From the NCBI GenBank assembly GCA_020054095.1, contig JAGVMA010000004.1, forward strand, positions 1-63,546: 63,546 bases of DNA, read 5' to 3'. Shown here piece by piece: positions 1 to 63,546 of the stretch. A program made the position numbers and the translations under genes. Position 1 is the first letter of the stretch. Each line of letters opens with the position of its first letter. This DNA comes from Bacteroidia bacterium (GTDB taxonomy: Bacteria > Bacteroidota > Bacteroidia > JADZBD01). The notes beneath the pieces are model-generated. The model did no database searches. It was given only the letters and a program-made list of their open reading frames with translations, and had not been told where the DNA came from.

Positions 1-84
1 GCGCAACGAAGGTGAATTAATGTGCAATGAAGGTGAACTGATGTGCAATGATGATGAACAGTAACGCAACAAAACACAACTAAA
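1..84. repeat. 21-bp tandem repeat array, left end of window
   Basis: Three clear 21-bp units lie at 1-21, 22-42 and 43-63, and a decayed fourth at 64-84. Each unit begins GYGCAAYGA and continues with a GGTGAA or GATGAA block. In forward frame 2 the units read as acidic heptapeptides such as CNEGELM, ending at a TAA near 62. No spacer lies between units, so this is not a CRISPR array. The same family occupies the other end of the window (63446-63546). Confidence 0.85.
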
Positions 85-102
85 ACGCCATTTGGCAAAA
101 AT

Positions 103-125
103 AAAAAGGGCTAAATGCCCTTTTT
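103..125 (-). terminator. Rho-independent terminator of the 148-642 gene
   Basis: A 9-bp perfect stem (AAAAAGGGC at 103-111 with GCCCTTTTT at 117-125) encloses a 5-nt loop. On the minus strand it ends in a T run and lies about 25 bp beyond the stop codon of the gene at 148-642. The A/T-flanked stem could terminate in both directions. Confidence 0.75.
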
Positions 126-147
126 ACAAGCAGTTGCGCTTTTTGTT

Positions 148-642
148 TTACGGATTTACGGGATTCACCACGTTGCCCTCGTTACCTTGTCCTTCAAAAA
201 GCGGAGCCAAATCATCGGCCACGCTATCCGAACCGGGCACATTGTTTTCGGCGGCCGCTTTGGCGTTTCGGTAAAGCTCACGCATCCAGGTGTAACATTC
301 GCTGCCTGCCACTTGTTGCGTATCGCGATAAATTTCAATTACTTTTTCCAATTGATTTATAAATGTTTGCATTTGATTAAAGAAATTAAAATCGTTGGTA
401 GCTTCGGCAAGTGTGCCTGCATTGCCTGTAACCAATTGCGGATAATTGGGCGCACGTATTTGCACACTGCGTTGTGCAAACGGATAGCGCTCGTTACTTA
501 AATTTTGTAAAGTGCTGCGCTCGGTTTTGGTTAAATTAAATTTAACGGGCAAGTTAGCTGCATTTTGCAGCGCATCAATGGCGGCTTGCAGGGCCGCTGT
601 TTGCGCACCGGTGAGGGTGGTGTTAATTTTGTTAAAAGGCAT
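148..642 (-). CDS. Hypothetical protein, 164 aa (MPFNKI... family)
   Basis: A small soluble protein of unknown function with no signal peptide or membrane segment. I start it at the ATG at 642 (MPFNKINTTLTG) rather than at the upstream in-frame start at 690, because the 16 extra residues look like non-coding extension and this MxFNKI opening resembles hypothetical proteins I recall from Bacteroidota. The N-terminal third is Ala/Gln-rich and probably helical (TGAQTAALQAAIDALQN). A second helical stretch is near residues 90-115, and the tail is acidic with two Asn-Pro-Val repeats. It sits directly beside the 21-bp repeat array. Function unknown; the reading frame is well supported by its terminator and clean boundaries. 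Confidence 0.7.
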   Translation of the reverse strand: MPFNKINTTLTGAQTAALQAAIDALQNAANLPVKFNLTKTERSTLQNLSNERYPFAQRSVQIRAPNYPQLVTGNAGTLAEATNDFNFFNQMQTFINQLEKVIEIYRDTQQVAGSECYTWMRELYRNAKAAAENNVPGSDSVADDLAPLFEGQGNEGNVVNPVNP

Positions 643-910
643 AATTGTTTTTTGTTTTGCGTTCAGCGCGTAGCCTTTAGCAACACACACTGAACAGGTT
701 AAATTAAAAGTGTCGCGCTCCGATTACTGCTACACAAGCACGTTTGCAACCGAGCTGTTTTTTTTGTTCGCGACTTTTTTTAGCGGAGCGTAAAAATTAA
801 ATCATGCGTATAAAAAATATAATTTGCGGGAATGAGCAGTTAAAACGAAGTGTTTTCTGTTTTATTGTGTGTGGAGGAAAAATTATTTTTAAAAACTTTT
901 GTTGGAGTAT

Positions 911-1135
911 TTAAAAATCAAGTAAATCTTTTGGGGGAATGTCAAGAGCGGAAGCAATTGATATAATGGTAGTGATTCCGGTATTAACTTCTCCTTTTTC
1001 AATTTTTTTTAAAATTGACAATTCAATATCGGCATCAAAAGCAAATTGCCTTTGCGAAATATTTTGCAGCATACGCATTGCGCGTACTTTTTTGCCAAAT
1101 TTTTTTAACGCAACATTATTACGCTTTTGTTTCAC
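911..1135 (-). CDS. XRE-family HTH transcriptional regulator, 74 aa
   Basis: A single-domain Cro/C1-type DNA-binding protein. Residues about 12-70 form the five-helix HTH: KKVRAMRMLQNISQRQFA, then helix 3 (DIELSILKKIEKGEVN) and the closing ASALDIPPKDLLDF helix. It has no sensor or oligomerisation domain, like antitoxin-type or small phage-type repressors. The start is GTG at 1135. A 9-bp-arm inverted repeat (1134-1153) overlaps this start, which suggests autorepression. No toxin or restriction gene lies next to it, so the target is unknown. Confidence 0.85.
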   Translation of the reverse strand: MKQKRNNVALKKFGKKVRAMRMLQNISQRQFAFDADIELSILKKIEKGEVNTGITTIISIASALDIPPKDLLDF

Positions 1136-1153
1136 ATGAGAAAATTCTCATGT
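1134..1153. promoter_or_regulatory. Inverted repeat over the XRE gene start; candidate operator
   Basis: Perfect 9-bp arms, ACATGAGAA and TTCTCATGT, are separated by 2 bp (AA). The site covers the GTG start of the XRE gene and the bases just upstream, where an autorepressor would block expression. Symmetry and position are seen directly; binding by the XRE protein is inferred. Confidence 0.5.
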
Positions 1154-1247
1154 TTTTGAATTTTTGTTGGCTATTATAGTAGCAAATATTATAATTTTAC
1201 TATATTCGCTCTACATCCTGATTAAATTTTTTTAAAAAAAGCCAACG

Positions 1248-1271
1248 ATTATTTCTGTATACAGAAATAAT
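1248..1271. promoter_or_regulatory. 24-bp perfect palindrome upstream of the protease gene
   Basis: The left half ATTATTTCTGTA is exactly mirrored over 24 bp with no spacer. It lies 28 bp before the ATG at 1300 and is followed by six T residues. The zero-length loop argues against a terminator, and the position suits an operator or activator site for the 1300 gene or the divergent XRE region. The regulator is unknown. Confidence 0.4.
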
Positions 1272-1299
1272 TTTTTCACAAAATCAAAACTTTATTACC

Positions 1300-2739
1300 A
1301 TGAAAAAAATAATCACCTTATTTTTTGCAACATTTTTTGCAATGAGCGTTAATGCGCAAGTACCTCAAGATTTCACATTTGACCACGCAGAGTGTGGCAC
1401 ATCTCCAGAAGCGATAGATAATTTTAATGATGTTGCATGGGGAAGGGTTGCTGCTGGACCAAATGACCCATTTACACCTATTGGTACTTTTCCGGCAGGA
1501 GGAATAGTTACATGTGGTAGATTCAAATTGTATTTTGAAGATTTTGCATTTAACGAAGGATTTTTTGACCCCGCAAATGGAGCGAACAGAAGAAACACAT
1601 TTTGTGCGGTGGTTACATACGTGCAAAGTGTTTTAAGTATGCAAAACATAACAAATACTAATCAGTATGTGGATGTGCATGTAAGGCGTTCATATACTCC
1701 GCTATTCCCTGCTCCTAATCAATATGGAGCATTGGCAGTAGGTGGCCCTTATTATCCGGCTAACTACAGTAGCACCGTAAATAATACTGCCGGAATTTTT
1801 AATGGCTTTGCATATGACCACATAACCACAGGGAACGACCCTGATGCAACTGCATACGACTGTGTAGTAAGAGTAAATTTTCATCAAGTATGGATACAAA
1901 ATGTGTATTACACTCACTCTTACTGGGATCAACCCAGTTCTTTAAACCAAAAATGTGTTTTTGACTTATATTCTGTTTTATTACATGAAGTAACACATGG
2001 CTTGGGTTGGATTTCGAATATTAATGAGGATAGCACTAATCCGAATTTGCCTATAAAATCGGCACACAACACGGGCTCGAATAACAACCACCAATTTACA
2101 CGATACGACAATGTGTTTTTACATTTTAACAATGCAAACAATAATTTAAGCAGCACGGCTAATTTTGATAAATTAATAATAAACGGCCCAGCAATTAACA
2201 CACAAGTGAACACCAATAATCAACCAATACGATTTAGCAAAATTTGGTTGTATAATAATAACAGACCACTTAACCAACCTGTTTATTCAGGTGATTATGT
2301 TTTTATGCATGCGCTGCCGCAATTAGCGGGAGTACCAGCGTCTTTTCTATCACATCTTAACGAACAATTAATGTCCTTTACATTTACACAACGAATTTCA
2401 CCAGGATTCTCGCCTCTTTATGTGATGGGGCCATTTATGAATATAGGAGAGCAAAAACGCCTGTTGACTTTTCAGGAAATACGTGCTTTGCTGCAATTGG
2501 GTTATACTGCAAATCCATCATACGTTAATTTAAATACCGTGCAACTTAATACGCCAGCTAATTATTTAGCCGGACAATTTACTGAATATGTTCAAGGAAC
2601 AGGGAATTCCGGATTTCCGGAAGGAGCAATGCCAAATATCTTAACACTTGCTAATAATAGTAGTGGCGTATCGTTAAATATTGATTTGTTTTCGAATATA
2701 AATTTGATGGATGCAAACGGTGATCCAATAAGAGTGTAA
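1300..2739 (+). CDS. Secreted zinc metalloprotease-like N-terminal segment of an interrupted T9SS cargo gene
   Basis: 479 codons from the ATG to an in-frame TAA at 2737-2739. A signal peptide (residues 1-19, ending SVNAQ) is followed by a protease-like domain with HEVTHGLGW at residues 229-237. This HExxH motif supplies two zinc ligands and the catalytic Glu. The third metzincin ligand expected six residues after the second His is Ser, so the third ligand is elsewhere or missing; other secreted proteases with HExxHGLGF motifs also differ from classical metzincins. The same frame continues past the TAA without shift through 2740-3018 and 3034-6633, with domain content that fits one protein. 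As it stands this product would lack a T9SS sorting domain. Confidence 0.75.
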   Translation: MKKIITLFFATFFAMSVNAQVPQDFTFDHAECGTSPEAIDNFNDVAWGRVAAGPNDPFTPIGTFPAGGIVTCGRFKLYFEDFAFNEGFFDPANGANRRNTFCAVVTYVQSVLSMQNITNTNQYVDVHVRRSYTPLFPAPNQYGALAVGGPYYPANYSSTVNNTAGIFNGFAYDHITTGNDPDATAYDCVVRVNFHQVWIQNVYYTHSYWDQPSSLNQKCVFDLYSVLLHEVTHGLGWISNINEDSTNPNLPIKSAHNTGSNNNHQFTRYDNVFLHFNNANNNLSSTANFDKLIINGPAINTQVNTNNQPIRFSKIWLYNNNRPLNQPVYSGDYVFMHALPQLAGVPASFLSHLNEQLMSFTFTQRISPGFSPLYVMGPFMNIGEQKRLLTFQEIRALLQLGYTANPSYVNLNTVQLNTPANYLAGQFTEYVQGTGNSGFPEGAMPNILTLANNSSGVSLNIDLFSNINLMDANGDPIRV

Positions 2740-3018
2740 CCGGGTACTTTATTCAACATAAGGGGCTGTGGCAGCGGAGGGAATAATACAAACTGTCTGC
2801 AGGTGGTTAGTTTGCCTCAGGGCGACAGAATAATATATACGCCACGTACAAATTTTTACGGGCGGGCGCAATTTGGCTTTCATTTGTGGGATGGCAAGGA
2901 GCGAGGCGGTTTTGTAGTTTATACAATAGATGTTACACGAGCAAACGGATTTGCAAACGTACCCGCCTCAGAATTAATTTTGAATGGGGATTATGAGGAA
3001 GGGACCCAGGTAAAATAA
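2740..3018 (+). pseudogene. Middle segment of the interrupted protease/beta-helix gene, between two in-frame stops
   Basis: This stretch is open in the same frame as 1300-2739 and 3034-6633 and is bounded by TAA at 2737-2739 and TAA at 3016-3018. Its translation (PGTLFNIRGCGSG, then RIIYTPRTNFYGRAQFGFHL) resembles a cadherin/Ig-like beta domain of secreted Bacteroidota proteins and ends in ELILNGDYEEGTQ, the usual opening of a carbohydrate-binding-like jelly roll. A start inside it would lack a signal peptide. It is best read as internal coding sequence of one large gene. Confidence 0.6.
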
Positions 3019-3033
3019 GTTCCGAACGATGAA

Positions 3034-6000
3034 TTGATATTTAATTCAATACTTTCGTATGGATTAGAGGGGAGAGCATTTACGGGATTGCATTTAGGAG
3101 ACTCACATCCTTTCACGAATACAAGCATGGGGTCTAATCCCTGTGGAGGCGGTGACGAGATAAAAAACACAAGGCAAGATTGCAGTAACCCAAATTATAA
3201 CATTTCAACTGTATTTACCGGTATCTTTGGTTCTAATTTTCACACTTGGCCAAGTCCCAACTTTAATTACCCCACCACGGTTGTTGTACCCAATTCTCAG
3301 CGTTTTCATAAGTTCGATCTTGGTTTAAATTACTTTTCTTTAGCGCAAGACATTACGAATTGCACCAGCTATTTTTTAGAGTTTGACATTGCGCCAACCA
3401 ACTCAAATAACCCGCTGGGTGGTGCTTATACATTTAATATTGATTTCATGAATCAAGTTGCACTCAATCCTACCATTGTGCATACAATTCCGATTACGGT
3501 AAACCTTGCCAATTCATCAACGTGGCAGCACGTGATAGTTCCCTTTGTTTACTGCCCTACAACCGCATGCCAATACATTAAACTTCAACTGACTGGTCAA
3601 TCTCCTTTTACTTTTATTGATAATGTATCATTAAAAGTAAATAACAACCCTCCGCCATTAACGGTAAATGCTGGTAGTAATCAAACTATATGCTTAGGTA
3701 CACAAGTAAATTTAAGTGCTATGGTTTCAAATGCATTTTGCACAACCAGTTATTTATGGATGCCCGGTAATTTTACAACTCAAAATATTACAGTTACACC
3801 CACAACAACTACAACTTATACATTAACGGTTAACGATGGTTGTAGGTCGGCTCAATCCACCGTAACGATAACGGTGAACAATGTATGTTCGGGGGCGCTT
3901 ACTATAAGTGCGCCTACAACTTATTCGAGTGGAATTACTAATTGGAACCAAGCAACGGTTGCGGTAAATGCCGATGTAACGGTAACAGGTGCCGGAACTG
4001 TTTTAAATATTACGAGTAATGATGTGGCTATTTTGCAAGGGAAGCGAATTACGATTGGGAGTGGCGCTACTGTTAATGTGAGCGATGCATGGTTACATTC
4101 GTGCATGCTTAATCCGTGTGTGGGTTTATGGTATGGTATAGAAATATTGGCGGGCGGAACACTTAATGTTACTAATTACAGTGTGATAGAGGATGCGCAG
4201 AATGCAATTATAACGCAGGTAACGGGTGGCATGCGACCATTGTTTAACGTAAATGGCGCTGTGTTTAATAAAAACACGGTGGCAATAAGGGCGCAGCAAT
4301 ATACCAATGGCAGCGCACAACTGAGTAATTGGAGTGTGAAAAATGCGGTGGTTACGTGCCGCAATATATCAGGGGTGATAGCGGGTATGCTGGGTAATGC
4401 TACTAACTTTAATAGTTTTAAAAGCAATATACAAACCACCACCTGGAATGCCCCCAACACGCCCTATACACAAACGACTACGCTGGCAGGTGCGCGCTCA
4501 TTTGCGGGAGTGCAGGCAAATGATAATTTTTTTAACATAGGCAATGCAGGTGTGGCGGCCGATTTGAATGTGTTTGATTATTTAGATTACGGTATGCATT
4601 TAACCAATGTAACGGCTACTATTAAAAATAATAATTTTATAAATCTTTACGGCAGGATGATTACATCGCCTGTGTACCCAATAGGTGTGGGAATATATGC
4701 GATTAGTAATAATGCTAACGGTTGCTGCGGAATAACGGCAGGCGCTACTACCAATAATCATAAAAATTTATTTAAAGATGTATTTAGAGCTGTCCATATT
4801 GAAAATTATTTGGATGTGGCAGTTATAGGAAATAATTTTACTGCCAGCCAAACTTTACCAACCATGGTGAACGGCCGAACGATTAGCGACCACGCTATGT
4901 ATATGGCCGACATTAGAACCAATGTTACGGTGAATAATAACACGATGGATAATTATGCAACGGGCGTGGATTTTTGGCGAAACCTAAATTACCAGGTTAG
5001 CGCCAATCCGGTGTTTAATATAAACTTTAACACCATTACCCGCAGCGGAAGCGGCTATTTTGATTATGGCATATATGCTGCCGATGCACAGCAAAGCACC
5101 CCTGCGCTGCAAAACATAACGATTAATAACAATGTTATTACCAATGTGCGCACGCAAGGCATTACTACGAGTTATATAAGCAACGATTTAAAAGTAAATA
5201 ATAATGATATTACCATTTTATACCAAGGCAGCAGCAGTAACCCTATAGATGCTTATGGCATAAAAACAGAATATTGCAATACAATAGATATAGATAATAA
5301 TTGCATACGAAGCAATTACACGCCTACCAACTATAACAGCACAGCCAACTGGAACATACGCGGTGTGCATGTAAATAGCAGTACCAATGTATTGGTACGC
5401 TGCAACAATGTGTATAAAGTGGGCAGGTGTTTTGAGTTTCAGGGGGTGTGCACCAGCGTGGCTACTACTAATAACGGCACTGTGGGATTTGTGGGAAACA
5501 CCATGAACAATGCCCGCACCGGATTATTTATAGGTGCCAATGGTGCGCAAATAGGCACACAAGGTGCCAGTAACCAGCCCATGAGCAACCGCTGGACTAA
5601 CAAAGCAACAACTAATTTTTGGGACAGAGGAAATACGTATGTGGAAACGGGGAGTACGGCTGCCAATAGTATTATTTACTGCCGCCAAAACATTAGCGAT
5701 GCCTGGCCGACTAATCATCAGGGAACAGGGATTATTTATGTTAACATAACTGATATTATATCTGCACCCAACGGCAGTGAATACACCTGTGGAACTAACC
5801 CATGCGGCAGTGGGCAACAAATGGCGAGCCAGCAGAGCAGCCAACTAAATACTACAAGTGCAGCGCCTAATGCCATAACGCTGCAAAATATGCTTGGCAA
5901 TACTACCAATTATGGCAATGCTACCAATGCTGTACAGTTTAACACACAGCATTATGTGTATGATGTGCTCGCTAATAACCCTGCATTAATTACGCAAAGC

Positions 6001-6633
6001 ACTGTGTTACAAAATTTTTATACCACTGCACAAAACAATGCCATAGGCAAATTGCACCTTGCATCGCAAAAAACAGCACAACAATTATATGCTGATGCAT
6101 ATACTGCCAATAATGGATTTGTACCAGCCAATGCAGTAGAACAAAACTTACAAACGGCCAATAACATAGCGCTTAACAAACTAAGTAATTACAACTATGT
6201 GGTTACAACGCAAGATATAAGCATCTTACAAAACATAGCAGCCCAATGCGAAATGGAAGGCGGAAAAGGTGTGATATTAGCACGTAATATACTAATGCAG
6301 TTAAGCAAAGGTATAATTGCTTTTGCCAATAACTGTAACAGTAATGGGCGCATGGCAGATAACACACAACCAAATAAAGTAACTGAAGAAAGTAGTTTTA
6401 CACTGTACCCCAATCCGAATGATGGAAATTTCACATTAAATTATACAATTGCTCTGGATGCACAATTAAACATAACCGATGTAACGGGTAAAATAATTTG
6501 TTCGTATAGTTTATTAGCAACTAATACAACAATTGAAATTAATTGCAATGAGCTAAGCAATGGCGTATATTTGTATTCAATCACAAACAACAATTTACTC
6601 ATATATACAGACAAACTGATAATAGTAAAGTAA
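3034..6633 (+). CDS. Beta-helix T9SS type A cargo, C-terminal segment of the interrupted gene
   Basis: About 1200 codons in the frame of the upstream protease segment; the TTG start at 3034 is only a formal start after the TAA at 3016-3018. In order: the rest of a jelly-roll-like domain (to about residue 205, ending FIDNVSLKVN), a gliding-motility Ig-like domain (about 208-282, AGSNQTICLGTQV), a long right-handed parallel beta-helix with many NNN turns (about 300-880), a linker, and a type A T9SS sorting domain in the last 80 residues (SFTLYPNPNDGNFTLNY ... GVYLYSI ... IIVK). The product should be exported by T9SS and anchored or released at the surface. Without the upstream segment there is no signal peptide, so the segment is functional only if the stops are read through or are errors. 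Confidence 0.7.
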   Translation: MIFNSILSYGLEGRAFTGLHLGDSHPFTNTSMGSNPCGGGDEIKNTRQDCSNPNYNISTVFTGIFGSNFHTWPSPNFNYPTTVVVPNSQRFHKFDLGLNYFSLAQDITNCTSYFLEFDIAPTNSNNPLGGAYTFNIDFMNQVALNPTIVHTIPITVNLANSSTWQHVIVPFVYCPTTACQYIKLQLTGQSPFTFIDNVSLKVNNNPPPLTVNAGSNQTICLGTQVNLSAMVSNAFCTTSYLWMPGNFTTQNITVTPTTTTTYTLTVNDGCRSAQSTVTITVNNVCSGALTISAPTTYSSGITNWNQATVAVNADVTVTGAGTVLNITSNDVAILQGKRITIGSGATVNVSDAWLHSCMLNPCVGLWYGIEILAGGTLNVTNYSVIEDAQNAIITQVTGGMRPLFNVNGAVFNKNTVAIRAQQYTNGSAQLSNWSVKNAVVTCRNISGVIAGMLGNATNFNSFKSNIQTTTWNAPNTPYTQTTTLAGARSFAGVQANDNFFNIGNAGVAADLNVFDYLDYGMHLTNVTATIKNNNFINLYGRMITSPVYPIGVGIYAISNNANGCCGITAGATTNNHKNLFKDVFRAVHIENYLDVAVIGNNFTASQTLPTMVNGRTISDHAMYMADIRTNVTVNNNTMDNYATGVDFWRNLNYQVSANPVFNINFNTITRSGSGYFDYGIYAADAQQSTPALQNITINNNVITNVRTQGITTSYISNDLKVNNNDITILYQGSSSNPIDAYGIKTEYCNTIDIDNNCIRSNYTPTNYNSTANWNIRGVHVNSSTNVLVRCNNVYKVGRCFEFQGVCTSVATTNNGTVGFVGNTMNNARTGLFIGANGAQIGTQGASNQPMSNRWTNKATTNFWDRGNTYVETGSTAANSIIYCRQNISDAWPTNHQGTGIIYVNITDIISAPNGSEYTCGTNPCGSGQQMASQQSSQLNTTSAAPNAITLQNMLGNTTNYGNATNAVQFNTQHYVYDVLANNPALITQSTVLQNFYTTAQNNAIGKLHLASQKTAQQLYADAYTANNGFVPANAVEQNLQTANNIALNKLSNYNYVVTTQDISILQNIAAQCEMEGGKGVILARNILMQLSKGIIAFANNCNSNGRMADNTQPNKVTEESSFTLYPNPNDGNFTLNYTIALDAQLNITDVTGKIICSYSLLATNTTIEINCNELSNGVYLYSITNNNLLIYTDKLIIVK

Positions 6634-6634
6634 A

Positions 6635-7807
6635 ATGAAAACACTAAAGAAAATACTGCTTGGTTTATTACTAAGCAGTATTTTTTTTAATACCAATGCT
6701 CAGAATTTGGTTTATAACGGGGGCTTTGAAATTTATGATACGTGTCCATATAGCCTTAATTTTTTTTGCGGTAACCTTTACTTAGCTAATTGGCAATGTG
6801 CAAGTCTGTCCCCTGACTATTTTAACACATGTGCATTAGTCGTTTCGGAAGTAAGTGTTCCAAATAATTTTTTGGGATATCAATATCCGAAGAATGGCAA
6901 TGGTTACGCTGGCGTTGCTTCAAGAGATGCCCAAAATACTAGAGAGTTTATTCAGGCAAAGCTTGATACCGCACTTTCTATTGGAAAACAGTATTGTGTT
7001 AAGTTGTATATAAGTTTGGGAGATACTTCATTCCACGCAATTGATAAATTTGGAGCATATTTTTCTGACACGGCTGTTATTCCTTATGATAACGTAAACT
7101 ACCCCGCCCCTTATTTATTAACTTACACCCCACAAGTACAATGGATGGGGGGCGTAATCACAGATACCGTAAATTGGATAGAAGTAAGTGGTACGTTTAC
7201 CGCAGCAGGTAACGAAAATTATATAACGATTGGAAATTTTGAATACGATTCCTTAACATCTTTTATTGTTTTTAATAGTTTAAGCGGTTTGCCAGTAAAT
7301 TACTACTACCTCGATGACGTTTCGGTAGAAGAAGTAAAAACAGCAAGAGCAGTAAATGATACACTGCTGTGTGTGAATGCCGATAGCGTGATGATAGGCA
7401 TAAACGTAACAGAGAATGCAAGTTACAGTTGGCAGCCCAGCGCAGGGCTAAGCGATGCTAATGCGCCCAACCCCAAAGCAAAACCAACAGTTACCACAAC
7501 TTACTATGTAGTCAAAACACAGTGCAGCGTGCTGAGTACCGATAGTGTAACCATAAGTATTTATGATTGTACTGTTTACCCATTAACAATACCTACACTA
7601 ATTACCACCAATGAATATTGGGAGTTAAAACATTTAGAACCCAATACACAAGTGTGGGTTTACAACAGCATAGGGCAGTTGGTATTTAAAGAGAGTAATT
7701 ACCAAAACAAATTAAACGCCCAACTATTAGCATCGGGCATTTATATTTATAATATAGAAACAGCGCGCGGAGATTTTTATAAAGGGAAATTAGAAGTAGT
7801 GAAATAG
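6635..7807 (+). CDS. Secreted jelly-roll protein with C-terminal T9SS-type sorting domain, 390 aa
   Basis: The ATG follows the previous TAA by 1 bp, so the gene is in the same transcription unit. A signal peptide (1-22, FNTNAQ) precedes a carbohydrate-binding-like jelly roll that opens NLVYNGGFE and closes with YYYLDDVSVEE near residue 230. An Ig-like repeat follows (about 240-310, SYSWQPSAGLSDANAPNP ... TTTYYVV). The last 75 residues (LEPNTQVWVYNSIGQLVFKE ... ASGIYIYNIET ... GKLEVVK) match a type A sorting domain. The substrate is not evident. The jelly roll resembles the one in the preceding gene, so the two may act on the same material. Confidence 0.8.
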   Translation: MKTLKKILLGLLLSSIFFNTNAQNLVYNGGFEIYDTCPYSLNFFCGNLYLANWQCASLSPDYFNTCALVVSEVSVPNNFLGYQYPKNGNGYAGVASRDAQNTREFIQAKLDTALSIGKQYCVKLYISLGDTSFHAIDKFGAYFSDTAVIPYDNVNYPAPYLLTYTPQVQWMGGVITDTVNWIEVSGTFTAAGNENYITIGNFEYDSLTSFIVFNSLSGLPVNYYYLDDVSVEEVKTARAVNDTLLCVNADSVMIGINVTENASYSWQPSAGLSDANAPNPKAKPTVTTTYYVVKTQCSVLSTDSVTISIYDCTVYPLTIPTLITTNEYWELKHLEPNTQVWVYNSIGQLVFKESNYQNKLNAQLLASGIYIYNIETARGDFYKGKLEVVK

Positions 7808-8064
7808 AATTGTGAATTGCAATTGAGTTGTTCGCGCTTGATGCTATTCTTGAAATAAACACGCTCAGATGGAAAAGAGTATATGAGAAATGGTTATGTG
7901 CAATTAATTCGATAGAGAGGTTACGCTGCGCCCACATTCACAACCCCGCGTTAATAACTTACACGGCACAAAATCTCCTGAAAAGGCAATAGGGCTAAAT
8001 TGCATCTTTAAAATAAATTAACTATTTTCGATACCCTTTTAAAAAAACAAACGTATAAGCAAGA

Positions 8065-9558
8065 GTGAAAAGCTGGAGGATACATATAATAATACCCGCA
8101 TTGATTGGCTTTATGGCGCAGAGCACCGGCTTGCGTGCCCAAACCGATGTTTACCAAGACGACCCTGTGGCGGCAGCGCTTGATAGTTTGCTTTACCTAA
8201 ATGTATTTGAAAAATACAGCAAACCCTACGCAAAAAATCCTAAATATAATTTCGCGCCCGATTCTATTCCCGTTTACGATGAAGCCACCATTAATGCGCG
8301 CTTGCAAAAAATAGATGCACAGTCGCCATTTGATTTGGTGTATAACAGCGATGTGAAAAAATACATAAACATGTATTTAACCAAGCGCCAGTTGGTTTCA
8401 AAAATGCTTGGCTTGTCGCAATTGTATTTTCCGCTATTCGAAGAAAAATTAGACAAATACAATTTACCGCTCGAGCTAAAATATTTGGCCGTGGTAGAAT
8501 CGGCATTAAATCCTACTATTAAATCGAGAGTGGGTGCCACGGGCTTGTGGCAGTTTATGTTTGCTACCGGCAAGATGTATAATTTAAAAGTTACCTCCTA
8601 TGTTGACGACCGCTGCGACCCGATAAAAGCAACCGAAGCGGCATGCGAATATTTACAGTTTTTATACGAAACATTTGGCGATTGGCAAATTGCGGTAGCC
8701 GCTTACAACTGCGGCCCGGGTAATATTAATAAAGCTATTCGCAGATCGGGCGGCAAAAAAACTTATTGGGAAATTCGCCCTTATTTGCCAAAAGAAACAC
8801 AAGCTTATGTGCCATCGTTTATAGCAGTAAATTATGTGATGAGTTATGCTGCCGAACATAATTTATACGAAACGCCCCCTAAAAAAACCTATTATCAGGT
8901 AGATACCATCAGCATAAAAGCGCAAATGACATTTGCTCAAATAGCATCGGCATTAGACATGACGGTGGAAGAGATAGAATACCTGAACCCTACGTACAAA
9001 AAAAATGTAATTCCGTTTGATGGTATTACGGCTTATTATTTAAAACTACCCATTTCAAAAATGGGAACATTTGTAAGCAACGAAAAAATAATTTACGACC
9101 AGTTGAAAAAAGATTCGGCAAATTTTTATGTAACCAAAGAGATACAGAAAACCGTGATAGTAAAAAGCGGTGAAAAAATAAATACCATTGCCACGCGTTA
9201 CAAATGCACCGTTTCGGATATTATGGTGTGGAACGGATTAAAATCTTACAAACTAAAACCCGGACAAAAATTAGTAGTTTATGTTCCGGTAAACAATACC
9301 ACGCCCGATAACGATAAAGTAGTGTCGAGCAAAACCACCACACCTAAAACTACTGTGGCGCCCAAAGACAATACTAAAACCTATGCCGATAATAATGTGG
9401 GCGGAAAGTATAAATACCACACCATTCAAAACGGTGATAACCTTTGGAACATTGCTCAAAAATATAATACCACAGTTGATAATCTTAAACAGCTAAATGG
9501 TTTTGGCAAAAACTATATGCTGCAAAAAGGCATGAAAATTAAAGTGGGTTCAATATAG
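8065..9558 (+). CDS. MltD-like lytic transglycosylase with LysM domains, 497 aa
   Basis: Cleaves peptidoglycan glycan strands, forming 1,6-anhydro ends, in the periplasm. The start is GTG at 8065; a signal sequence (FMAQSTGLRAQ) ends near residue 26. The SLT domain spans about 120-270 with catalytic Glu145 in VVESALNP, then GATGLWQFM and AAYNCGPGNI. A LysM-like segment (about 285-330) and two clear C-terminal LysM repeats follow (IVKSGEKINTIATRY near 370, HTIQNGDNLWNIAQKY near 452), separated by a Thr/Lys linker. Domain order and length match MltD of Bacteroidota. The preceding 257-bp gap contains no recognised gene. Confidence 0.9.
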   Translation: MKSWRIHIIIPALIGFMAQSTGLRAQTDVYQDDPVAAALDSLLYLNVFEKYSKPYAKNPKYNFAPDSIPVYDEATINARLQKIDAQSPFDLVYNSDVKKYINMYLTKRQLVSKMLGLSQLYFPLFEEKLDKYNLPLELKYLAVVESALNPTIKSRVGATGLWQFMFATGKMYNLKVTSYVDDRCDPIKATEAACEYLQFLYETFGDWQIAVAAYNCGPGNINKAIRRSGGKKTYWEIRPYLPKETQAYVPSFIAVNYVMSYAAEHNLYETPPKKTYYQVDTISIKAQMTFAQIASALDMTVEEIEYLNPTYKKNVIPFDGITAYYLKLPISKMGTFVSNEKIIYDQLKKDSANFYVTKEIQKTVIVKSGEKINTIATRYKCTVSDIMVWNGLKSYKLKPGQKLVVYVPVNNTTPDNDKVVSSKTTTPKTTVAPKDNTKTYADNNVGGKYKYHTIQNGDNLWNIAQKYNTTVDNLKQLNGFGKNYMLQKGMKIKVGSI

Positions 9559-9563
9559 TTTTC

Positions 9564-10226
9564 TTAATACACTTTCGCCTTTTCCTCAAAAATAGTTTCT
9601 AATCGCTTGGCGTAATTTTCTAAAATAGTTTTTCGTTCATCATCGGTTAATCGGGCTGGGCTATATGCAATAAAAGGCGGCAACACATCCATGCCCACAA
9701 AATAAAACATGCCGTGCTGTATGTGAAACAAAACTGTTTCCATTTCTCCATTTTTTCCGCTTTGGCCATAAGCTTGCTGCGGCCCACCGGTGGTGAAACA
9801 AAGCATTGCTTTTTTTCCTTTAAACGCACCGTTGTCATAAACTCCTTTTCCGCTGCCATAGGCAAAGCCCATTGCAAAAACACGATCAACCCATCCCTTT
9901 AAAATTGCAGGCACCGAGAACCACCAAAGCGGAAAATTAAAAATCACCAAATCAGCAGCCAAAAATTTTTCCATTTCTGCTTTTATGTCATCGGCATATA
10001 AATTATTTTGAAAAGCATTTGCTTGCTCTTGCTGATATTTTAAATAATCGCGATTTGCTTCTGCTTTAAAATCGGCACGCGATGAAACCGGATTAAAACC
10101 CATTGCATATAAATCGGAAACTACCACTGTGTGGTTTAATTTTTTTAGCTCATCGGCTGCCGTGTTTTTCAAAGCCGTGCAAAACGATTTTTCTTCGTGA
10201 TGCGCATGTATGATAAGTATATTCAT
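9564..10226 (-). CDS. NAD(P)H:quinone oxidoreductase, flavodoxin-fold family, 220 aa
   Basis: A cytoplasmic FMN/FAD-binding two-electron quinone reductase of the NQO1/MdaB/KefF family. The N-terminal strand and phosphate-binding region read MNILIIHAHHEEKSFCTAL. The conserved FNFPLWWFSVPAILKGWVDRV is split by a few residues around 105-125, and the nicotinamide/flavin loop LCFTTGGPQQAYG is near 155. Length is typical of the small quinone reductases. It converges with the MltD-like gene (5 bp between stops). A role in detoxifying quinones or electrophiles is expected; KefF-type partners are not nearby. Confidence 0.85.
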   Translation of the reverse strand: MNILIIHAHHEEKSFCTALKNTAADELKKLNHTVVVSDLYAMGFNPVSSRADFKAEANRDYLKYQQEQANAFQNNLYADDIKAEMEKFLAADLVIFNFPLWWFSVPAILKGWVDRVFAMGFAYGSGKGVYDNGAFKGKKAMLCFTTGGPQQAYGQSGKNGEMETVLFHIQHGMFYFVGMDVLPPFIAYSPARLTDDERKTILENYAKRLETIFEEKAKVY

Positions 10227-10256
10227 GCGCCAAATGTATGCAATCGCACAAATAAG

Positions 10257-10287
10257 AAAACCGCTTTCCTGCCCGAAAAGCGGTTTT
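10257..10287 (-). terminator. Rho-independent terminator of the 10311-10985 gene
   Basis: An 11-bp perfect stem (AAAACCGCTTT at 10257-10267, AAAGCGGTTTT at 10277-10287) encloses a 9-nt loop. It lies 24 bp past the stop of the minus-strand T9SS gene and upstream of the quinone reductase start, separating the two transcription units. Confidence 0.8.
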
Positions 10288-10310
10288 AAGTTAAACCGGC
10301 ATTAACTAAC

Positions 10311-10985
10311 CTATTTTTTTACCAGTTTATACGAGGCAGTTGTGCCATCCGCTCGCATTATTTTTAATGTATAAACTCCTTTATTGTACGCAGAAATATT
10401 AATCACAGATTCCGGTGCATTAATAATATCTGTGTAACAGCGCTTGCCAAGCATATCAAAAATTTCGGCTTTGTATATTTTTTGTGTTTTGCAACTAATA
10501 GTAATTATGTCCGTTCCCGGATTTGGAAATATTTTTATGTCTTTTAATTCTTCGTATTCGGGCAAAGAGTTTACACAGTTTTTTATCGTAACCGTTTGCG
10601 CGGCCGAATCGGAGGTGGTTGCGCTAAGTGCCGATGGCCAAATAACCACAATGTTGCCACCTATTCTAAATGGAGTGGCTGATGTATCATACACATTTGT
10701 AAGCGGAATAGGTAAGCTGTCTCCCGGGTTAAGCGACAATAATGCCGAATCGGTTAAATATGTTTGTAATCCGTTGCCGGTATCAACAGATACGTTACCA
10801 AAAACATAATCATTAAAAAATTGATTGCCTGTGTTTTTAACCCAAACAAGATAACTGTCAACATCATCAATACAAACGGAATCAATGAGCCCGTAAATTT
10901 GCCCGCCACCAATACCCAGCGAAACTTGCCCGTGCGCATTTGCCGTAAATAGCCAGATGCAGAAGAGTAAAATTATTTTTTTCAT
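10311..10985 (-). CDS. Small secreted protein with T9SS type A sorting domain, 224 aa
   Basis: A signal peptide (1-19, FTANAHGQ) is followed by one beta-rich domain (about 20-140, containing VWVKNTGNQFFNDYVFG and LNPGDSLPIPL), suggestive of a CARDB/Ig-like fold. The last 75 residues are a type A sorting domain (IKIFPNPGTDIITISC ... YNKGVYTLKIMRADG ... YKLVKK). The mature part is too short to carry an evident enzyme; a surface-binding or structural role is possible. It is monocistronic, with its own terminator at 10257-10287. Confidence 0.85.
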   Translation of the reverse strand: MKKIILLFCIWLFTANAHGQVSLGIGGGQIYGLIDSVCIDDVDSYLVWVKNTGNQFFNDYVFGNVSVDTGNGLQTYLTDSALLSLNPGDSLPIPLTNVYDTSATPFRIGGNIVVIWPSALSATTSDSAAQTVTIKNCVNSLPEYEELKDIKIFPNPGTDIITISCKTQKIYKAEIFDMLGKRCYTDIINAPESVINISAYNKGVYTLKIMRADGTTASYKLVKK

Positions 10986-11098
10986 AACCCTGTTTTTTAT
11001 GTTTTGCTAATTAGTTGGGGACTTTTAACAATGTAAAATTAGAAACAAAAACAGTTGTGCACAATCAAAATAAATAATATCTTACGCGTTCAAATCAA

Positions 11099-12550
11099 AT
11101 GGAAATAACACAAAACATAGTAGCCGGAATGAGTAAAGAGGAAATTCGCCTCTTTAAATTATTTATCCGCAGGTCAACTTTATCCGAAGACAGAAAAGAC
11201 GAATGGCTGTTTAATAAATACCGCTCAGCAAAAGAAGAGGTGAACGAAGATGAACTGAGTGATAAACTATATGGTGCCGAAGGCAAAAATGCGTATTACC
11301 GTTTAAAAAACCGATTACTCGAACACCTTTCAAAAAGCTTTACGGTTCAGTATTTTAATCAATCCGATTTTAATAACATACTTTACAATATTGCGCTTTC
11401 GCGGATTTTCCAGCAAAAGTCTGATTCGGGAGCAGCGCTTTATTATTTAAAACGAGCCGAGAAAAAAGCACAAACAATTGAAGCGTATGAAATTCTTGAT
11501 TTTATTTATTCTGAATTTATACGCCTTTCACACGAAACGCTTGTTATAAACCCCGAAGTGCTAATTGCCAAGCGAAAAGAAAACTATAAAAAAGTAGTTT
11601 CGCTTAAAGAGATTGACGATGTATTGGCGGTATTGATTTTCAGAATAAAATCATCGCAAAATTTTACGCGCAGCAATACCAATATTTTAAATCTGCTCGA
11701 TAAAACAATACAAGATTTTACAAGCGACAAGCAATTGCAGCGCAGCCCCGTTTTCAGATTTAAAATTTACCAAGCCGTTAGTCGCATTTTGCTACAACAG
11801 AATGATTTTGTTTCGCTCGAAAAATACCTGAAACTCACGCTAAAAGAATTTGAAAAGAAAAATTGGTTTAATAAAAACAACCACGATACAAAAGTGCAAA
11901 TGCTCACATTTATCATCAATAGCTTATATAAAAACGAAAAAATTGATGAAATGATAATTTTCATTGAGCAATTAAAGGCCGCCATGAGTGAGTACCAGCA
12001 ATTGCTTTATGAAAAATATTTGTTTTTTTACTACAACTCGCTTAGCATTTATTATTCAGTAAAAGATATTGAAAAAGCAATAGAAACGCTCACGGTGGCG
12101 GCCAATGATAGTATCATTAAAAAATCGAACACGCACCTGAGTTATGTGTATTTAAATTTATCGGTAACAAATTTTGACAAACGAGATTTTAAGAGCGCAC
12201 TAAAAAATTTAGTTAAACTAACGGTTCAAGAGAGTTTCGAAAAATTTGACACTTCGTTTAAATTAAAAATAAGCGTTTTTGAAATTCTTTTACGATTTGA
12301 AATTGCCGAATTCGACACGCTCGAAAAACGAATAGCGCAACTAAGAAAAGAATATTTAATACAACTAAATAGTGCAGATTACAAAAAAGAAAATTTATTG
12401 TTGTTAATAGCCGAAAAATTAATGTTTGATGCGGGCAAAGAAGGGAAAAAAGAAATAAAAAAATTAGCCGTAGCATTTCGCAGAATAAAATCAAAAGCAG
12501 AGGGTGAGGTGGTGAACTATAATAATTGGTTGTTGTCAAAAAACCTCTAA
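11099..12550 (+). CDS. Helical-repeat protein of a paralogous Bacteroidota family, 483 aa
   Basis: A cytoplasmic, almost wholly alpha-helical protein with TPR-like periodicity, no signal peptide and no catalytic motif. The N-terminal 80 residues have a recognisable layout: MSKEEIRLFKLFIRRS, an acidic linker, then YYRLKNRLLEHLSKSF. The gene at 32507-34024 shows the same layout (LTKSERKYI ... YLYNHLISCLNQY) and similar length, so the two are probably paralogs. The start is the ATG at 11099. It lies 34 bp before an ABC exporter operon on the same strand and may be co-transcribed with it. Molecular function unknown; a scaffold role is plausible. Confidence 0.75.
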   Translation: MEITQNIVAGMSKEEIRLFKLFIRRSTLSEDRKDEWLFNKYRSAKEEVNEDELSDKLYGAEGKNAYYRLKNRLLEHLSKSFTVQYFNQSDFNNILYNIALSRIFQQKSDSGAALYYLKRAEKKAQTIEAYEILDFIYSEFIRLSHETLVINPEVLIAKRKENYKKVVSLKEIDDVLAVLIFRIKSSQNFTRSNTNILNLLDKTIQDFTSDKQLQRSPVFRFKIYQAVSRILLQQNDFVSLEKYLKLTLKEFEKKNWFNKNNHDTKVQMLTFIINSLYKNEKIDEMIIFIEQLKAAMSEYQQLLYEKYLFFYYNSLSIYYSVKDIEKAIETLTVAANDSIIKKSNTHLSYVYLNLSVTNFDKRDFKSALKNLVKLTVQESFEKFDTSFKLKISVFEILLRFEIAEFDTLEKRIAQLRKEYLIQLNSADYKKENLLLLIAEKLMFDAGKEGKKEIKKLAVAFRRIKSKAEGEVVNYNNWLLSKNL

Positions 12551-12584
12551 CACAAATTAAAAATATATTTAAGTTTACTCAATT

Positions 12585-13511
12585 ATGCTAACTGTAAATA
12601 ACCTGGTAAAAAATTACGAAAGCAACTGGGCGCTAAACGGAATTAGTTTTTCAATTAACAAAGGAGAGTTTTTTGGTTTGCTTGGCCCTAACGGTGCCGG
12701 AAAAACCACCGCGATTGGTATTATAAGCGGAATTATTGCGGCAAACGATGGCGAAGTGGAATTGAACGGAATAAATCCGAAATCAAATTCAAATGAATTT
12801 AAAAAAATGATTGGAGTGGTGCCGCAAGAGATTGCGCTTTACGAACGCATGTCGGCATTAGAGAATTTAATGTTTTGGGGCTCGTTGTATAATTTAAGTA
12901 AATCGGATTTGCTTAACAGAGCAAATGACCTGCTAAATTTATTTGGCCTATACGACAGGCGAAACGACAAAATAAAAGATTACAGTGGCGGAATGAAACG
13001 CAGAATCAATATTGCCTCTGCGCTTTTGCACACACCGCAGGTTTTGTTTATGGACGAGCCAACCGTTGGTATTGACCCACAGAGTAGAAACAATATTTTT
13101 GAAGTGATACAAAAGTTGCATAGCGAAGGAATGACTATTGTTTACACTACGCACTATATGGAAGAAGCGGAAAAATTTTGTAACCGTATCGCAATTATTG
13201 ACTGCGGAAATATAAAAGCACAGGGCACGCTAAGTGAACTAAGAACCAATAGCGGCATAAAAGAAAACATTGTTTTAAAATTTGCTGAGCCAATTACAGC
13301 ATTGAACAAAAAGCTGTCCGATACATTTGGCGCGGCAGCGTTAATTGAAGAGCAATCAATAAAAATTCCGAGTGATGATGTGAAAGCCGATTTAACAAAT
13401 GTGGTGGTAAAAATTACAGCACTTGGCTTGCAACCATCGGCAATAGAAATTGAAAAAGTAAACCTCGAAACGATATTTTTAAAATTAACCGGCAAGCAAT
13501 TGCGCGATTAA
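12585..13511 (+). CDS. ABC-2 type transporter ATP-binding protein, 308 aa
   Basis: Nucleotide-binding subunit of an ABC-2 exporter. Walker A GPNGAGKTT (about 36-44), Q-loop VVPQEIALYERMSA, signature YSGGMKRRI, Walker B VLFMDEPTVGIDP and H-loop TTHYMEEAE are all intact. The C-terminal extension of about 90 residues is typical of the drug/lipid exporter subfamily. It is followed 11 bp later by its permease. No substrate-specific feature is visible; export of drugs, lipids or peptides is possible. Confidence 0.93.
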   Translation: MLTVNNLVKNYESNWALNGISFSINKGEFFGLLGPNGAGKTTAIGIISGIIAANDGEVELNGINPKSNSNEFKKMIGVVPQEIALYERMSALENLMFWGSLYNLSKSDLLNRANDLLNLFGLYDRRNDKIKDYSGGMKRRINIASALLHTPQVLFMDEPTVGIDPQSRNNIFEVIQKLHSEGMTIVYTTHYMEEAEKFCNRIAIIDCGNIKAQGTLSELRTNSGIKENIVLKFAEPITALNKKLSDTFGAAALIEEQSIKIPSDDVKADLTNVVVKITALGLQPSAIEIEKVNLETIFLKLTGKQLRD

Positions 13512-13522
13512 AAAATTACATA

Positions 13523-14734
13523 ATGCTAAAACTCACATTAAAAGATTTAAAATTATTTTGGGGCGACAGGCGTGCTGTCTTGCTTAGTTTTTTTCTCCCC
13601 ATATTTTTAATCACACTTTTTTCACTCGCTTTTGGTGCGCAAAATCGCGAAGACGCAAAACCAATGCGCTTGCCTGTTGCTGATATGGACAATAGTGTGG
13701 AAAGCCAAAACATATTGCTTGCTATTGATTCATTGAAAAATATTGAAGTGGAGCCCACCACATTAGATTCGGCACAATACTTAGTAAAAAAAGGTAAGCG
13801 AACAGCGCTTTTGGTTTTTCATTCCGGCTTTGCCGATTCGCTTGGTTCGGGAAAAATGCCATCTCTTGAGTTGCAATTTGATAAATCAAATGCAATGGAA
13901 GTGGCCATGTTGCAACAAGCACTGATGGCAAGCATCATGAAAATAATAGGAAACAAATTGGCGATGCAAAAAGAGATGGATAAAATAGATGCGCAATTTG
14001 CTGCGCTTGATAGTATGGCACGCGTTGCAATAAAAATGCAAATAGCAAAAAGTTTTTCGGATACAGATGAAAGCAAACCAATAATGAAAATGACAGAATT
14101 GGTAGCACCGGCCGAAGCAAATGTTGGACTAATACAAGCAGTGGCCGGCACCGCAGTAATGATGTTGCTTTTTAGTGTTGCCGCAGTGGGTGGCGGCTTG
14201 CTCGAAGAAAAAGAATTCGGCACACTAAAAAAATTACTCTACTCGCCCATTAATCCAAATCAAATTTTATATAGCAAAATGCTAACGGCTATGATTATTT
14301 CGGTTTTCCAACTTGCAATTATGTTTTTGTACACATCGTTTATGTTCAATTTAAATTTAATGCAAAATTTACCAGCACTTATCTTGATGATATTTTTTAC
14401 GGCATTTGCTGTTTCTGGTTTCGGGATTTTTTTGGCTGCAGTGGCGCGTACTCGTGCGCAAGTACAATCGCTATCATCGGTAATTATTTTAACCATGTCG
14501 GCATTGGGTGGTAGCATGATACCAACATTTATAATGCCCGCATTTATGCAAAAGATTTCTGTCATCTCGGTCAACTATTGGTCAATACAAGGGTTTTATG
14601 ATATTTATTGGCGACAGCTTCCAGTCACCGATTTTGTTTTTCTCTCTCGGCTTTTGGTTTTATTTCTGATGGGAGTTGCACTAATTACCATCAGCGGCTA
14701 TTTGTTTCGTAAAAATATTTTAAAAGTCAGCTAA
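13523..14734 (+). CDS. ABC-2 type transporter permease, 403 aa
   Basis: Membrane subunit partnering the ATPase at 12585-13511. One N-terminal membrane segment (about 20-37, FFLPIFLITLFSLAFG) precedes a large periplasmic domain (about 40-200). Five further membrane segments follow (about 210-395), with the cytoplasmic EEKEFGTLKKLLYSPI sequence between TM2 and TM3, which is characteristic of this family. Its TAA stop directly abuts the TTG start of the photolyase gene, implying translational coupling. Substrate unknown. Confidence 0.92.
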   Translation: MLKLTLKDLKLFWGDRRAVLLSFFLPIFLITLFSLAFGAQNREDAKPMRLPVADMDNSVESQNILLAIDSLKNIEVEPTTLDSAQYLVKKGKRTALLVFHSGFADSLGSGKMPSLELQFDKSNAMEVAMLQQALMASIMKIIGNKLAMQKEMDKIDAQFAALDSMARVAIKMQIAKSFSDTDESKPIMKMTELVAPAEANVGLIQAVAGTAVMMLLFSVAAVGGGLLEEKEFGTLKKLLYSPINPNQILYSKMLTAMIISVFQLAIMFLYTSFMFNLNLMQNLPALILMIFFTAFAVSGFGIFLAAVARTRAQVQSLSSVIILTMSALGGSMIPTFIMPAFMQKISVISVNYWSIQGFYDIYWRQLPVTDFVFLSRLLVLFLMGVALITISGYLFRKNILKVS

Positions 14735-16042
14735 TTGAAACAAGCGGTAACACTATTTTGGTTTCGCAGAGACTTGCGACTTAATGATAATGCAGGATTG
14801 TATTACGCATTGAAAGAAAATAAAAATGTACTACCCATTTTTATTTTCGATAAAAATATTTTAGAAAAATTAGATGACAAGGCAGATAAGCGAGTTGATT
14901 TTATTCACAGACAAGTACTGAAATTACAAAATGAACTCAATGAGCTAAAATCAGCACTCAAAATTTTTTACGACACGCCTGAAAACACCTACAAGCAATT
15001 GCTTAATGAATACGATGTGAAAAGGGTTTACGCTAATCACGATTATGAGCCTTATGCAAATGAAAGAGATGCGGGCATTGAAAAGCTGTTAAGTGTAAAC
15101 GGTATAAAACTTCTTACTTATAAAGACCATGTAATTTTTGAAAAAAACGAAGTGATGAAAGATGACGGCACGCCCTATGGCGTTTTTACACCGTACTCTA
15201 AAAAATGGAAATCGTTGCTTAATAGCTTTTATTTAAAACCCTATCCCACCGAAAAATATTTTTCATCGCTACTAAAAACAAATTCGCAAGAAAATTTAAC
15301 ACTAAACGAAATTGGATTTGTAAAAACAAATTTAGCGATCCCGGACATCAAACCCAATTCAGAAATTATTAAAACCTACGACCAAACCCGCAATTATCCG
15401 GCCCTTGCAGGCACCTCGAAACTGAGCGTTCATTTGCGATTTGGCACTATAAGCATTCGCCATTTGGCAACACATGCAAAAAAATCAAACGAAATATTTT
15501 TAAACGAACTTATTTGGCGCGAGTTTTATATGATGATACTTTGGCACTTCCCGCATGTAGTAAACAGCGCTTATAAGCCGGCTTACGATAAAATAAGATG
15601 GAACAATAATGAAAAAGATTTTAACGCATGGTGCGAAGGCAAAACCGGCTATCCGATTGTAGATGCAGGAATGCGTGAACTAAACGCCACCGGATACATG
15701 CATAATCGCGTGCGAATGATCACTGCAAGTTTTTTAATAAAACATTTGCTAATTGATTGGCGGTGGGGCGAGTTGTATTTTGCAAAAAAATTAATGGATT
15801 TTGATTTAGCTGCCAATAATGGCGGCTGGCAATGGACCGCAGGCAGCGGTTGCGATGGTGCTCCTTATTTCAGAATTTTTAATCCTGCAGAACAAACAAA
15901 AAAATTTGACAGCGACCTAAAATACATTCGCAAATGGGTGCCTGAATTTGAAGAACTGACCTATCCCAAGCCGATAGTTGATCATAAATTTGCACGAGAA
16001 AGATGTTTGAGCGCTTTTAAAACCGCGCTTGCCGAAAAATAA
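14735..16042 (+). CDS. Deoxyribodipyrimidine photolyase (cryptochrome/photolyase family), 435 aa
   Basis: Blue-light-driven repair of UV pyrimidine dimers using FAD. The N-terminal antenna-binding Rossmann domain (TLFWFRRDLRLNDNAGL, residues 6-22) leads to the helical FAD domain, with LIWREFYMMIL, DAGMRELNATGYMHNRVRM and the highly conserved NNGGWQWTAGSGCDGAPYF near 368-386. The pattern matches class I CPD photolyases, though a (6-4) or cryptochrome-like activity cannot be excluded by eye. The start is TTG at 14735, immediately after the permease stop. It converges with the gene at 16044 (1 bp between stops). Confidence 0.9.
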   Translation: MKQAVTLFWFRRDLRLNDNAGLYYALKENKNVLPIFIFDKNILEKLDDKADKRVDFIHRQVLKLQNELNELKSALKIFYDTPENTYKQLLNEYDVKRVYANHDYEPYANERDAGIEKLLSVNGIKLLTYKDHVIFEKNEVMKDDGTPYGVFTPYSKKWKSLLNSFYLKPYPTEKYFSSLLKTNSQENLTLNEIGFVKTNLAIPDIKPNSEIIKTYDQTRNYPALAGTSKLSVHLRFGTISIRHLATHAKKSNEIFLNELIWREFYMMILWHFPHVVNSAYKPAYDKIRWNNNEKDFNAWCEGKTGYPIVDAGMRELNATGYMHNRVRMITASFLIKHLLIDWRWGELYFAKKLMDFDLAANNGGWQWTAGSGCDGAPYFRIFNPAEQTKKFDSDLKYIRKWVPEFEELTYPKPIVDHKFARERCLSAFKTALAEK

Positions 16043-16043
16043 A

Positions 16044-16289
16044 TCAGCTCAATGGTTCGGCAGCAACTATCTCATCAATATTAACTTTTACGCGATGTTG
16101 CTCTACTGTTTTTAAATCGTTTGCCATTTCGGCTTCGGCAACTCGCTTACGCTCAAGCGCACTTGCAAAATAGTGAATTACTTTATTGCCTTCGGCATTT
16201 TCCCATATAATACCAAAAACTTCTTTGCCTGAGCGAAGTTTAAAACGGCAATAACGATTAATAAATTTTGAGAATTGGGTTTGCTCCAT
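16044..16289 (-). CDS. Hypothetical protein, 81 aa
   Basis: A small cytoplasmic protein. I choose the ATG at 16289 (MEQTQFSKFINRYC) rather than the in-frame start at 16352, because the extra 21 residues look non-coding. The N-terminal half has alternating beta character (YCRFKLRSGKEVFGIIW), reminiscent of a small Sm-like or SH3-like barrel; the C-terminal half is charged and helical. No confident family. The next upstream minus-strand gene ends upward at 16379, so it may be last in that unit. Confidence 0.55.
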   Translation of the reverse strand: MEQTQFSKFINRYCRFKLRSGKEVFGIIWENAEGNKVIHYFASALERKRVAEAEMANDLKTVEQHRVKVNIDEIVAAEPLS

Positions 16290-16378
16290 AATAAATAACT
16301 GAATACTAAGTTCAGGATATAAACCCAAAACCGAGCGAAATGGCGACATCAAATTTTCAACAAAGGGAAAAATAATTG

Positions 16379-17344
16379 TTAATTAGATGTTGCGTGTGTG
16401 TGATAAATTTCTTCGCAATAGTAATGTATGAGGTCGTATAACTCAAGCGTGCAAGCGAGTGCAACTTGCGAATAACTTTGCGATGCAGTGCCAAATGCGC
16501 CCGCCTTGGTGTACCACAATTTTTTTATTAAATCAATATTTCCTTCACAACAGCCGCTTGCATCAAGTGCCTTTTTCACGTTACCGGCTCCGGCATGGTA
16601 AACGTGTAGTATAAGTAAGCGATACCACAAATCGGTTTGGTTATATTTTATTCCACGCTCATCAAGCATTGCATTGGTATATGGAATACAAATGGTTCTA
16701 ATTAATCTTGCAGCAGCATAAGCCGATTTATCAAAATCTTTTCGTTCGTCTACGTACTTATTCACCGTTAGGCCCATGTTGCGCGCCACACCTTTCATTA
16801 ATTGAAACGGGCCATAAGCGCCCACGGTAGATTTTTGCAAACGACCCGGACTTTCAATCAGCAAAATTGCTTGTGCATAAAATGGATCGGTATTGTTTGC
16901 TTCAAATATTTTTATGCCATTGCCAATATCTGCCATCACTTTTTCTATCTGGTAAAAATCGCCTTTGCCTTTTGTAAATAATATTTTTTCAGAATCGGGG
17001 AGCGTATAAAACTTGCGAATGCTGTCGCGCCAAATATCTTTTTGCACATCGGTCATTTTTTTATAGCCATCCACGGTTATTACTCCCACTATATTGCGCG
17101 TGGAAGCAGCAGAAACCAGTCCCGAGTCAGGATGAAGTTTTACTAATCTCCTCCAAAATTTTATGTTTGGCAATGTGTCTATGCCCAAGTCATAAATGCG
17201 CTGATCGTACATGTATAATCGGCAACTGTCTTCTTTTTGGTGTTTTACTTTTATTTTTCCGTGCACATCATCGGCAATAAAATCAAATGCCATACACGCA
17301 AAAATTGTAGCAATTAAAAATAAAATGTTTGTTTTTTTCGGCAT
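16379..17344 (-). CDS. SLT-domain lytic transglycosylase-like protein, 321 aa
   Basis: A probable exported peptidoglycan lyase. Residues 1-22 are a signal peptide or anchor (ILFLIATIFACMAF). The N-terminal half (25-140) is family-specific. The SLT domain begins near 150: catalytic Glu164 in LLIESPGRLQ, then VGAYGPFQLMKGVARNMGL, and the closing VYHAGAGNVKKAL near 250. Members of this group usually carry a variant SLT domain without LysM repeats. It differs from the MltD-like protein at 8065 in lacking LysM. Substrate details are inferred. Confidence 0.75.
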   Translation of the reverse strand: MPKKTNILFLIATIFACMAFDFIADDVHGKIKVKHQKEDSCRLYMYDQRIYDLGIDTLPNIKFWRRLVKLHPDSGLVSAASTRNIVGVITVDGYKKMTDVQKDIWRDSIRKFYTLPDSEKILFTKGKGDFYQIEKVMADIGNGIKIFEANNTDPFYAQAILLIESPGRLQKSTVGAYGPFQLMKGVARNMGLTVNKYVDERKDFDKSAYAAARLIRTICIPYTNAMLDERGIKYNQTDLWYRLLILHVYHAGAGNVKKALDASGCCEGNIDLIKKLWYTKAGAFGTASQSYSQVALACTLELYDLIHYYCEEIYHTHATSN

Positions 17345-17386
17345 TTGTGTTTTGTACGAATAAAGCTAATACAATGTTTCAGTTAA

Positions 17387-18715
17387 TTATAAAAACTCGT
17401 TTGCCAAGTTTGCCAACTCACTACGCTCGCCTTTTTCTAGTGTAACGTGTGCATATAAGTTTTGCCCTTTCAGTTTCTCAATCAGGTACGATAAGCCGTT
17501 ACTTTGGGTGTCGAGGTAAGGAGTATCAATTTGAAATATATCGCCCGTGAAAACAATTTTAGTGTTTTCGCCAGCGCGTGATATTACGGTTTTAACTTCG
17601 TGCGGAGTTAAGTTTTGCGCTTCGTCAACAATAAAATATACATTTGATAAGCTGCGCCCCCTGATATAGGCCAGCGGACAAACAATCAATTTTTCGTTTT
17701 CCACCATTTCGTTTATTTGTTTCAGCTCTTTGTCTTTATCCGAAAATTGCGCTTTTATAAATTTTAAATTATCCCAAAGCGGCTCCATGTATGGGTTTAG
17801 CTTTGATTTAATATCACCGGGCAGATAGCCAATATCTTTATTGCTGAGTGGCACAATTGGTCGCGCCAAATAAATTTGATGATAATTTCTGCGTTGCTCT
17901 AAGGCTCCCGCCAGCGATAAAAGTGTTTTGCCTGTTCCGGCCACACCTTGCAGCGTAACTAATCTGATGTTTGGGTTTAATATAGCATCTAACGCAAATG
18001 CTTGCTCGGCATTGCGCGGATTAACTTTAAATGCCGAAGTTTTATGAATGCGTGTAAGTGAATTTGAATCTTGGTTGTAACGCGCTAATACCGATTTATC
18101 GCCACTTTTTAAAATATGGTAATGATTGGCGTGGGGTAAATTCTTCTTTAAAACTTTTGAAACATCGCAACTGCCCTTTTCATAAATCTCTCCAATGGAG
18201 GCAGCCGGAGTTTTTTCAATTACCGTGCGGCCGGTGTACAGTTCGCTCACTTCTTTTATTTTTCCCGTTTCATAATCCTCTGCCGAAAGATTAAGTGATT
18301 TTGCTTTTAGGCGAAGGTTAATGTCTTTTGTAACCAGCACCACTTTGCGCTCGGGGTTATTTTCCGATAAATAAAGCGCAGAGTTAATGATGCGATGGTC
18401 GGCCTTGTTTTCTCCAAAAACCTTTACGGCATCGTTTTTTGCATGCTGGTGCATTTCAATTTTAAACATCCCGTGCCCCTTGCCGTTAATGTTTACCCAA
18501 TCCTGTAAAGTGTTTCGGCCCGATATTTTATCAATATAACGGATGAATTCGCGCGCAGCGAAGTTTTTAGTATCGTTACCTTTTTTAAAGTTATCAAGCT
18601 CTTCCAGAACCGCAATAGGGATTACTACATCGTGTTCTTTAAAGTTTTTAATTGCCGTGTGGTCATACAAAATGACCGATGTGTCCAACACAAAAATTTT
18701 TTTTGTTTCTGCCAT
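17387..18715 (-). CDS. PIN-PhoH family ATPase (PhoH2/YlaK-like), 442 aa
   Basis: A fusion of a PIN ribonuclease domain and a PhoH RNA helicase-like ATPase. PIN acidic residues include Asp11 (VLDTSVILYDH) and Asp131 (VTKDINLRLKAKSLNL). The PhoH part has Walker A GVAGTGKT at 257-264, Walker B FIVDEAQNLTPHE and motif IVFTGDIFQID. PhoH2 proteins have been characterised as RNA-unwinding and RNA-cleaving enzymes. Length fits the family. A terminator (18793-18820) separates it from the upstream methyltransferase, so it has its own promoter. Confidence 0.92.
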   Translation of the reverse strand: MAETKKIFVLDTSVILYDHTAIKNFKEHDVVIPIAVLEELDNFKKGNDTKNFAAREFIRYIDKISGRNTLQDWVNINGKGHGMFKIEMHQHAKNDAVKVFGENKADHRIINSALYLSENNPERKVVLVTKDINLRLKAKSLNLSAEDYETGKIKEVSELYTGRTVIEKTPAASIGEIYEKGSCDVSKVLKKNLPHANHYHILKSGDKSVLARYNQDSNSLTRIHKTSAFKVNPRNAEQAFALDAILNPNIRLVTLQGVAGTGKTLLSLAGALEQRRNYHQIYLARPIVPLSNKDIGYLPGDIKSKLNPYMEPLWDNLKFIKAQFSDKDKELKQINEMVENEKLIVCPLAYIRGRSLSNVYFIVDEAQNLTPHEVKTVISRAGENTKIVFTGDIFQIDTPYLDTQSNGLSYLIEKLKGQNLYAHVTLEKGERSELANLANEFL

Positions 18716-18792
18716 AAAAAGAACCGAGTGTTAAATTTTTATAAAACTATTAAAACACAAAAAGCAGAAACAGGCCGCCCAAGAAAAAAATG

Positions 18793-18820
18793 AACAGCAC
18801 AATGTTATAATCGTGCTGTT
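18793..18820 (-). terminator. Rho-independent terminator downstream of the methyltransferase gene
   Basis: An 8-bp perfect stem (AACAGCAC at 18793-18800, GTGCTGTT at 18813-18820) encloses a 12-nt loop. On the minus strand it is followed within 2 bp by a run of seven T. It lies 25 bp past the methyltransferase stop at 18845. Confidence 0.75.
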
Positions 18821-18844
18821 AAGTGTTTGGCACAGAAAAAATGC

Positions 18845-19201
18845 TTAGCTGCGCTCCATTACCAATAAAACATAGCGCTTGTTGGCAGCAAAAATTTTAG
18901 GGTCAACGGTATCAATATTTTTTTGCAATTTTTCTTCAATAACCGGAATGGCCCCCGCTAAAGCATAATGAATGCCCGGTGATTTTACTTTTAATTTATC
19001 GAGCGCAAAGTTTTTTACCGGCACGCCTATGTTTGCGCCCCAATGGTGCACATAAGCAATGGTGGGCAATATGTTAGGCGTAATGTCGGTTTCGTGTGTT
19101 ATTTTAAAATTATTTTTGCTAAGCGTATCGGTAAATAGCTTCCAATTGTGTCCGCTTTTTTCGCCTTCGGTGCCGGTGCGGAAATAATCGCAGCAACCCA
19201 T
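18845..19201 (-). pseudogene. C-terminal part of frameshifted SAM methyltransferase
   Basis: This frame is -1 relative to 19099-19761 and carries the missing C-terminal half: CCDYFRTGTEGEKSGHNW, ITPNILPTIAYVHHWGAN and the ending KRYVLLVMERS. Joining the frames at TGG/GGT near 19196-19200 gives GKWGCCDYFR, which matches the expected W-x-x-C-D-Y-F element of this methyltransferase family. A one-base loss in or near the GGG at 19197-19199 (minus-strand sense) accounts for the break. The fragment has no plausible start of its own apart from an ATG created within the join. Confidence 0.75.
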
Positions 19202-19761
19202 TTGCCGCCCGGGTTTAATATTTTATCAATCAGCGGCATTGCCTTTTCCATTTCTAAATACTGCATTGATTCGGAGGTAATAACGGTGCCGAAATGTTTT
19301 TCATATTCCTTGCCATTCATATCCTCAAATCGGCTTTCAATTAACTTATTAGGATATTTACTTTTAATATGCTTCGCTTGGTTTATGTCAGGCGTAAGTC
19401 CTATGGCGTTTAGTTTTTGGTCATTCATCAGTCCTAATAATCCACCCATTCCGCAACCAATATCTAGCACAGGATTTTGTTTATCGGTAATCAGTTCGAC
19501 TAATTTTTCGGCATACCTATGCTGCGCCTTGTAAATCATATTTATGCTAATGTCGAGCGGATGAATATTGGCATCATCAAAATAACCGTAGTGCAAATAA
19601 TCGCCCGGTAAAAGCTGGTGGTAAAGTTTGAGTTGAGCATCATCATAAACGCGCTTCACTTTTTTCCGACCACGCTGTAATCTAATTACCCTTGCCAAAT
19701 GAATGGGATTGATGAACCGCTTAAGCACAAGTTTTATGATACTTTTTTTCTTTTTAGCCAT
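19099..19761 (-). CDS. Class I SAM-dependent methyltransferase, N-terminal part of a frameshifted gene
   Basis: Starts at the ATG at 19761 with a basic N-terminus (MAKKKKSIIKLVLKRF). The SAM-binding motif I is intact (VLDIGCGMGGLLGLM, about residues 97-111), with motif II-like AIGLTPDINQA and ITSESMQYLEMEKAMPL near 165. After KILNPGGKWV the frame runs into Ala/Pro/Lys-rich sequence to a stop at 19099 and loses homology; the true continuation is the -1 frame in 18845-19201. The intact protein would be about 305 aa. The family resembles cyclopropane/sterol-type methyltransferases that act on small lipophilic substrates; the substrate is not determinable. Confidence 0.75.
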   Translation of the reverse strand: MAKKKKSIIKLVLKRFINPIHLARVIRLQRGRKKVKRVYDDAQLKLYHQLLPGDYLHYGYFDDANIHPLDISINMIYKAQHRYAEKLVELITDKQNPVLDIGCGMGGLLGLMNDQKLNAIGLTPDINQAKHIKSKYPNKLIESRFEDMNGKEYEKHFGTVITSESMQYLEMEKAMPLIDKILNPGGKWVAAIISAPAPKAKKADTIGSYLPIRLAKIILK

Positions 19762-19829
19762 GATGGTAATTTGTGCAAATATAATTGTAAACCAACACGC
19801 TTACAGAAAGGTGCCGGGCATTATTAATA

Positions 19830-19860
19830 TTGGTTATTTCTGTATAAATTAGTACTTTTG
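19830..19860 (+). promoter_or_regulatory. Candidate Bacteroidota promoter of the YfiR-TPR-SpoIIE operon
   Basis: TACTTTTG at 19853-19860 matches the TAnnTTTG -7 element of Bacteroidota sigma factors. TTGG at 19830-19833, 19 bp upstream, is a plausible -33 element. Transcription would start about 95 bp before the ATG at 19963. Confidence 0.5.
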
Positions 19861-19962
19861 GACGATAAACACCAAAAAACACCAACGGCAGCATCTTCAT
19901 TTTCAATACAGTAGGCATATAAAAATCGTTTGGCTTATTGTTTGTAATAAGAAGTTAGTTTT

Positions 19963-20499
19963 ATGAAAAAGTTTTTACTCATATCGTTACTATCTTTCTT
20001 TTTCATTTCGGCCGACTTGGTAAAATACAGTGCGCCACCTCCGCCCGATGCCACTACCAAAATTAAGGCAACATTCATTTACAATTTCACAAAATATATA
20101 GAATGGCCGGCTTCGTATAAGCAAGGTAATTTTGTAATTGCAATAGTTGGCAATTACACCTTGTATAATGATGTTTCAGCGTTTTTTGTGGGAAAAAAAC
20201 TGGGCTCGCAAGAATATGAGATAAAGTATTTTGCAACCGCATCAGACATTAACATTAAATGCCATGTAATATTTGTTCCTAACGATTACAGTGGCAGCAT
20301 GAGCGACATTGTATCGAAAGCAAAAAACAAAAGCACACTTATAATTACCGATAAGCCGGGCATGGCAAAACAAGGAGCGGGCATAAATTTCGTTTCAATT
20401 GATAACAAACAAAAATTTGAATTAAATAAAACCGTGGTTGAAAAATACGACCTTAAGGTAAGTTCGAGCTTGGTAAACCTGGCAATAGTAATAGAATGA
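19963..20499 (+). CDS. YfiR family (DUF4154) periplasmic protein, 178 aa
   Basis: A signal peptide (1-18) is followed by a DUF4154 domain that opens KIKATFIYNFTKYIEWPAS and includes FVIAIVGNYTLY, KCHVIFVPNDYSGS and the terminal SSSLVNLAIVIE. In Pseudomonas, YfiR is a periplasmic repressor of a membrane diguanylate cyclase. Here the downstream effector is a membrane SpoIIE phosphatase, so a sensory role in the periplasm is inferred. The stop overlaps the next ATG by 4 bp (ATGA), implying co-translation. Confidence 0.85.
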   Translation: MKKFLLISLLSFFFISADLVKYSAPPPPDATTKIKATFIYNFTKYIEWPASYKQGNFVIAIVGNYTLYNDVSAFFVGKKLGSQEYEIKYFATASDINIKCHVIFVPNDYSGSMSDIVSKAKNKSTLIITDKPGMAKQGAGINFVSIDNKQKFELNKTVVEKYDLKVSSSLVNLAIVIE

Positions 20500-21374
20500 T
20501 GAAGCGTTTGTACATATCACTTTTAATGCTGATGCTTGCTCAGGTGGTTTCACTTGCGCAGGTTGATAGCTTAAATGCCGCACAAACTTTTTACAGCAAA
20601 AAACAACTTTATAACGCTAAACGCTGCATAGATGCAGCCGTAAACGATGCCGTAACAAGCAAAATGGCTTACACTTATTACATGCGCGGATTCATTTACA
20701 AAGAAATTTATAAAAACTACGAATCAACCGACCTGCACTCTAATGCACGCGAGCAAGCCGTAAAATCATTTGTAACGCTATTGCCAATGGATACCGCAGC
20801 CGAATATCCGGAAGCGAAACAAGCACTTAAATTCTTGGCCAACAGTTACTTTAATAACGCAGCCGAATTTTTTGGTCCCGATAAATACAAAACAGCAATT
20901 GAGTATTTTGATACTTACCAGAAATACATGAAAATAGCCGATGCAAATTTTGATGGCAGAGAATTGTACATCAACTTCTATCAATCAATGGCATCAGACC
21001 TTAACAAGTATTTTGAATCAGACAGAAAAAAATACGGCTACCTCATTGATGATATTGAAAACACATACAAAAAAGTAATTGCAGTTGATTCCAACGATGC
21101 ATTCTCGCATTACAACCTGGCCATGCTTTTCTATAACCAAGGCGTTATAACCATTAACGCTATGGATCCGGATGCAGATTTCTTTAAAATAGATGAGATA
21201 CAAGAAGAAGCACTGAAATATTTTAAACGCGCATTGCCTTATGCTCTTGCCGCCAAACGCCTGCAACCAAAAAGAAAAGAAATACTACTCGCACTTGAAG
21301 CAATTTACCATGTAATGTATGAGGAAGACAAAGCAAAGCTCATTAGGGCCGAGTTAGATGCATTGGGTAAATAG
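20496..21374 (+). CDS. Secreted TPR-repeat protein, 292 aa
   Basis: A signal peptide (ending VVSLAQ near 22) precedes a mostly helical protein with TPR-like units, such as AQTFYSKKQLYNAKRCIDAA, KTAIEYFDTYQKYMKIAD and ALKYFKRALPYALAAKRLQP. It overlaps the YfiR-like gene by 4 bp and ends 21 bp before the SpoIIE gene. Its placement between a periplasmic sensor and a membrane phosphatase suggests it bridges them in the periplasm. That role is inferred from position only. Confidence 0.75.
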   Translation: MMKRLYISLLMLMLAQVVSLAQVDSLNAAQTFYSKKQLYNAKRCIDAAVNDAVTSKMAYTYYMRGFIYKEIYKNYESTDLHSNAREQAVKSFVTLLPMDTAAEYPEAKQALKFLANSYFNNAAEFFGPDKYKTAIEYFDTYQKYMKIADANFDGRELYINFYQSMASDLNKYFESDRKKYGYLIDDIENTYKKVIAVDSNDAFSHYNLAMLFYNQGVITINAMDPDADFFKIDEIQEEALKYFKRALPYALAAKRLQPKRKEILLALEAIYHVMYEEDKAKLIRAELDALGK

Positions 21375-21395
21375 TTAAGGCGCACCAAACAAAAC

Positions 21396-23183
21396 ATGGC
21401 ATTTAAAATAACCATCGGACGAAGAATAGGTTCGGGCTTTACCGCCCTAATCATACTTACGCTCTTTGCATTTGGTTTAACCATGCTCACCATTAGGCAG
21501 AGTAAAGAGATAAACGATGAAATTACCACCAACTATACACCATCGGTAGATGCTCTGCGCGATTTAAACGTATTGGTGATAAACTCAAAAATGCTGGTTT
21601 ATAACTGGGTTAACATTCAAGGAGAAAGCGAAGACAAACCCAAACTAAAAAAATTAATTTATGATGACTTTCCGCTTTTGCGCGACAGGGTTAACCTGCT
21701 TGCCGCGAATTGGTCAATAGAGGAAAAGGGCACCATTGATGCCATGTTCACAATGGTAAATAAGCTCTTTGATGATGTGAAATACATTATGCGAACACTC
21801 AATAAATTTGAATCGTATGAAGATCCGGAAATAAAATTTGACATGAATGTGCGCGTGCTTGATGAAAACGGAGAAATAAACCAACAAACACGGATAATTT
21901 TAGAACAGCTGCAGCAATTAATTGGCGATAAGCAACGCACCGCCACTCAAAAAATAGCGGAGATGGATAAATCTTTTTCACGCTTACAATATGTGGTGGT
22001 TGCACTTGGAATTACATTGCCCGTAGGCGGAATTTTAATTGCACTCTTCACCGTTTTGTCAATTGTAAAGCCGGTAAACGAACTTAAAAACATATTGCAA
22101 AAAATGAGGCGAGGCGTAATGCCGAATTATCAAATTAAAAAACGTAACGATGAAATTGGCGAAATGTCGGTAGCACTAAGTGGGTTGGTTGATGCACTGC
22201 AAATGACTACACAATTTGCCCGTGAAGTGGGTTCCGGAAATTTTGATTCACACTACGAACCACTTTCAGATGAAGATACACTTGGCCACGCACTTTTAAA
22301 AATGCGTATGGACTTGGCAGAAAACGAGCGCATGCTTGAACAAAAAGTAGAAGAACGAACAGCCGAAGTGGTGAGGCAGAAACAAGAAATTGAACAGCAA
22401 AAAGTTAAGATGGAAGTGCTGTTTAATCACGTTACAGATAGTATAAAATACGCCAAACGCATACAAGAAGCAATACTTCCACCCGATAGATTATTTAAAG
22501 AATTGCTCCATCAATCATTTGTATATTACAAGCCTAAAGACATAGTGAGCGGAGATTTTTATTGGATAGAAAAACACGGAGACAAAGTTTTGTTTGCGGC
22601 CGTAGATTGCACGGGGCATGGTGTGCCCGGGGCGTTCATGAGTATTGTGGGGCATAATCAGCTTAAACAAGTAGTTTCAAAAATTGATAATCCACAGCCT
22701 TCCGTTATTTTAGATGCACTTAGCCGAGGCGTGATGGATTCATTACACCAAAATTTTGATGATTCTACTGCAAAAGACGGGATGGACCTGTCGTTATGTG
22801 CACTCAATATGAAAACAAACGAGCTGGAGTTCGCAGGAGCATTTAACCCGCTCTACTTAATCAGAGATGGCGAATTGCAAGAAATAAAAGCAAATAAATT
22901 TCCAATAGGTGTTTTCTTGGGAAAAGAGGCGAAGAATTTTACCAACCATAAAATAAGCGTACAAAAAGGTGATGTAATTTATATTTTCTCCGATGGTTAT
23001 GCCGACCAGTTTGGCGGCCCAAAAGGGAAAAAATTCATGGCTAACCAATTTCGCAACTTGCTCATCAAAATCCATAAAGAAGATATGGAAACCCAAAAGC
23101 AGATTTTAGACACAACACTTGAAACATGGCGAAGCAACGAAGAGCAAGTGGATGACGTCCTTGTAATGGGAGTAAGAATTTAG
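21396..23183 (+). CDS. Membrane SpoIIE/PP2C serine phosphatase with HAMP domain, 595 aa
   Basis: A sensor phosphatase. TM1 is near 11-32 (LIILTLFAFGLTML). A periplasmic four-helix-bundle sensor covers about 33-198, TM2 is near 199-222, and HAMP follows at about 222-275 (PVNELKNILQKMRR). A coiled coil (about 310-350) leads to the PP2C-like domain (about 365-595), with metal-binding Asp residues in DIVSGDFYWIE and AAVDCTGHGVPGAF and in IFSDGYADQFGG and VDDVLVMGVRI. Such phosphatases usually dephosphorylate an anti-anti-sigma (STAS) protein. None is adjacent; an RsbW-like ATPase is at 58620-59036. Confidence 0.9.
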   Translation: MAFKITIGRRIGSGFTALIILTLFAFGLTMLTIRQSKEINDEITTNYTPSVDALRDLNVLVINSKMLVYNWVNIQGESEDKPKLKKLIYDDFPLLRDRVNLLAANWSIEEKGTIDAMFTMVNKLFDDVKYIMRTLNKFESYEDPEIKFDMNVRVLDENGEINQQTRIILEQLQQLIGDKQRTATQKIAEMDKSFSRLQYVVVALGITLPVGGILIALFTVLSIVKPVNELKNILQKMRRGVMPNYQIKKRNDEIGEMSVALSGLVDALQMTTQFAREVGSGNFDSHYEPLSDEDTLGHALLKMRMDLAENERMLEQKVEERTAEVVRQKQEIEQQKVKMEVLFNHVTDSIKYAKRIQEAILPPDRLFKELLHQSFVYYKPKDIVSGDFYWIEKHGDKVLFAAVDCTGHGVPGAFMSIVGHNQLKQVVSKIDNPQPSVILDALSRGVMDSLHQNFDDSTAKDGMDLSLCALNMKTNELEFAGAFNPLYLIRDGELQEIKANKFPIGVFLGKEAKNFTNHKISVQKGDVIYIFSDGYADQFGGPKGKKFMANQFRNLLIKIHKEDMETQKQILDTTLETWRSNEEQVDDVLVMGVRI

Positions 23184-23237
23184 GCGCCTACTAATCCCTT
23201 TTTTATTATTTTAGTAGCCGTTACTCAATTACCCCTC

Positions 23238-26054
23238 ATGAGATTAATTTACGCTACACTATTTTTTTTAATAGGAGTTTGCAATTTTACTTATGCCACC
23301 ATGCCAAGCAACGATGATGTTTGCTCAGCTCAAGACTTAGGTACGCCTCAATCGCCCGACCCTTGTCCTTTTGGATATGCGTATCCGGCATTTGCATATA
23401 GCCAAAACATGTCGGGATCTACAAGGCAATTTCCGGCACACAAACTAATGGGCTGCTATTTCAATAACAATAATATGGCTACCACAGGCGGTGATTTGTG
23501 GTACAAGTTCACAGCATCATCTAATAAGCTAAAAATTTACCTACTTAACAATACCATCAATAATCCGTTTATTGGATTATATCATTTACAAAACGGCTGC
23601 ATGAATCTTGTGCCGGTTGATTGTTGGCAAGGCACTTCGGCTGAGTGCCCAAATATTACCGAGGGCCAAACTTATTATATTCAAGTATTAGACATTGCCA
23701 ACATGCCATCAGGCACATTTGATTTAGAAATAAAATGCGAACAATATTGTGGCGGCTGCGAAGAAGACATACAACTATACGCCTACCCGCCACCCATAAA
23801 CGGCTATTATCATCCGGGCGATACAATTGAATTTACTTTTATTATAAATAACTACCGCAGAATAGGCGCAAATAGATTTCATTCACTTTTTCCGCGCTTT
23901 TTACAAACAGGTGGCTGGGACATAAACTCACTTACATTTACTCGCTATCCATTTCCTGGCAATGGAGCTTGGTCTGATTATACATTTAATAATCCAGATT
24001 TTTCAAACGCAAGAATGTTCGCATATGAGCCAAACAATTTTCAAACAGAACCCGATGGGAACCCCGCTAACAACAGGGGCGATTCGCTCGGAGACAACAA
24101 CTCGGGCACTTGGATGTTTCAGTGGAGAATTAGAACCAATCCTAATCCCACAATTGACATGCCGCTTAACATGGAAGTATATTCTTATTCCGACAACGAA
24201 ACCGGCAACTGGCCCATCCCCGGATGCCGCAGAGACACCTTTGCGCTTTTTAATGCAACACTAACAAAATGCGTGGGCCCCGATTTATTAATCGCAAGCC
24301 CCGCTTGCCCTTCAATTTGCACCGGCACGGTTGTGGGTGTTAATGAAGGCAATCTGCCCAACTATTCTTTTTCGTGGTATTATCCTACCGGAGGCACGGT
24401 GCAAACACCAACCGGCAATACAACAAACCCCGTAGATACACTAACCGGTTTATGTGAAGGCGAATATATTCTAATTTCCAGTTATGATAATGGAAATTGC
24501 TTTTCGTCTACTTCGTTTCAAGTGAACGCCAGTTTACAAACTTATCTTAGTAGCTATGGCTTTAGCGGTTGTTCTAACGGAAACTTTGGTTATGCCTTCT
24601 CTACCGTTACCGGTGGTAGCGGCACCTACACCTACTCTTGGTCGCCATCGGGCATTACCACTTCAAGTTCTACTAATTTACCTGCCGGTTACAATACTTT
24701 ATATGTTACCGATACGGCAACAAATTGTGTTGACACCATTACCGTATTTTTAGCACCACAAATTATCGATGGCTTTTTCACTTATCCCGATACAGTAATC
24801 TGTAACCTAACCACCTTGCAGCCTATTCCAAATTATGTTGATAACCCAGGCGGAACATTCTCAATATTCCCATCAAACGGGCCGGTTATTAATCCACAAA
24901 CAGGAGAAATCTCCAACTACTTTAGCAGCACCGGTTATTACGATATTATTTACACGCCCAGCGTAACAAACTCACAATGTGCCGACAAAGACACCTTTAC
25001 CATAAAGTTTACCACCAGCTTCGATACCAACATGTGTTACTGCCCAAATACATTTTGTGCAAACGCATCGTTTACCTATTACCCCACGCTTGCAACGCCC
25101 GGAGGTGTATTTTCATTAGTTTCTGGCCCGGGCCCGATGAATATTAATGCGTCTGATGGTTCATTTGACCCTATAGGTATGGTTCCGGGCGTTTATTTTG
25201 TAAAATACGATGCCACCAATTTAGGTAATTGTGGATTTTCACAAACCGAAACAATAATAATAGTTAATCCTCAGCCCACCATTGCAAATGGCCCCAACTT
25301 CTCCTTTTGCATAGGCGATGTTATTCCGCCAATAACGGCAACTTATTCCGGTAGCCCCATATTGTGGTTTGACGATATTGTTAATCAAATAGTATCTCCC
25401 AACCAAAATACCATTAACGGACAACTATTCCCACCACAAAACTTAACCGAGGGAACTTATGATTTTTTTGCAGCAACCTTTGTGTTAATGCCCAATGGAG
25501 ACACTTGCTATGGCTTTAGCCAATGCGATATTACCATTAAAGCTAAACCAAATATTTTTATAGGAAACGACACAACGGTTTGTAGCGGATTCACTGCCCA
25601 ACTAAATGCGAATGGAGGCACTTTGGCCGATAATTATGCATGGAGCACAGGTGCAATTACACAAGGAATCAGCGTAAACCCTACGGCAAACACACAGTAC
25701 TTCGTAATAGCAACAAATCAAGATGGCTGTACCGATATGGATACTATAAATGTGATTGTTGACAACGGCTCGGCTTGTACCGATTCACTTGGATTTTTTA
25801 ACGGCATAACTCCCAATGGCGATGGCTTTAACGAAGCTTGGATAATAGATGGAATAACCAACATACGCAATAACTGGGTAATTATTTACAACCGCTGGGG
25901 CGAGAAAGTTTGGGAAAAATCTAACTATGATAATGTTAACGTAGTTTTTGTCGGTAAAAATCAAAACGACACAGAATTGCCCACGGGCACTTATTACTTT
26001 GTGGTGCAATTACCAAATAAACAACACAAGGGTTGGATAGAATTAACAAGATAA
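23238..26054 (+). CDS. Large secreted protein with T9SS type B (gliding motility-associated) C-terminal domain, 938 aa
   Basis: A signal peptide (1-20) is followed by a domain resembling pre-peptidase C-terminal domains (about 40-165, [18 protein letters not shown]), then beta-rich and PKD/Ig-like domains, including an Ig-like gliding-motility repeat near 760-835 ([19 protein letters not shown]). The final 85 residues are a type B sorting domain: [33 protein letters not shown] and [12 protein letters not shown]. Type B cargo is exported by T9SS and typically needs a PorP/SprF partner; one is encoded at 28913. It heads a same-strand block running to 32514. Confidence 0.88.
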
Positions 26055-26059
26055 ACAAG

Positions 26060-28384
26060 ATGAAAAAGATGAAAAATTTTATTTTAATATCAGCATTGCT
26101 ATTGATAGTCAAAGCGGGGCTCTCCCAATCTCCTCAGGGGATAAATTACCAAGGCATAGCCCGCTCGGCACAGGGCGTGGCAGTAAACGCACAGCAGGTG
26201 GGCGTAAAATTTTTAATTCACCAGGGCTCAGCACCGGGGCCGGTGGTTTACACAGAAACACAAAGCCCCACAACCAACCAGTTTGGACTATTTACAGTAG
26301 TGATAGGCACAGGCGTAACAACAGATAATTTCAGTACAATAAACTGGAGCAGCGGCTTATATTGGTTAGAAGTAGAAATAGACCCTGCGGGCGGCACAAG
26401 TTATATATCTATAGGCGCTACACAATTTATGAGTGTGCCTTATGCGCTTTACGCAGAAAATGCAGGCAATGGCCCTCAAGGCCCTACCGGGGCGACAGGT
26501 GCGCCCGGCTCAAGCGGAACAAATGGAACAAATGGTAGCACAGGCCCACAAGGCCCTACGGGCAATAATGGAGCCACCGGAGCAACTGGCGATACGGGTC
26601 CAACAGGTCCGCAAGGGCCGGGTGGAGTACAAGGAAATATGGGAGCCACCGGAGCCACAGGCGATACGGGTCCAACGGGGGCAATAGGCCCCACGGGAGT
26701 TCAGGGCCTACAAGGTGTAACCGGACCACAGGGCCCGAGCGGAACAAATGGAAGCACAGGGGCCAATGGCGCAACCGGCTCGCAAGGTCCATCAGGAGCA
26801 ACGGGAGCAACGGGAGCAACGGGAGCAGCAAATATTACAGGAACAACCAACTTTGTAGTAAAATTTACAGGAACCAATACGGGCGGCAACTCTATTATTT
26901 TTGATAATGGAACAAATGTGGGAGTAAACAACTCTTCGCCCATATTCTCATTAGATGTTGCGGGCAACACAAATATATCTTCGAATAACGCTTATATGAT
27001 TGGCGCCACACGCGCACTTTGGTTCAGCTCCAGCACATCTTTGAACATTGGAAACGGGGCGGGTGCGGCTAATACCGGCCTCGCTAATACTTTTGTGGGA
27101 TACCAAGCGGGTCAAAGCCAAACCACCGCTGGCGGCAACACCATGTTGGGCTATCAGTCGGGCCAATCAACTACTACCGGTGTAGAAAACACATATATTG
27201 GCTATCAATCCGGAAATGCGGCTACCACCCAAGCGCTTAATACATTTGTTGGATATAATGCCGGAAACATATCGCTAATTGGTGGAAGTAACACGCTTGT
27301 TGGCCATTCATCAGGTATAGGAAGCCCAATAGGCAGCGGCAACTCATTTTTTGGCTATAACACAAGAGGTGCGGCAGGTGTTTTTAATTCAACAGCAATT
27401 GGTAAAAACGCCTACGCACTACTTTCCGATGTTGTAATATTGGGCGACACCGCAAATACCAGTGTGGGCATAGGCACCGGCAGCCCCACACAAAAACTAC
27501 AAGTGCAAAATTTAAGTACAGCCCCGGCAATTAGTTTAGTTTCGGCTAACAACGGAACAAGCTATTTGCTTTTTGGCACAAAATCGCAAAACAACAAAGG
27601 CATTTTAGAGTATAATAACGCCAGCAACCAAATGATATTTTGGACAAATACCAATCAACAAATGTATCTTAATGCTAACGGACAATTGGGGCTGGGCAAC
27701 GATTTAACATCAACACCCGCAAATGCAATAATGCACATTTCAAAAACCGGACAAAACGATACACGCGTTTTAATAACATCGGGCACAAATGCAAATAGCG
27801 GCAGTGCAACACTTACTTTTTCTGAAAACCAAAACCTGAATACGGGCATGTCAATTAGATACGATTTTGGCTGGAACAGAATGCTTTTTACTAAAGATGT
27901 GAACGGGACGGTGCCGGTAGTTAGTGTTACCAGCGCCTTTAGCGGTAACGATGGATTGATTATTGGTACCGGTAACGGGTATGCAAATACCGGCAACCCT
28001 CCGGCTAACGGCTTAATGGTAGAAGGCAGTGTAATGATTGGAGCAACCTCTTTACCAAACAGTAAAATACAAGTTGACGGCTCATTTGCTGTAAACTCAT
28101 TTATAACAATTACAAATACTACTGCCACCGCATCACCAACCGATTTTGTAATACTTGTAACAGCACCCGCCACCACCATTAATTTACCACCAGCCGCGGG
28201 CTGCCGAGGGCGTATGTATGTAATTAAAGAAAACGTATTAACAGCAGTTACTACCACTATTGATCCCAGCGGTAACGAATTAATAGATGGACAAGTAAAT
28301 TTTTTTATGAATGGAGTTGCTGTAAAAGAGTCAATTGTAATAATCTCGGATGGAACGGGTTGGTTTATAGTTTCAAAGTATTAA
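26060..28384 (+). CDS. Secreted collagen-like protein with head-repeat region, 774 aa
   Basis: The start is the ATG at 26060 ([17 protein letters not shown]), giving a signal peptide; the earlier in-frame start at 26033 lies inside the upstream gene. In order: an N-terminal domain common to Bacteroidota fibre-like proteins ([16 protein letters not shown] ... [12 protein letters not shown]), 40 uninterrupted G-x-y triplets (138-257), a region of short repeats such as [12 protein letters not shown] (about 330-440) reminiscent of YadA-like or tail-fibre heads, and a beta-rich C-terminus ([14 protein letters not shown]). No T9SS sorting domain is visible. It is flanked by type B cargo genes, so it is likely a surface fibre. 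Confidence 0.85.
26471..26830 (+). repeat. Collagen-like coding repeat, 40 Gly-x-y triplets
   Basis: 360 bp in frame encode 40 consecutive G-x-y triplets, dominated by [12 protein letters not shown] and GDT. Pro appears mostly in the x position and Thr in the y position, the composition of bacterial collagens that trimerise without hydroxyproline. The stretch is locally GC-richer than its surroundings and contains near-identical 9-bp blocks (GGAGCAACG three times in a row at its end), so copy number may vary between strains. Confidence 0.95.
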
Positions 28385-28385
28385 T

Positions 28386-28916
28386 ATGAAAATAATTAGT
28401 CTACACCTATTTCTATTTATAGCCACTTGCAGCTTTGCTCAGGTAAGCGTTACGCCACAAGTGGTTTCAAGTACGGGTGGCGATGCTATTGTAGGCAACA
28501 TTCATTTGTCTTTTACAGTTGGCGAAGCAATCACAACCACACTTGGTAACAACACGGCCATTGTTACGCAAGGATTTCAGCAGCCGTTTAATGATAGTCT
28601 TCCGTTTGGCGGAGGTGGCACGTCCGATTCATTGTCAAATCTTTACAATGGCATCACGCCCAATGGCGATGGATTTAACGATGTGTGGATTATAGATGGT
28701 GTTGATTCGATGGCAAATAATTTGGTAATAATTTTTAACCGCTGGGGGCAAGAAGTGTGGCGTGGCGAAAATTACAACAACCGCACAGTGGTGTGGCGGG
28801 GTAATAACAAAGCAAATGGCGAGTTGCCAAGTGGTACATACTTTTATACTATTCAATTAGAGCGCTCATCATACAAGGGCTGGATAGAACTAACTCGACA
28901 AAAAAAATGCAAATGA
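28386..28916 (+). CDS. Small T9SS type B cargo protein, 176 aa
   Basis: A signal peptide (1-18, CSFAQ) leads to a 60-residue beta domain (VTPQVVSSTGGDAIVGN ... TVGEAITTTLG ... TQGFQQP) that often precedes sorting domains in Bacteroidota. A type B sorting domain follows: [33 protein letters not shown] and LPSGTYFYTIQL. It is almost all sorting signal with little cargo. It starts 1 bp after the collagen-like gene stop and overlaps the PorP/SprF start by 4 bp, so it is probably translationally coupled to its own exporter partner. Confidence 0.88.
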   Translation: MKIISLHLFLFIATCSFAQVSVTPQVVSSTGGDAIVGNIHLSFTVGEAITTTLGNNTAIVTQGFQQPFNDSLPFGGGGTSDSLSNLYNGITPNGDGFNDVWIIDGVDSMANNLVIIFNRWGQEVWRGENYNNRTVVWRGNNKANGELPSGTYFYTIQLERSSYKGWIELTRQKKCK

Positions 28917-29836
28917 AAAAAATTGTTTTAATGTTTATGGCTACCATTTTTGCAGCAAATCTATTTGCTCAGCAAGATGGTCAGTTTAGCCAATACATGT
29001 TTAACCATTTGGCGGTTAATCCGGCTTATGCAGGCTCGCGCGAAGCATTTAACATTACTATGGTTGCACGCAGGCAGTGGGTAGCGATTCAACAGGGCGC
29101 GCCTAATACCAATGTTTTATCGTTGCAAGCGCCATTGCGCAAAAAGAAAGTAGGATTAGGATTAGAGTTTACAAACGAATCAATTGGTCCGAAACAAATA
29201 GGTGCAGTAAAAATTTCGTATGCTTACCGTATTCCATTATTATCGGGCAAACTTGCCTTTGGCTTACGTGGCGGTTTCTATTCTTATAGAATGAATTGGA
29301 GTAAAATAAATTATAAAGACAATGCAGATTATTACGCACAGCTTGTTGATCAGCAAAAAGGATTGTTTTCGGGCGATTTCGGACTTTATTATTATACAAA
29401 GCGCTTTTATTGGGGCGCAGGCGCCACTAACTTAAATCAAGCAACATATTACCCTGTTGGCACTGATTCAATACAAAACAATTCCAACTTAGTCCCACAC
29501 ATTTTTTCACCCATAGGTATGGGCTTTAATGTTAGCGACAAATTAGTGGTTAATCCATCACTCATGATAAAATACGTTGCGGGTGCTCCCATTGGCATAG
29601 ATGTAAACTGTAATTTTTTGATTGATGAAAAACTATGGCTTGGTGTTTCGTTGCGTAAAGGTTATGGCGCAGCGGTACTTATGATGTGGAACGTAACAGA
29701 AAAATTACGTTTCGGATATTCTTACGACCATGGTATAAATAAAATAGGAATACTCGGCAAATCATCACACGAAGTGGTGCTGAGCTACGATTTCAATATT
29801 TTCAAAAACAAAACCATTACACCACGATATCTATAA
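28913..29836 (+). CDS. PorP/SprF family type IX secretion outer membrane protein, 307 aa
   Basis: The ATG at 28913 is preferred over one at 28907: it forms an ATGA overlap with the upstream stop and gives a clean signal peptide (MKKIVLMFMATIFAANLFAQ). The mature N-terminus QQDGQFSQYMFNHLAVNPAYAGSR is the family hallmark, followed by an outer membrane beta barrel ending FGYSYDHGINK and LSYDFNIF. SprF proteins are required for surface display of type B cargo and can form its membrane anchor. Two type B cargo genes lie just upstream, and the OmpA/PD40 partner follows. Confidence 0.92.
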   Translation: MKKIVLMFMATIFAANLFAQQDGQFSQYMFNHLAVNPAYAGSREAFNITMVARRQWVAIQQGAPNTNVLSLQAPLRKKKVGLGLEFTNESIGPKQIGAVKISYAYRIPLLSGKLAFGLRGGFYSYRMNWSKINYKDNADYYAQLVDQQKGLFSGDFGLYYYTKRFYWGAGATNLNQATYYPVGTDSIQNNSNLVPHIFSPIGMGFNVSDKLVVNPSLMIKYVAGAPIGIDVNCNFLIDEKLWLGVSLRKGYGAAVLMMWNVTEKLRFGYSYDHGINKIGILGKSSHEVVLSYDFNIFKNKTITPRYL

Positions 29837-29853
29837 TTTTGCGATCAGGATTT

Positions 29854-32514
29854 ATGAAGAAATTTTTATTTGTTGTTATCGCCCTCTTTTCATTGATGCC
29901 CGCTGCGCTTTGTGCACAGTATAAAAAAGCCATGCGCCTGTACGATAACTACGAGTACGTGCGTGCCATTAAACACTTTAAGCGCTCGGCAGTTGGCAAA
30001 AATAAACTAATCTCTTACACCAAAATTGCCGAGTGTTGCATTAAAATAAAAGACTTTAAGCAAGCCGAAATTTATTTTTCAAAAGCGTTAAGCTTAGATC
30101 CCGATAATGCAGACTTAAAATATAAGTATGCCGGAACGCTTCTTAACAATGGCAAGTACGATGATGCCAAAAAACAGTTTCAGGAGTACTTGGCGCTAAA
30201 ACCAAACGATAGCAAAGTAAAATATTACATCCGCTCGTGCGATGAAATGAAAACGTATTCTTCGCTTTCGCCTAATTATAAAATTTATAATCTCAAAGAA
30301 ATCAACACCAATGTTTCGGACTATTCACCTGCTATGTATAAAGGCGGATTAGTATTTGTATCAGAAGGCCCGAGGGATTTAGTGAGCGGAAATGAAAACA
30401 ACTGGAACGGAAATCCGTACAGCTCTATATTTTATTCAAAAGCAGAAATGCAAAACGACTCAACTGTTTACAAACGCGCAAAAATTTTTGCTAAAATTTT
30501 TAACAACGATGCAATTAATGGCCCGGCCTCATTTACTGCCGATGGCAACGAATTATTTTTCACTAAAACAGAAAATAAAGGAGCAAGTAAAAAATCGTTT
30601 ACAAACCAACCCAAAATTTATTACTCAAAAAATATCAACGGCAACTGGCTGAAACCTACTGCGATGCCTTTTTGTAGTGATGAATATTCTACCGCTCATC
30701 CGGCAATTACAAAAGATGGGCAAACACTTTATTTTGCAAGCAGCATGCCCGGTGGCCAAGGCGGAACAGATATATACATGGTTAAGCGCACAGCCGAAGG
30801 CTGGAATCAGCCCCAAAATTTAGGAACGAGTGTAAACACAGCGGGCGATGAAATGTTTCCCGTTGTGGGCGATGATGGCAGATTATATTTTTCGTCAAAC
30901 GGATTACCGGGTTATGGCGGGTTGGATATTTATTCAACAATTGCATTTAATGGCAACTGGACCAAACCGCAAAACATGTTCCCACCCATTAACTCATCTA
31001 AAGACGATTTTGGGATCATTTTTAAAACCCCAAAAAGCGGATATTTTTCATCTAACCGCGATGGAGGAAAAGGCGCAGATGATTTGTATGGATTTTATTT
31101 AACAGCAAATTTAATCCCGCTTACAGGAAATATTTTGCAAAGCAAACAGCAAACCGATGGCGTGAAAAACCTGGGCGTAATGCTACTCACCAACAAAGGC
31201 GAACCGCTTCAATACACCAATACCGATGAAAACGGAAAATTCAAATTCGACAATTTGAATTCGGATATGCAATACATGATAAAATTAGACGAGACCGATG
31301 ACCAACTTAAAAAAACAAAATATTATTTATCCGATGACCAAAACAAATTAGTGAAAGTTACACTAAAAGGTACTGAAGGCGTTTTTGTGTTTAACAATTT
31401 ACCTGCCGATTTGCGTAAGCTCAATAAATTAGTTGAAGAAGAAGATTCGCAACCCAATTTTTCAATTGGAGGAAGTATTTTAATGGGCGATGACCGTGTG
31501 CCGGTTTCCAACAAAACAGTATCATTAAAAAACGAAAAAGGAGAAATAATTCAAACGGCAACTACCAACGATTTCGGTTCGTTTGTTTTCACCAATCTTC
31601 CATCAGACCAAAATTATTTAGTAACCATTGACAACACCGACCCAACCGTGATGAACAAAAAATTATTCCTTGTAAATAAGAGCGGCAAAGAGGTGGCGAT
31701 GGATAACGGAACAGGAAAATTTCAAATATTCAGTTCGGATAAAATGACGCTGAAGCAAATGACAGTGCCCGATGCTGACCTTCGTGCTGACTTAAAAGGT
31801 TTAATCATGGGCGATGGACAAAGGCCGCTCAATAACTCAAAAGTAAATTTGATAAACGAAAAAGGCGAGGTAGTGCAAACTACTACCACTGATGCACAAG
31901 GAAAATTTGTATTTACGAATCTGCCTGCCGATAAAAAATACTTAGTAACCGTAGATGAAACCGATGCAAATATGAAAGAACAAAAATCATATTATGTTAC
32001 CGATGCATTTGGAAATGTGATAAAAAAATTAATTCTTAAAAACGGGAAATATACATTTGAAGTACTGCCAACTGACCAGCGTAACATCGCAAGCATTTAT
32101 TTTGACGACCCGTGGCTGCAAGTACAAAAATTAAAAAACACAAATAAAAAAGATAGCATTACCATCATCGAAAACATTTATTACGATTACGGCAAATGGG
32201 ATTTGCTGCCCGAAGCAAAAATTGTGATAGACAAAGTGGTGAAGGTGATGAAGCAAAACGGAAATATTAATATTGATATTAGCGCCTTTACTGATAGTCG
32301 AGGGACAGATGATTTTAACAACGAGCTTTCAAAAAAACGCGCACAAGCGGTGGTTGATTACATCGTGTCAAAAGGAATTGATAAAAAACGACTCACCGGA
32401 AAAGGATTAGGCGAAAGCAAGCTGATTAACAAGTGCAAAGACGGAATAGAGTGCACAGAAGACGAGCACGCACAAAACCGCAGAACTGAATTTAAAATTG
32501 TAAAAGCTAAGTAA
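29854..32514 (+). CDS. TPR-PD40-OmpA protein of the PorE type, 886 aa
   Basis: The start at ATG 29854 (MKKFLFVVIALFSLM) gives a signal peptide; the TTG at 29839 is a less likely start. Order: TPR repeats (about 25-130, AEIYFSKALSLDPDNADLKY), a PD40/WD40-like propeller (about 145-420, with ITKDGQTLYFASSMPGGQGG and DGRLYFSSNGLPGYGG), three tandem carboxypeptidase-regulatory-like repeats (about 425-740), and a C-terminal OmpA peptidoglycan-binding domain (FTDSRGTDDFNNELSKKRA ... NRRTEFKI). PorE has this architecture and ties the T9SS to peptidoglycan; paralogs accompany SprF/cargo loci. Its end overlaps the convergent gene at 32507 by 8 bp. Confidence 0.88.
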   Translation: MKKFLFVVIALFSLMPAALCAQYKKAMRLYDNYEYVRAIKHFKRSAVGKNKLISYTKIAECCIKIKDFKQAEIYFSKALSLDPDNADLKYKYAGTLLNNGKYDDAKKQFQEYLALKPNDSKVKYYIRSCDEMKTYSSLSPNYKIYNLKEINTNVSDYSPAMYKGGLVFVSEGPRDLVSGNENNWNGNPYSSIFYSKAEMQNDSTVYKRAKIFAKIFNNDAINGPASFTADGNELFFTKTENKGASKKSFTNQPKIYYSKNINGNWLKPTAMPFCSDEYSTAHPAITKDGQTLYFASSMPGGQGGTDIYMVKRTAEGWNQPQNLGTSVNTAGDEMFPVVGDDGRLYFSSNGLPGYGGLDIYSTIAFNGNWTKPQNMFPPINSSKDDFGIIFKTPKSGYFSSNRDGGKGADDLYGFYLTANLIPLTGNILQSKQQTDGVKNLGVMLLTNKGEPLQYTNTDENGKFKFDNLNSDMQYMIKLDETDDQLKKTKYYLSDDQNKLVKVTLKGTEGVFVFNNLPADLRKLNKLVEEEDSQPNFSIGGSILMGDDRVPVSNKTVSLKNEKGEIIQTATTNDFGSFVFTNLPSDQNYLVTIDNTDPTVMNKKLFLVNKSGKEVAMDNGTGKFQIFSSDKMTLKQMTVPDADLRADLKGLIMGDGQRPLNNSKVNLINEKGEVVQTTTTDAQGKFVFTNLPADKKYLVTVDETDANMKEQKSYYVTDAFGNVIKKLILKNGKYTFEVLPTDQRNIASIYFDDPWLQVQKLKNTNKKDSITIIENIYYDYGKWDLLPEAKIVIDKVVKVMKQNGNINIDISAFTDSRGTDDFNNELSKKRAQAVVDYIVSKGIDKKRLTGKGLGESKLINKCKDGIECTEDEHAQNRRTEFKIVKAK

Positions 32515-34024
32515 CATTTGTTGCTTCGGCAATTTTAACCCACTCAGATAATCCAATGTTTTTACAAAGCATTGCGCTTTTTTTGTCTTGTAACATATTG
32601 TTGTTCTTGAGTGCACCTATGGCAGCCAACATTTTTTCTTGCCTTGCCTCCGCTGCGTTAGCAATTATCTCTTCTACCAAAGCAATTATACTCGACAATT
32701 GATTGCGTTTTCGTTTTTCGTCATCAATATTTTCTGCCGCATATTTTATGTACTTAAGACCAATATCAAAATTGTGCTTTGCAAAATGAATAAACGACAA
32801 AACGATATTGGCTTGCGTAAAAATCATTTGATATTTAACTTTAGAATCATTAATGACTCTGTTTAAATATCCAATCGCTTTTTCGTAATCTCTTTTTATA
32901 AAATAACCTAATCCGAAGAAATAATAGGAGTATAAAATGCGATTGTTATCGAGCGTTGTTTTATCTCTTAATTCTAAAAACTCTTTTTCCAGCAAATTCA
33001 GTTCTTGGTAAAAACCCTCGCGCCCCAAATTTAAAGAAACGTACACAAGCTTGTGCAAAATAGTGCCGGACAGATACCTGTATTTATTGTGAGCAGTAAT
33101 CGTAGAACTGTACAGTTCTATTTTTTGCTGTATTTCTTTTAAGTAGTCATACACGCCATCTCTGCCCGACAAAATTGCACATAGCGCACTATTATTGTGC
33201 GCATTCACTAATTTTCTCGTTTCATGATTTTTTTTATCCCTTTTGTTCTCAAAGAGTTCAATAATTTTTTCAAACTCGGCTATACCACTCTCATATTCTT
33301 TCTTTGCCATAAAAAAAGTGGCTTTCGCTAAAATTATATCCGCTTTTGTTCCATCTAACTCGCTATATATCGAATCAATTTCATTTATGCGAGCATAAAA
33401 TGTATTCAACAACCTCTCTTCGCTTTCGTTAATGGCCCATCCGCCCGCTTGATTATACAACACCTCAAATGAAAAATAAAGTGAATGACATTCAAAACTG
33501 TATTGTATTCGCTCATTTATTTTTTTTAAATCATTTAATACAACATCAAAAACATTTTTGTTCTTCACATATTCTCCGGTTATCATATACAAAACAGCTT
33601 CCCACCAAAGAATTTCCGGCATTAGTGTTTGGTTTTCTAATTCCAAACATATTTTTTTCGCTTTGCGGATAAGTTTATCGCAATTAGTTAACTGGCGCTT
33701 TACAAACAATGTATGAATGGTTCTGAGCAATTCGTATAACTCAGCAGTTTTATTGGTATTGGTGTGATATTGGTTTAAGCAGCTAATTAGGTGATTATAC
33801 AAGTAGTTGCGTTGCCTTGCCGGAGCCTTATCTGCTTTTACAATCTCTAATATTTCGGCAGAACTGTAAATCTTTCCCTCGGTAAATTTTTTTATCAATT
33901 TTTTAAAATACTTAAGGTAAGTGGCCGTTTTTGTCTTGCTGTTACTGCCATTTTTAATAATGTATTTACGCTCACTTTTGGTTAGCGTTGCCATTAGTTG
34001 GTAAAAATCTATGTTAATATTCAT
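32507..34024 (-). CDS. Helical-repeat protein, paralog of the 11099-12550 product, 505 aa
   Basis: A cytoplasmic all-helical protein with TPR-like repeats (for example EYESGIAEFEKIIELFENK and RDYEKAIGYLNRVINDSK). The N-terminus LTKSERKYIIKNGS, followed by a Lys-rich helix and NYLYNHLISCLNQY, repeats the layout of the 11099 gene; overall length is similar. The ATG at 34024 is used, although an internal Met at 33994 (MATLTKSERKY) could be the true start. The 3' end overlaps the convergent OmpA/PD40 gene by 8 bp. Function unknown; the N-terminal module looks like the conserved part of the family. Confidence 0.75.
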   Translation of the reverse strand: MNINIDFYQLMATLTKSERKYIIKNGSNSKTKTATYLKYFKKLIKKFTEGKIYSSAEILEIVKADKAPARQRNYLYNHLISCLNQYHTNTNKTAELYELLRTIHTLFVKRQLTNCDKLIRKAKKICLELENQTLMPEILWWEAVLYMITGEYVKNKNVFDVVLNDLKKINERIQYSFECHSLYFSFEVLYNQAGGWAINESEERLLNTFYARINEIDSIYSELDGTKADIILAKATFFMAKKEYESGIAEFEKIIELFENKRDKKNHETRKLVNAHNNSALCAILSGRDGVYDYLKEIQQKIELYSSTITAHNKYRYLSGTILHKLVYVSLNLGREGFYQELNLLEKEFLELRDKTTLDNNRILYSYYFFGLGYFIKRDYEKAIGYLNRVINDSKVKYQMIFTQANIVLSFIHFAKHNFDIGLKYIKYAAENIDDEKRKRNQLSSIIALVEEIIANAAEARQEKMLAAIGALKNNNMLQDKKSAMLCKNIGLSEWVKIAEATNVT

Positions 34025-34181
34025 GCTCCTGAAATGTAATTTTTAACACATTAAAACCCTTGCTGATAAAGGGATACAGGAAAGAGGGGGAATAACCTGA
34101 AGCGTAATTATGAACTTATTTTACAAATACCAATTTGGGTGTTATAATGTAAGTTCGTATCACAAAAATAGAAATATATAC

Positions 34182-34610
34182 ATGAAAACAAAATTTATTG
34201 CGCTAGCCACAGCATTTTTTATAAGCGGATTAGCCACGGCACAAAACAAAATGCAGAGCGATGCATATTATAAAAAAAACCCGGCATGGATAACCATGAT
34301 GGACGACACAACCGCCAACTATTATGAAACACTAAAAGCATTTAACCTTTTTTGGGATGGAAAAGAATTCCCACTTGAAGAGGAGGAAGTGCTTGGCGAT
34401 AAAAAACATGGCGAAGAAAAAAAAGAGCGCGGCTTTTTTGGACGTTTGTTCTCACGAAAACAAGATGATGCAAAAAAATATGCATTTGAGTATAAAAAAT
34501 TTAAACATTGGCAAAAAACTACCGAGCCATTTATACTCGAAGACGGCACCATTTTGCCTCCAAGTAAACGATTAGAAATATGGAAACAATCTCAAGAAAA
34601 CAGACAATAG
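34182..34610 (+). CDS. Hypothetical exported protein, 142 aa
   Basis: The start at ATG 34182 (MKTKFIALATAFFISGLATAQN) gives a clean signal peptide; the longer frame from 34110 does not. The mature protein is highly charged and probably helical, with an acidic/basic linker (FPLEEEEVLGDKKHGEEKKE), then FFGRLFSRKQDD and the ending LPPSKRLEIWKQSQENRQ. No domain recognised. It precedes the beta-propeller T9SS cargo by 37 bp on the same strand and could be its partner, but this is inferred from position only. Confidence 0.65.
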   Translation: MKTKFIALATAFFISGLATAQNKMQSDAYYKKNPAWITMMDDTTANYYETLKAFNLFWDGKEFPLEEEEVLGDKKHGEEKKERGFFGRLFSRKQDDAKKYAFEYKKFKHWQKTTEPFILEDGTILPPSKRLEIWKQSQENRQ

Positions 34611-34647
34611 CAGACTAAATTAAAAATCCTACATACTCCAACTTATC

Positions 34648-37600
34648 ATGAAACTTAAAAATATTTTCCCGGCAATTTTATTTTCTATTTGCGCAGTTAC
34701 GCTAACTGCGCAACAAACGTGGCAATCGTTAGGGCCAATTATGTTCCCTACAAACGTAAGCGGACAGATACACGGCATAGGGCGCACCACACAAATGAAG
34801 TGGGATCCCATAAATGCACAAACAGTTTATGCCACTACTGGCGAAGGGGGTCTTTGGAAAAGCACAAACAACTGTGTTAACTGGACAAAAACAGGCACCG
34901 ACAACTTGCCATTTATGGGAACAGCTTCGGTTTGTATTGACCACACCAATAACCAAGTAATCTATCTCGGTACGGGCGACCCAAATTATTATTCTACATC
35001 TCTTGGAGTTTATAAAAGTACAGATGGCGGTCAAACTTGGAATGCAAGCAATACTAATATCGGCACCCGAATGGCGGTAGAATTATTAATGGATCCTACA
35101 AACAACAACGTGATTGTAGCCGCGACCAATAATGGAATATGGCGCACAACTAATGCGGGAGCTAACTGGACACAGGAGGTTGCATCGGGTCAATTTACCG
35201 ATATGAAATTAAAACCCGGCAGCACCACCACCCTGTATGCGGTTAATATGGTTGGAGGATATTATCGTTCAACCGATTTTGGCGACAACTGGACCCAAAT
35301 AACAACCGGATTAAGTATTCCGAATAATAATGCACAAGGTACGCGCTTGGCAGTTTCGGCAGCAGCTCCCAATACGTTGTATTTGGGAACAATAGCAGAT
35401 GAGGGTAAAATTTTTAAATCTACCGATGGCGGAACAACTTTTTCTGTGGTGTATAATAATCCTGCACAAAGCTTGGTTGGTTATGATGCAAACGGTGGCG
35501 GGCAAGGCAATTATAATTTTGGCATGTGTGCCGACCCTACAAACGCAAATATTATTTATGTGGTTGCACACGTTGTGTGGAAATCTACAAATGGCGGAAC
35601 AAGCTGGACACAGCTAACCAATTGGTGGGCAGTGGTGCATACCGATATGCACTTCATCGGGTTTAACCCAACAAACAATAGCGAATTATTTAACGCAAAC
35701 GATGGAGGCGTGTGGCTAACCACTAATGGCGGAAGCACCTGGAGTATCCGCAGTGATGGCTTGGAGGCCACAGAGTGTTACCGTGCTGCAACAAGCAATA
35801 CATACAAAAATTTAATGAGCATAGGAACTCAAGACAACGGAGAACTATACTTTTATAACGGAACATGGTATTGTAACCGAGGTGGCGATTGGACATCAAA
35901 AATGCATTACGATTATACATCTACGTACGGAAAAGTATATTACGTTGGAGATAATGGCGAACGCAGAGATGTTACACTGAATGGAAATTCAACAGTAACC
36001 AATGTCCCCAATGTTAGTGACCCTGAATTTGCTTTTTCAAAATTGCAAAACACGCTGGGCTATGCTTCCAATACAAGCGGAACGGCTTACAATATTTATC
36101 GCTCTACCAATTTATCCGGTACTCCATCGTGGACATCCGTGGGAACTATGACCGGAAATGCATCGCAATTAAAATTTGCACCCGATAATCAAAATGTAAT
36201 TTATATTGTAACAGAAAATAATCTTATTTACCGAAGCGATAATGCGCTTGCTACCACGCCTGCATTTAATAATTATGCTACACCGGGCAACACAAATACG
36301 ATAACTAAAATTGCTCCCTGCAAAGACAATAGCAACGTAGTTTATCTTTCGTGTGGCAACCGTGTATATCGCTCAGCCGACAGAGGCGCAACATGGACAA
36401 ACGTATCGGGAACACTACCAACAATAAATATTAACGGGCTTGTTTTCGATGAGTATAGTACCGATGAGTCGGTTTATCTTTCCACTGCTTATGGAGTGTA
36501 TTATAAAAACAACACCATGAGCGATTGGATAAATTTCTCGAACGGATTACCAACTGTAGCACAAATTACCGATCTAATGATTTTTAATGATGGCACCGCT
36601 AATAGCGTGTTGCGTGTTTCTTATTACGGAAGAGGTGTGTGGCAGCGCTCGTTTTACAACAGCCAAAACCAAGCGCCATCTGCAGACTTCACCGCAAGCG
36701 TAACTCAGATTTGTCCGGGCTCTACAATTCAATTTACCGATTTAAGCGTGGGCAACCCAACGCAATGGAGCTGGACTTTCCAGGGCGGAACACCTGCAGC
36801 ATCTACGTTGCAAAATCCAACAGTAACTTACAATACACCCGGCACTTATAACGTAACACTTGTATCTACTAACGGAAACGGAAACGACACTGAAATTAAA
36901 TCTACTTACATCACCGTTTTTGCATCGCAATCGTTACCACTGATTGAAGGATTTCAAACCACTTTTCCGCCCAGCAACTGGACACTTGTAAATGCACTTA
37001 ACGATGGATTGCAGTGGACGCAAAGCACTACGGTGGGAGGTTATTCGGCAAGCAGCTCATCTGCTTACATTGATAATTTTAATGTGAATGGCACTAACTC
37101 GCAAGATAAAATAGTTACACCTGTTTTTAATTTTTCAAATATCACAACAGCTAATTTGCAATTTGATGTCGCTTATGCACGATACGATAATACATATTTT
37201 GATTCATTAATCGTATTTGTTTCTACCGATTGTGGTGCAACATTTACTTCCATTTATGCGAATGGTGGCCAAACATTAGCCACCGCTCCGGATAATGCAT
37301 CAACGGCATTTGTACCAACGGCAACTCAGTGGCGCACCGAAAATCTAAACCTGAATGCTTATATAGGTCAACAAAGTGTTATGTTTCAATTTGCAAACGT
37401 AGGCCGATGGGGGCAAATGTTGTATTTAGATAATATCAATATAAACACAATACTCACAAGTGTTGTAGAAAACCACGATAACAACAACGCGCAGCTTTAT
37501 CAAAACACAAATGGCGATGTGCAAATTTTAGCAACCGATAACATAACGCAATTGCAGGTGTATAATGCCATGGGTCAAATTGTTTATACGCAAAGTAATA

Positions 37601-37719
37601 GCAATGGAAGCGGCATGGTACTCGCCCAGTCAATATTTAATGCTGATGCGGTTTACTATTTCCATATTACAACCACAGCGGGATTAGTGATTAAGAAATT
37701 ACCCGTGTTAATGAGGTAA
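34648..37719 (+). CDS. T9SS type A cargo with sortilin-like beta-propeller, PKD and jelly-roll domains, 1023 aa
   Basis: A signal peptide (1-21, VTLTAQ) precedes a VPS10/sortilin-type propeller of about 650 residues with repeated BNR/Asp-box motifs (STDGGQTW, STDFGDNW, STNGGTSW, SADRGATW). A PKD domain lies near 675-755 (FTDLSVGNPTQWSWTF). A choice-of-anchor-J jelly roll spans about 760-930 (IEGFQTTFPPSNW). The last 75 residues are a type A sorting domain (YNAMGQIVYTQSN ... IKKLPVLMR). These glycosidase-like propellers are common in secreted Bacteroidota proteins, but no catalytic residues could be assigned. Two terminator hairpins follow. Confidence 0.88.
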   Translation: MKLKNIFPAILFSICAVTLTAQQTWQSLGPIMFPTNVSGQIHGIGRTTQMKWDPINAQTVYATTGEGGLWKSTNNCVNWTKTGTDNLPFMGTASVCIDHTNNQVIYLGTGDPNYYSTSLGVYKSTDGGQTWNASNTNIGTRMAVELLMDPTNNNVIVAATNNGIWRTTNAGANWTQEVASGQFTDMKLKPGSTTTLYAVNMVGGYYRSTDFGDNWTQITTGLSIPNNNAQGTRLAVSAAAPNTLYLGTIADEGKIFKSTDGGTTFSVVYNNPAQSLVGYDANGGGQGNYNFGMCADPTNANIIYVVAHVVWKSTNGGTSWTQLTNWWAVVHTDMHFIGFNPTNNSELFNANDGGVWLTTNGGSTWSIRSDGLEATECYRAATSNTYKNLMSIGTQDNGELYFYNGTWYCNRGGDWTSKMHYDYTSTYGKVYYVGDNGERRDVTLNGNSTVTNVPNVSDPEFAFSKLQNTLGYASNTSGTAYNIYRSTNLSGTPSWTSVGTMTGNASQLKFAPDNQNVIYIVTENNLIYRSDNALATTPAFNNYATPGNTNTITKIAPCKDNSNVVYLSCGNRVYRSADRGATWTNVSGTLPTININGLVFDEYSTDESVYLSTAYGVYYKNNTMSDWINFSNGLPTVAQITDLMIFNDGTANSVLRVSYYGRGVWQRSFYNSQNQAPSADFTASVTQICPGSTIQFTDLSVGNPTQWSWTFQGGTPAASTLQNPTVTYNTPGTYNVTLVSTNGNGNDTEIKSTYITVFASQSLPLIEGFQTTFPPSNWTLVNALNDGLQWTQSTTVGGYSASSSSAYIDNFNVNGTNSQDKIVTPVFNFSNITTANLQFDVAYARYDNTYFDSLIVFVSTDCGATFTSIYANGGQTLATAPDNASTAFVPTATQWRTENLNLNAYIGQQSVMFQFANVGRWGQMLYLDNININTILTSVVENHDNNNAQLYQNTNGDVQILATDNITQLQVYNAMGQIVYTQSNSNGSGMVLAQSIFNADAVYYFHITTTAGLVIKKLPVLMR

Positions 37720-37752
37720 AATAAGTCCGGGTTTTCATTTTGGTCCCGGTAC

Positions 37753-37803
37753 ACGAAGGGTGTTACAATTAATTCAGGGGTGTATTTTTAGTACACCCTT
37801 CGT
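37753..37803 (+). terminator. Terminator of the beta-propeller gene
   Basis: An 11-bp perfect stem (ACGAAGGGTGT at 37753-37763, ACACCCTTCGT at 37793-37803) has a 29-nt loop and a short T run after it. It begins 34 bp past the stop at 37719. Confidence 0.65.
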
Positions 37804-37821
37804 TTTTAAAATTCAAAAAAA

Positions 37822-37847
37822 AATCCCGAGAAATATTTCTCGGGATT
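37822..37847. terminator. Bidirectional terminator between convergent genes
   Basis: A perfect 26-bp palindrome (left arm AATCCCGAGAAAT) is flanked by an A run on the left and a T run on the right. It can therefore terminate both the plus-strand gene ending at 37719 and the minus-strand SprF gene ending at 37892. Confidence 0.85.
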
Positions 37848-37891
37848 TTTTCATCTATAATTCTTTAGTGATTTAGTTTACAAATTCTTAT

Positions 37892-38857
37892 TTATTTTGG
37901 CTCTTCTTGTTTTGGTTGTTCTTCTTTTTTATCTTCACCATCGCCACCTTCTTTTGGTTGCTCGGGAGCTTTTTTCTTAAACTTATAACACAACATTATT
38001 TCGTGGCTCATGCCCACATATTGTTTTAACGGGCTCATGGTTAAATCATACGCATAGCCCAACTGTAAAATATCTTTGTAGCCAAAGCTTATCATAAACA
38101 CTATTGCATCGCCTGTGCGATAAGATGCGCCAAGCGTTACCATTTTTTTGATGTCCACATTTACGTTAGCGTCTATTTGCAATGGTGCGCCTTGCACATA
38201 TTTCATCATAACGCTGGGTATAAGTGTAACTGCATCCGATGCTTTTAAAAAGTAACCGCCATTTAAAAAATAGTGTTGTTTTTGTTGCACCAAAAAGAAG
38301 TCGGCAGTTGATGTAATTTTCACGGGCATTAACTCCGGGATAGAAATGCCGGCATAATATTTTTCGGCTTTATAATACATACCAAAACCAGCATTGGGTG
38401 CAAAGGCGCGGTAGTTTCCTTTCGATACTACATTGTCGGTATTGCCGCGAATATCAAAACTTAAACTATCGGTGTTTAGTTTGTATAAATAGAACATACC
38501 ACTTAACCCAAATGAAAGCGTTGCGTTTTTAGCGGTTTTAATATGATATGCATAAGAGCCGTTAACTCCTGTTTTAGATGCGGGTCCGATTACATCGGTA
38601 AAAACATAAGTGCCTAATCCCATTTTGCCGCCATTTACTGCGCCATTTAGGCTGAAAGTTTTTACGCGCGGTTGTCCGGTAAAATCGGTCCATTGCGAGC
38701 GAATTACGGTTTTTAATTCTGTTTGACCAAACGTGCCGGCCATTGAGGGATTAATAACAAAAGGGTTTAACATGTATTGGCTGAACAGCGGTTGTTGCTG
38801 AGCGTTTGCTACAAATGCAAATAATACAAGCGAGAGTGATGATATAATTTTTTTCAT
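37892..38857 (-). CDS. PorP/SprF family type IX secretion outer membrane protein, 321 aa
   Basis: A signal peptide (1-19, AFVANAQ) leads to QQPLFSQYMLNPFVINPSMAG, the conserved start of the mature family, then an outer membrane barrel ending LQLGYAYDLTMSPLK and IMLCYKFKKKA. It starts 7 bp after the SprB-like gene stop, the usual cargo-SprF order, so it should export or anchor that protein. The last 25 residues form an unusual Pro/Glu/Lys-rich tail (APEQPKEGGDGEDKKEE) not seen on the paralog at 28913. Confidence 0.92.
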   Translation of the reverse strand: MKKIISSLSLVLFAFVANAQQQPLFSQYMLNPFVINPSMAGTFGQTELKTVIRSQWTDFTGQPRVKTFSLNGAVNGGKMGLGTYVFTDVIGPASKTGVNGSYAYHIKTAKNATLSFGLSGMFYLYKLNTDSLSFDIRGNTDNVVSKGNYRAFAPNAGFGMYYKAEKYYAGISIPELMPVKITSTADFFLVQQKQHYFLNGGYFLKASDAVTLIPSVMMKYVQGAPLQIDANVNVDIKKMVTLGASYRTGDAIVFMISFGYKDILQLGYAYDLTMSPLKQYVGMSHEIMLCYKFKKKAPEQPKEGGDGEDKKEEQPKQEEPK

Positions 38858-38864
38858 GGTCGTG

Positions 38865-41786
38865 TTATCTTAATAATGTTAATGTTCCTTTCACCTCTCT
38901 TGCTCCGTTACCAAAATTCAGCACAAAGAAATAAACGCCTCCGGGCAATGGTTTGCCTTTAAACATTCCGTCCCAATCATTTTTATATGCACCTGTTTCA
39001 TATACGCTGTTTCCCCATCGGTTATAGACTTCAACTGATACATCACCGTAATAATCTAAATGCTCAATAAACCACACATCGTGGTCGCCATCGCCATTGG
39101 GCGAAAAGGCATTAGGAATAAACACGCAATACTCGGTTGTTGTATTTCCAACCATAACTGTGTCTCGCGCCTTACATCCGTTTTGATCGGTAACCGTTAC
39201 ATAATATGTCCCTGAATCTACATTTAGCAGGTTTTCACTTGTTTGCCCGTTGCTCCACAAATAAGTATAGCTTGGCGATCCGCCCGTTACTTCTAATTCG
39301 GCATAACCAGTTGCATTACCGCATTGCGCGCTGTTAGGTACAATATTTGTCCGGAGAATAATGGGCTGATTAACAGAGATAGAAACCGATTGTGTGCAGC
39401 CCATGGCATCAGTAACAATTACAGTATAAGTGCCCGAAACTAAACTATCAGCTATGTTTGTTGTTTGGCGTAGGCTATCGCTCCACGAATAAGTATAGGG
39501 CTGAACTCCTCCCGAGGGGAAAACGGTGGCGGTTCCGGTTGAGTCGCCAAAGCAGAGGTTCATTGTGTTTAAAACATTGAGTGCAATGTTGCTGTTATTA
39601 GTAATAGTTACAGTTTGAGTTTGCGTACATCCTGCGTTATCGGTAACAATCACCGTGTAGTTTCCGGCTGCTAAAAAATAAGCGGTATCGTTTGTCTGAT
39701 TCAAAGGGTCGTTCCACTGATAGGTAAACGGGGGGCTGCCGCCATTAGGGATTGCAATTGCGGTTCCGCTGTTAGCAACACCACAACCGGCAGGCGTGGG
39801 CGTTATGCTCACCGTGTATTGCGGATTCACATTCACGTTCACAATAAACGTATCGTTACAGCCCCCGCTATTTGTTCCCACGCAAGTATAAGTGGTAGAA
39901 GAAGTGGGATTGGCTGTTACAACCTGTCCGGTGCTCGAACTTAATCCCGTGCCAGGGAACCAACTATAGTTTGTAGCTCCGCTTGCATTTAAATTTGTAA
40001 ATCCGCCAAAGCAAATAGTAATGCTCGCGGGTGTTACTGTTACTGATGGTTGCGCGTTGACTGTAACTGTTACAGTAGAAGTACTTGTGCCGCAGCCCGT
40101 GGTTGTTCCCACCACGGTATAAGTGGTTGTTGTCGATGGATTAGCAATTACAACAGGGCCAGTAGTTGTGTTTAATCCGCTTGCGGGGCTCCAGCTAAAG
40201 CTGAACGCACCGCTTGCTGTTAATGTATCTCCTATTCCGCTACAGATAGTTAATGCATTTGGCGATACGCTTACGTTTGGCGGCTGATTAACCACCACAA
40301 TTGTTGTTGCTGTATCGCGGCAGCCATTAGCCGCAATTGCAATTACCGAATAAATGGTGGTGGTGGTTGGCGATGCGGTTGTAACAGCAGTATTTGTCGA
40401 ACTTAAATCGTTGGTTGGTGTCCAGGTATAACCTAAGCCACCGCTGCCTGTGAGAACTACGTTGTTGCCACTGCAAATTAACGATGAAGTTGGCGCTACC
40501 GATGCAGTAGGCGCAGGCAATGAGTTAACGGTTACATAGGCCGTGTCGGTACATCCGCCATTATTACCTATTACCATGTAAGTAGTGTTTGTGGTTGGCG
40601 AAGCAAAAACAGTAGCACCTGTTGTGCTGCTTAATCCGCTTGCCGGAGACCAGGTATAAGCAGTTGCACCGCTTGCAGTTAATGCTACCGGGGCATTTGT
40701 GCACGCAGTGGTGCTTGTTGGCGATACCGTTACCGTGGGTGGTGTAGAAACAAAAACAGTAATGTTACTCGTTGCAGAACAACCTGCCGTAGAAGTTCCT
40801 GTAACAAAATAAGTAATGGTTGTGGTGGGCGATGCAATAGGGTTAGCAATATTAGTAGCGCTTAGTGCCGTTGCCGGACTCCACACATAACTAAACGCAC
40901 CACTTGCGGTAAGTTGTATAGAGTTGCCAATGCAAATTTGAGCAATAGGCGGATTGATATTTAAATTCGGAAGCGGATTAACTGTGATAACAACGCTATC
41001 AACCGAAGGCGGACACGTTCCGTTAGTTACCGTCCACACATAAATATTTATACCCACGCTAATATTACTTACCTGTGTGTTAGGTGTATTGGTGCTGAAA
41101 ATAGTACTTGACCCTTGCACTTGCGTCCAAATACCATTGCCCGTGGTGGGAGTATTGGCGGCCATAGTAACTGTCGTGTTTTGACAAACAGTTTGGTTCG
41201 GACCCGCGTTAGCGGTGGTTGGAGATGCATCCACAATTATTGCTACAAAATCTATTGATGGTGGGCATGGGCCGTTACTCACCGTCCACTGAAACAAATT
41301 TGTTCCAGCGCCTAAGCCGTTTACTAACGTGGTTGGCGAGTTGGGAGAAATTGGTGTACCACTTCCGCTAACCAGCGACCATGTTCCGGTGCCGGTGGTG
41401 GGTGGTGTAGCATTTAAATTTGTTGATGTAGCGCAAATTGTTTGATCAGAACCCGCATTTGCAATGGATGGCTGGGCAATCACTGTCATATAATTATTAA
41501 CGGTTAGCGTATTGCTTCCGTTTATGTTTGATGCCGTGAGCGATACGTTATAAGTTCCGGGCGTATTATAAGTTACAGTGGGGTTTTGTTGTGTAGATGT
41601 AGATGGCGTTCCGCCCGGGAAAGACCAATTCCACTGTGTGGGGCTTCCGGTTGATAAATCAAAAAACGTGATGGAAAATCCAGCGCAAATTACGTTTGTA
41701 TCTGCATCAAATGCAGCGACAGGTGCTTGCGAAAATCCAACAGCCGAAAGGGTAAAAAAAGATAAAACAGAAAGTATTTTTTTCAT
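38865..41786 (-). CDS. SprB-like surface adhesin with PKD, Ig-like repeats and T9SS type B domain, 973 aa
   Basis: A signal peptide (1-20) is followed by a PKD domain (about 22-105) and two repeats of about 85 aa (NAGSDQTICATSTNL and NAGPNQTVCQNTTVT). About five Ig-like repeats follow (YVWSPATALSATN, YTWSPASGLSSTT and similar), then three SprB-type repeats near 645-875 (GGSPPFTYQWNDPLNQT, GGVQPYTYSWSDSLRQT, GGSPSYTYLWSNGQTS). The type B sorting domain closes it (FIPNAFSPNGDGDHDVWF, VYNRWGNSVYETG). SprB-type repeats occur in the mobile gliding adhesin of Flavobacterium. The SprF partner is 7 bp downstream. Confidence 0.9.
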   Translation of the reverse strand: MKKILSVLSFFTLSAVGFSQAPVAAFDADTNVICAGFSITFFDLSTGSPTQWNWSFPGGTPSTSTQQNPTVTYNTPGTYNVSLTASNINGSNTLTVNNYMTVIAQPSIANAGSDQTICATSTNLNATPPTTGTGTWSLVSGSGTPISPNSPTTLVNGLGAGTNLFQWTVSNGPCPPSIDFVAIIVDASPTTANAGPNQTVCQNTTVTMAANTPTTGNGIWTQVQGSSTIFSTNTPNTQVSNISVGINIYVWTVTNGTCPPSVDSVVITVNPLPNLNINPPIAQICIGNSIQLTASGAFSYVWSPATALSATNIANPIASPTTTITYFVTGTSTAGCSATSNITVFVSTPPTVTVSPTSTTACTNAPVALTASGATAYTWSPASGLSSTTGATVFASPTTNTTYMVIGNNGGCTDTAYVTVNSLPAPTASVAPTSSLICSGNNVVLTGSGGLGYTWTPTNDLSSTNTAVTTASPTTTTIYSVIAIAANGCRDTATTIVVVNQPPNVSVSPNALTICSGIGDTLTASGAFSFSWSPASGLNTTTGPVVIANPSTTTTYTVVGTTTGCGTSTSTVTVTVNAQPSVTVTPASITICFGGFTNLNASGATNYSWFPGTGLSSSTGQVVTANPTSSTTYTCVGTNSGGCNDTFIVNVNVNPQYTVSITPTPAGCGVANSGTAIAIPNGGSPPFTYQWNDPLNQTNDTAYFLAAGNYTVIVTDNAGCTQTQTVTITNNSNIALNVLNTMNLCFGDSTGTATVFPSGGVQPYTYSWSDSLRQTTNIADSLVSGTYTVIVTDAMGCTQSVSISVNQPIILRTNIVPNSAQCGNATGYAELEVTGGSPSYTYLWSNGQTSENLLNVDSGTYYVTVTDQNGCKARDTVMVGNTTTEYCVFIPNAFSPNGDGDHDVWFIEHLDYYGDVSVEVYNRWGNSVYETGAYKNDWDGMFKGKPLPGGVYFFVLNFGNGAREVKGTLTLLR

Positions 41787-41944
41787 GATTTATGGGGTTA
41801 AAAAGAAGTAAGCCAAAAGTATCAAAAAAATCGTATCTATAAAATAGAATAAGCCATCGACAGCTTTCTTAAATAAAATTGTGGTTTTATTTCATTCATC
41901 TAAAACCCGAAAAACAGCGTAACATTAGGTGATAGTTTTATTTA

Positions 41945-41952
41945 TACATTTG
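41945..41952 (+). promoter_or_regulatory. Candidate -7 promoter element of kup
   Basis: TACATTTG fits the Bacteroidota TAnnTTTG -7 consensus and lies 20 bp before the GTG start, giving a short leader. No convincing -33 TTTG is seen. Confidence 0.4.
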
Positions 41953-41972
41953 TCGGCTTTAATTTTTGAAAC

Positions 41973-43952
41973 GTGCAAAACGGCCATCATAATCAACTCA
42001 ACCGAGTTTCTGCGGCAGGCCTTCTTGTAACCCTCGGCATCATTTTCGGAGACATTGGCACATCGCCACTCTACGTGCTAAAAGCCATTGTGGGCAAGGA
42101 ACCAATAAACTCATTAGTAGTGCTTGGCGGGCTTTCTTGTATTTTTTGGACACTCACTTTACAAACCACATTAAAATATGTGATACTTACACTTAAGGCC
42201 GATAACAAAGGCGAGGGTGGAATTTTTGCACTTTATACACTTGTAAGAAAAACAAAAGTGAAGTGGCTAATAGTTCCTGCAATTATTGGCGGCAGTGCCT
42301 TGCTTGCCGATGGAATAATTACTCCACCCATTTCAGTGGCATCTGCAATTGAGGGATTGAGAGCTACAGATTATTTTTCCAATGTACCCACGGTTCCCAT
42401 TGTAATATTAATACTCACGCTCTTATTTGTTATCCAGCAATTTGGCACCAAGCTCGTAGGCAATTTTTTTGGCCCAGTAATGTTAGTATGGTTCAGTATG
42501 CTTACTGTTCTTGGGGTTTCGCAAATAATGGATTTGCCTTCTGTTTTCAAAGCCATTAATCCATACTATGCAGTTGCACTTTTGAGTGAGCATAAAGAAG
42601 GTTTTTTAGTACTTGGGGCTGTTTTCTTATGCACCACAGGAGCCGAGGCGCTTTATTCTGATTTAGGTCATTGTGGGAAAAAGAATGTGCGAGTTAGTTG
42701 GATGTTTGTTAAAGCGGCACTATTAATAAATTACTTTGGGCAAGGTGCTTGGCTTTTACAACACGAAGGCGCGCTCTTAGCAAATTTTAAAGGCGGTAAT
42801 CCTTTTTACTCCATAATGCCCGAGTGGTTTTTGTATATAGGTATCGGTATTGCAACCGCAGCTGCAATTGTGGCCAGCCAAGCATTAATAAGCGGTTCGT
42901 TCAGCATCATCAACGAGGCAATGCGTTTGAATTTTTGGCCAAAATTCCGTATTAAATATCCAACAGAATTAAAAGGGCAATTATACATTCCATCTGTAAA
43001 CTGGTTGCTGTGGATTGGCTGCTTAGGAATTGTAATCGGCTTAAGAGAATCATCAAACATGGAGCACGCCTACGGATTAGCAATAGTTCTATGTATGATT
43101 ATGACTACCATTTTATTAACTTATTATCTTGTTTTAAAAAGATACAATTCGCTACTTGTAGTTGGCATTATGCTTATGTATCTTTTTATTGAAATATGTT
43201 TCTTGGCCGCCAACCTTAGCAAATTTTCGCAAGGCGGTTACATTACAATTTTAATTGCCGGTGCACTTTGTTTTGTGATGACGGCATGGTACTTTGCTCG
43301 CAAAATACGCAACCGATATGTTGAATTTGTAAAACTCGATGACTACATTGGTCAGTTGGTAGATTTGAGTAAAGATTTATCTATTCCAAAATACGCTACC
43401 CATTTGGTTTATTTAACAAGTGCCGATAAAACCGATGAAATAGAAGCGAAAGTAATTTACTCCATTTTGCAAAAACAACCCAAGCGAGCCGATATATATT
43501 GGTTTGTGCATGTGGATGTGATGGATGAACCCTATCGCATGGAATACAAAGTAACCGAAATGGTACACAGCGATGTGGTGAGAGTTGATTTTAAATTAGG
43601 ATTTAGAGTTGCGCCAAAAATTAATTTAATGTTCCGCAAAGTGGTGCAAGATATGGTTCGTAACCACGAAGTGGACATTACAAGTCGGTACGAATCGTTG
43701 AATAAAAATAATGTGATAGGCGATTTTAAATTTGTTGTAATTGAAAAATACTACTCTATAGAAAACGAATTGCCGTTTTATGAAAAAATTGTTTTAGACA
43801 TTTACTTCTTTCTCAAGCACTTTAGTTTATCCGAAGAAAAAGCATTTGGATTAGACACAAGCTCAGTTGTAATTGAAAAATTTCCGCTGATAGTGGCTCC
43901 GGCTAAAGAACTAAACTTAAAGCGAGTAGATCCGCCTAAACAAGAAGTTTAA
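41973..43952 (+). CDS. KUP-family potassium uptake protein, 659 aa
   Basis: A proton-coupled K+ importer of the inner membrane. The GTG start at 41973 gives VTLGIIFGDIGTSPLYVLKA, the signature of the first KUP membrane segment. About twelve membrane segments span roughly 15-440, with DNKGEGGIFALYTL and EALYSDLGHCGKKNVR conserved. The cytoplasmic C-terminal domain (about 445-659) is present. Its neighbours across a convergent junction are an outer-membrane barrel and a KdpDE-like pair, so K+ homeostasis is the likely theme of the locus. Confidence 0.93.
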   Translation: MQNGHHNQLNRVSAAGLLVTLGIIFGDIGTSPLYVLKAIVGKEPINSLVVLGGLSCIFWTLTLQTTLKYVILTLKADNKGEGGIFALYTLVRKTKVKWLIVPAIIGGSALLADGIITPPISVASAIEGLRATDYFSNVPTVPIVILILTLLFVIQQFGTKLVGNFFGPVMLVWFSMLTVLGVSQIMDLPSVFKAINPYYAVALLSEHKEGFLVLGAVFLCTTGAEALYSDLGHCGKKNVRVSWMFVKAALLINYFGQGAWLLQHEGALLANFKGGNPFYSIMPEWFLYIGIGIATAAAIVASQALISGSFSIINEAMRLNFWPKFRIKYPTELKGQLYIPSVNWLLWIGCLGIVIGLRESSNMEHAYGLAIVLCMIMTTILLTYYLVLKRYNSLLVVGIMLMYLFIEICFLAANLSKFSQGGYITILIAGALCFVMTAWYFARKIRNRYVEFVKLDDYIGQLVDLSKDLSIPKYATHLVYLTSADKTDEIEAKVIYSILQKQPKRADIYWFVHVDVMDEPYRMEYKVTEMVHSDVVRVDFKLGFRVAPKINLMFRKVVQDMVRNHEVDITSRYESLNKNNVIGDFKFVVIEKYYSIENELPFYEKIVLDIYFFLKHFSLSEEKAFGLDTSSVVIEKFPLIVAPAKELNLKRVDPPKQEV

Positions 43953-43984
43953 TGCTTGTTATCGAACGCTCTTCATTATAATAA

Positions 43985-45343
43985 TTAAATTCTAAATAAG
44001 AGTACTAAAATTATTCTGTTTTCTGATTTTACAAGATCTGGCCTCCACTTGGGATCAAGTGCGCTGGTGCTATACCCCGTTTGTGAAGTAACACCGCCTT
44101 GGCCAGCAAAATACGGAACACTGCTTTCGCGGTGAACAAACTCTAATCGTGCGGTAATACTTTGATTGGGCATAAAGTCTAAATTTGCAGAACAGTCCCA
44201 TCCGAAAAATTTATCGCCCGGGTTTGCACTAAATGGAAAATTTCCTTCAGTGCCGGTTGGATTATTAGGGTTAGGAAGAGGGCTAGCCTGTCCAGTTGGG
44301 TATAATACCAAATATCGGCCGGGGTTCGTCATCATTCCCCCGCCTATTGTCCAAGCAAACCTATTTTTTAAAAACCATACCCTGTTATAAATCATGAAAC
44401 TCGCAAAATATTGTGCAGGTTTAGTTGCATCAGATGCATTAAAGCCATTTACCCCTCCACCGTATTCACAGCCAATATCTGCTGTTATTGAAAAAGCGGC
44501 TTTTGACACACTCTTTGATTCGGGTCTGTTAAGATAGCGGAGCAAAATACTATTATCTGAGTGAAAACGCTTTCTTTCAGGAATTCCAGCAGCATCAGTG
44601 CCAAAGTAATTATTTGTAAGAAACTTAAAGTTATTACTCGGAATCCATGTAACATTGGCTCCTACGCCAGGCATAGTGTTAAATTTGCCGTAGCTTTGCC
44701 AGCCATTAATTATCCAGGGCTCTATCTTTAAATGTTTGGTAGGATATATTTGGATTCTTATTCCATTGAAAAACCATGGTGTGTTATCGCTGGTAAATGA
44801 GGCCTGATATTCCCAGTTTTCTGGTTGGTAATATGAGTTTAAGCCTATGTATGACATAAACATACCCGCATCAATATTAATTCCATACCATTTGTTAATA
44901 TGGTATCCCACATATCCTTCACTCAAAAAACGATATACGTTTGCAAGTTGATATTGTCCTCTATAGGGGCTGTAATCGTTTCTGGGTACTATAACTGAGC
45001 GAGTTCCAAATTGTGTCATAAATCTTGCACGAGCGTTTTGATAATTTAAATCGCCACCAAAGTGTAATGCAGAAAGCTGCACCTCATTGTTACGAGCCAA
45101 AGCGGTGGAGCCAACAACCGTGTTGTCAATTGGGTTGTTAAATGAATAAGTATAATTAACATCCATTAAAATACTTGGGATAAAATATTTCAGTTTTTCG
45201 AAAACCGAAGAATCTCTTCGGTCGCTGCCATTTTGCCACGTTAAATCAATACCTTCAAATGGTTCTCCTTTTTGTTGTGAATAGGCAATGCTTGTTTGAA
45301 AAGTTACAAATAGAATGATAAAACAAGTGATTTTTTTTTTCAT
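43985..45343 (-). CDS. Outer membrane beta-barrel protein, OmpL/BBP2 porin-like, 452 aa
   Basis: A signal peptide (1-22, TSIAYSQ) precedes a protein of alternating beta strands with aromatic girdles, for example YVGYHINKWYGINIDAGMF, GYHIN-type turns, WYGINI and LKIEPWIINGWQSYG. It ends in a C-terminal strand NRIILVLLFRI with terminal hydrophobics, typical of an outer membrane barrel. Similar barrels sit beside kdp genes in Bacteroidota, and this one lies between kdpE and kup. A role in ion passage across the outer membrane is inferred from position. It follows kdpE on the same strand after a gap of about 108 bp. Confidence 0.75.
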   Translation of the reverse strand: MKKKITCFIILFVTFQTSIAYSQQKGEPFEGIDLTWQNGSDRRDSSVFEKLKYFIPSILMDVNYTYSFNNPIDNTVVGSTALARNNEVQLSALHFGGDLNYQNARARFMTQFGTRSVIVPRNDYSPYRGQYQLANVYRFLSEGYVGYHINKWYGINIDAGMFMSYIGLNSYYQPENWEYQASFTSDNTPWFFNGIRIQIYPTKHLKIEPWIINGWQSYGKFNTMPGVGANVTWIPSNNFKFLTNNYFGTDAAGIPERKRFHSDNSILLRYLNRPESKSVSKAAFSITADIGCEYGGGVNGFNASDATKPAQYFASFMIYNRVWFLKNRFAWTIGGGMMTNPGRYLVLYPTGQASPLPNPNNPTGTEGNFPFSANPGDKFFGWDCSANLDFMPNQSITARLEFVHRESSVPYFAGQGGVTSQTGYSTSALDPKWRPDLVKSENRIILVLLFRI

Positions 45344-45451
45344 TTAGCGGAATTTTTATAGTCAGCAAAGGTATCTTTGCCGCTATAATTAAAATATAAG
45401 CGATAAACAATTAAACATAAAGATTTTATAAAGACAGAATGTAATATTGCT

Positions 45452-46129
45452 TTAAACAAACCTATATCCAACTCCGCTTTCAGTAATAATATGTCTTGGT
45501 CGGTTAGGCGAAATTTCAATTTTTTTCCGCAAGGTTCCAACAAAAACCCTTAAGTACTGCGTTTCGGTTTGCAGGCCCACCCCCCAAATTTCTCTTAAAA
45601 TATACTGGTGTGTTAAAACCCTTCCCGCATTATTTGCAAATAGTGCAAGTAAGTCATATTCTGTTGAGGTAAGTTTTATTAAGTCGCCTTCCCTCTTCAC
45701 TGTTCTACCGACAAAGTCAATTTCTATATCATTAAACAAGTTCAATGCATTACCTTCGGGCGATGTGTTTCGTTTTAGCGATGCTCTAATACGAGCCAGC
45801 AGCTCTCCTGTTCTGAATGGTTTTGTTAGATAATCGGTTGCCCCATTATCAAGTGCCAAAACTATGTCGTTTTCGTTGTTTTGAACCGAAAGTATAATTA
45901 TCGCTTTCTTGTACCAAACACGGAGTTCTTTGAGCACCTCATGACCACTTTTGTCAGGTAACCCCAAATCCAAAATAATCAAATCGGGAGCTCTATTAGC
46001 CGACAACAGTATTCCTTCTTTTCCGCTTTCGGCTTGCAAAACCTTATAGCCATTACTTTCTAAATTTATTTCAAGTAATTTTCTAATTTGCGGTTCATCA
46101 TCTATAACTAATATTTCTAACTTACTCAT
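45452..46129 (-). CDS. KdpE-like OmpR-family response regulator, 225 aa
   Basis: The receiver domain has acidic residues at 10-12 (VIDDEP), phospho-acceptor Asp54 (LIILDLGLPD) and Lys102-region TDYLTKPFRTGELLARI. The winged-helix output domain spans about 130-225 (IKLTSTEYDLLALFANNAGRVLTHQYILREIWG ... broken here only by citation length). The pattern VGLQTETQYLRVFVGTLRKK is characteristic of KdpE. It overlaps the sensor kinase gene by 8 bp. The usual target kdpFABC is absent nearby, so the adjacent barrel or kup may be the regulated genes. Confidence 0.88.
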   Translation of the reverse strand: MSKLEILVIDDEPQIRKLLEINLESNGYKVLQAESGKEGILLSANRAPDLIILDLGLPDKSGHEVLKELRVWYKKAIIILSVQNNENDIVLALDNGATDYLTKPFRTGELLARIRASLKRNTSPEGNALNLFNDIEIDFVGRTVKREGDLIKLTSTEYDLLALFANNAGRVLTHQYILREIWGVGLQTETQYLRVFVGTLRKKIEISPNRPRHIITESGVGYRFV

Positions 46130-47201
46130 TGCTTATATTGTTTACAAATGATATGGGGCACGGTATACTAATTGTAAATTTCGCACCTCCTTCTTTTCTG
46201 TTTTCCAAAGAAATTTCACCCCCATGCGACTCTATAAACCCCTTTGCAATTGAAAGCCCGAGACCAGTACCACCCGTTTTTGTCTGAGGGAGACGATAAA
46301 ACTTGTCAAACACTTTATCAATTTCACTTTTTGGGAAACCACTACCACTATCTGCAATGCTTATTTTGCATACATCATTCGCAAAACTTGCTTCGATTAA
46401 TATTTTGGTTTGTTCGGGCGTGTATTGAATTGCATTATGAATAATGTTGTGTAGTACATTTTCAACTAAACCGCTGTCAAGTTTAAATAAAGGCAATCTT
46501 TCATTGGCCTCAAAAATTATTTTGTGCGAACGTTCATCGTCCGAAAATTTTTCAATAACGGAAAACACAAGCTCATTCATATCGCTCCAGTCCTTTTTCA
46601 ATTGTAAAATACCGGTTTCTAATCTACTCATGTTCAATAAATTTTCAACCTGCCTGTTAAGCCTCCCTCCCGCAATCTCTACCTCGCTAAAGAGCTTAGC
46701 CCTGTTTACTTCCGATAGCTGACTATGGTTCTCTTTAAGAGTATCAATGGCGCCCAGCATTGTAGAAAGCGGGGTACGTATTTCGTGGCTTAGCGAGTTT
46801 AAAAGCGTGTTATATAAGCGTATTGTTTTTTCTCTCTCTTCTTTTTCTCTGGCTCGTTGTTCTGTATTTCTTATTTTAATTGTAAGTGCGGCATTTATTG
46901 ATGCAATGATAAAATACATCAAAAAAAGCAATAAATCTTCTGTGCTATCAATATGAAAGGTAAAGAGTGGTGGAATAAAAAAGAAATTAAGTATAAGTGC
47001 GCTCAATAAAGCAGCAGTTAGCACAGGAAAAATATCAAAAAGCACAGCAAGTAACGAAACCGTGAACAGTAGTATTAGTGCAACTGTTTTGTAGCCAATT
47101 GTATCTGATAAAATAAATCCCGTAAGAGACACAAAAGTAACCGATAGTATGCTTACAAAATATTGAGTAACCTTTTTTAATTTTTTATCTGTATAATCCA
47201 T
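46122..47201 (-). CDS. KdpD-like sensor histidine kinase lacking the N-terminal KdpD/USP domains, 359 aa
   Basis: Four membrane segments of the DUF4118 type (about 14-108, including YKTVALILLFTVSLLAVLF and LNFFFIPPLFTFHIDSTED) are followed by a dimerisation domain with phospho-acceptor His139 (SLSHEIRTPLSTMLG). The ATPase domain has N box ENVLHNIIHNAIQYTPE, G1 ADSGSGFP and G2 GTGLGLSIAKGFIESHGG. Full-length KdpD is near 900 aa and has cytoplasmic KdpD and USP domains that sense K+ and nucleotide signals; those are missing here. The split form implies a different or separate input. Confidence 0.88.
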   Translation of the reverse strand: MDYTDKKLKKVTQYFVSILSVTFVSLTGFILSDTIGYKTVALILLFTVSLLAVLFDIFPVLTAALLSALILNFFFIPPLFTFHIDSTEDLLLFLMYFIIASINAALTIKIRNTEQRAREKEEREKTIRLYNTLLNSLSHEIRTPLSTMLGAIDTLKENHSQLSEVNRAKLFSEVEIAGGRLNRQVENLLNMSRLETGILQLKKDWSDMNELVFSVIEKFSDDERSHKIIFEANERLPLFKLDSGLVENVLHNIIHNAIQYTPEQTKILIEASFANDVCKISIADSGSGFPKSEIDKVFDKFYRLPQTKTGGTGLGLSIAKGFIESHGGEISLENRKEGGAKFTISIPCPISFVNNISNE

Positions 47202-47340
47202 TACGTTATTTTTACGAAAATACTTGTTAGTGCATAAAGAATTTGTAAAAAATAAAATTGATAAAAAAACAGATGTGTTAACAGTAATAAATAAAATAAG
47301 ACATTTTTTAAAAACGCTATAACTACATTTGACAAAAAAA

Positions 47341-48120
47341 ATGAATTACGAAAACCTTTTATATAAAACCGAAAACGGAATTGCCACCATTACCGTTAAC
47401 CGCCCCGATAAATTAAATGCGCTTAATAAAAAAACGGTTGAAGAAATTGGATCGGCTATTAAACTTGCCGAAACCGACTCGGCTGTAAATGCAATTATAG
47501 TTACAGGCGCAGGACCAAAATCATTTGTTGCCGGTGCCGATATTTCTGAATTTTTAGGATTGACAGTAGAGCAAGGTAAAGCGCTTGCACAGGCAGGACA
47601 AAATGTTTTTTTCGCGATAGAAAATTGTACTAAACCTGTGGTGGCTGCCGTAAATGGTTTTGCACTTGGCGGAGGTTGTGAGCTGGCAATGGCTTGCCAC
47701 ATTCGCATTGCAAGCGATAATGCAAAATTTGGTCAGCCGGAAGTTAATCTGGGTTTAATTGCGGGTTATGGCGGCACACAGCGATTAACACAATACATCG
47801 GTAAGGCTAAATCAATGGAATTGCACATGACTGCCGATATGATTACTGCCGAACAAGCGCTACAGCTTGGCTTGGTAAACTATGTTACCACGCCCGATGC
47901 GCTTATTGCAAAATGCACCGAGCTGATTGAAAAAATAAAAACCAAATCTCCTAAAGCTGTTTCGGGGGTAATTGCATCCATCAATGGGTTTTATAAAAAC
48001 GGTGTAGATGGATTTGCAAACGAAGTAAACGAATTTGGAAAATGCTTTGCCACCGAAGATTTTAAAGAAGGCACTGCCGCATTTTTAGAAAAGCGCAAAG
48101 CAAATTTTACGGGGAAATAA
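47341..48120 (+). CDS. Enoyl-CoA hydratase/crotonase family protein, 259 aa
   Basis: The start is the ATG at 47341 (MNYENLLYKTENGIATITVNRP); the TTG at 47329 is an unlikely extension. The oxyanion-hole motif GAGPKSFVAGADISEF, the substrate loop AAVNGFALGGGCELAMACH, and GQPEVNLGLIAGYGGTQRL with Glu are intact. It ends KRKANFTGK like short-chain enoyl-CoA hydratases and crotonases. It hydrates trans-2-enoyl-CoA in fatty-acid or butyrate-type metabolism; the exact substrate is not deducible. It is followed by a small pseudo-receiver gene. Confidence 0.92.
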   Translation: MNYENLLYKTENGIATITVNRPDKLNALNKKTVEEIGSAIKLAETDSAVNAIIVTGAGPKSFVAGADISEFLGLTVEQGKALAQAGQNVFFAIENCTKPVVAAVNGFALGGGCELAMACHIRIASDNAKFGQPEVNLGLIAGYGGTQRLTQYIGKAKSMELHMTADMITAEQALQLGLVNYVTTPDALIAKCTELIEKIKTKSPKAVSGVIASINGFYKNGVDGFANEVNEFGKCFATEDFKEGTAAFLEKRKANFTGK

Positions 48121-48156
48121 TTTTTCAGACATTAAAAGCAAATACACTACACACGG

Positions 48157-48426
48157 ATGAAAAAGGTTTTGGTGATAGGGCGACATGCCGATATGCTTGC
48201 CAAAGTGGTTGTTATGTTAACACAAAATGGTTACGCAGCTATAGGCGCTATCGAAAACAACAACGCACTTGAGCTTTTTCAAACTTATCAGCCCACAGCA
48301 GTAGTAATTGGTGGCGGAGTAGATGTGGAAAGCAGAAATTTATTTAAACAAAAATTTAGTAGTGCAAAAATAATTGAAGCACACCCACACACCGTTTTAT
48401 CCGACTTGAATTTAGTTTTCCAATAA
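48157..48426 (+). CDS. Small degenerate receiver-like protein, 89 aa
   Basis: The sequence has the beta-alpha rhythm of a response-regulator receiver: KVLVIGRHADMLAKVVVML, then YAAIGAIENNNALELFQTY and PTAVVIGGGVDVESR. The acidic pair expected after the first strand is replaced by Gly-Arg-His, and the phospho-acceptor Asp at the end of the third strand by Gly-Gly. It therefore cannot be a normal phosphorelay receiver. It ends AHPHTVLSDLNLVFQ. It lies 36 bp after the crotonase gene and may be co-transcribed. Function unknown. Confidence 0.7.
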   Translation: MKKVLVIGRHADMLAKVVVMLTQNGYAAIGAIENNNALELFQTYQPTAVVIGGGVDVESRNLFKQKFSSAKIIEAHPHTVLSDLNLVFQ

Positions 48427-48465
48427 GTTTTTATCTGGCACTATCTGCAATCCTAACTCCTAAAC

Positions 48466-51132
48466 CTACATGCCCATATCTTGCATGCCATCGGTGTTAA
48501 ACTTCATATTCTTGCGTTTGAAAATAGAAACATCAAATTTCCCGAAACGGTAATTAAAGTTTAAGCGAAAAAATAATTGGTCGCGCCTACGCGAAACATC
48601 TTGCACAAAAAAACTCGATTCGGTGTGCGTAATATTTATTTTTGATTTTAGCACATCTTGCACATTAAGCGTTAGCGATGCCTGCTTTTCTTTCATGAAT
48701 TCCCATTTTAATGCGGCATCTAAAACGTAAACCGGTTCGGTATAACCTTGCGCAGTAGCCGAATTGCCACCCCACATGCCACCGCCACCCATGCCACCAC
48801 CCATTCCGCCCCAGCGGCCACCGCCACCACCTCCGCTCACGGGTAAATTACTTTTGGCGGTGTACTCGGCAGTTAGTTGTAAGTTTAAATTTTTAGGAAG
48901 TTTAAATGTGGTGTTAAGGCGCGCAAACCAATTAAAGCGCTCGTTAATTAATCCGCTATCAATGTTTGATGCATTAATAGTGGTGTAATAAAAATTAGCG
49001 CTTGCAGTTATGTCTAGCCATTTTTTTATACTGTTTTTGCTTGTAAGTTCTGCTCCATACGAATTACTGTAAAGCGAATTTTTATAAGTGTTTACAACAA
49101 TATCGCGTTGCAACAATGGGTTGTATTCCAAAAACTGATAGCCGGTAATTAAATTGGTAGAGTATTTATAGTAAACCGAAATCATAAGATTATTAGAACG
49201 ATTAAAATTCTTGAGATAATTTAATTCTACTGAATTGGTGAATTCGGGCTGCAAGGCCGGATTGCCTCTGCGCACATTTAGCGAATCAGAAAAATCAGTA
49301 GCCGGAATAAGCTGAAAAAAATTAGGGCGATTAACTTTTCGCGAATAGCTGAATTGCAAATCGCTTTTATCGCTGATGTGGTAAGTGAAAAAGGCGCTCG
49401 GAAACGGAGCCACCGGAAATGTGTATCCATACGTTTTATTTGAATCGAGCAGTTGGCCTCCGTATATCGAGCTCTCGGCACGTAAACCTAATTGATAAGT
49501 AAATTTTTTATACTCTTTGCTGTAGGTTAAATAGGCGGCATAAACTTGGTCGGTAAAAATATAATTAGCACCAAATGTATTTAGCAGCATAAATTCATTG
49601 GTAAGCGGATTAAAAATATAACTCTCGTTATGCGTATCATAATCTTTGATAGATGCGCGCACGCCAAAATCAATTCGTTGTTCGTTTTTTAATGGTGTGG
49701 TGTAATCTATCTGTGCGGTTAAAAACCAACTTCCGCCATAACCCTTTTGTTGTTGTTTAATTGCTTGCCCTTGTTCGGTACCACTCATATCGTAATAGTT
49801 GGTTACAAAATTTCCATCCATGCCAAAACGGTTAATATTAAAATTAATATCAGATGTAAGTTCGCGGCCTTCTTTCGGAAAAATATGTTTGTAGAGCAAC
49901 GATGTTCCGGAGTTTTTAAAAACACGATCGGTAACAGAGTGTCGCGTGTTATCCGAAAAAGTATTGTTGCTTACCGTATCCACACGTGTATTCAAATAAT
50001 CGTTCAAATTAAAATCACCCATACCTATGTTTTGTGAAAAAGTGATGGTGTTTCGGTTATTGATAAAATAATCAAATCCAATTCTGCCAAATCCGAAAAA
50101 GCCATTATTGGTAGATGGAGATGTTTGTGTTAGGTTAGTGAGTGGGTTGCCGATTAAATTTTTGCGAGTGGTAATATTTTCAGCAATTGATCTTCGCTGA
50201 TTACCAAATAAGCTGATGAAGAAATTAAATTTTCCTTCGCGCACATTAAAATCGCCTCCACCGCCAAGGCGTAATCGTTGGTCAATACTTAGTCTTGCGC
50301 TTCCGTTGTAACCTATTCGTTTGCTTTTTTTAAGAACAATATTAATGATGCCCGCCATGCCACCTGAAGCATCGTACTTGGCCGATGGATTAGAGATTAC
50401 TTCAATTTTATCAATCGCATCGGCCGGAATTTGATCAATCGTAAGTGTGGTGGGGCGGCCATCAACAAAAATTTGTGGCGATGCGTTGCGCATGTTTACG
50501 TTTCCATCCATATCAACTGTAACTGCCGGAATGTTTTTTAAAACATCTTCTGCTGTTCCACCGGTGGTGGTGGTCATGTTATCTACATTGTATATTTTTT
50601 TGTCGAGTTTAATTTCTACTAATGGTTTATCATCGGTAATCACCACTTCGTTAAGTTGTTTCACATCGGGTGCAAGTTTTATGTTGCCCAAGTCTTTATC
50701 AACTGCCCCCAGCATTTTCGAAAAATTAAAATTACCATCACCGCTTTGTTGCCCACCACTTTTTTTCATCATTTCGCCCATATTTATATTGAACGAAAAA
50801 TTTTGCTCCATTGTTTTATAACCAAGTGCCGTAATTTTTATTACAAAATTTCCAATAACCGGAATTTCATTTAAACTGAAATCGCCATTGGCCTTAGATA
50901 AATCACCGGTAATTACACCGTGCTTTAGCGCCTTGGTGGCAGTATCGTATTTGTTGCCAATAATTTGCACCACCACATATTCAATGGGTTTTCCTGAAAT
51001 GCTGTCAACTATTTTTCCGTAAACATGGCCCACGTTCATATTCATACCCTTGCCGCCACCCACAGGAAATTGAGCTTTTGCTGATGCAAAAATCAGTAGA
51101 AAAAAAAGGAGATTGTAAAATTTGCTTCGCAT
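48466..51132 (-). CDS. TonB-dependent-receptor-like outer membrane beta-barrel protein (OMP_b-brl_3 type), 888 aa
   Basis: A signal peptide (1-20, FASAKAQ) precedes a carboxypeptidase-regulatory-like beta sandwich (about 33-125, GKIVDSISGKPIEYVVVQI), a plug domain (about 160-260, KKIYNVDNMTTTTGGTAEDVLKNIP split by family insertions, then GGMAGIINIVLKK), and a barrel to residue about 870. A Gly/Met/Trp-rich stretch lies near 765-800 (GGGMGGGGMWGG). The protein lacks a clear TonB box but otherwise resembles receptors that Bacteroidota use for unknown ligands. Ligand unknown. It is monocistronic, with about 200 bp to the divergent flippase operon. Confidence 0.85.
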   Translation of the reverse strand: MRSKFYNLLFFLLIFASAKAQFPVGGGKGMNMNVGHVYGKIVDSISGKPIEYVVVQIIGNKYDTATKALKHGVITGDLSKANGDFSLNEIPVIGNFVIKITALGYKTMEQNFSFNINMGEMMKKSGGQQSGDGNFNFSKMLGAVDKDLGNIKLAPDVKQLNEVVITDDKPLVEIKLDKKIYNVDNMTTTTGGTAEDVLKNIPAVTVDMDGNVNMRNASPQIFVDGRPTTLTIDQIPADAIDKIEVISNPSAKYDASGGMAGIINIVLKKSKRIGYNGSARLSIDQRLRLGGGGDFNVREGKFNFFISLFGNQRRSIAENITTRKNLIGNPLTNLTQTSPSTNNGFFGFGRIGFDYFINNRNTITFSQNIGMGDFNLNDYLNTRVDTVSNNTFSDNTRHSVTDRVFKNSGTSLLYKHIFPKEGRELTSDINFNINRFGMDGNFVTNYYDMSGTEQGQAIKQQQKGYGGSWFLTAQIDYTTPLKNEQRIDFGVRASIKDYDTHNESYIFNPLTNEFMLLNTFGANYIFTDQVYAAYLTYSKEYKKFTYQLGLRAESSIYGGQLLDSNKTYGYTFPVAPFPSAFFTYHISDKSDLQFSYSRKVNRPNFFQLIPATDFSDSLNVRRGNPALQPEFTNSVELNYLKNFNRSNNLMISVYYKYSTNLITGYQFLEYNPLLQRDIVVNTYKNSLYSNSYGAELTSKNSIKKWLDITASANFYYTTINASNIDSGLINERFNWFARLNTTFKLPKNLNLQLTAEYTAKSNLPVSGGGGGGRWGGMGGGMGGGGMWGGNSATAQGYTEPVYVLDAALKWEFMKEKQASLTLNVQDVLKSKINITHTESSFFVQDVSRRRDQLFFRLNFNYRFGKFDVSIFKRKNMKFNTDGMQDMGM

Positions 51133-51330
51133 TAAATTTGTGGAAACAAATGTAAGTTAAATAATAAATGCAGGTGTTTTTTCATCTACTCATATTGCCA
51201 TTTAACCGCAAAGATTAACCTTTTGCACGTATTTAACTTTTTTTAACAACAATATGCTGAGTGTTTTAGCCGTTCGGATTCCGAATAAGATGCCAAGTTT
51301 TAATTACTTTTACCCTTAGCGAAACAGCGA

Positions 51331-52797
51331 ATGCAACTAAAAAAATTAATAGGTCAAACCGCTATTTACGGACTAAGTACCATCGTAGGCCGACTGCTTA
51401 ATTATTTTCTTGTTCCGCTTTATACTTACACTTTTACTCCTTATGAGTATGGTGTTAACACCGAGTTTTATGCGTACATCTCATTCCTAAATATTATTTT
51501 AACGTATGGAATGGAAACAGCGCTTTTTAATTTTTCGGTAAAAGAGCCGGATAAAAACAAAGTGTATTCCACGGCACTCATTTCTATTTTATTTACTACC
51601 ACTGTTATCACTTGCATTATTTTATTTGCATCGCAAACAATTGCCAATGGATTAGATTATGCAGACAAAGCAGAATTTATTACTTGGGTTGTACTCATTA
51701 TTGCTACCGATGCGCTATGTGCAATTCCATTTGCTAAACTGCGCGAACAAAACAACGCAGCGCGTTTCGCGCTCATTAAAAGCATTAATATTTTTGTAAA
51801 CATTGCTCTTAATCTTTTTTTCATTCTATTATGCAAAGGTGCTTACGAGCGTAACGATGGCAGTTTTTTCGCTTCGTTTTATAATCCCGAAATAGGTATT
51901 GGCTACATTTTCATTGCCAATTTAGTAGCTAACATGGTTTCTGTTTTGCTTTTAGCCCCCGAATTTTTTATGGTAAAATTCAACATTGATTTTGCGCTTT
52001 TAAAACGTATGCTCGTATATGCGGTGCCGCTTTTGTTTCTGGGGCTTGCCGGCATGGTAAACGAAACACTCGACAGAGTGCTGCTTAAATATATTTTACC
52101 GTCAGATACCGCAATGGAGCAAGTGGGTATTTATGGCGCATGTTATAAAATAGCAATTTTGATGACCATATTTGTTCAAGCATTTAGATATGCTGCCGAA
52201 CCATTCTTTTTCTCTCAGTCAACCGATGCCGATGCAAAAACTATTTATGCGCGTGTGATGACTTACTTTGTTATTGCATGCAGTATTATTTTTTTAGCAA
52301 CGATGATGAACATCGCATGGATAAAAGATTTTATAAGCAAACCCTATCAGCAAGGAATAGATGTGGTACCAATTTTATTATTAGCCAACATGTTTTTGGG
52401 CATTTATTTTAACCTTTCGGTGTGGTACAAATTAACCGGGCAAACAAAATACGGTGCATATATCACATTCATTGGCGCACTCATCACCATTGGATTAAAT
52501 TTATTTTGGATTCCGTTTTTGGGTTACACGGGTTCGGCATGGGCCACTTTAATTTGCTACGGCTGCATGATGGTTTTATCTTATCTCATCGGAAATAAAC
52601 ATTATCCTGTTAACTACGATGTAAAACGCATTATTGCCTATATGGCAATATCGCTAATTTTGTATGTAGTGGCAGATAGAATTAATTTCAATTCAGCCAC
52701 CATAAATTTGCTTTTCAAGAATGGAGTATTAATGCTCTTTGTTTTTGGCACCTATTTAATTGAGAAAGCAAGTTTTAAAAAACAATACAATGGTTGA
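51331..52797 (+). CDS. Polysaccharide/lipid flippase of the MOP superfamily, 488 aa
   Basis: A multi-spanning protein (about 13-14 membrane segments). The N-terminus [21 protein letters not shown] is typical of Wzx-like polysaccharide biosynthesis proteins, followed by [15 protein letters not shown]. Internal segments repeat the MATE/MOP two-lobed pattern ([20 protein letters not shown] in the second half). It should flip lipid-linked glycans or related lipids across the inner membrane. It is first in an envelope operon; its stop overlaps the dut start by 8 bp. Confidence 0.88.
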
Positions 52798-53227
52798 AGT
52801 AAAAATCATAAATAAATCAAAACACGAATTACCCGCTTACGCCACATCTGCAGCGGCAGGTATGGATTTGCGCGCCAATTTAGATTCAGCAATAGTAATT
52901 AAACCACTGGAACGCGCGATTGTTTCTACAGGTTTGTTTATGGCGCTGCCCCAAAATTACGAGGCGCAAATACGACCACGCTCCGGCTTGGCTGCTAAAA
53001 ATGGAATCACTGTTTTAAACTCACCAGGCACTATTGATGCTGATTATCGCGGGGAGTTGAAAGTGATATTGGTTAATCTCTCAAACGAGCCTTTTACAAT
53101 TAACGATGGCGAACGTATAGCGCAAATGGTAATAGCAAAGCACGAACAAATAAAATTTAATGAAGTAAAAATTTTAGAAGAAACCGAACGAGGCGAAGGC
53201 GGTTTCGGTAGTACAGGAAAAAAATAA
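52790..53227 (+). CDS. dUTP diphosphatase, 145 aa
   Basis: Hydrolyses dUTP to dUMP, preventing uracil incorporation and supplying dTMP synthesis; an active trimer. The start ATG at 52790 ([19 protein letters not shown]) overlaps the flippase stop. All five motifs are visible: [32 protein letters not shown], the uridine-binding hairpin [18 protein letters not shown], and the C-terminal arm [10 protein letters not shown]. Confidence 0.96.
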
Positions 53228-53248
53228 ACACACAATCAATTTAAGACT

Positions 53249-54253
53249 ATGAAAGTAATAATACCAATGGCGGGAATGGGGAAAAGAATGCGCCCGCACA
53301 CACTAACGGTTCCAAAACCATTATTGCCAATAGCAGGCAAACCAATGGTACAACACATTGTGGAAGACATTGCAAAAGTAAGTGGCGAAAAAATAGATGA
53401 AGTGGCTTATGTTGTGGGGCGCTTTGGTAAAGAAGCTGAGAATAACTTAATAAAAGTGGCCGAAAAATTAGGAGCCAAAGGAAGTATCTATTACCAAGAT
53501 GAGCCACTTGGTACTGCGCATGCAATTATGTGCGCTAAGCAATCGTTAACGGGTAAAGTAATTGTTGCTTTTGCCGATACACTTTTTAAAGCCGATTTTA
53601 AAATGGACACCTCGCACGAAGGTGTAATATGGGTGCAAAAAGTAGACGACCCCAAACCATTTTGTGTTGTAAAAATTAATGATGACGGACATATTACCGA
53701 CTTTGTAGAAAAGCCACAAACCTTTGTTTCGGATTTAGCAATTATTGGCATTTATTATTTTAAAGATGGAGATTACTTAAAGCGCGAATTACAATACCTG
53801 CTCGATAGTAACATAAAAGAAAAAGGAGAATTTCAGCTCACCAATGCCCTTGAAAACATGAAACAGAAAGGAACAAAATTTGTTCCCGGTAAAGTTTCAG
53901 AATGGCTCGATTGTGGTAATAAAGATGCAACCGTGCATACCAATCAACGTGTGCTGGAATACAGGAAAAACGAAAATCTTATTGCCTCATCAGTAAAAAA
54001 CGAAAACAGCAAAATAATACAACCGTGTTTTGTTGGCGAAAATGTGGTATTAAAAAATTCCACAATAGGCCCACATGTTTCCGTTGGCGATAATTGCGTA
54101 ATAGATAATAGTGTAATATCAAATTCAATAGTACAAACAAATACAAAAATTACCAACGCAGACTTAACCAATGCAATGATAGGTAACTATGCGGAGTTTA
54201 CGGGGAAGTCGGCCGATTCAAGCATAGGCGATTATTCCACAATAAAAAAATAA
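53249..54253 (+). CDS. Sugar-phosphate nucleotidyltransferase with left-handed beta-helix tail, 334 aa
   Basis: Activates a sugar-1-phosphate with an NTP. The N-terminal catalytic domain has the signature MAGMGKRMRPHTLTVPKPLL (residues 7-26) and YYQDEPLGTAHAIMCAK. The metal/substrate region includes VAFADTLFKADF. The C-terminal 65 residues are hexapeptide repeats (NSTIGPHVSVGDNCVIDNSV). The layout is closest to glucose-1-phosphate thymidylyl- or GlmU-like transferases; the sugar cannot be assigned. It lies 21 bp after dut and 2 bp before the TPR lipoprotein gene. Confidence 0.88.
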   Translation: MKVIIPMAGMGKRMRPHTLTVPKPLLPIAGKPMVQHIVEDIAKVSGEKIDEVAYVVGRFGKEAENNLIKVAEKLGAKGSIYYQDEPLGTAHAIMCAKQSLTGKVIVAFADTLFKADFKMDTSHEGVIWVQKVDDPKPFCVVKINDDGHITDFVEKPQTFVSDLAIIGIYYFKDGDYLKRELQYLLDSNIKEKGEFQLTNALENMKQKGTKFVPGKVSEWLDCGNKDATVHTNQRVLEYRKNENLIASSVKNENSKIIQPCFVGENVVLKNSTIGPHVSVGDNCVIDNSVISNSIVQTNTKITNADLTNAMIGNYAEFTGKSADSSIGDYSTIKK

Positions 54254-54255
54254 AG

Positions 54256-56004
54256 ATGAAAAAATGCAGTGTAAATAAAATTATTGTAGCGCTAATCAGC
54301 GTTTCGGTTATTTTATTTTCATGCAAATCAAAAAGCGGTATTTCGGGTTCGGATGGTAACAAGAAAAAACAATTAACCGGTTACGATATCAGAAAATTTG
54401 AATATGCTTATTTTGACGGTATAAGTGCACGCATGAAAGGAAATTATCAAGAGGCGCTTAATAAATTTAAAACCTGCTTAGATATTATGCCCGAAAATGC
54501 AGCCGTTTATTACGAAGTGGCACAAATATATTTTAAAGGATCGAGGTATAACGAAGCATTGCCTTTCGCAAAAAAAGCAGTAGAGTTTGACGAAGAAAAC
54601 AATTGGTACTTAAATTTACTTGCCGATTGTTACCGCGAACTTGGGCAACTTAATCAAGCAATTTCTGCCTACCAAAAAGCAATCAATAATTTTCCGGATA
54701 AAATAGATTTGTATTACGATTTGGCATCCACCTATTTGCATGCAGGCAAGCCATTTGACGCTGTTAAGGTGTATGATAAAATTGAAGAAAAAATAGGCAT
54801 CACCGAACAAATATCGCTGCAAAAACAGCGCATTTACAGCAAGCAAAAGCAATACGAAAAAGCAGCCAATGAAATACAAAAGCTAATTGATGCTAATCCG
54901 GCAAACGGAGAATATTATAATATTTTAGGTCAAATTTACAGGCAAAGCGGAAACCAAGAAAAGGCGCTGGCTGCGTATCACAAAATTCTACAACTCGACC
55001 CATCAAACGGACCGGTGTATTTATCAATGGCCGATTACTACCGCGATCAAAAAGATTATGCAAGAGCATTTGTTGAATTAAAAAAAGCATTTAATTCTCC
55101 GAGCGTGGATGTGGATACAAAAATGCAAATTCTGTTGCAGTATTTTGATTACATAGACACCGACCAAAATTTAAAAACCGAAGCCGACACACTTGCGTTA
55201 ATTATGGTTCGCACACACCCCAACGAAGCAAAGTCGTTTTCTATTTATGGCGATGTTTTATACCGCGATAAAAAATTAACGGAAGCGCGCAATGCTTTTC
55301 GCAAGGCAGCCGAATTGGACAAAAGTCGTTATCCGATATGGCATCAAATTTTAAGCATTGATAATGACTTGAATGATAATGATGCGCTTATTAATGAAGC
55401 CGCAACAGCCATTGAGTTGTTTCCTAACGAGCCGGCACCGTATCTTTTTAAAAGCATTGGTTTAATTCAGCTAAAAAAGTTTGATGACGCAATTACAATA
55501 TTGAATGAAGGGAAAAACTATGTGATAGATAATATTGATTTGAAAGCACAATTTTTATCTCTGCTTGGCGATGCGTACCATCAAACAAAAAAATATTCTG
55601 AATCGGATAACGCATTTGACTTGGCGCTTGAATTAAACCCTGAGGATGTGAATACGTTAAACAATTATGCTTATTACTTATCGGTGCGGAAAGAGAAATT
55701 GGAAAAGGCGGCAACGATGTCGAAAAAAACAGTTGACAAATCGCCATCATCGCCATCCTATCTTGATACCTATGGCTGGATTTTGTATCAGCAAGAAAAA
55801 TATGAAGAAGCAAAACGGTGGATACAAAAAGCACTTGATAATGGGGCTGCCAATAGCGCTACTATTCTCGAACACATGGGCGATGTGCTTTATAAATTAG
55901 GCGATAAATCAATGGCACTTGATTATTGGAATAAAGCTAAAAATGCCGGAGGCAAATCAGAAATTCTCATAAAAAAAATTGCAGAAAAAAAATTATACGA
56001 ATAG
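54256..56004 (+). CDS. TPR-repeat lipoprotein, 582 aa
   Basis: A lipoprotein signal with lipobox LFSC (Cys at about residue 23) is followed by around 14 TPR repeats through to the C-terminus, for example GNYQEALNKFKTCLDIMPEN, YNEALPFAKKAVEFDEENN, NQEKALAAYHKILQLDPSN and KYSESDNAFDLALELNPED. It is probably an outer-membrane-attached scaffold in the periplasm. Its conserved place between the nucleotidyltransferase and DUF4292 genes suggests a part in envelope polymer or lipoprotein handling, but no direct evidence is in the sequence. Confidence 0.88.
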   Translation: MKKCSVNKIIVALISVSVILFSCKSKSGISGSDGNKKKQLTGYDIRKFEYAYFDGISARMKGNYQEALNKFKTCLDIMPENAAVYYEVAQIYFKGSRYNEALPFAKKAVEFDEENNWYLNLLADCYRELGQLNQAISAYQKAINNFPDKIDLYYDLASTYLHAGKPFDAVKVYDKIEEKIGITEQISLQKQRIYSKQKQYEKAANEIQKLIDANPANGEYYNILGQIYRQSGNQEKALAAYHKILQLDPSNGPVYLSMADYYRDQKDYARAFVELKKAFNSPSVDVDTKMQILLQYFDYIDTDQNLKTEADTLALIMVRTHPNEAKSFSIYGDVLYRDKKLTEARNAFRKAAELDKSRYPIWHQILSIDNDLNDNDALINEAATAIELFPNEPAPYLFKSIGLIQLKKFDDAITILNEGKNYVIDNIDLKAQFLSLLGDAYHQTKKYSESDNAFDLALELNPEDVNTLNNYAYYLSVRKEKLEKAATMSKKTVDKSPSSPSYLDTYGWILYQQEKYEEAKRWIQKALDNGAANSATILEHMGDVLYKLGDKSMALDYWNKAKNAGGKSEILIKKIAEKKLYE

Positions 56005-56007
56005 TCA

Positions 56008-56898
56008 TTGACAAATAAAATTAAAATAACAGCAGTATTTGTAATGGTAGTTTCGCTTTTGCTCTTGGCATCGTGCAAATCAAAAAAAGAGACAACCGTT
56101 ACCGAAAATAATGCGGGCGTAAGCGATACAACGGGAGTTGGCAATTGTAAAATGGACTTTAAAAATGCCAAGGCACTCGCAAAATTGCTAAAGCAAAATC
56201 AGTTTGATTTTATGTGGTTGTCGGCAAAATTTAGCACCACAGTTATTTACCAAGGCAAGTCGAACGATTTTAATGTTACGCTTAAATCTCGCAAGGATAG
56301 TGTTATTTGGATGTCGTTTACGGACCCTCTGCTGGGCGCAGTGGAAGGCGCTCGCGTGATGCTCACCTGCGATTCGGTTAAGTTTATGGACCGAATAAAC
56401 AAAAAATATTTTGTAAGCAGTTACGATACCATTCGCAAATTAATTAATGTAGATGAGCTTGATTTTGAAATGCTGCAATCGTTATTAATAGGTAACAGCG
56501 TTGAGTTTTACGAAGAGGACGAAAAAATAAAATCGAGTGTGGACAGAAGCAGTTGCAAATACCAGCTTGGTACTTTGCGTAAGCGAAAATTGAAAAGGGT
56601 GCTTAGTAACGGAGCCATATTAAAAGAACCGGCCCAAAGCATCTGGCTCGATAAAGAAAAATTTAAAATACTTCGCAATTTTTTTACTGATTTTAATACC
56701 AACCGAACATTTGATGCAAATTACGAGCGATTTGAAAAAGTTGACTCGCTTTTTTTCCCCTTCACGCTAAAGTTCGACATCAAAGCCGAAAGAAATCTTA
56801 AAATAAATATAGAATATCAGAAGATTAATGTAAACAAATCTCAAAATTTACCGTTTAACATCCCATCGGGCTATGAGCAAATTAAAAGTAAAAAATAA
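56008..56898 (+). CDS. DUF4292 family lipoprotein, 296 aa
   Basis: TTG start at 56008; the signal sequence ends in lipobox LASC (Cys about residue 22). DUF4292 is LolB/LolA-like in predicted fold: a half-open beta barrel is suggested by alternating strands (TTVIYQGKSNDFNVTLKSRK, DSVIWMSFTDPLLGAVEGAR, VKFMDRINKKYFVSSYD). A role in lipoprotein or LPS-related transport is therefore plausible but unproven. It overlaps the EnvC-like gene by 26 bp, implying coupled expression. Confidence 0.85.
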   Translation: MTNKIKITAVFVMVVSLLLLASCKSKKETTVTENNAGVSDTTGVGNCKMDFKNAKALAKLLKQNQFDFMWLSAKFSTTVIYQGKSNDFNVTLKSRKDSVIWMSFTDPLLGAVEGARVMLTCDSVKFMDRINKKYFVSSYDTIRKLINVDELDFEMLQSLLIGNSVEFYEEDEKIKSSVDRSSCKYQLGTLRKRKLKRVLSNGAILKEPAQSIWLDKEKFKILRNFFTDFNTNRTFDANYERFEKVDSLFFPFTLKFDIKAERNLKINIEYQKINVNKSQNLPFNIPSGYEQIKSKK

Positions 56899-58192
56899 TT
56901 TTCGGGCTGCGGCATTTGTTTTTCTGATGCTTGTTATGTCGGCAGCATATATTCTTTGTTTTTCTAATGGCGCAGTTTCGCAAAATTCGCAACAGTTAAA
57001 AAAACAATTAGAAGATAAAAAGAAACAGTTGCAAAAAGAGATTGAGTATAAAAACAAATTGCTGAAGGAAGTTAAAAACACTAAAAACCAATCAATGTTG
57101 CAATTGGCTATCATCAACAATAAAATTAAAGACCAAGAAGAATTGATAGGAACCTTAAACAGCGAAATTGTTTTTATTGATGGGCAAATAATAGAAACAA
57201 ATAATGCCATAAAAAAGCAGGAAGCTGATTTGCAAAAACTGAAAGACGAATATGCAAAGATGGTTTTTTACGCCTATAAAAACCGGAGTTCGTTTGATAG
57301 ATTGATGTTTGTTTTTGCGGCACAAGACTTTAACCAAGCGTGGCAGCGTATGAAATATTTTCAGCTTTATTCTCAATTCAGGAAAAAACAGGGAACGAGT
57401 ATTGAAACAAAAAAGAAAGAGCTGAATGATGTATTGCTAACGCTGGAACAAAAAAAATCGGAACAAAATAGTTTGTTAAGCGAAAAAGAAGTAGAAAAGA
57501 AATCGCTATCGGATGAAAAAACCAATAAAGAAAGTGTGCTTACTGATTTGCAGCAAAAAGAAAAAGATTTAAAAGATGAATTAAAACAAAAAAAGCAATT
57601 AGCCGAAAAAGTGAAAAAAGCGATTGACAAATTAATTGAAGAGGAAATAAAAAAACAACAAGAATTAATTGCATCTAAAAACATGAAAAAAGACAACAGT
57701 CCGGTTGACCTAAAGAAGAAAAAGAAAAATTACGACCCGAAAATTGAAATGACTCCGGAAGAAGAAATTGTCTCGAAAAATTTTGAAGGAAACAGCGGTA
57801 AGCTGCCTTGGCCACTTAAAGAAGGTGTTATAACCGAAAAATTTGGCACACACGAACACCCGGATTTGGCGGGCGTGATGATAAATAGCAATGGTGTAGA
57901 AATGACTACCAACAAGGGTTCGGATGTGAGAGCAATTTTTGAAGGAGAGGTAACTGCCATTGCCGAAGTAGGCGGTTTAGACGGAAAAATAATTTTAATA
58001 AGACACGGAGAATACATTACGGTTTATTATACGCTTGGCGAAGTATTTGTAAAAACAGGCGACAAGGTAAAAACCAAGCAAGTACTTGGTAAAATTTATA
58101 CGGACGATGACGGTAAATCAATACTCCATTTTGAAATTAGGAAAGGAAAAGATTTACTTGATCCGGAAAACTGGATTAGTTTAAAATCTTGA
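56873..58192 (+). CDS. EnvC-like murein hydrolase activator with M23/LytM domain, 439 aa
   Basis: One N-terminal membrane anchor or signal (about 11-33) is followed by two long coiled coils (about 38-135 and 165-275), then a C-terminal LytM domain (about 305-435, PLKEGVITEKFGTHEHP ... ILIRHGEYITVYYTLGE ... LHFEIRKGK). The catalytic His/Asp of active M23 enzymes (usual HxG-x-D element) are replaced by NGVEM-type sequence, as in EnvC, which activates amidases rather than cutting peptidoglycan itself. It is the last gene of the operon and overlaps the convergent ybeY by 12 bp. Confidence 0.88.
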   Translation: MSKLKVKNNFRAAAFVFLMLVMSAAYILCFSNGAVSQNSQQLKKQLEDKKKQLQKEIEYKNKLLKEVKNTKNQSMLQLAIINNKIKDQEELIGTLNSEIVFIDGQIIETNNAIKKQEADLQKLKDEYAKMVFYAYKNRSSFDRLMFVFAAQDFNQAWQRMKYFQLYSQFRKKQGTSIETKKKELNDVLLTLEQKKSEQNSLLSEKEVEKKSLSDEKTNKESVLTDLQQKEKDLKDELKQKKQLAEKVKKAIDKLIEEEIKKQQELIASKNMKKDNSPVDLKKKKKNYDPKIEMTPEEEIVSKNFEGNSGKLPWPLKEGVITEKFGTHEHPDLAGVMINSNGVEMTTNKGSDVRAIFEGEVTAIAEVGGLDGKIILIRHGEYITVYYTLGEVFVKTGDKVKTKQVLGKIYTDDDGKSILHFEIRKGKDLLDPENWISLKS

Positions 58193-58603
58193 AAATATTT
58201 TTAATGCGCCATTTTCTGCTTCGCGCATTTTTTTTTGATCAGTTGCGGATTTATCTTTAAAACCGCACAAGTGCAAAACTCCGTGAATCATTACGCGCTG
58301 TAATTCTTTAGCGGAAGGCACCTTGTATTGCGCTGCATTTTCTTTTACTCGCTCAATGCTAATATAAATTTCGCCCGAAATTTTCCCGCTTACCGAATAG
58401 TCAAACGTAATTATATCGGTATAAGTGTTATGTTTTAAGTAATGTTTGTTAAGCGCGAGCAAAAACGAATCGGTGCAAAATATATAATTGATGTTGCCTA
58501 TTTCGGCTTGGTGTTTTTTTGCCACAGCACTAATCCACAGCTTGTGGCTGCGTTTTTCTTTTAATGTAAATTTTACGCTTTCGGTAAAAAATGAAATGGG
58601 CAT
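58181..58603 (-). CDS. Endoribonuclease YbeY, 140 aa
   Basis: A single-strand endoribonuclease involved in 16S rRNA 3' maturation and ribosome quality control. The zinc motif is HGVLHLCGFKDK near residues 111-122. Two His ligands are present, but the third His of the usual HGxLHLxGxDH is Lys-Asp-Lys, as I recall for Bacteroidota YbeY. The YTDIITFDYS and GEIYISIERVKENA strands are conserved. It is in a minus-strand unit with the RsbW-like and DUF4175 genes (17 bp and 3 bp apart). Confidence 0.93.
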   Translation of the reverse strand: MPISFFTESVKFTLKEKRSHKLWISAVAKKHQAEIGNINYIFCTDSFLLALNKHYLKHNTYTDIITFDYSVSGKISGEIYISIERVKENAAQYKVPSAKELQRVMIHGVLHLCGFKDKSATDQKKMREAENGALKIFSRF

Positions 58604-58619
58604 AAAAAATTAATTGCCC

Positions 58620-59036
58620 TTAGTTTTGGTGTAAATCAAAAGTTAAAACCACCTTACTGCCGTTTTCTTCAAAATCTACTTTATCGGCTAAGTTGCGCAT
58701 TAAAAATACGCCACGCCCGTTTGGGTTTTCTAAGTTTTGTGGTTCGGTAGGGTCGGGAAGCGATGAGTAATCAAAACCCTTGCCTTCGTCTTGTATTATA
58801 AATGATAATTCATTTGGCTTGGTTTTAAACGAAATGTTTATCAGTTTATCGGGATTTGCCTGGTTGCCATGCAAAATGGCATTGTTAACCGCCTCGGTTA
58901 AAGCAACTAATATGTTTCCATAATTATCTTCAGGAATATTGTATAAATCGCACACATCTTCTACCATTTTTTCAACTAAAACTATGTTTTCTGTTTTTGA
59001 TGTGATGCTCAGTTTGTGGTGTTCTAAAAGTATCAT
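58620..59036 (-). CDS. RsbW-like GHKL ATPase/anti-sigma regulatory kinase, 138 aa
   Basis: A single HATPase_c domain: N box ALTEAVNNAILHGNQANPD (about 46-64), G1 QDEGKGFDYSSLPDP, and NPNGRGVFLMRNLADKV as the ATP lid and G2. It lacks a dimerisation domain, so it is the serine-kinase/anti-sigma type rather than a histidine kinase. It could be the partner kinase opposed by the SpoIIE phosphatase at 21396, although no STAS substrate gene is in this window. It lies between ybeY and DUF4175, a neighbourhood I recall from other Bacteroidota. Confidence 0.88.
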   Translation of the reverse strand: MILLEHHKLSITSKTENIVLVEKMVEDVCDLYNIPEDNYGNILVALTEAVNNAILHGNQANPDKLINISFKTKPNELSFIIQDEGKGFDYSSLPDPTEPQNLENPNGRGVFLMRNLADKVDFEENGSKVVLTFDLHQN

Positions 59037-59038
59037 GA

Positions 59039-62000
59039 CTACTGTTCAATGTTGTTAAAATACTCCGTTACTTTGTTTTTGTAATAGGGGGTGAGTGACG
59101 GTGGTAATGTTTTTAATAATTCGGCTTCTTTTTGTTTTTGCCTGTTATACTCTAAAAATTGAATAAGGTTACCATTTTCGTTATTTTTTCCATCTTTCGA
59201 TTCTCTCTTTTCTTCCATATCTTTCTCTTTTTCAGCTTTTTCGAAGTCTAAAAGTTTATTTAAAATTTCTTGTTGGCGTTTTATGGTTTCTTGGGTTATT
59301 TGCTTGTTAACTAAGTCAGTTTCAGTTTGTTCCATCAGTTTCATGGCATTTTTAAAATCACCGGGGTTTCCGCCACCTTCTTGCATTAATTGCTGCATCA
59401 TTTTGCGCAATGCTTCTTGCTGTGCAGCCATTTTCACTAATTGTTCGGTGGTGCCTCCATAGCCGCCCATGCCGTTTTGTCCCTGCTTGCCATTTTCGCC
59501 CTTTTTACCTTCTTTATCGCCTTTTTTTCCTCCATCTTGCTTGCCTTGCTGTTCCATCGCTTTTTTAAGAGCTTCTATCTGTTTGTTTAGCTGTTCTTGC
59601 ATTTTTTTCATGCTCGATGCCGATGGTTTACCTTGCCCATTGCCTGGTTTTTTGCCTTTTCCGGGTTTGTTACAACTGCCATTACCTTGCTTTTGGGCAT
59701 CCATTTGCATTTGATTAAGTGCTTCGCTAAGCAGTAATGCCAAGTTATTAATTGATGTCATGGCATACTGTTGCTTGCTATTGCCTTGCTGTAAATTCAT
59801 CTTTTTATTTTCCGGATAAAAATCGCCAAGCGCATCCACATAATGATCAATAGATTTATCCATATTAAAGTTAATGGATGTAATTTCTTTATTCACAATG
59901 GGTTTAATGGCAGCTACGCGTTTGCTTAAAGCAAGCAAGCTATCTTCAATAATTTTCGAATCATCTTTTAACTTTTTTTGCTGCTGGATGAGTTTGGTAT
60001 AATCCGGATTATCGGTTTTTACTTTGCTCATTTGTTGCATCAGCGCCTCTTGGTCGAACGAGAGTTGTACCAAGTTGCTTAATATTTGCCGCAGCGAGTT
60101 AATATCTTCTTCTTGGCTTTCTTGCTCCATTTCTTGTTGCATGCTTGCCATTTGCTGCGACATTTCCTGCATTTTTTGAGCTGCACTTTTTTGCGATTTT
60201 GATGCCCCTTTCTTTTGGTCTTTCTGCAACTGCTCCGAACTTTTTTGTTGTTCTTGTTTTATGTCTTGCTCTTGCTTTTCGGTATTAGGCATTTCGTGCT
60301 TGTTCTCAAGCTCCTCATTCATTTTATTAAGCTCGTCAAGGTCTTTCTGTATGTTTTCAAATTCTTTATTTAATTCCTCTTGTTTCTTTTCAATTTCTTT
60401 TGCATCGGCATCTTTCTTTTCCGATTCTTTACTCAAGTCATCTTGCTTTTTACTTAAATCATCAAGGTTATTGGTAATGTCTTCCAGCTTTTGTTCAAAT
60501 TCAAGTTGCTTAAACATTTCTAATTGGCGGTCGAGTTGTTTTTCTAAATCTTTTGCATCCAATTCCATTTTATCCAACTCGTTTTGCATTTTATTTTTAT
60601 CCATCTGCTCAAGCAATTTCTGCAACTCTTCGTATTTCTTTTTCATTTCAGGATCCATCATTTGGTCAAACATTTCTTCCAATTGTTTTTGTTTGTCCAT
60701 AATGCTTTCGCTGTTCATGTTAAACTCTTGCTTTTGCTTGTTGTTAATTTCGTTTTCGTTTTTCATCTGCTCCATTTTCTCCTGCAGATTTTTTTGTTTC
60801 TCAAGCAAATCGTCCATTTTCTTTTTCTCGTCCCAGGTCAAATTCTTTTTATCGGTCATTTTCTTTTGCAGCTCATCAATTTCTTTTTGCATTTTTTTAT
60901 TTTCCTTCAGCGCATCTTGCATTTCTTTTTTTATCTGGTCGCTGTTTTTGTCTGATTGCTCTGATAGTTCACGCAAAGTGGGTGCTTTAAAAATCATTTT
61001 TTGCGTGCGTGCTGCTTTGGCGCCCATCACGCCATCGTTATCAAAAACTTCAAAATAATACTCTATTTCATCGCCCGGATTAATTTCAAATTTGCTTAAA
61101 TCCCAATCGTAAAAATATTGGTCTTGGTTAAGTTGCATGCTCACGGGCATGGTAATGGTTTGCAATTTTAATCGCTCCTTTAACGAATCGGGGGCCGATG
61201 TGTAACGGTAATTAAAGGTAAGTCGGCTAAAGCCATGATCATCTTTTACACTTCCGTTAAAATAGAGACGCTTGGTGTAAACGCTGTCTTTTGTTTCGCG
61301 CACATCAATGCTCGGAAACAAATCAGGAATAACATTGATGGCATATACTACCGAATCTTTACTTTTAAAAAACTGGTTAGATGTGGTGATGGAATAATTA
61401 ATATCCTTAACTACGCGCTGCGAAAACGAAAACCCATTTTCCGTACTCGGCATTAGCGATAATGCCGAATCGCCAAAGCTAACGTGCATGGCATTGGTAT
61501 TTTTGGTGTTAAACTTCCAAGCAATTTTTGTTCCTGATGGCACAATTAAATCGCCTGTGTTTTTTACGAGTTCATCTTTCTTTTTTAAATATTTTGGGTA
61601 AACAAGTGTAATGTCAAAATCCAATAAAGTGGGTTTGGGCAATGCTTCCAATGTGTATTCTTTAGAATAAAAACCATCGGCATTAAACCTAAACTTGGTA
61701 TTTTTTTGCAGATTTTTAAAGGTGTAATTAAATAAAATTTTATCTGTTTTTTGGAGCTTATATTCATTAGCACCAATTTGAATAAATACATTATCCGGAA
61801 TTTCGGAGCCGGTGAGTTTTACGTTTAGCTCATAATCTTCTTGTTGCACGCCTTTTAAATCGGTGTTTTGCAATATAAACTGAAATGGCGCTATGGGCTC
61901 GTAGTATTGGTTGTAATTTACTAATCGTTGTGTGCTATCTGTTATAATATGGGGTGCTACTATTAATGTGATGAGGAAAATAAAAAGCGGAGGCAGTGCG

Positions 62001-62473
62001 TATTTTAAATATTTTCGGTTTTCGTTTAGGTCTATCGCGGCAGCAAACGGAACCGGATTAAGCTCTTGTGTTTTTTGGTCAATACCGGCAAGCACAAGTA
62101 TATTGCCACCATCAGTATCGTTTTGCTTTTTTAGCTGAAGCACATTTAATAGCTTGTCTTTTACTTCGGTAAAATGGCTGCCAATAATTTCGGATGCTTG
62201 TTCGTGCGAAATGGTTTTGCCCAATTTGTTTAGCTTTAGCAGCGGCAGTGCAATAAATTTGCCTATCACAAAACCTGCAGCAGCTATAAGCGAAAAAAAC
62301 AAGATGGCGCGGAATGTGGTTTCAAATCTGCCGAAATATTCAAGCAATGCAGCTGCTAAAAAAAAGCCGAGCAATATGCCCACCGAGTAAATAACACCAC
62401 GAATGAGCATGCTTTTATAATACTTGCGGATAAAAGCATCGAGCTTGGATATGAGTGTATCGTAATTTGCCAT
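59039..62473 (-). CDS. DUF4175 family membrane protein with very long coiled coil, 1144 aa
   Basis: The ATG at 62473 (MANYDTLISKLDAFIRKYY) is chosen over 62491, giving 1144 aa. Three membrane segments lie near 27-48, 56-78 and 160-180. A region of Ig-like beta domains (about 190-500) is followed by an extended Lys/Glu/Gln/Met-rich coiled coil (about 500-1100), including QEMSQQMASMQQEMEQES and a Gly-rich GNGQGKPSASSMKKM linker. The architecture matches DUF4175 proteins of Bacteroidota. Function is unknown; membrane position and the beta/coiled-coil periplasmic part suggest an envelope scaffold. It heads the unit ending in ybeY. Confidence 0.85.
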   Translation of the reverse strand: MANYDTLISKLDAFIRKYYKSMLIRGVIYSVGILLGFFLAAALLEYFGRFETTFRAILFFSLIAAAGFVIGKFIALPLLKLNKLGKTISHEQASEIIGSHFTEVKDKLLNVLQLKKQNDTDGGNILVLAGIDQKTQELNPVPFAAAIDLNENRKYLKYALPPLFIFLITLIVAPHIITDSTQRLVNYNQYYEPIAPFQFILQNTDLKGVQQEDYELNVKLTGSEIPDNVFIQIGANEYKLQKTDKILFNYTFKNLQKNTKFRFNADGFYSKEYTLEALPKPTLLDFDITLVYPKYLKKKDELVKNTGDLIVPSGTKIAWKFNTKNTNAMHVSFGDSALSLMPSTENGFSFSQRVVKDINYSITTSNQFFKSKDSVVYAINVIPDLFPSIDVRETKDSVYTKRLYFNGSVKDDHGFSRLTFNYRYTSAPDSLKERLKLQTITMPVSMQLNQDQYFYDWDLSKFEINPGDEIEYYFEVFDNDGVMGAKAARTQKMIFKAPTLRELSEQSDKNSDQIKKEMQDALKENKKMQKEIDELQKKMTDKKNLTWDEKKKMDDLLEKQKNLQEKMEQMKNENEINNKQKQEFNMNSESIMDKQKQLEEMFDQMMDPEMKKKYEELQKLLEQMDKNKMQNELDKMELDAKDLEKQLDRQLEMFKQLEFEQKLEDITNNLDDLSKKQDDLSKESEKKDADAKEIEKKQEELNKEFENIQKDLDELNKMNEELENKHEMPNTEKQEQDIKQEQQKSSEQLQKDQKKGASKSQKSAAQKMQEMSQQMASMQQEMEQESQEEDINSLRQILSNLVQLSFDQEALMQQMSKVKTDNPDYTKLIQQQKKLKDDSKIIEDSLLALSKRVAAIKPIVNKEITSINFNMDKSIDHYVDALGDFYPENKKMNLQQGNSKQQYAMTSINNLALLLSEALNQMQMDAQKQGNGSCNKPGKGKKPGNGQGKPSASSMKKMQEQLNKQIEALKKAMEQQGKQDGGKKGDKEGKKGENGKQGQNGMGGYGGTTEQLVKMAAQQEALRKMMQQLMQEGGGNPGDFKNAMKLMEQTETDLVNKQITQETIKRQQEILNKLLDFEKAEKEKDMEEKRESKDGKNNENGNLIQFLEYNRQKQKEAELLKTLPPSLTPYYKNKVTEYFNNIEQ

Positions 62474-62586
62474 TGCTTGTGATAGATGCAAAAATTATGT
62501 TTTTTGCATAACCAAATTTAAACAATATAACGGAAATAACCAGCAAATCTTGTGTAAACGAAAAGTTAAATAATGTGAAAAATCCA

Positions 62587-62648
62587 GTACACTTCGGCTA
62601 CGCTCAGTGTACAGTAGGTGCGGCACGCTGAGCGCAGTCGAAGCGTGC
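62587..62648. repeat. REPIN-like 62-bp double-hairpin repeat, copy A
   Basis: Two 26-bp palindromes in inverted order are separated by a 10-bp spacer. Palindrome 1 has stem GTACACT/AGTGTAC around a 12-nt loop; palindrome 2 has stem GCACGCT/AGCGTGC around a 12-nt loop. The second is the reverse complement of the first at 20 of 26 positions. Copy B at 63066-63127 is in the same orientation and identical at 60 of 62 positions. The copies bracket the GIY-YIG gene. Confidence 0.93.
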
Positions 62649-62733
62649 AGTTCGCCAAGTATTAGTAACTGATTACTATTTACTTTAAGATTGTAGTAAA
62701 AAAAATATTTTTTTGAATTTGTAGATTTGTTAT

Positions 62734-63060
62734 GTGAAAGGATACATGTATATATTGCGATGCTCGAATGGAGCATATTATACTGGGAGTACAAAAAATT
62801 TAGAACTGCGTATAACCCAACACAAAAATGGGCAAGGTGCAAATTTTACAAAGAAACATTTGCCGGTAGAATTAGTTTACTACGAGGAATTTCAAAGAAT
62901 TGATGAGGCGTTTTATCGCGAAAAACAGGTACAAGGGTGGAGCAGAGAAAAAAAGGAAGCATTGATAAATGGCACTACTAATTTACTTCATCCGCTATCA
63001 GCTTGTAAAAACGAAACCCACTTTAGCAATTTCAAGAAAAGAAAAAACACTGGCCGCTGA
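62734..63060 (+). CDS. GIY-YIG nuclease family protein (COG2827 type), 108 aa
   Basis: A single-domain GIY-YIG endonuclease. Start GTG at 62734 gives the family N-terminus MKGYMYILRCSNGAYYTGST, where YIL and YTG are the GIY and YIG elements. The Arg-containing helix LELRITQHKNGQGANF and the metal-binding Glu in EAFYREKQVQGWSREKKEA are intact, so catalysis is plausible. A TAGATTTG -7-like element (62722-62729) is just before the start. The stop at 63058-63060 is 5 bp from repeat copy B, and copy A ends 85 bp upstream. No UvrC domains are present. The flanking repeats suggest it acts on them, which is inference. Confidence 0.9.
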   Translation: MKGYMYILRCSNGAYYTGSTKNLELRITQHKNGQGANFTKKHLPVELVYYEEFQRIDEAFYREKQVQGWSREKKEALINGTTNLLHPLSACKNETHFSNFKKRKNTGR

Positions 63061-63065
63061 GTACC

Positions 63066-63127
63066 GTACACTTCGCCTTCGCTCAGTGTACAGTAGGTGC
63101 GGCACGCTGAGCGCAGTCGAAGCGTGC
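63066..63127. repeat. REPIN-like 62-bp double-hairpin repeat, copy B
   Basis: Same architecture as copy A: stem GTACACT/AGTGTAC, 10-bp spacer, stem GCACGCT/AGCGTGC. It differs from copy A at only two bases, both in the loop of the first palindrome (position 11 G to C and position 14 A to T). It starts 5 bp after the stop codon of the GIY-YIG gene. Confidence 0.93.
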
Positions 63128-63172
63128 TGGCGAAGGAAACGAGCAGCACAAATTAAGCATTCCCAATTCACA

Positions 63173-63418
63173 TTACGCCACGCGCTTAATGGCCCAGCCT
63201 GATTCATCGGCAAGGGTAGCGCAGATGTATTTTACACTGTACTTTTTTTCCAGATAGCGGCATATCCGCGATGGTGTGCGATACATTTTCCATTCCCGTT
63301 TTTCGATGATTAAACTTTCGTGAATTTTTAAATTAAGGATAGCATCGTAAAAAACAGACGAACGACCTGTGTTTATTTTTTCGAGATTATCGTATTCGGA
63401 GGCGGTTAATTTTTGCAT
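63173..63418 (-). CDS. Small hypothetical protein, 81 aa
   Basis: Compact and basic: MQKLTASEYDNLEKINTGRS, then a short helix and ESLIIEKREWKMYRTPSRIC with RYLEKKYSVKYIC and a Gly-Trp motif before the terminal IKRV. The pattern of Arg/Lys and aromatic residues is compatible with a small nucleic-acid-binding protein, but no family is recognised with confidence. It starts 28 bp before the right 21-bp repeat array and lies 45 bp from copy B of the 62-bp repeat, so it sits between two repeat families. Confidence 0.6.
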   Translation of the reverse strand: MQKLTASEYDNLEKINTGRSSVFYDAILNLKIHESLIIEKREWKMYRTPSRICRYLEKKYSVKYICATLADESGWAIKRVA

Positions 63419-63445
63419 TTTAATTTAGGATTATGCTGAACAGTA

Positions 63446-63546
63446 GTGCAACGATGATGAACAATTGCGCAACGATGGTGAACTGATGTGCAATGAAGGT
63501 GAATTAATGTGCAATGATGATGAACAGTATCGCAACGATGATGAAC
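63446..63546. repeat. 21-bp tandem repeat array, right end of window
   Basis: Four full units (63446-63466, 63467-63487, 63488-63508, 63509-63529) and a 17-bp partial unit reach the window edge. The family is the same as at 1-84, with units mixed in different order. In one forward frame they encode heptapeptides such as RNDGELM and CNDDEQY without a stop; the complementary strand is also open in one frame. Confidence 0.88.

Follow-up and report, generated by a model that had tools for sequence, protein, structure and literature searches.

Single-domain GIY-YIG nuclease genes bracketed by REP-like palindromes: a candidate minimal mobile element in Bacteroidota and Proteobacteria

REPINs are maintained by RAYT (REP-associated tyrosine) transposases. 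The locus described here raised the question of whether a GIY-YIG nuclease can take the place of the RAYT, as was proposed in an earlier note on the same DNA. The window, which is the whole stretch of 63,546 nucleotides that was analysed, carries the GIY-YIG gene near its end, between two 62-bp repeats in the same orientation. The coordinates of the two repeats and of the complete gene were confirmed, with 60/62 identical positions between the copies, a gap of 85 bp from copy 1 to the gene and a gap of 5 bp from the gene to copy 2. Each copy consisted of two 26-bp palindromes, the second of them on the other strand, with a 10-bp spacer between them; each palindrome had a 7-bp stem and a 12-nt loop, as the earlier note had described. 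The features of the locus are as follows.

62587..62648, + strand: left 62-bp repeat, a REPIN-like pair of facing palindromes (62587-62612 and 62623-62648), found by direct-repeat detection
62587..62612, + strand: half-site 1 in '+' orientation, stem GTACACT, core TTCGGCTACGCTCA, which folds as a 7-bp hairpin in DNA
62623..62648, - strand: half-site 2 in '-' orientation, stem GCACGCT, core TTCGACTGCGCTCA, the nearest upstream palindrome of the gene, which fits the family orientation rule
62734..63060, + strand: single-domain GIY-YIG nuclease gene (PF01541), 108 aa, GTG start, with Y6, Y16, R26, H30 and E63 present
63066..63127, + strand: right 62-bp repeat, 60/62 identical to the left repeat, found by direct-repeat detection
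63066..63091, + strand: half-site 3 in '+' orientation, core TTCGCCTTCGCTCA, the nearest downstream palindrome of the gene
63102..63127, - strand: half-site 4 in '-' orientation

The core TTCG[AGC]CTNCGCTCA was common to all four half-sites and the stems around it differed. The palindrome core had 4 matches in the window compared to 0.67 expected, and the CGTC/TGAC tag was absent from all four half-sites. A Pfam profile search matched the window protein to PF01541 (E=2.6e-18) over profile positions 1-76 of 78, and the protein met the criteria of the GIY-YIG nuclease superfamily with the GIY/YIG tyrosines and the catalytic Arg and Glu. The nearest solved structures were the single-domain UPF0213 proteins 1zg2 and 1ywl. 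PADLOC assigned no defence family to the protein and Rfam produced no credible match. At positions 63433-63546 of the window, a 21-bp imperfect tandem repeat of 5.4 copies (consensus ATGATGAACAGTAGTGCAACG) reached the contig end.

The genome of the window (G000) comprises 3.17 Mb in 87 contigs. According to the earlier note, the proposal would fail if the genome held only the two copies at the gene; a search with TTCGRCNN(N)GCTCA found 53 half-sites in G000 compared to 2 for the reversed control pattern, and the dispersed multi-copy palindromes that define CGTC-tagged REPs were thereby present. Stems of the copies read outside the window were different yet self-complementary, and no full-length 62-bp counterpart was found at seven other inspected G000 loci, where the stems differ. 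Repeats bracketed all five single-domain GIY-YIG genes of G000: the palindrome class of the window at two of them, CGTC elements in direct orientation at one (L017) and tRNA sequence at the other two. In addition, five homologues of the window protein (67-74% identity) had related palindromes on one or both sides. The motif was not found near L018, the sole Y1_Tnp gene of the genome.

The association had been suggested to be general, and it was followed across 247 genomes of the same class, whose GIY-YIG genes were ranked by Pfam score with repeats ignored; 93 loci were read. The core was present within 300 bp of the GIY-YIG gene in 34/93 loci, and on both sides in 25 of these, which showed that related genomes do carry the palindromes near such genes. 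Most bins up to 300 bp from the gene had a motif density of 1.3-3.5 per kb, which fell to 0-0.08 per kb at more than 600 bp. Upstream, the nearest copy was in '-' orientation in 24/28 loci, and downstream it was in '+' orientation in 23/31, so the observed bracket is inverted and points outward, and the nearest half-sites of the window follow the same rule. The nearest pair was outward in 16/25 loci compared to an expectation of 25%, and its commonest geometry was inverted and not direct.

A motif-free test, which asked if the two 350-bp flanks share any repeat, was positive at 69/90 loci of this class compared to 0/86 displaced window pairs. The same test on other genes, small genes included, was positive in 5/102 here and in 7/229 for the sample of named genomes described below (3-5%). 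The motif was also enriched at GIY-YIG genes when the comparison was with the remaining intergenic DNA of these loci (OR 18, p=4e-11). A detector restricted to exact-stem CGTC hairpins showed no enrichment in this sample (OR 1.5, p=0.6) because the loops there are 13-14 nt, and the result is therefore carried by the motif and motif-free tests. For UvrC and other long PF01541 paralogues the motif was found in 0/10 loci, and for Y1_Tnp (RAYT/IS200) loci of the same genomes it was found within 300 bp in 0/31. Chance or an intergenic artefact was considered and ruled out by the comparisons with other intergenic DNA, displaced windows and other genes.

Among 110 distinct half-sites with a 14-nt core, Watson-Crick pairing at stem pairs 1-4 was seen in 94, 87, 82 and 71%, compared to 56, 31, 30 and 37% in the shuffled set, and every stem position had several pair types. 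The same covariation was seen at pairs 1-3 of 89 half-sites with a 13-nt core. A GAC tag (TGAC/GTCA in many relatives) was found at a fixed offset on one side in 34/110 and 42/89 half-sites, and on the other side in only 2/110 and 7/89. The covarying stems and the one-sided tag show that the loop is conserved, that the stem varies while it keeps pairing and that the element is directional; the structure is under selection. For the nuclease, catalytic residues Y6, Y16, R26, H30 and E63 (window numbering) were kept in over 90% of the proteins compared (about 173), and two pairs had dN/dS values of 0.14 and 0.06. The active site is intact and under purifying selection. In G186 and G248 the palindrome codes for the last residues of the protein and for its stop codon (the TGA of TGAC), which explains the repeat-derived tails of Bacteroidota GIY-YIG proteins mentioned in the earlier note.

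The G186 unit sits between two conserved genes, and both flanks were resolved in 22 relatives of one genus. Fifteen of these had spacers of 21-214 bp without gene or palindrome, 2 had the gene with palindromes, 4 had a different nuclease gene and 1 had other sequence. Since the spacers were empty of both, palindromes and gene were gained and lost together at this site. Two GIY-YIG copies in unrelated surroundings were found in G203 (81% identical over 456 bp) and again in G125 (86% identical over 488 bp), and in both genomes the homology between the non-allelic copies stopped inside the palindromes at either end. This comparative evidence gives good support to mobility as a unit, with the qualification that no movement was observed and that the compared copies are all old (81-86%). 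A search for close-strain empty sites on plasmids found none at the two loci tried.

Two further arrangements were observed. Tandem arrays of a GIY-YIG gene and repeat were present at G106:C9:906073-910392 and 624695-626357 and at G161:C34:6991-9748, with 10 copies of identical scores at a 457-bp period and others at 379 and about 364 bp. At the G186 site, four relatives (L314, L319, L326 and L327) apparently carry one PD-(D/E)XK nuclease family instead, which was confirmed as PF13366 in L314. The PD-(D/E)XK-like gene of L319, L326 and L327 is bracketed by inverted CACCACTAAGGCACTAAGAACA repeats, and gene and repeats are possibly a parallel repeat-nuclease system.

Outside the Bacteroidota, two of the first five plasmid GIY-YIG loci (Shinella and Novosphingobium pNL2) were bracketed by CGTC-[stem]-CTTGA-[stem] with the tags outside. 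An alignment of such bracketed GIY-YIG proteins was used for a genome-wide scan, which gave 80 named loci, mostly from Alphaproteobacteria; the rest came from Desulfobacterota, Gammaproteobacteria, Omnitrophota and other groups. The sample carries a bias, because the query was picked after its own bracket had been noticed. An exact-stem, GAC-tagged hairpin was present within 300 bp in 36/80 named loci, and tagged-hairpin density within 100 bp was 2.4-2.9 per kb compared to a background of about 0.12 per kb. The intergenic-controlled enrichment was significant (OR 6.4, p=1e-8), the nearest pair was outward in 13/22 loci against the same expectation of 25%, and the motif-free test was positive at 65/79 loci compared to 0/72 displaced windows. 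With repeats shared between the flanks at this frequency in both samples, the suggestion of a general association was borne out. Canonical CGTC REPs bracketed GIY-YIG genes in Shinella, Novosphingobium pNL2, Desulfobacteraceae, Marinagarivorans and others, and the palindromes at GIY-YIG genes of Alpha-, Delta- and Gammaproteobacteria matched the published CGTC-tagged REPs.

The published elements have a stem of 8-9 with AT first, a loop of 4-5 nt and a CCA tail, are mostly head-head dimers with tags outside, and form a superfamily that takes in rickettsial RPE and neisserial dRS3 elements (Di Nocera et al. 2013, PMC3733652). They were reported without a dedicated transposase, and the agent of their spread was left open because no tyrosine transposase gene was found flanked by them (Di Nocera et al. 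2013, PMC3733652). In different Rhizobiales genomes, the GIY-YIG gene flanks one conserved block but is turned one way in L143/L144 and the other way in L151/L152, perhaps by inversion between the bracketing palindromes.

A sister class of GIY-YIG genes was associated with tRNA genes. In 11/93 loci a tRNA gene on the same strand had its 3' end no more than about 100 bp upstream, mostly at 44-50 bp, and in several of the 11 a part of that tRNA was repeated beyond the GIY-YIG gene. The tRNA-adjacent genes, mostly 32-50 bp from the tRNA 3' end, are as follows.

L014 and L015 (same genome as the window)
L106, L115, L116, L098, L122, L120, L107, L123 and L051

The tRNA-type and REP-type nucleases were separate on the tree, with 3 changes compared to 13 expected after shuffling. 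Nuclease lineage thus predicts flank class, as expected if the nuclease determines the flank. Within Bacteroidota, the 13- or 14-nt loop type did not track the nuclease tree (11 changes compared to 11.6 after shuffling).

The earlier note had also expected the repeats to be scarcer in relatives that lack the gene, and this held only in part. Across the 247 genomes, motif excess over the reversed control was correlated with GIY-YIG number (rho 0.34, p=4e-8), the control pattern gave a rho of -0.05, and the partial rho for GIY-YIG was 0.25 given Y1_Tnp number. The p value is optimistic because the genomes are related to one another. Against the expectation, at least 20 motif copies were present in 6/49 genomes with at most one PF01541 hit. 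The complete genome G041 had 256 half-sites with no single-domain GIY-YIG gene and no Y1_Tnp. The MAG G018 had 206 half-sites, in the same '+ ... -' palindrome pairs as the window, and its only PF01541 hit is long (347-aa frame). In the absence of a resident gene, then, palindromes either persist or are able to spread. Nested palindromes, with a GTCATTGCGAGG family around a GTCATCCTGAGC family, were observed in G041 (loci L257-L282).

Overall, the reading that we prefer, with a probability of roughly 0.65, is that REP-GIY-YIG-REP is a minimal mobile element with a nuclease that recognises its ends, with use of host repair and with gene-less derivatives, in which a GIY-YIG enzyme has the role of the RAYT. 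The substitution for RAYT proposed for the window is supported by the outward brackets across phyla, the absence of the motif from the 31 Y1_Tnp loci, the unit-wise presence and the palindrome-bounded copies; that the system is domesticated was not shown. The palindromes would be the ends of a nuclease-encoding unit, as the directly observed presence and absence at the G186 site and the copies in G203 and G125 suggest. Beyond this, the steps are inferred from the anatomy of the units and by analogy with RAYT. The nuclease would most likely recognise the palindromes as hairpins or cruciforms and may nick them at the outer, tag-bearing edge. The unit, or a gene-less pair of ends, would then be cut or copied out and re-established elsewhere through host repair. 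We know of no GIY-YIG enzyme that joins DNA, and integration must on this reading be borrowed from the host. The scattered solitary and paired palindromes would be gene-less derivatives on which the nuclease may act in trans, and in the CGTC-tagged REP superfamily GIY-YIG would fill the role that RAYT has for GTAG REPs.

The main rival, which we regard as unlikely though not negligible, is that the gene is a free-standing homing endonuclease and the palindrome or REPIN its pre-existing target, which is cut, receives the gene by repair and is left duplicated on each side. GIY-YIG is a classical homing fold, there are weak matches to homing-endonuclease models, and both the direct repeats at the window (62-bp), L049, L089 and L136 and the tRNA 3'-end duplications of the sister lineage resemble duplicated targets. 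A pre-existing target is at odds with the 15 orthologous spacers of the G186 site that lack a palindrome, with the palindromes that moved together with the gene in G203 and G125, and with a nearest pair that is most often inverted rather than direct. For the cases with direct repeats, among them the window, homing is still a possible explanation, because the window's own empty site was not found. A second enzyme, a RAYT or IS transposase, might instead move the palindromes with GIY-YIG as a passenger; Y1_Tnp genes are present in 172/247 genomes and their number is weakly correlated with motif excess (partial rho 0.17). This is improbable given that 0/31 Y1_Tnp loci were bracketed and that no tyrosine transposase flanked by CGTC REPs was reported (Di Nocera et al. 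2013, PMC3733652). A passenger would also not be expected to keep a conserved active site and low dN/dS, and the 256 half-sites of G041 occur without any Y1_Tnp. RAYT as the responsible enzyme was rejected on the Y1_Tnp loci and on L018, which has no motif nearby.

Two explanations without mobility of the unit have very little in their favour. REP-like hairpins can terminate transcription or stabilise mRNA and are intergenic, so the palindromes could be terminators, mRNA stabilisers or general intergenic repeats gathering by a small, weakly constrained gene; the enrichment, though, holds against other intergenic DNA and against other genes, small ones included, and the bracket has two sides and an orientation and was duplicated along with the gene. 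Equally slight is the prospect of a host-serving REP-processing enzyme (for repair, cruciform control or regulation) that is encoded near its substrate. The GIY-YIG group includes structure-selective nucleases such as SLX1 and UvrC, and one orthologous site retains the gene in several species of a genus, but the patchy presence and absence, the copies at unrelated sites, the tandem arrays and a broken copy (L331) look selfish.

If the preferred reading of a mobile REP-GIY-YIG unit is true, REP systems had a second, unrelated origin through an enzyme not known to join DNA, and these units are among the smallest autonomous mobile elements. The machinery behind the spread of a large class of short bacterial repeats has not been identified, and GIY-YIG nucleases are strong candidates for it. 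With a nuclease of the right geometry, range and unit-wise mobility, the spread of CGTC REPs becomes testable with one small protein and one oligonucleotide. A wider claim, for which we see even odds, is that the single-domain GIY-YIG genes form a very large class of minimal mobile elements (about 0.4-0.6 kb) that has gone unrecognised and that has two or more kinds of ends or targets, REP palindromes and tRNA 3' ends among them. On this claim, their products would be the dedicated enzymes that the CGTC-REP superfamily has so far lacked in both Bacteroidota and Proteobacteria, and would mobilise gene-less palindromes by the hundred in trans. No literature linking GIY-YIG with REP, RAYT, palindromes or tRNA insertion was found in open-access papers; subscription papers and preprints were outside the scope, and this absence does not by itself establish novelty.

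Compared with known systems, the units resemble REPIN-RAYT systems or REPtrons (Nunvar 2010; Bertels and Rainey 2011) in having short hairpin repeats, solitary or paired and dispersed, that bracket a small nuclease gene, in the tetranucleotide tag by the hairpin and in gene-less copies that outnumber gene copies. They differ in that the enzyme is GIY-YIG (PF01541) and not an HUH Y1 tyrosine transposase (PF01797), in that the hairpin foot has no GTAG tag (TGAC/GTCA in many relatives and none in the window copies), and in that Y1_Tnp genes of the same genomes are unbracketed. The term REPIN used in the earlier note therefore applies only to the layout, in which a short spacer separates two inverted palindromes, because the enzyme criterion fails and the GTAG tag is absent. 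Free-standing GIY-YIG homing endonuclease genes of the phage T4 seg type are likewise small selfish genes in intergenic DNA. However, the present unit has palindromic ends, no intron and no NUMOD or other extra domain seen, and the uninterrupted target expected at an empty site was not met (15/22 spacers, G186 site only). UPF0213 / YhbQ-type proteins are the closest solved homologues and are single-domain, but their entries are hypothetical proteins. REP-GIY-YIG was rated as categorically new, within the limits of the literature scope, because the enzyme criterion of REPIN-RAYT and the empty-site criterion of homing (at G186) both fail. Finally, the window palindromes differ from CGTC-tagged REPs in lacking the CGTC (or TGTC/CCTC) end tag, which is present in relatives and at L017, and in a 7-bp stem and 12-nt loop compared to an 8-9 bp stem and 4-5 nt loop, the latter being met in the Proteobacteria loci; around proteobacterial GIY-YIG genes and beside L017, sequence and polarity are the same as in CGTC-tagged REPs.
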